DNA of 13,587 bases, taken from the NCBI GenBank assembly GCA_027604665.1, contig JADGIZ010000440.1, positions 1-13,587 of the forward strand. The letters are read 5' to 3'. The position numbers were made by a program, and so were the translations under genes. Of the stretch, positions 1 through 13,587 are shown one piece after another; the stretch's first letter is position 1, and each line of letters begins with the position of its first letter. Origin of the DNA: Polyrhizophydium stewartii. Taxonomy: Eukaryota; Chytridiomycota; Chytridiomycetes; Rhizophydiales. Below the pieces are notes generated by a model. The model was given only the letters and a program-made list of their open reading frames with translations. It was not told the DNA's origin and did no database searches.

Positions 1-53
1 GGGCAGCGGCAGCGGCCGGCGACGGCGGCCCGGGGGGGGGGGGCGGCGCGCCC

Positions 54-113
54 CCAGATGTCCTTGTCGGTGTTGTGCGCGGCGACCTGCTCCTTGGTGA
101 ATGTCTTGGTCAT
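54..113 (-). CDS. Cytochrome b5, first coding exon (partial, leaves the window)
   Basis: The minus strand from ATG at 113-111 encodes 20 residues, beginning MTKTFTKEQVAAHN and ending KDIW. This is the typical start of cytochrome b5, a small heme protein that passes electrons to ER desaturases and hydroxylases; the family continues with a hydrophobic strand and the HPGG heme loop. Here the match stops after Trp20 (54-56). The next bases are a GC-rich run including twelve G (32-43) that translates to nonsense, so an intron probably begins near 53, although no GT donor is visible at the junction. A GC donor or an assembly error in the G run are alternatives. The heme ligands would lie outside the window. 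It is divergent from CMC4. Identity rests on the N-terminal 20 residues only. Confidence 0.7.
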
Positions 114-167
114 GGCTCCCTCGGTTGGGGAAAGTCCGAGAGGCCGCGCTGCGGCTCTCCCGCTCTC

Positions 168-200
<33 letters not shown>

Positions 201-210
201 CGCCCCCGCG
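114..210. promoter_or_regulatory. Divergent promoter between cytochrome b5 and CMC4
   Basis: Only 97 bp separate the two start codons, so both genes must share this promoter or have promoters reaching into each other's transcribed sequence. No TATA box is visible. The CMC4-proximal half is occupied by a (CAG)10 tract that ends 12 bp before the CMC4 start codon and would lie in its 5' UTR if transcription starts upstream of it. Confidence 0.55.
169..198 (+). repeat. (CAG)10 trinucleotide repeat
   Basis: Ten uninterrupted CAG units lie just upstream of the CMC4 ATG. The frame is open from 58, so a poly-Gln N-terminal extension of CMC4 is formally possible. The CMC4 family starts immediately before its first Cys, however, so a 5' UTR location is preferred. 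Confidence 0.9.
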
Positions 211-507
211 ATGCCCGAGGCCTTTCCGTGCAAGAGCAAGGCCTGCGCCGTGCAGGTGGGCCGGCACGCCTCGCCCGCGGCCCGACGGCCCCACCGCCGC
301 CCGCCGGCTGACCCGCGCCAGGCGTGCATGTCCCGCGCCGCCAGCACCGGCCTGGCGTGCGACGCCGTCGTCGAGGCCTTCGAGCAGTGCTGCCGCAACG
401 CCCGCGACCGCAAGCTGCCCGGCGCCGAGACCGCCTGCCTGTCCCTCTGGCGGCGCTGGGACCGGCAGGCCGCAGCAGCAGCCGCACGGCCAGCATCCCT
501 CAAATAA
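211..507 (+). CDS. CMC4: CMC4, twin CX9C mitochondrial intermembrane-space protein
   Basis: Two exons, 211-255 and 322-507, encode 76 residues, close to the roughly 70 usual for CMC4 (human p8-MTCP1 family). The cysteine pattern fits the family: C7-x4-C12-x4-C17-x10-C28-x9-C38-C39 and a later C54. The C12-x4-C17 spacing is restored only when the 66-nt intron 256-321 is removed. That intron has GT...AG ends and CTGAC ten bases before the acceptor. The start is MPEAFPC at 211, matching the family start MPxxxPC. Such proteins are oxidised by Mia40 in the intermembrane space and form a helical hairpin held by disulfides; CMC4's own role is poorly defined. The intron is a multiple of three with no stop, so an unspliced message would still be translated with 22 extra residues splitting the first cysteine group. 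Confidence 0.85.
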   Translation: MPEAFPCKSKACAVQVGRHASPAARRPHRRPPADPRQACMSRAASTGLACDAVVEAFEQCCRNARDRKLPGAETACLSLWRRWDRQAAAAAARPASLK

Positions 508-1005
508 CAAGCAGCGATGGTGTCGCCCGCCCAGCAGGCACACATTCATTCGGGTGGGTATGCATCTGGTGGTGGCCGGCCTGGAGAGCGGCGCGAGTCA
601 GCAGCCAGAAGCGGCGCAGCGCACGGTCCCCTCGCTGCTCGGGGGACACGGCAGGCGGCTTCAGACATCCAAGGAAGGTTGCTTTAGACCATCACAAGAG
701 TCGCCTCTTTTGGTGGAAACTGCGAAGTGGAAACAAGACATCATCATGGCCGGGCGCCGTGTCCCGAGAGCAGAGGGCTGCGCACATCTCGCATGCGGGA
801 CGCCTCGACTCACCACCACGGTGTTGGCTCGGACGCCGCGGGCAAGAAGCCTTGACAAGCACCAGGAAAAAAACAAGCCGTCAGCACAATGGAGACAGAG
901 CGAGCGGGCGGCAGCACCGGGCAGCGGCAGGCGGCAGCGTCGGGCGGCGGCCGCGGTCGTCGTCGCGCGGGCAGAAAGGGTCAGACAGGCACTGGCAAGT
1001 AACAT

Positions 1006-1025
1006 CCCCGCTCCGTGGAGCGGGG
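1006..1025. repeat. Perfect palindrome, 9-bp arms with a 2-bp centre
   Basis: The sequence is CCCCGCTCCGTGGAGCGGGG. As DNA it could be a dimeric factor site; as RNA it would form a hairpin with almost no loop. It is followed by GCGACCTTTTC. Its function is unknown. Confidence 0.8.
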
Positions 1026-1269
1026 CGACCTTTTCAGCATAGTCGATAAGTCGGGGAAAGAAGTTGATGTCATCCTCCCGAGTCTGCCCGCCGCGACGCC
1101 CGTGGTGCCGCGCGCCGTGTGCCGCGTGCCGCTGCCGGTTGCCGCGTGGCGGCTGCCTGCCGCCCGCGCACGGGTGGTTCCTGCAACACACCTCGGCGGG
1201 CCGAGCGCAGGCAAGAGCGAGACTCCGCGCCGCCTTTTGTTGGCCGCGCGCAGCAGCCCGGCGCGCCTG

Positions 1270-1274
1270 ATTGG
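1270..1274 (-). promoter_or_regulatory. Inverted CCAAT box upstream of MED8
   Basis: ATTGG within CCTGATTGGCCCG is the reverse complement of a CCAAT box, about 220 bp before the MED8 ATG. This is a usual distance for the Hap/NF-Y complex. A second ATTGG lies in CAGATTGGCTCGG near 2522, just after MED8. A five-base match is weak evidence on its own. Confidence 0.3.
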
Positions 1275-1493
1275 CCCGCGCAAAAGTCGCCGACGCTGCT
1301 CGCGGCTCGCTGGTGTTCCGCGGCCTTCGGCAGTGGAGGGTGGGGCGGCCGCGACCCCCCGCCGCTGCGCATCGCGAGGCATCCACACTCCGCGGCCCTC
1401 GGACCGCCAGAGCGCCGCGCGTGAGCTCTCAGACTCCAAGTGGCCGGCGCGACACGATCGACCATCTTGCCCGGCGTTCTCGCATCGCGGAAG

Positions 1494-2492
1494 ATGCGGG
1501 CCCCGACCGCAGACACCGGCGCGGGCGGCACTCAGGCGCAGGCGCAGGCGCAGGCGCAGACGCAGACGCAGATGCTCTTTGAGGCGCAGCCGCCGCTGCT
1601 GACCGACGGGGACACCGTGCGCGAGCTGGACTCGATCCGCACCAAGCTGGCGCTGCTCGTCGAGTCGCTCAACGACATCCTCATGTTGCACCCGGCCACT
1701 CCCTGGTGCGCCGTGCTCGCCAGAGCTGCCGCTGCCCGCCAACGCTGACCCGCTACCTCTTGGCTCAGGCCGCCTGTGCTTGAGCAGCTTAACAGCATCA
1801 TCGCCCGCTTCGAGAGCGTCCAGCGCGAGCTCATGGCGCAGTCCGTGCCGCTGGCCCTCGTCCACCCTCACATGCTCATCCCGCAAGACCCGGACTTCAT
1901 CCCCCGCATCCTCCTGCGCACCAAGCTCATTCCCGAGATCGAAGACGCCGAGCGCGCCGCCATCGCCGCCTACTTTGGCCCCGCGGCGCTCGGACCCGCG
2001 TCTGGCACCTCGGCGGCTGGTGTGCCGGTGGTCTCAGCCGTCCCGCACGCAGATGCTCCTGGTCCCGCGGCCAACCCTGTCGCCGCCGCCTTCGAGGGTC
2101 TCTTTGACGTCGACCCACTCAACCAGGCACAGACGCTCAAGCAGCAGCAGGAGTGGGAGGTGAGTGCAGCTTGTATTGCGTCTGTCTGCATGTCGATCTG
2201 ACGACACCAATTGTACTTGCATCAGAACAAAGTCGATCAGTACGAAGAGCTGCTGCAGGCAGCCCTCGATATCTTTAGCGACCTGCGCCAAGAGCTGCAG
2301 GAGACGGTCCTGCGTCCACGCCAGCGTGCGGGCCACGCGGCAACATCCTCCGGGCTCGCGCCACCATCCCTCTCTGTCTCCGGATCTGGCGCGCTTGGGA
2401 GCAGCCTCGTCTCAAGCGGCGCTGGCTCGCCCGCTGGCGGGCAGCTGTCGCTCGAGAAGACGCTCGCCTGGATGTCGAGTGGCCCGCGCTGA
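1494..2492 (+). CDS. MED8: Mediator complex subunit 8 (MED8)
   Basis: Three exons, 1494-1705, 1769-2159 and 2226-2492, give 289 residues. MED8 is a head-module subunit of Mediator, which links activators to RNA polymerase II in the nucleus. After a short Ala/Gln/Thr repeat (about residues 12-26) comes an amphipathic helical region, RELDSIRTKLALLVESLNDI. Splicing the first intron then creates TPWPPVLEQLNSI, matching the conserved WPSVLDSFxxLxxQLNxL segment of MED8. LLRTKLIPEIE matches the family's HLRTKPDPEVE motif. The last exon supplies a C-terminal coiled coil (VDQYEELLQAALDIF) followed by a Ser/Gly-rich tail. The introns are 63 and 66 nt, each with CTGAC before the acceptor; the first contains an in-frame stop, so it must be spliced. 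The start is the first in-frame ATG. The next gene lies downstream on the same strand. Confidence 0.9.
1534..1571 (+). repeat. Hexanucleotide (GCGCAG/ACGCAG) repeat in MED8 exon 1
   Basis: About six tandem copies of a six-base unit encode alternating Ala-Gln then Thr-Gln near the MED8 N-terminus. The length is likely to vary between strains and falls outside the conserved Mediator contacts. Confidence 0.8.
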
Positions 2493-3066
2493 GGCGAGCG
2501 TCTGCACTTTGCGCAATACAGATTGGCTCGGTGTTGCTCTTCCGCCACTATTCCGCTGAGATGGCGGCGGAGCCGGCGGCCGCATCACTCGGCGGAGCCA
2601 AGTGCGCCTCCCTGGATGTGCGGACGAAGGCGGGCGGAGACGGCGCCGCACCTGCGCCGCAGGTGCCTGTGATGAAGCGCACGGCCCGCTGCGCTCCACT
2701 CTCCCCGCCACGCCCAAACCCTCGAAGAGCATCCGTCTTGGTGGTCCTTTGAGGCCAAAGCAAGCACCCACGAGACCTTCATCGCCACCACTCGCCCCGC
2801 TTGGCCCATAAAGAGTCCCTGCGCTCGAGCGCGCAGCCGCTCCGCCCAGAAGGTCTGTGCGCGCCGCTCACAACGACGCTCGGTGCGCTGCAGACCCGCC
2901 CAGCAGCGCGCAGTGTGCGCATGCTGGCCATCCAACCACGGTTTGCGTCGAAGGCTCCTGTCTCAACCCCCACCCAGCCCGCTGCCCGCGCTGCCTTGGC
3001 GACCGCCGCCGCTCGATCCGCCGCAGCTCACGGCAGCGCTCGTCAGCGAGGAGCTCTGCCCTGGAA
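2493..3066. other. Unresolved interval between MED8 and the methyltransferase gene
   Basis: There is no family match in 574 bp. The plus strand has short open frames, including one from an ATG at 2561. All three plus frames are open over parts of 2750-3066, with fairly balanced composition in places. The interval may hold the 5' UTR, promoter or extra 5' exons of the large downstream gene, or a small gene I cannot identify. A CATAAAG element near 2809 is TATA-like, but weakly so. Confidence 0.5.
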
Positions 3067-6000
3067 ATGTCGCTGACTTCCTCACGGCTACCTCCGCCTC
3101 TCGCCATCAGGCGTTCATACCCGATGGCCGACGCAACGCCATCGAGGAGGCCGCCCTCCGTGGCGCAGGCTCGGATTGAATCTGCAGTCGGGCCGCTTGA
3201 TCTCCAACGTCTCGCCTCTGGCTGCACGGCTCGCTGTTGCGATGCAGCGCTGGATCGTGCCCCGCTCGAGCCGTTCAAGATCTGCGCTTACTGCGCCGGC
3301 CACATTGCCTCTCGCGCATTTGGCGCCAGGCCGGCAGGCGATCTGCCGACGCCGAGTCAGACTCCAAGCAGCAGCCCGACAAAGCATCTGTGCCACGGGC
3401 CTCCCGACCATGGCGACAGGCAAGCGAAATCCGCGCCAGTCGATCTGCAGGATCTGCTACTCCCTGTGCAGGCATCGACAACCCCACGAGTTCAAGCTGC
3501 TTCTTCAAAGGCCCCCGAGTCAGGGCCACGCAAGCGCAAGCGAGCCAAGCCAATTGGAGTCCTCGAGAATACGACAGAGAATCGTGGAATGGTCAAGGCC
3601 AGCGAGCCCGACGATCCCTGCACCGACACAAATCCAACTTCATCCAAACCCGCGCCAGCCACATCCGCCAGTCCACTCACCGACCTTGGGCGTCCAGCTC
3701 TTGTGGCCTTGCCTTCCAGCTCTGCGCCAGACAACACCCTCATCGGCTCAGCTGCCTCCTGCACCATGCATCCGCCGTCTCCAGAAGCAGCGTCGTGTGC
3801 TCCCGTTGTTTGCAACACAACCGGAGGCGAGAGAGCCGCTGCTGCCGATCCAGCAACTCCCGATACACCAGGTGAGCAGTCGCTGGTATCTTGCGGCAAG
3901 CAACGGCGCTGCGTTGCCGCACAGACCCATGCTCGCCTCGCTGTTGACGCAAGCTCGGCAGCTATCGATCCGCCAAAGCGCAAGCGCGGCAGACCAAAGG
4001 GAACCACCCGAGCCTTCTTGGAGGCTCGCAGGCAGGCCGCCTTGCTGCAGCTATCCAGTGCGCCAGAAACCAGCTCCCTCGTCGCAGCGTCCACTGGCGG
4101 CGCCGTCTCGCAGACAAGGACGTCGCCCGTCGACAAAAACGCGGAGCCGGTCGCCAAGCAACACGGCGCAACCGAGAACGCGGCCACCCACGATACGAGC
4201 GGCGATGACGACGGACGCCCGCGACAGCGCCTCCGGCATGAGTCACCCGTTCGTGGCGACGCTGCCAAATATGGCGCCTCGCTCACGTCTGGGATGCCCT
4301 CGAACCAGGAGCTGCCACCGGCTCTGCGTGACGACGGTCTTGAGCACGATGCGTGCTGCACGACGGGCTCCCAAGAACCCCTCATCCCAGACAACGCTCC
4401 CAAACGCGGTCGTGGCAGGCCCAAAGGTGCGATCCAGCGCAAGTTCATCTCGACCGCGAGTGGCCCGTGGCACGAAGACGTCGACATCCGCGAGCTGCTC
4501 GAGCAGCGCCAGCGCGAGCACGAGGAGCAGCGTCGGCAGCGCAGGTTTGACGAGATCCAGTTCCAAAAGTACCATTTGGAGCAGCAGCAGCAGCAGAATC
4601 AGCAACAGCAGCAACAGCAACAACGGCCCTCTCAAGAACAGGAAACACCAGTCAAGCGCGGCCGCGGCCGACCGAAAGGCGCGCCGAACAAGCCGCATTT
4701 ACAGCACGTTGTCGACATTGCCGACAACCGCGTCTTCCCAACACGTCGCGCTCTCGCCACAATGGTCGAGATCCAGCCCGACTTGGTCATTGGCGGGCTG
4801 CTCGTTGGAACCGAGGTCGAGTTTCTCGACGCGGCATACACGTACTGGCGAGGCCGAGTCGCCGAGGCACGAGGTAACAAGCGCCGCATCACATTCCAGG
4901 ACAGCAACAGCAAGCGCGACGAGTGGCTCGATTGGGAGTCTCGCCGGATCCGCCTTGTTCGCATCGCGCCAGTGCGCCGGCGCTTGAGTGACACCGATGT
5001 CGACACCGACGACGAAGATATCGTCGGCGGCGGCCGAACCGAAGCCAACGATATCGGTTCGTTATCTTGTTCGATAACAGCATCCAATGCGGCTCAGACA
5101 AGCGCCAGGGATGTGTCCGCAGTCGGTCATCACGCACGAGCCTCCAAAACGCCCGCTTCACGCAGACCGGCACTCTTTGGCTTGGAGGACACTGGTATTG
5201 AGCCGCCAGAGGCCGTGTGCGTGGTGTGCATGAACGAAGAGGCCGAAGAGGTGCGCATCTGCGCGCTTGTGCTGCTTTCAGCGTATTCATGGCAATCCGC
5301 TGATATGGCAAATCAGGACAACCAACTGGTTGCTTGCTTTGAGTGCAGCAAGGCATATCACCAGCGCTGCCACACCCCGCGAATCCACGCTTCGGTGCTT
5401 CAGATTGCCGACAGCCCATGGATCTGTGCCGACAAGCGATGTCAGGAGCGCCCGGGTCGCAACAAGCAGCCCAGCGCATCCAGCACAATCGAGTCGCATG
5501 CCCTCGTTTTGAACCGCATCAGCGTGCGCGCTGAAGCGTCTGTTTTGCCGGCCCGAAGCCAAGAGGCCGACGATCCAAATGTGTACGAGTACGAGCCTCT
5601 GCGCCGCGTGTTTGTGCACGACGGCAACGGCCGATGGTGGAAGGGCCGGATGATCGAGTTCAACAACCACAACCGCGTGCTCGTCCGGTACGACGAGTGG
5701 GGCTTCCGCTTTGACGAGTGGGTGGAGCTCGGCAGCACGCGTATTCGATTGATGCCGCCCGACGAGACCGTCGCGGGGCATGACCAGGCATCCGCATCGG
5801 AAAGCGCATCGTCGCCAAGCCTCCACGTGCAACAGGGAACAGCAGCGCAGAGCAGAGTGTCGTTGTCAATCACCGCGGGCGAGTCTGCCGAACCCTCATC
5901 TCTCAAGAATGCGGAGCTCAGCGGTGCGGCTCAGCGCGCAGACCTGTCCATCGAGTTGGCACCGGCAGGAAAGATCACTGTAGTCGAGGAGCAGTCGCAT

Positions 6001-9000
6001 GCCGGCACGCAAGCGAACCCAAAGCCCCGCGCTCGTCGCCCCAAAACCACCTCACGCACAGCACCACACAAGGCCGCTCTAGCTCCAGTCCCAGCGCAGC
6101 CTGTACCGACGCCTGCATCAGAACCCGAAGTCGAAGTCGATCTCGAGAACGAGACTTGGAAGATATTCTGCAACCAGTGCAAGCAGCGCATACTGCAGTA
6201 CCGGTTAGTCGCCTGCCTGCTGATGCCATAACGGCGTCACGCGAAAAGTCGGTGCTGACACGGACACAGATATTACTGCACGTACTGCGAGACGCCGTCC
6301 GAGGGCTGGGAGTATGAGTCCTTTGACTTGTGCGCGCTATGCTTCCAGTGCAACTTCCCGTTCCACCGCCACCCGCGCTCGTCGTTTGCTGTTCAGGCCA
6401 TCATGGAGCACCTTCCGTCGGGGCGGCAGCGGTTACCGTGCGAGCTCGGCGGCAAGTTTGTGACGACGTTTGAGCTCGACTACTTTGACCTGGACTACTA
6501 CGGAGCCGGCGGCCCCGAGAGCATGACACTCGCCGAGGCGGCAGCGATGCACGCGCGTGCCGACGACATCGAGATGCTCACGAGCGCACCGCAGCAGCCA
6601 AGATCAATGCGCCTGTTCTCGACGAGAGGACTGCCAAGGATGTGCGCCTTCTGCAACAGCGAATCCGAGGAGCGCAGTCCGTTTGTCGGTCCGTTCCCGT
6701 TTCTTGCGTGGCCGCGGCCCAAAGCAACCGCAGGCGGCAGTTCTGCAGCAGAATCCGCATCCGAGCAAGGAGCGCAGGACACCATATCACGAGCAGATCC
6801 AGTGGTCGCGAAGCCGCGGGAATCGAGCCGTGCTCCCAACAAGAAGAGGCGCAAGAAGATCTTTTGGGCTCACGAGACTTGCGCAAAGTTCACGCCCGAG
6901 GTTTATGTGTCGCCAGACACGGGCGAGTGGTATAACGTGCTGCGTGCGCTGCGGCGTGCCCGCAACATGCGGTGCTTCGCGTGCAAGGAGCGCGGCGCCA
7001 CGGTAAGTCTTGCGTGCGATGGATGCCGGCTTGCCTGATTGAGGTCGCTCATCTCTTGTGTGCCAGATCGGGTGCTTCCATTCAAAGTGCTACAGGAGTT
7101 TTCACATCATGTGCACCAACAAGCCCGACCTATACTTTGAAAAGGGTGGCATCTTCTGGTGCCCCGCGCACGAGGCGTACATCAACCATCTTGGTCAGCA
7201 GCCATTTGATCCAACGACTATCCGGTGGCTGGCTGCTGACATACGATGTAGACGACTACGATGACGTCTATTCGTGCGATGTATGCTCCGTGACGCTCGG
7301 CCAAGGCGCCAACGAGGGCGTGCCGTGGTTCACATGCGGCCCGTGCAGCGAGGACTACTTTTCGTCGTTTGACCTGTGTGCTCTGTGCTTTGACGGGGCG
7401 TTTCCCCATGGAACGCACAAGCATCCGCGCGAGGACTTTGTGCAAACCAGTGCGTATGAACTGCTTGCCTGCCTGCCTGATTGATGGGGTCGGTCGAGCT
7501 TACAGATGCTGTACTTAGCGTTTGCCGAGCGGCACGACGAGGCGGTGCGCGAGCGCGAAAAGTTCCAGTCGATCGCGCAGCAGGAGCAAGGTGGCCCATG
7601 TGCCGGCTGCGTGGACCTGCAAGACTTTTTGTTGGCTGACTGCTACGCAGCCTCAGAGAGCGAGGCGGTTGCAAAGGTCAGGCGCAAGCTGCGTCCGATG
7701 GAAGTCGAGCGATCTCGCAACAAGAGCAGGACCGATATGGCCGTGCCAACATGCGCATACTGCTGGTCCGTGTGCGGCCCAGATGCCTACCGAGGTTTGT
7801 CTCCTGTATTCAACAAGTGCGCTGTTACCAGGATGAAGCCTGACCTTGCCTGCGTTTAGGGTACAACGGGCTGTTTATGTGCAAGGACTGCTTCTTGCTT
7901 GCTCCACGGTCGATCCGCATTGACATCAACTCGGACGCGCTGCACGAGGCCCTCGGCGCGCCATTCGAGGCAGCTCGCCGCTCGACCACCAAAACACCGT
8001 TTGGAACCCTGCGCATTGAAGCCGCCCCAGAGCGCCGCATGATTGAGGCATCCACTGCATTCTCACATACCCGTTTAGAGACGAGCAGCGCCGTTGCTCG
8101 CATGGGCTCAAGGTTCCGCTTTCCATTTTTGACGATGACGGAGATGATCGCTATGGCTAGAGCAGGCCCGGAGCAACCCATCGGCCCCGCTTCGGTCGAA
8201 ATGATCGAGTTGGCGGAGATGAGCAGCTTCAACTACGACGCGTACCTGACGCGACACGCAGCGCGGCGTCCTATCGAGGAAGCCAAGATGCAGATCCGCC
8301 CAAAGCTGCTCACTTCGTATGGCCCGCAGGACGACCAGCTCTTCTCGCTCTTCTACGACACGACCTACTACGACATTCCGGGTCGTGCACCTCGCTGGGC
8401 CACACACTCGGGTGGTGACTACCACGGCACCTGGCTGCCACAGCTTGTGCGCTGGTCGCTGCTGCGATACACGGAGCGAGGCGACCGCGTGCTGTCCAAT
8501 TTCTTAGGCCGCGGTACGGACTCCATCGAGTCCTTCCTGCTCGAGAGACGGTGCTGTGGCGTGGACATCAATCCTGTAGGACCGCGCTTGGCGATGTCAG
8601 CCCGGTCACTGTGAATCGCGGCTCTGACATTTGCATCACTGGTGTGTATGCTCAAAGGTCGCGGTGGCGTTATCACAGCGCAACGCAGCGTTTCTCCTCC
8701 CACACGACATGCGTATTTCGGCCGTATTCCGTCCGATCCTCGTACACGGCGATTCACGCTGCCTACGCGGCCCGCTCTTTGAGAGCGAGAGCTACCAGCA
8801 CATCTTGTGAGTAGCTGCGTTGGTGCGCTAGCGCACCACTCAGTCTGACTGCGACACAGATCGCATCCGCCGTACAAAGACTGTGTTTCGTACAGCTCGT
8901 TCATCGACGGCGACTTGTCTCGACTGCCGGAAATGGACGATTTCCAGGCCGAGATGAGGAAGGTTGCGATCGAGTCCCATCGGTGCGTGTGGCAAAGATG

Positions 9001-9476
9001 ACAAAAATTCCATGTGTGCTGCACCAATGCTAACACGGGAACACGCGCAGGCTGCTCAAATGGGGAGGGTGTGGGCATCGCGAGCCTTGGGCGGGCTGCG
9101 TACGCGGTTGCTAATACTCGCCGCAGGCGCGTCACGCTTGGTGTGGGAGACAACCGCCGCGAGTGCCTGTACCAGCCCGTGACGTTCAAAACTCTGCGGA
9201 CGTACATGGAATCCGGATTCGAGATTGAGGAGCTGGTACGTTGCTCATTGCACGAGGCAACTTCTGCGCCATGTCGGAGTGATTGACAAGCCGAAATGTG
9301 CGCGTTGACTGCGACCAAAGATCCTCAAACGCCAGCGACACTGTCAGATGGCGCCACTGGGGTCGTACCTGTCCATCCTGCACGATTTTCTGATGTTCAC
9401 ACACGAGTTTGTTTGCGTCCTGCGCAAAACCTGGGCACCGCCCAAATTTGCGACGACCGATGGTGGTGCTCGCTAG
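3067..9476 (+). CDS. Multidomain chromatin-reader / bacterial-type DNA amino-methyltransferase fusion
   Basis: Twelve exons join in frame: 3067-5250, 5317-6203, 6270-7002, 7067-7193, 7252-7439, 7506-7794, 7860-8575, 8658-8806, 8860-8982, 9051-9068, 9127-9235 and 9321-9476. They total 5679 nt (1892 residues). Domains in order: a basic KRKRAKP patch (about 155); AT-hook cores RGRP at 307, 449 and 533; poly-Q 506-519; Tudor-like 578-635; PHD finger C718-C770 with perfect C4HC3 spacing; second Tudor-like 815-878 (RWWKGRM...VLVRYDEW...RFDEW); ZZ finger from C1013; extended PHD 1149-1303 ending WCPAH; second ZZ from C1319; CX2CX17CX2C GATA-spaced finger C1456-C1480. The C-terminal methyltransferase (about 1650-1885) has DYHGTWLPQ, motif I FLGRGT (1684), acidic DINP (1705), HGDSR (1738), HPPY (1760) and LLKWGGRVTLGVGDNRR (1800). 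SAM binding precedes catalysis, as in alpha/gamma-type amino-methyltransferases, and nothing resembling a target-recognition domain follows. Expected role (inference): N4-cytosine or N6-adenine methylation of DNA at sites chosen by histone readers. The 5' end is uncertain: ATG 3067 has a better Kozak context, ATG 3124 is the alternative, and upstream exons are possible. Confidence 0.85.
4582..4623 (+). repeat. CAG/CAA poly-glutamine tract
   Basis: This mixed CAG/CAA run encodes about 13 Gln with one Asn between the third and fourth AT-hooks of the methyltransferase fusion. It follows a charged helical stretch rich in Arg, Glu and Gln, so this linker is probably a coiled coil that grades into poly-Q. 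Confidence 0.85.
9051..9068 (+). other. 18-nt microexon of the methyltransferase gene
   Basis: This exon is flanked by introns 8983-9050 (68 nt, CTAAC branch motif) and 9069-9126 (58 nt, CTAAT). It encodes LLKWG plus the outer bases of the flanking Arg and Gly codons. It restores LLKWGGRVTLGVGDNRR, equivalent to the LKPGG-strand segment of amino-methyltransferases. Without it the frame is kept but the conserved turn is lost. Confidence 0.75.
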
Positions 9477-9684
9477 TTGTCGCTGGCCGTCTGTTGCCGC
9501 TTCGCGCTCACACATTTCATCTTGGTACGCGCCGAAAGAGTGCCTCGAGGTCGGGTGCGATGGTATCGCGCGGTCGAGCTCGTTTCGCGAGGTGCCCGGA
9601 TGCTCGATCGAGCGCAAGCGAGTCGTCCTCGGTACTGTGTGGGCTCTCAAAGTCCGCGGGCCGTACTCGTTGCCCAAGCTCGCC

Positions 9685-10855
9685 ATGTCCAAGATGGTGC
9701 GGCGTCGATCGCAGAGGAGCCCTTCCGAGTAATTGGGTGCCTACTGACACTGTGTGCAGATCCAGCGTTTCGGCAAGGACGAGACTGTGTGGGAGCAGGT
9801 TTCGTTCCCGGAATTCCGAGATGCCATCCTAGCCACTGCGACGTACCACGACATCTGTGCCGAGAGAGACGGTCCGGAACCCGGAGCCGAGTCGGAAGAC
9901 GAGAGCGATGACGGCAGCGCGAGCGAGGCTGATGGTGACTGCAGCTGAGCTTCTTCGGCGACGCGCACTTCTCTCCTTTGGCTGACTGCAGATCGCAGAC
10001 ATGGATGACCATGAATACGAGCGCGAGCGGCAGAGCCGGATCAGAGAAAACAATCGCCACCTGCTTGAACTGGTGAGTCTTGGAGAAGACGATAGCGTGG
10101 GCAGCCCACCAGCTGACACCCTTATCAAGGGCTTGATTTCCGAGGTCAATCCCGAGGGCCAAGACGACGCTGCATACCTTCGCTCCCTGCTGTCGGCGCC
10201 GCTGATCCAAGAGTCAGCAGGTGGTGGCATGGCAGAGCCTCCGTCGCCGTCGACTGTCTTTGTGCCGCACCTCAACATCCCGGCGACGGCGCTTCTAGAA
10301 GACGGCCCCTGGATCGCCCAGTACCGCGCGCTGCTAGTTCATATTGCGCTCAACGCGGCGGCTCGCATGTCGCGCGATGCGCTGTTTGTCGTTGGCGTCA
10401 AGGACGTGCGTGTGCGGCTTTCCGACGAGGATGTGCGCCGATTGGCGGGCGACATGATTCTGGATCCCGAGTTGCTGGGTCTTTGTGCGCGGCTCAGCGG
10501 CATGTCGCTGCGCGACGATCGCGACGGCATCGATGACGACAGCCAGGCCAGCGGGACAGCGCCCGACGATGCTGGATTCGCACTGCCCACGCGGCTGGTG
10601 CCGCTCTCGCTGCTGGTGCTTGAGGATCTGGTTGCCACGACCTCGCACGTGCTCCAGCTGAAGGAGTTTACGGCCGTCGTGCCGGACGGATATGCGCGCG
10701 ACAAGGGCGCGGACGTGGACGAGCTCAAGACGCGCTTGAGTGAGGACGACGACGAGTGGGGCACCGAGAAGCGCGGCGAGCGTGCGGGCCGCATCGGCAC
10801 TCGGCGCGTGCTTCCGATTGTGCATGCTCAGTACTTTATCTTTCAACGCCGCTGA
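9685..10855 (+). CDS. Methyltransferase-like protein lacking SAM and PPY motifs; possible partner subunit
   Basis: Four exons, 9685-9696, 9760-9934, 9999-10072 and 10130-10855, give 328 residues in frame. The introns (63, 64 and 57 nt) each carry CTGAC before the acceptor; the last ends in AAG and its removal yields RHLLELGLISEV. An acidic low-complexity stretch and a YERERQSRIRENNRHLLELGL helix come first. The C-terminal half then follows the layout of the second half of the upstream methyltransferase. A helix plus LFVVGVKDVRV matches VTLGVGDNRR. RLVPLSLLVLEDL...LKEFTAVVPDGY matches the following helix and strand. LPIVHAQYFIFQRR matches the last strand, HEFVCVLRK. No FxGxG or PPY motif is present, so it is predicted to be inactive. 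It starts 208 bp after the methyltransferase stop on the same strand. The first coding exon of only 12 nt is inferred from intron size; the frame stays open upstream to an ATG at 9460. The homology is my visual alignment. Confidence 0.65.
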
Positions 10856-10939
10856 GCACCATGCGGGCCGGCTGGCTTCGCATAAAGATTGTTGATATCG
10901 AATTCAATGCTCGCTTTTGGAAACCTGGCGTACGCCTGG

Positions 10940-11723
10940 TCAAGCGAACTTGACCGTCTTCTTGGGTCCCGCCAGCGCCTGCGCGGCGGCAGCCTCGGCG
11001 ATGGCAGCGGCATCGCTCTTGCGCTCCTTGCGCTTGTTCTTTTCCTTTTCAAGCAGCTCCTTCTTGACGTTATTCTGCCAGAGGGAGGATCCAGGATCAG
11101 CCACAGTCTGTGAACCTGCCTCAGGCTGCAGCAAGAGGCGCACCAGCTCCCGCTTCTTCTCGGCCTTGCGCTTCTGCATCTGCTTCTCGCGTTCCTTTTC
11201 CTTCTTGTGGAAGGCCGCCTGCACCGAGTCGGCGAGTCAGCGATGCAAGCGGGCATGCAATACTGCGCAGCCGACGCACCCGCTTGACGAGCTTGCGCTC
11301 GATCGTGGCCTCCTCCTTGGATCCAAGTGCGTCGATCAAGCTGAGCATCTGTGCCTGGTCGGCAAACTTCTTGCCTTTCTTGCCCGACGGCTTGCGGGCA
11401 GGGGCTTCCCCCTGCGCCACGCCGTCGCTCTCGTCTTCGGACGGGATGTCCTCGGGGGCATCAGGGTCCTGTTCAGCATCAGCGGGCTGCTGCTCCTGGC
11501 CGTCGTGCCCGGCGTCGTGGTGCTTCTCAGTCGTCGTTGCGTCTCTCGATGCGGCGAATGCGTCTCGGACACCATCGGGCCGCACCGGCCGGCCGCCTCC
11601 CGACTTTTTGACAACACGGCCGCCGCTGCGTCCGCCTCTGCCGCGGCCTGTGCCTCTGCCCCCGCCGCGGCCCGGTCCAGCGCCGACGCCGCGATGGCCC
11701 TGCCCTCGTCCTCTCGGCACCAT
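10940..11723 (-). CDS. RGG-rich basic coiled-coil protein, probably nucleolar or RNA-binding
   Basis: Two minus-strand exons, 11723-11280 and 11218-10940, give 240 residues. The 61-nt intron has donor GTGCGT and acceptor GTGCAG, with CTGAC before it. The N-terminus (about residues 1-45) is a run of RG/RGG repeats typical of RNA-binding nucleolar proteins. An acidic middle (AEQDPDAPEDIPSEDESDG) follows, then a conserved-looking helical block (KKFADQAQMLSLIDALGSKE) and a highly charged Lys/Glu/Arg coiled coil. The tail is PKKTVKFA, an ending seen in several ribosome-biogenesis factors. I do not recognise the family. The second in-frame Met (11723) is chosen because MVPRGRG opens the RGG block; a Met at 11762 would add 13 residues. 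The gene converges on the methyltransferase-like gene, with 84 bp between stop codons, so their 3' UTRs probably overlap. Confidence 0.75.
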
Positions 11724-11930
11724 TCCTGTCGAAATGTTGGTCAAAAAAACTGCTAATCGCATCGATCAGAAATCGGCTTCAGGCGCCTGATCAATACTCC
11801 GAAACTCGCCATTTCAAATAAAAACTTTGACTGGTGCTGATCCAGCCCGTCCTGGTGGACAGGAAGGTCTGGGGTCTGGCGCACGTGGTTTCCTTGCAGT
11901 TCCAAAGGAGTGTGCAGCAGTGGCTGCACA

Positions 11931-13182
11931 TCATGCTTGAGCGTGTTGTTGTTGTTGAGGCCGCAAGTACAGCTGGCCGTCTTCCCTGAGGGTCATGCCT
12001 TGTGCATCAACTTTCAGAGGCTGGCGCAAGTAGAATATGGCGCGCAAGAGCATGTTGATGCACGCGTTCTTATCGGGGAACCAGATGGTGTCGCAGTGGC
12101 CGCATTTGCGGACGCCCCAGGGCATGAGCAGGTTCTTGGCGTCGTAATTCTTGGCGACCATGCGATCGGCGCCTTTGAGCTGCGGCATGACTGATACAGG
12201 CGGCGGCCGAGACAGCTTGCGGTCGCCAGGGCGAGGTGGCTGCCTCTTGCGGTTGGTCTGCTGGCGGGCCGCGTTGGCACCGCTGCCTGGAGCATGAGGA
12301 GGAGCAAGTGTCAGTTGCATGTATGGCGCGAGAAGGCGATGTGACACCGACCACTGGATCCATTGCCATCCATGGGTGCGGGTGCAGAGGCGGCATCTGC
12401 ACATGAGCCGAGTGTGTCAGCACCGAGACGCAGCAGAGACGATGCGATGCGAGGACATCACCTTGTGCGGCAGCCTGCAAGGCAGCAGTGAGAGCCCCCT
12501 CCAGGCGAGCTGCGACTTTGGATGTGGCCTCGCTCCGGGCGAACTTGATGGCCATGTCCGCTTCGTCCTGCGTGATCGGCAGGGGCCGCGGCAGGATGCT
12601 GAGGGGGACGGCCTGCTGATTATCCGGCTGGATGTGCTTGCGGGCGAGCCTGACCAGTAAATGGGCCTTTCGCTTGATCTGCCTGTCCTGCTTGCTCCAT
12701 GCCCGGGCCTTGAGCTCAACCTCGGTCGGCGGCAGCTGCTTGTGCAGCACCGCCTGCTGCATCTCCTTGCCGCAAGACGAGCAGCACTTGCTTGTGCGGT
12801 GCTCCTTGATCCAGCAGACCGTCTCGCCCTGCCGCCAGAGAGCATTGAACAGCGGCATGGCCGTGGGCATCGTAATATGGCCGCGCGAGTTATGTTTGAA
12901 ATCGCCGTCGCCAATGACAAAGAGAATGCGCGAGGTTGGCTGCACAACAAGGCGGTCAGCACGCATGCTGCACACAAGCGCCACATGCACACAACTCACT
13001 GGACCGCCCTCGCTTTGTGTGGGCAGTCCCTTGCGCGGGTATTTGAGGCTCCATGCCGGCCGCTGCCGCTCGATCGAGTTGTAGATCCGGTCTTGGACAC
13101 GCGGCCACCTCGACCCCCCACCTATGTAGTATGGTCGATTCCCGATGACTAACGTCCTACGGACCGAAACTTCGACTTTCAT
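11931..13182 (-). CDS. Fanzor/TnpB-like protein, C-terminal half (RuvC-I half missing)
   Basis: Four minus-strand exons, 13182-13000, 12939-12462, 12396-12352 and 12286-11931, give 353 residues. Key motifs match eukaryotic TnpB homologues (Fanzors), which are RNA-guided RuvC nucleases of mobile elements. They are ILFVIGDGDFKHNSRGH (67-82), then IKEHRTSKCCSSCG (105-118, compare Fanzor DEYRTSKxCxxC), and RKCGHCDTIWFPDKNACINM (295-314), where D307 sits at the RuvC-III Asp and C297/C300 form the second zinc half-site. About 180 mostly charged residues separate the zinc half-sites, far more than usual. No RuvC-I Asp motif precedes: the N-terminus is only 66 residues, and a TAA lies in frame 12 bases before the ATG. 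The gene is therefore either a 5'-truncated copy or missing upstream exons, and unlikely to be a nuclease as read. The introns (60, 65 and 65 nt) are host-like with CTGAC motifs. I found no terminal inverted repeats. Confidence 0.7.
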
Positions 13183-13289
13183 TCTTGCTTCTTATCCTTC
13201 GGCCAACACAGAATCATGGTGCCGATCTCAACAGACCTCGATCAATGGCAGACACAGGCAAAATGCGATGCAAGTTGTAACACCAGTGT

Positions 13290-13587
13290 TCATTCGCCGA
13301 CCAGGCGAACACCAAATCGCTTGCGCCAGCGAGCCTTGAAATGCCTGATCTCGTCCTTCTGCTTGTCGACCAGCTCACTCTTGGGCGGGAACGACGTCCG
13401 TGCGAGGTCGAACCAGAACGCGCGGCGGTGTGGCTCGACACCGACAAAGGCGACGTTGCCCAAGTGTGCGTCGCCGTGGACCGCCTCGTGCTCGTGGATC
13501 TGCTGCAGCGCGCCGATCGCCAGCTTCAAATCGCTGGGACGGCCGTCAGTTGCGCCGACTGCAGGCTCGGCCTCACTGCCTGCAGCG
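13290..13587 (-). CDS. Protein-kinase-like domain, C-terminal part (partial, enters from the right edge)
   Basis: The frame is open from the window edge to a stop at 13290, giving 98 residues. LQQIHEHEAVHGDAHLGNVAF is the catalytic-loop region of a kinase-like fold: HGDxxxxN supplies the catalytic Asp and the metal-binding Asn. WFDLART follows at the position of the DFG motif. The HGD form (instead of HRD) and the small spacing point to atypical kinases (RIO, Bud32, aminoglycoside-kinase or fungal FunK1-like) rather than a standard Ser/Thr kinase. The C-terminus is short and basic (HFKARWRKRFG). The N-lobe lies outside the window, so substrate and family cannot be set. Its stop is 108 bp from the ATG of the Fanzor-like gene on the same strand; this spacing carries no clear functional meaning. 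Confidence 0.65.
   Translation of the reverse strand, partial: AAGSEAEPAVGATDGRPSDLKLAIGALQQIHEHEAVHGDAHLGNVAFVGVEPHRRAFWFDLARTSFPPKSELVDKQKDEIRHFKARWRKRFGVRLVGE

Follow-up and report, generated by a model that had tools for sequence, protein, structure and literature searches.

A predicted fusion of chromatin-reading modules to a bacterial-type amino-methyltransferase in Polyrhizophydium stewartii

In the window, that is, the whole stretch of 13,587 nucleotides of Polyrhizophydium stewartii DNA that was analysed, one predicted gene joins histone-reading modules to a bacterial-type DNA-modifying enzyme, of a kind known otherwise from the restriction systems of bacteria. We hypothesize, with a probability of roughly 0.55, that this enzyme is a captured restriction-modification (R-M) methylase that has turned into a chromatin-guided DNA amino-methyltransferase.

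The first-pass annotation had read this region as a single fused protein after splicing, and an independent reconstruction of the exon chain bears this out as a predicted splice model, in which 12 exons and 11 GT-AG introns of 53–85 nt keep one frame open from an ATG at 3067 to a TAG at 9474–9476, giving a product of 1891 residues (Table 1). Retention of an intron closes the frame in 9 of the 11 cases, the exceptions being the introns at 5251–5316 (in frame) and 7194–7251 (frameshift). The joint between reader and writer lies within exon 7, which is open from the second half of the GATA-spaced finger to the DINP motif, and this finger is itself divided by the intron at 7795–7859, which ties exon 6 to exon 7. 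GC3 differs little between the methylase part (0.74) and the reader part (0.70), consistent with an old capture. A Pfam search of eight neighbouring frames in the window returned one family, CMC4, below its cut-off. It is highly improbable that the splice model has run two neighbouring genes together or taken in bacterial contamination. The gene is a splice prediction, the host assembly is a draft of 690 contigs, and the exon 5/6 junction is ambiguous (7450–7518 was used, and 7441–7505 is also possible, with a difference of a few residues). However, contamination or merged genes are unlikely because five introns lie inside the methyltransferase domain and the joint falls in one open exon, and the divided finger argues in the same direction; a bacterial contaminant contig in particular was ruled out by these introns and this joint, together with the host-like composition.

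Table 1. Predicted features of the fused gene, with positions in the window.
Feature	Residues	Position	Strand	Basis
Whole gene		3067..9476	+	Splice model, GT-AG introns, one open frame
Exons 1–6		3067-5250, 5317-6203, 6270-7002, 7067-7193, 7252-7449, 7519-7794	+	Splice model
Exons 7–12		7860-8575, 8658-8806, 8860-8982, 9051-9068, 9127-9235, 9321-9476	+	Splice model
AT-hook-like motif 1, PKRKRGRPKG	303-312	3973..4002	+	Seen in sequence
AT-hook-like motif 2	444-454	4396..4428	+	Pfam AT_hook match of fragment just below cut-off
AT-hook-like motif 3	529-538	4651..4680	+	As motif 2, AT_hook match of fragment below cut-off
Tudor/MBT-like module 1	about 576-632	4792..4962	+	Weak: MBT E 0.009, Agenet E 0.03, both below cut-off
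PHD finger, split by intron 5251-5316	718-766	5218..5430	+	Pfam PHD 23.2 bits, cut-off 24; MTF2 E 3e-11
Tudor/Agenet-like module 2	819-876	5587..5760	+	Agenet E 3e-5, below cut-off; PHF20L1 Tudor E 5e-4
ZZ-like zinc finger 1	1013-1060	6169..6378	+	Cys/His pattern by eye; PF00569 E 0.14
Extended PHD	1148-1303	6640..7171	+	zf-HC5HC2H E 3e-11 over 1225-1302; KMT2D E 4e-7
ZZ-like zinc finger 2	1318-1372	7272..7436	+	Pattern by eye; PF00569 E 0.036
GATA-spaced C-X2-C-X17-C-X2-C finger	1455-1479	7752..7891	+	Spacing by eye
HPPY-type amino-methyltransferase domain	1636-1878	8360..9434	+	Prokaryotic profile 194 bits; PF01555 above cut-off
Motif I FLGRGT (AdoMet binding)	1683-1688	8501..8518	+	Preceding near-invariant Asp is Ser1681
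Motif II DINP	1704-1707	8564..8575	+	Sequence alignment
Motif IV HPPY (catalytic motif)	1759-1762	8864..8875	+	Unchanged; ≥97% conserved across the 69 prokaryotic rows

By homology, the C-terminal domain is assigned to a compact prokaryotic HPPY family with linear motif order, which is unnamed and defined here. A profile of 26 prokaryotic relatives, from which frameshifted, cut or masked rows were left out (L015, L023, L027–L030), matched it with 194 bits (E 6e-59) in an alignment that spans all five domain introns, whereas 0 of 500 whole-protein shuffles matched at E ≤ 10. The match covers residues 1636–1878, a shorter span than the 1480–1892 first proposed. A comparison with PF01555 (N6_N4_Mtase), which had also been proposed, passed the curated cut-off of 26.7 bits both for the whole protein (28.5 bits) and for the domain alone (33.9 bits). 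The motifs FLGRGT, DINP and HPPY are present as originally described, in the order I-II-III-IV. When the whole protein was scanned against Pfam with curated cut-offs, neither PF05063 (MT-A70/AMT1), PF00145 (C5 DNMT) nor PF02384 (N6_Mtase) was among the 10 families matched at E ≤ 1; with the clear prokaryotic relatives, the absence of the first two fits the annotation, which placed the domain with the amino-methyltransferases of prokaryotes and apart from both DNMT and MT-A70.

Identity to the prokaryotic members is at best about 40%, the nearest being HTH-type members, 32–36% to the HPPY methylases of DpnII operons L001 (3926–4660) and L003, and 27–31% to a divergent clade and some 300-residue members. 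The hallmarks W-A-T-H, FxGxGT, DIN, GD, HPPY, GD, HE and K are common to both sides. Of 18 loci with stand-alone relatives, 17 have a D12 adenine methylase next to the gene and 14 have a DpnII-type endonuclease there. DpnII was found in 24 loci, two being repeats, of a wider set of 103 that itself includes repeats (L046, L047 and L049 are the contigs of L036, L034 and L035; L054, L077 and L096 are L022, L030 and L020); this set adds eight divergent DpnII loci (L050, L058, L079, L105, L107, L109, L110, L111). The family count left out L031–L033, which are partial matches of 25–28% identity. The nearest rows by BLAST form a group with an HTH, a methylase and a second methylase-like half (L057, L101, L073, L056), and many loci of this subfamily carry an unrelated conserved 185-residue neighbour. 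Because the subfamily lacks an adjoining DpnII, a GATC site and an adenine target are less secure, and not proven, for the HTH-type group.

The Polyrhizophydium domain forms a very long branch, with an end branch of 2.1–6.1 changes per column, and no starred branch of the tree holds it; therefore, no donor lineage can be named. Tree input was thinned at 80% identity from 96 to 70 rows, and the tree program flagged L033 and the divergent nine-row clade as long branches that had been joined; a later tree and alignment, of 69 prokaryotic rows, omitted both. Given this end branch and the low best identity, a recent transfer is unlikely. A giant-virus origin is not supported: three scans of viral contigs (10.5–60 kb) gave nothing, 3 loci and 7 loci (3 on repeat contigs), respectively, the eukaryotic fusion was not seen among the neighbours of viral-contig loci L034–L036, and phage records held no match.

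Most of the near-invariant positions of this family are kept: 24 of the 31 columns that are at least 97% conserved in the 69 prokaryotic rows, including HPPY, GxGT and GD, are unchanged, and DIN and the C-terminal HE are intact too. The other seven are altered, notably D1681S (motif I), T1689D and W1854G, N1659T being another changed near-invariant position; the motif-I Asp is present in 68 of the 69 rows, and a comparison with 30 closer relatives finds changes in 23 of the 71 columns that these conserve. Judging from the alignment, the loss of the motif-I Asp bears on activity rather than on descent, and the seven changes could mean altered or lost activity. The fused domain might accordingly be a pseudo-enzyme, a platform that binds DNA or a partner in the manner of Mta9 in the fungal MT-A70 complex, for which the available text of a review reports an inactive Mta9 alongside an active Mta1. 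These substitutions lend that reading some weight, but we consider it unlikely, because all the motifs named above, HPPY among them, are intact. Motif IV decay is common in dead paralogues.

Trm11/TrmN-type tRNA m2G methyltransferases come closest in structure to one prokaryotic relative, and thus the fold alone is no proof of a DNA substrate. Nevertheless, it is quite improbable that the enzyme acts on RNA, perhaps nascent chromatin-bound RNA, rather than on DNA, since the family falls within the PF01555 DNA methylases (93.9 bits for a Fusobacterium member), the relatives sit in R-M operons, no THUMP domain is among the Pfam matches in the whole protein, and structure aligners that keep chain order disfavour permuted DNA methylases.

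The first-pass annotation had left the product as 4mC or 6mA. This can be narrowed by analogy, since the operon context of the relatives favours adenine N6, which we infer is probably the base; GATC adenines are the target of DpnII systems, which also have a second methylase, one that works on single strands (PMC3573125; PMC12542736). A doubtful alternative is that the enzyme writes N4-methylcytosine, as a functional parallel to the rotifer enzyme N4CMT: both activities fall under PF01555, HPPY does not diagnose the base, and 4mC writing by N4CMT, which has SPPY, has been shown experimentally, but the relatives accompany adenine-methylating D12 enzymes and DpnII endonucleases.

The module order, by kind, is AT-hook-like motifs, Tudor/Agenet-like modules, PHD, extended PHD, two ZZ-like fingers, GATA-spaced finger and methyltransferase. 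Part of the reader list initially claimed stands by homology, namely the PHD, the extended PHD and, less firmly, the second Tudor module, whereas the AT-hooks and the first Tudor module fall below Pfam cut-offs and the ZZ-like and GATA-spaced fingers were recognized by eye. The extended PHD is the clearest, with 43.7 bits against a cut-off of 29.1 for zf-HC5HC2H, 42.6 against 27 for its sister model, and 27.7 against 23.9 for PHD_NSD (best stretch 1257–1303), and it is also matched by NTO1 and BRPF1. The PHD finger is 0.8 bits short in Pfam and is identified as a C4HC3 zinc finger through its MTF2 match (E 3e-11). For the second Tudor module, Agenet scores 24.2–24.8 bits in whole-protein and fragment scans (cut-off 27), and a structural model predicts a five-stranded barrel (pLDDT 80) with weak fold matches; MBT reaches 20.6 bits in the whole protein (cut-off 22). 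A fragment with AT-hooks 2 and 3 scored 16.1 bits over two stretches (AT_hook cut-off 17.4), and AT_hook is absent from the families listed by the whole-protein scan. The two ZZ-like fingers score 12.5 and 14.3 bits against a PF00569 cut-off of 21.4, and no Pfam GATA family matched the C-X2-C-X17-C-X2-C finger. About 155 residues separate this last finger from the catalytic domain, so that the zinc arrays do not sit directly against it as had been thought. Nor does the missing target-recognition domain indicate, as had been suggested, that site choice was handed to the readers, because the free-standing prokaryotic relatives, of about 231–260 residues, have no room for one either; its lack is ancestral and not a product of the fusion.

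Taken together, we propose that a fungal lineage long ago captured a prokaryotic R-M methyltransferase, a member of the compact HPPY family with linear motif order, and that this enzyme came to be joined in frame to a series of chromatin-binding modules. AT-hooks and zinc fingers may hold DNA and nucleosomes, while the PHD, extended PHD and Tudor/Agenet modules may select histone states, and the C-terminal domain would flip out a base and use AdoMet to methylate its exocyclic amino group, with adenine N6 the likeliest position and cytosine N4 a less likely one. That the fused protein is expressed and active, and which base, site and histone state it would select, are points that we infer. We offer more tentatively, at somewhat below even odds, the fuller proposal that a domesticated HPPY methylase of the DpnII-operon type, with a combinatorial histone-reading array, writes 6mA (or 4mC) at marks read by the PHD, extended PHD and Tudor modules, as a further independent system of bacterial origin besides N4CMT, the Marchantia enzyme and MetB, in a lineage that seems to have no canonical 5mC methylases. 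In the host genome, PF00145 has a single match (C321), DNMT2-like in appearance, MT-A70 occurs in three other places, and a protein query found this locus only. A PF01555 search of the genome returned nothing although the gene is present, probably because introns split it, and this miss is therefore no evidence of absence. Iyer and colleagues are said to have surveyed eukaryotic adenine methylases.

Such an enzyme would suggest a little-known route by which eukaryotic DNA receives chemical marks dependent on chromatin state, histone-read, DNA-write enzymes of bacterial origin being known in very few eukaryotes. If true, it would imply that eukaryotes have repeatedly recruited R-M methylases into chromatin, here from another enzyme family and with a much larger reader array than in known cases, in a fungus-like genome. 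It would also be a candidate extra writer for early-diverging fungi, where abundant 6mA is credited to MT-A70 and MetB, and it opens a direct test of histone mark against the methylated base that it predicts.

A literature search for a described fusion of readers to an HPPY methylase found none among the matches listed, and in one group of the papers listed the string HPPY itself was absent. DpnA has a permuted motif order, with motif IV first, and DPPY, whereas the P. stewartii domain has I-II-III-IV and HPPY and is thus not of the DpnA type; the 5hek/5hfj 'DpnA' chains match the A2 profile over motif I only. DpnA (M2.DpnII), the second methylase of the DpnII system, acts on single-stranded DNA at GATC (PMC3573125), and its likeness to the HPPY methylases is one of analogous operon position. 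MTF2/PHF1 (Polycomb-like), the closest PHD match, also have a Tudor domain near the PHD, but they carry no methylase and differ in module order and number.

The two closest precedents, N4CMT of rotifers and MetB of fungi, belong to enzyme families other than this one. N4CMT is a bacterial-origin N6_N4_Mtase fused to a methyl-lysine reader in bdelloid rotifers, hosts described in the available text as lacking canonical C5 methylases (PMC8885841), and P. stewartii resembles this in its reader fusion and in having a DNMT2-like protein as its only PF00145 match. However, N4CMT is of the permuted beta type with SPPY and has a single C-terminal HP1-type chromodomain in an animal, whereas the present enzyme has linear order, HPPY and several N-terminal readers, with no such chromodomain matched, in a fungus-like host. 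MetB, a bacterial-derived amino-methylase of early-diverging fungi and the main asymmetric 6mA writer in Mucor (PMC11258239), is comparable in origin and host, but it is a type I/IIL-like N6_Mtase (PF02384, not matched here) with its own target-recognition domain, and the available text describes no chromatin readers in it. The Marchantia 4mC methyltransferase is likewise an amino-methylase acquired by a eukaryote from bacteria (cited in PMC12344493). The HPPY methylases of DpnII operons (e.g., L001, L003) have the same domain as the P. stewartii protein; prokaryotic members are stand-alone or HTH-fused, with no eukaryotic modules seen, whereas the P. stewartii version carries a reader array.

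The predicted gene, whose chain was rebuilt independently from the DNA, comprises 12 exons and 11 GT-AG introns of 53–85 nt, giving a single open frame of 1891 residues and bearing out the exon chain of the first-pass annotation. In a retention test, 9 of the 11 introns closed this frame, and at the junction of exons 5 and 6 two splice pairs are both acceptable. At the sequence level, the fusion between the N-terminal reader modules and the C-terminal methyltransferase domain (the writer) is real, and the fused protein, as modeled, would most likely be a chromatin-guided DNA amino-methylase.

Predicted features in the window, contig C439 of the 690 contigs (12.86 Mb) of the host genome
Feature	Position	Strand	Remarks
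Reader-writer fusion gene (predicted)	3067-9476		
Fanzor/TnpB-like open frame (by eye)	12070-13191	-	Zinc motif of C-X2-C type (SKCCSSCGKEM); acidic motifs; no Pfam match at E<=0.01
CMC4-like Cx9C mitochondrial protein	211-507	+	25.4 bits, below the cut-off of 28.9

The writer domain scored over the cut-off of PF01555, the family to which the first-pass annotation had pointed. Using tblastn, it matched two records of a plasmid collection, the better being a Fusobacterium vincentii frame (33.5% identity, 80% query coverage, E 3e-34), while an alignment-based scan of genome_contigs yielded 31 loci, of which 28 hold complete or nearly complete relatives and three hold weak partial ones. A profile of 26 prokaryotic members matched the full window protein with 194 bits (E 6e-59) in a 502-sequence set. 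That set also contained a more distantly related Priestia methylase of PF01555, which scored 104 bits, and 500 shuffled sequences, none of them listed at E<=10. The relatives closest to the window by BLAST are at loci L101 (40.0%), L056 (39.8%) and L057 (39.5%).

Members of this family, here termed the HPPY family, carry in linear order W-A-T-H, a G-N-W-S-P stretch, FxGxGT, DIN, G-D-A-R, HPPY, D-L-S, I-G-D and H-E. The shortest complete members have 231 residues, into which a separate target-recognition domain would not fit, and its lack in the fused protein is therefore inherited. The window keeps 48 of the 71 columns conserved in at least 29 of 30 closer relatives, and 24 of the 31 columns whose conservation across 69 prokaryotic rows reaches 97% or more, with changes at W1639Y, N1659T, D1681S, T1689D, I1765C, I1766V and W1854G. 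The catalytic HPPY is intact. Doubt about writer activity arises mainly because the motif-I Asp, present in 68 of the 69 prokaryotic rows, is Ser in the window (D1681S).

The window had no starred sister in any of three trees, and its terminal branch was long in each (6.1, 2.1 and 4.4 changes per column); in the third, from which L033 and a divergent clade were left out, the nearest rows were those of the HTH group. GC3 is 0.70 in the reader part and 0.74 in the writer part. An old capture of the writer domain fits these observations.

Among 18 stand-alone loci (L001, L003-L016, L029, L034 and L035), a D12 methylase adjoins the HPPY gene in 17, the exception, L013, beginning at a contig end, and a DpnII-type endonuclease adjoins it in 14. 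Across all scanned loci DpnII occurs in 24 of 103 (two being repeats), including eight divergent loci added by the wider scan (L050, L058, L079, L105, L107, L109, L110 and L111). Neither D12 nor DpnII was found at any locus of the window's nearest group, whose proteins join an HTH part, the methylase and a second methylase-like half, in scanned flanks so short (about 1.5–5 kb) that absent neighbors are weak evidence. Since DpnII systems target the GATC adenine, with a second methylase protecting single-stranded DNA (available text of PMC3573125), this context makes adenine N6 the more likely target base of the writer, although indirectly for the nearest group.

Downstream of the methylase, many loci of the nearest group encode a conserved protein of about 185 residues without a Pfam family. 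This protein (L017:4365-4922 and homologs) neighbors HPPY methylases, mainly HTH-type ones, at 16 of the 103 loci (E<=1e-4, counting repeats) and is possibly an undescribed restriction endonuclease. HPPY proteins of about 520 residues (L017-L022, L024-L026) combine an N-terminal HTH-like part with a second, degenerate methylase-like half, as judged by eye and from weak second BLAST matches. Separately, L001 lies on a Fusobacterium record of 2.1 Mb (NZ_CP084075.1) that is classed as a plasmid and bears a single annotated feature; its size suggests a mislabeled chromosome.

Surveys with a nine-row alignment that included the window's own domain (E<=1e-30, scoring limited to the best candidates per genome, starting genome counted in each phylum) gave matches in 66 of 400 genomes from the phylum of L022 (titled Chloroflexota), 21 of 294 from that of L030 (titled an Archaeoglobaceae archaeon) and 30 of 147 from that of L020 (titled WOR-3). 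Many matches, scoring about 110–190 bits, belong to the divergent clade. Its members L065 and L067-L072, open frames of about 360–405 residues and usually one match per genome in Chloroflexota, look like a conserved orphan methylase.

In the host genome, four contigs matched chitin synthase (PF03142; best E 4e-198, 661 bits). These matches are compatible with a fungal host without proving it, because of 14 control genomes four also passed the cut-off, every one of them bacterial, and chitin synthases also occur in other eukaryotes. MT-A70 was found at three places (G000:C12, C13 and C5; L042-L044), which by eye we take to be AMT1-, METTL4-, and AMT6/7- or MTA9-type, suggesting that the fused enzyme exists alongside 6mA machinery of AMT1 type. 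PF00145 matched a single place (G000:C321:14087-14455), DNMT2-like by eye, and canonical 5mC methylases may be absent. No paralog of the fused domain was found by a six-frame, exon-wise search of this draft, which can miss genes.

In the portions available, a fungal DNA methylation review from 2026 lists MT-A70 and MetB among 6mA writers and does not contain the term '4mC' (PMC13297926), a 2025 survey of 6mA writers places MT-A70 at its center (PMC12695648), and PMC12344493 cites 4mC enzymes of Marchantia. Neither an HPPY-family enzyme nor a multi-reader fusion is described in the available portions of these sources, PMC8885841 or PMC11258239. Relatives in other fungi may exist, since our comparison did not extend to eukaryotic protein collections. 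According to the text available, fungal MetB, the principal enzyme that deposits asymmetric 6mA in Mucor, combines PF02384 with a target-recognition domain (PMC11258239), and rotifer N4CMT, for which 4mC writing was demonstrated, has SPPY, the beta subtype and one chromodomain (PMC8885841). The fused protein is not a member of the N4CMT family, but we propose that it would work along a similar outline.
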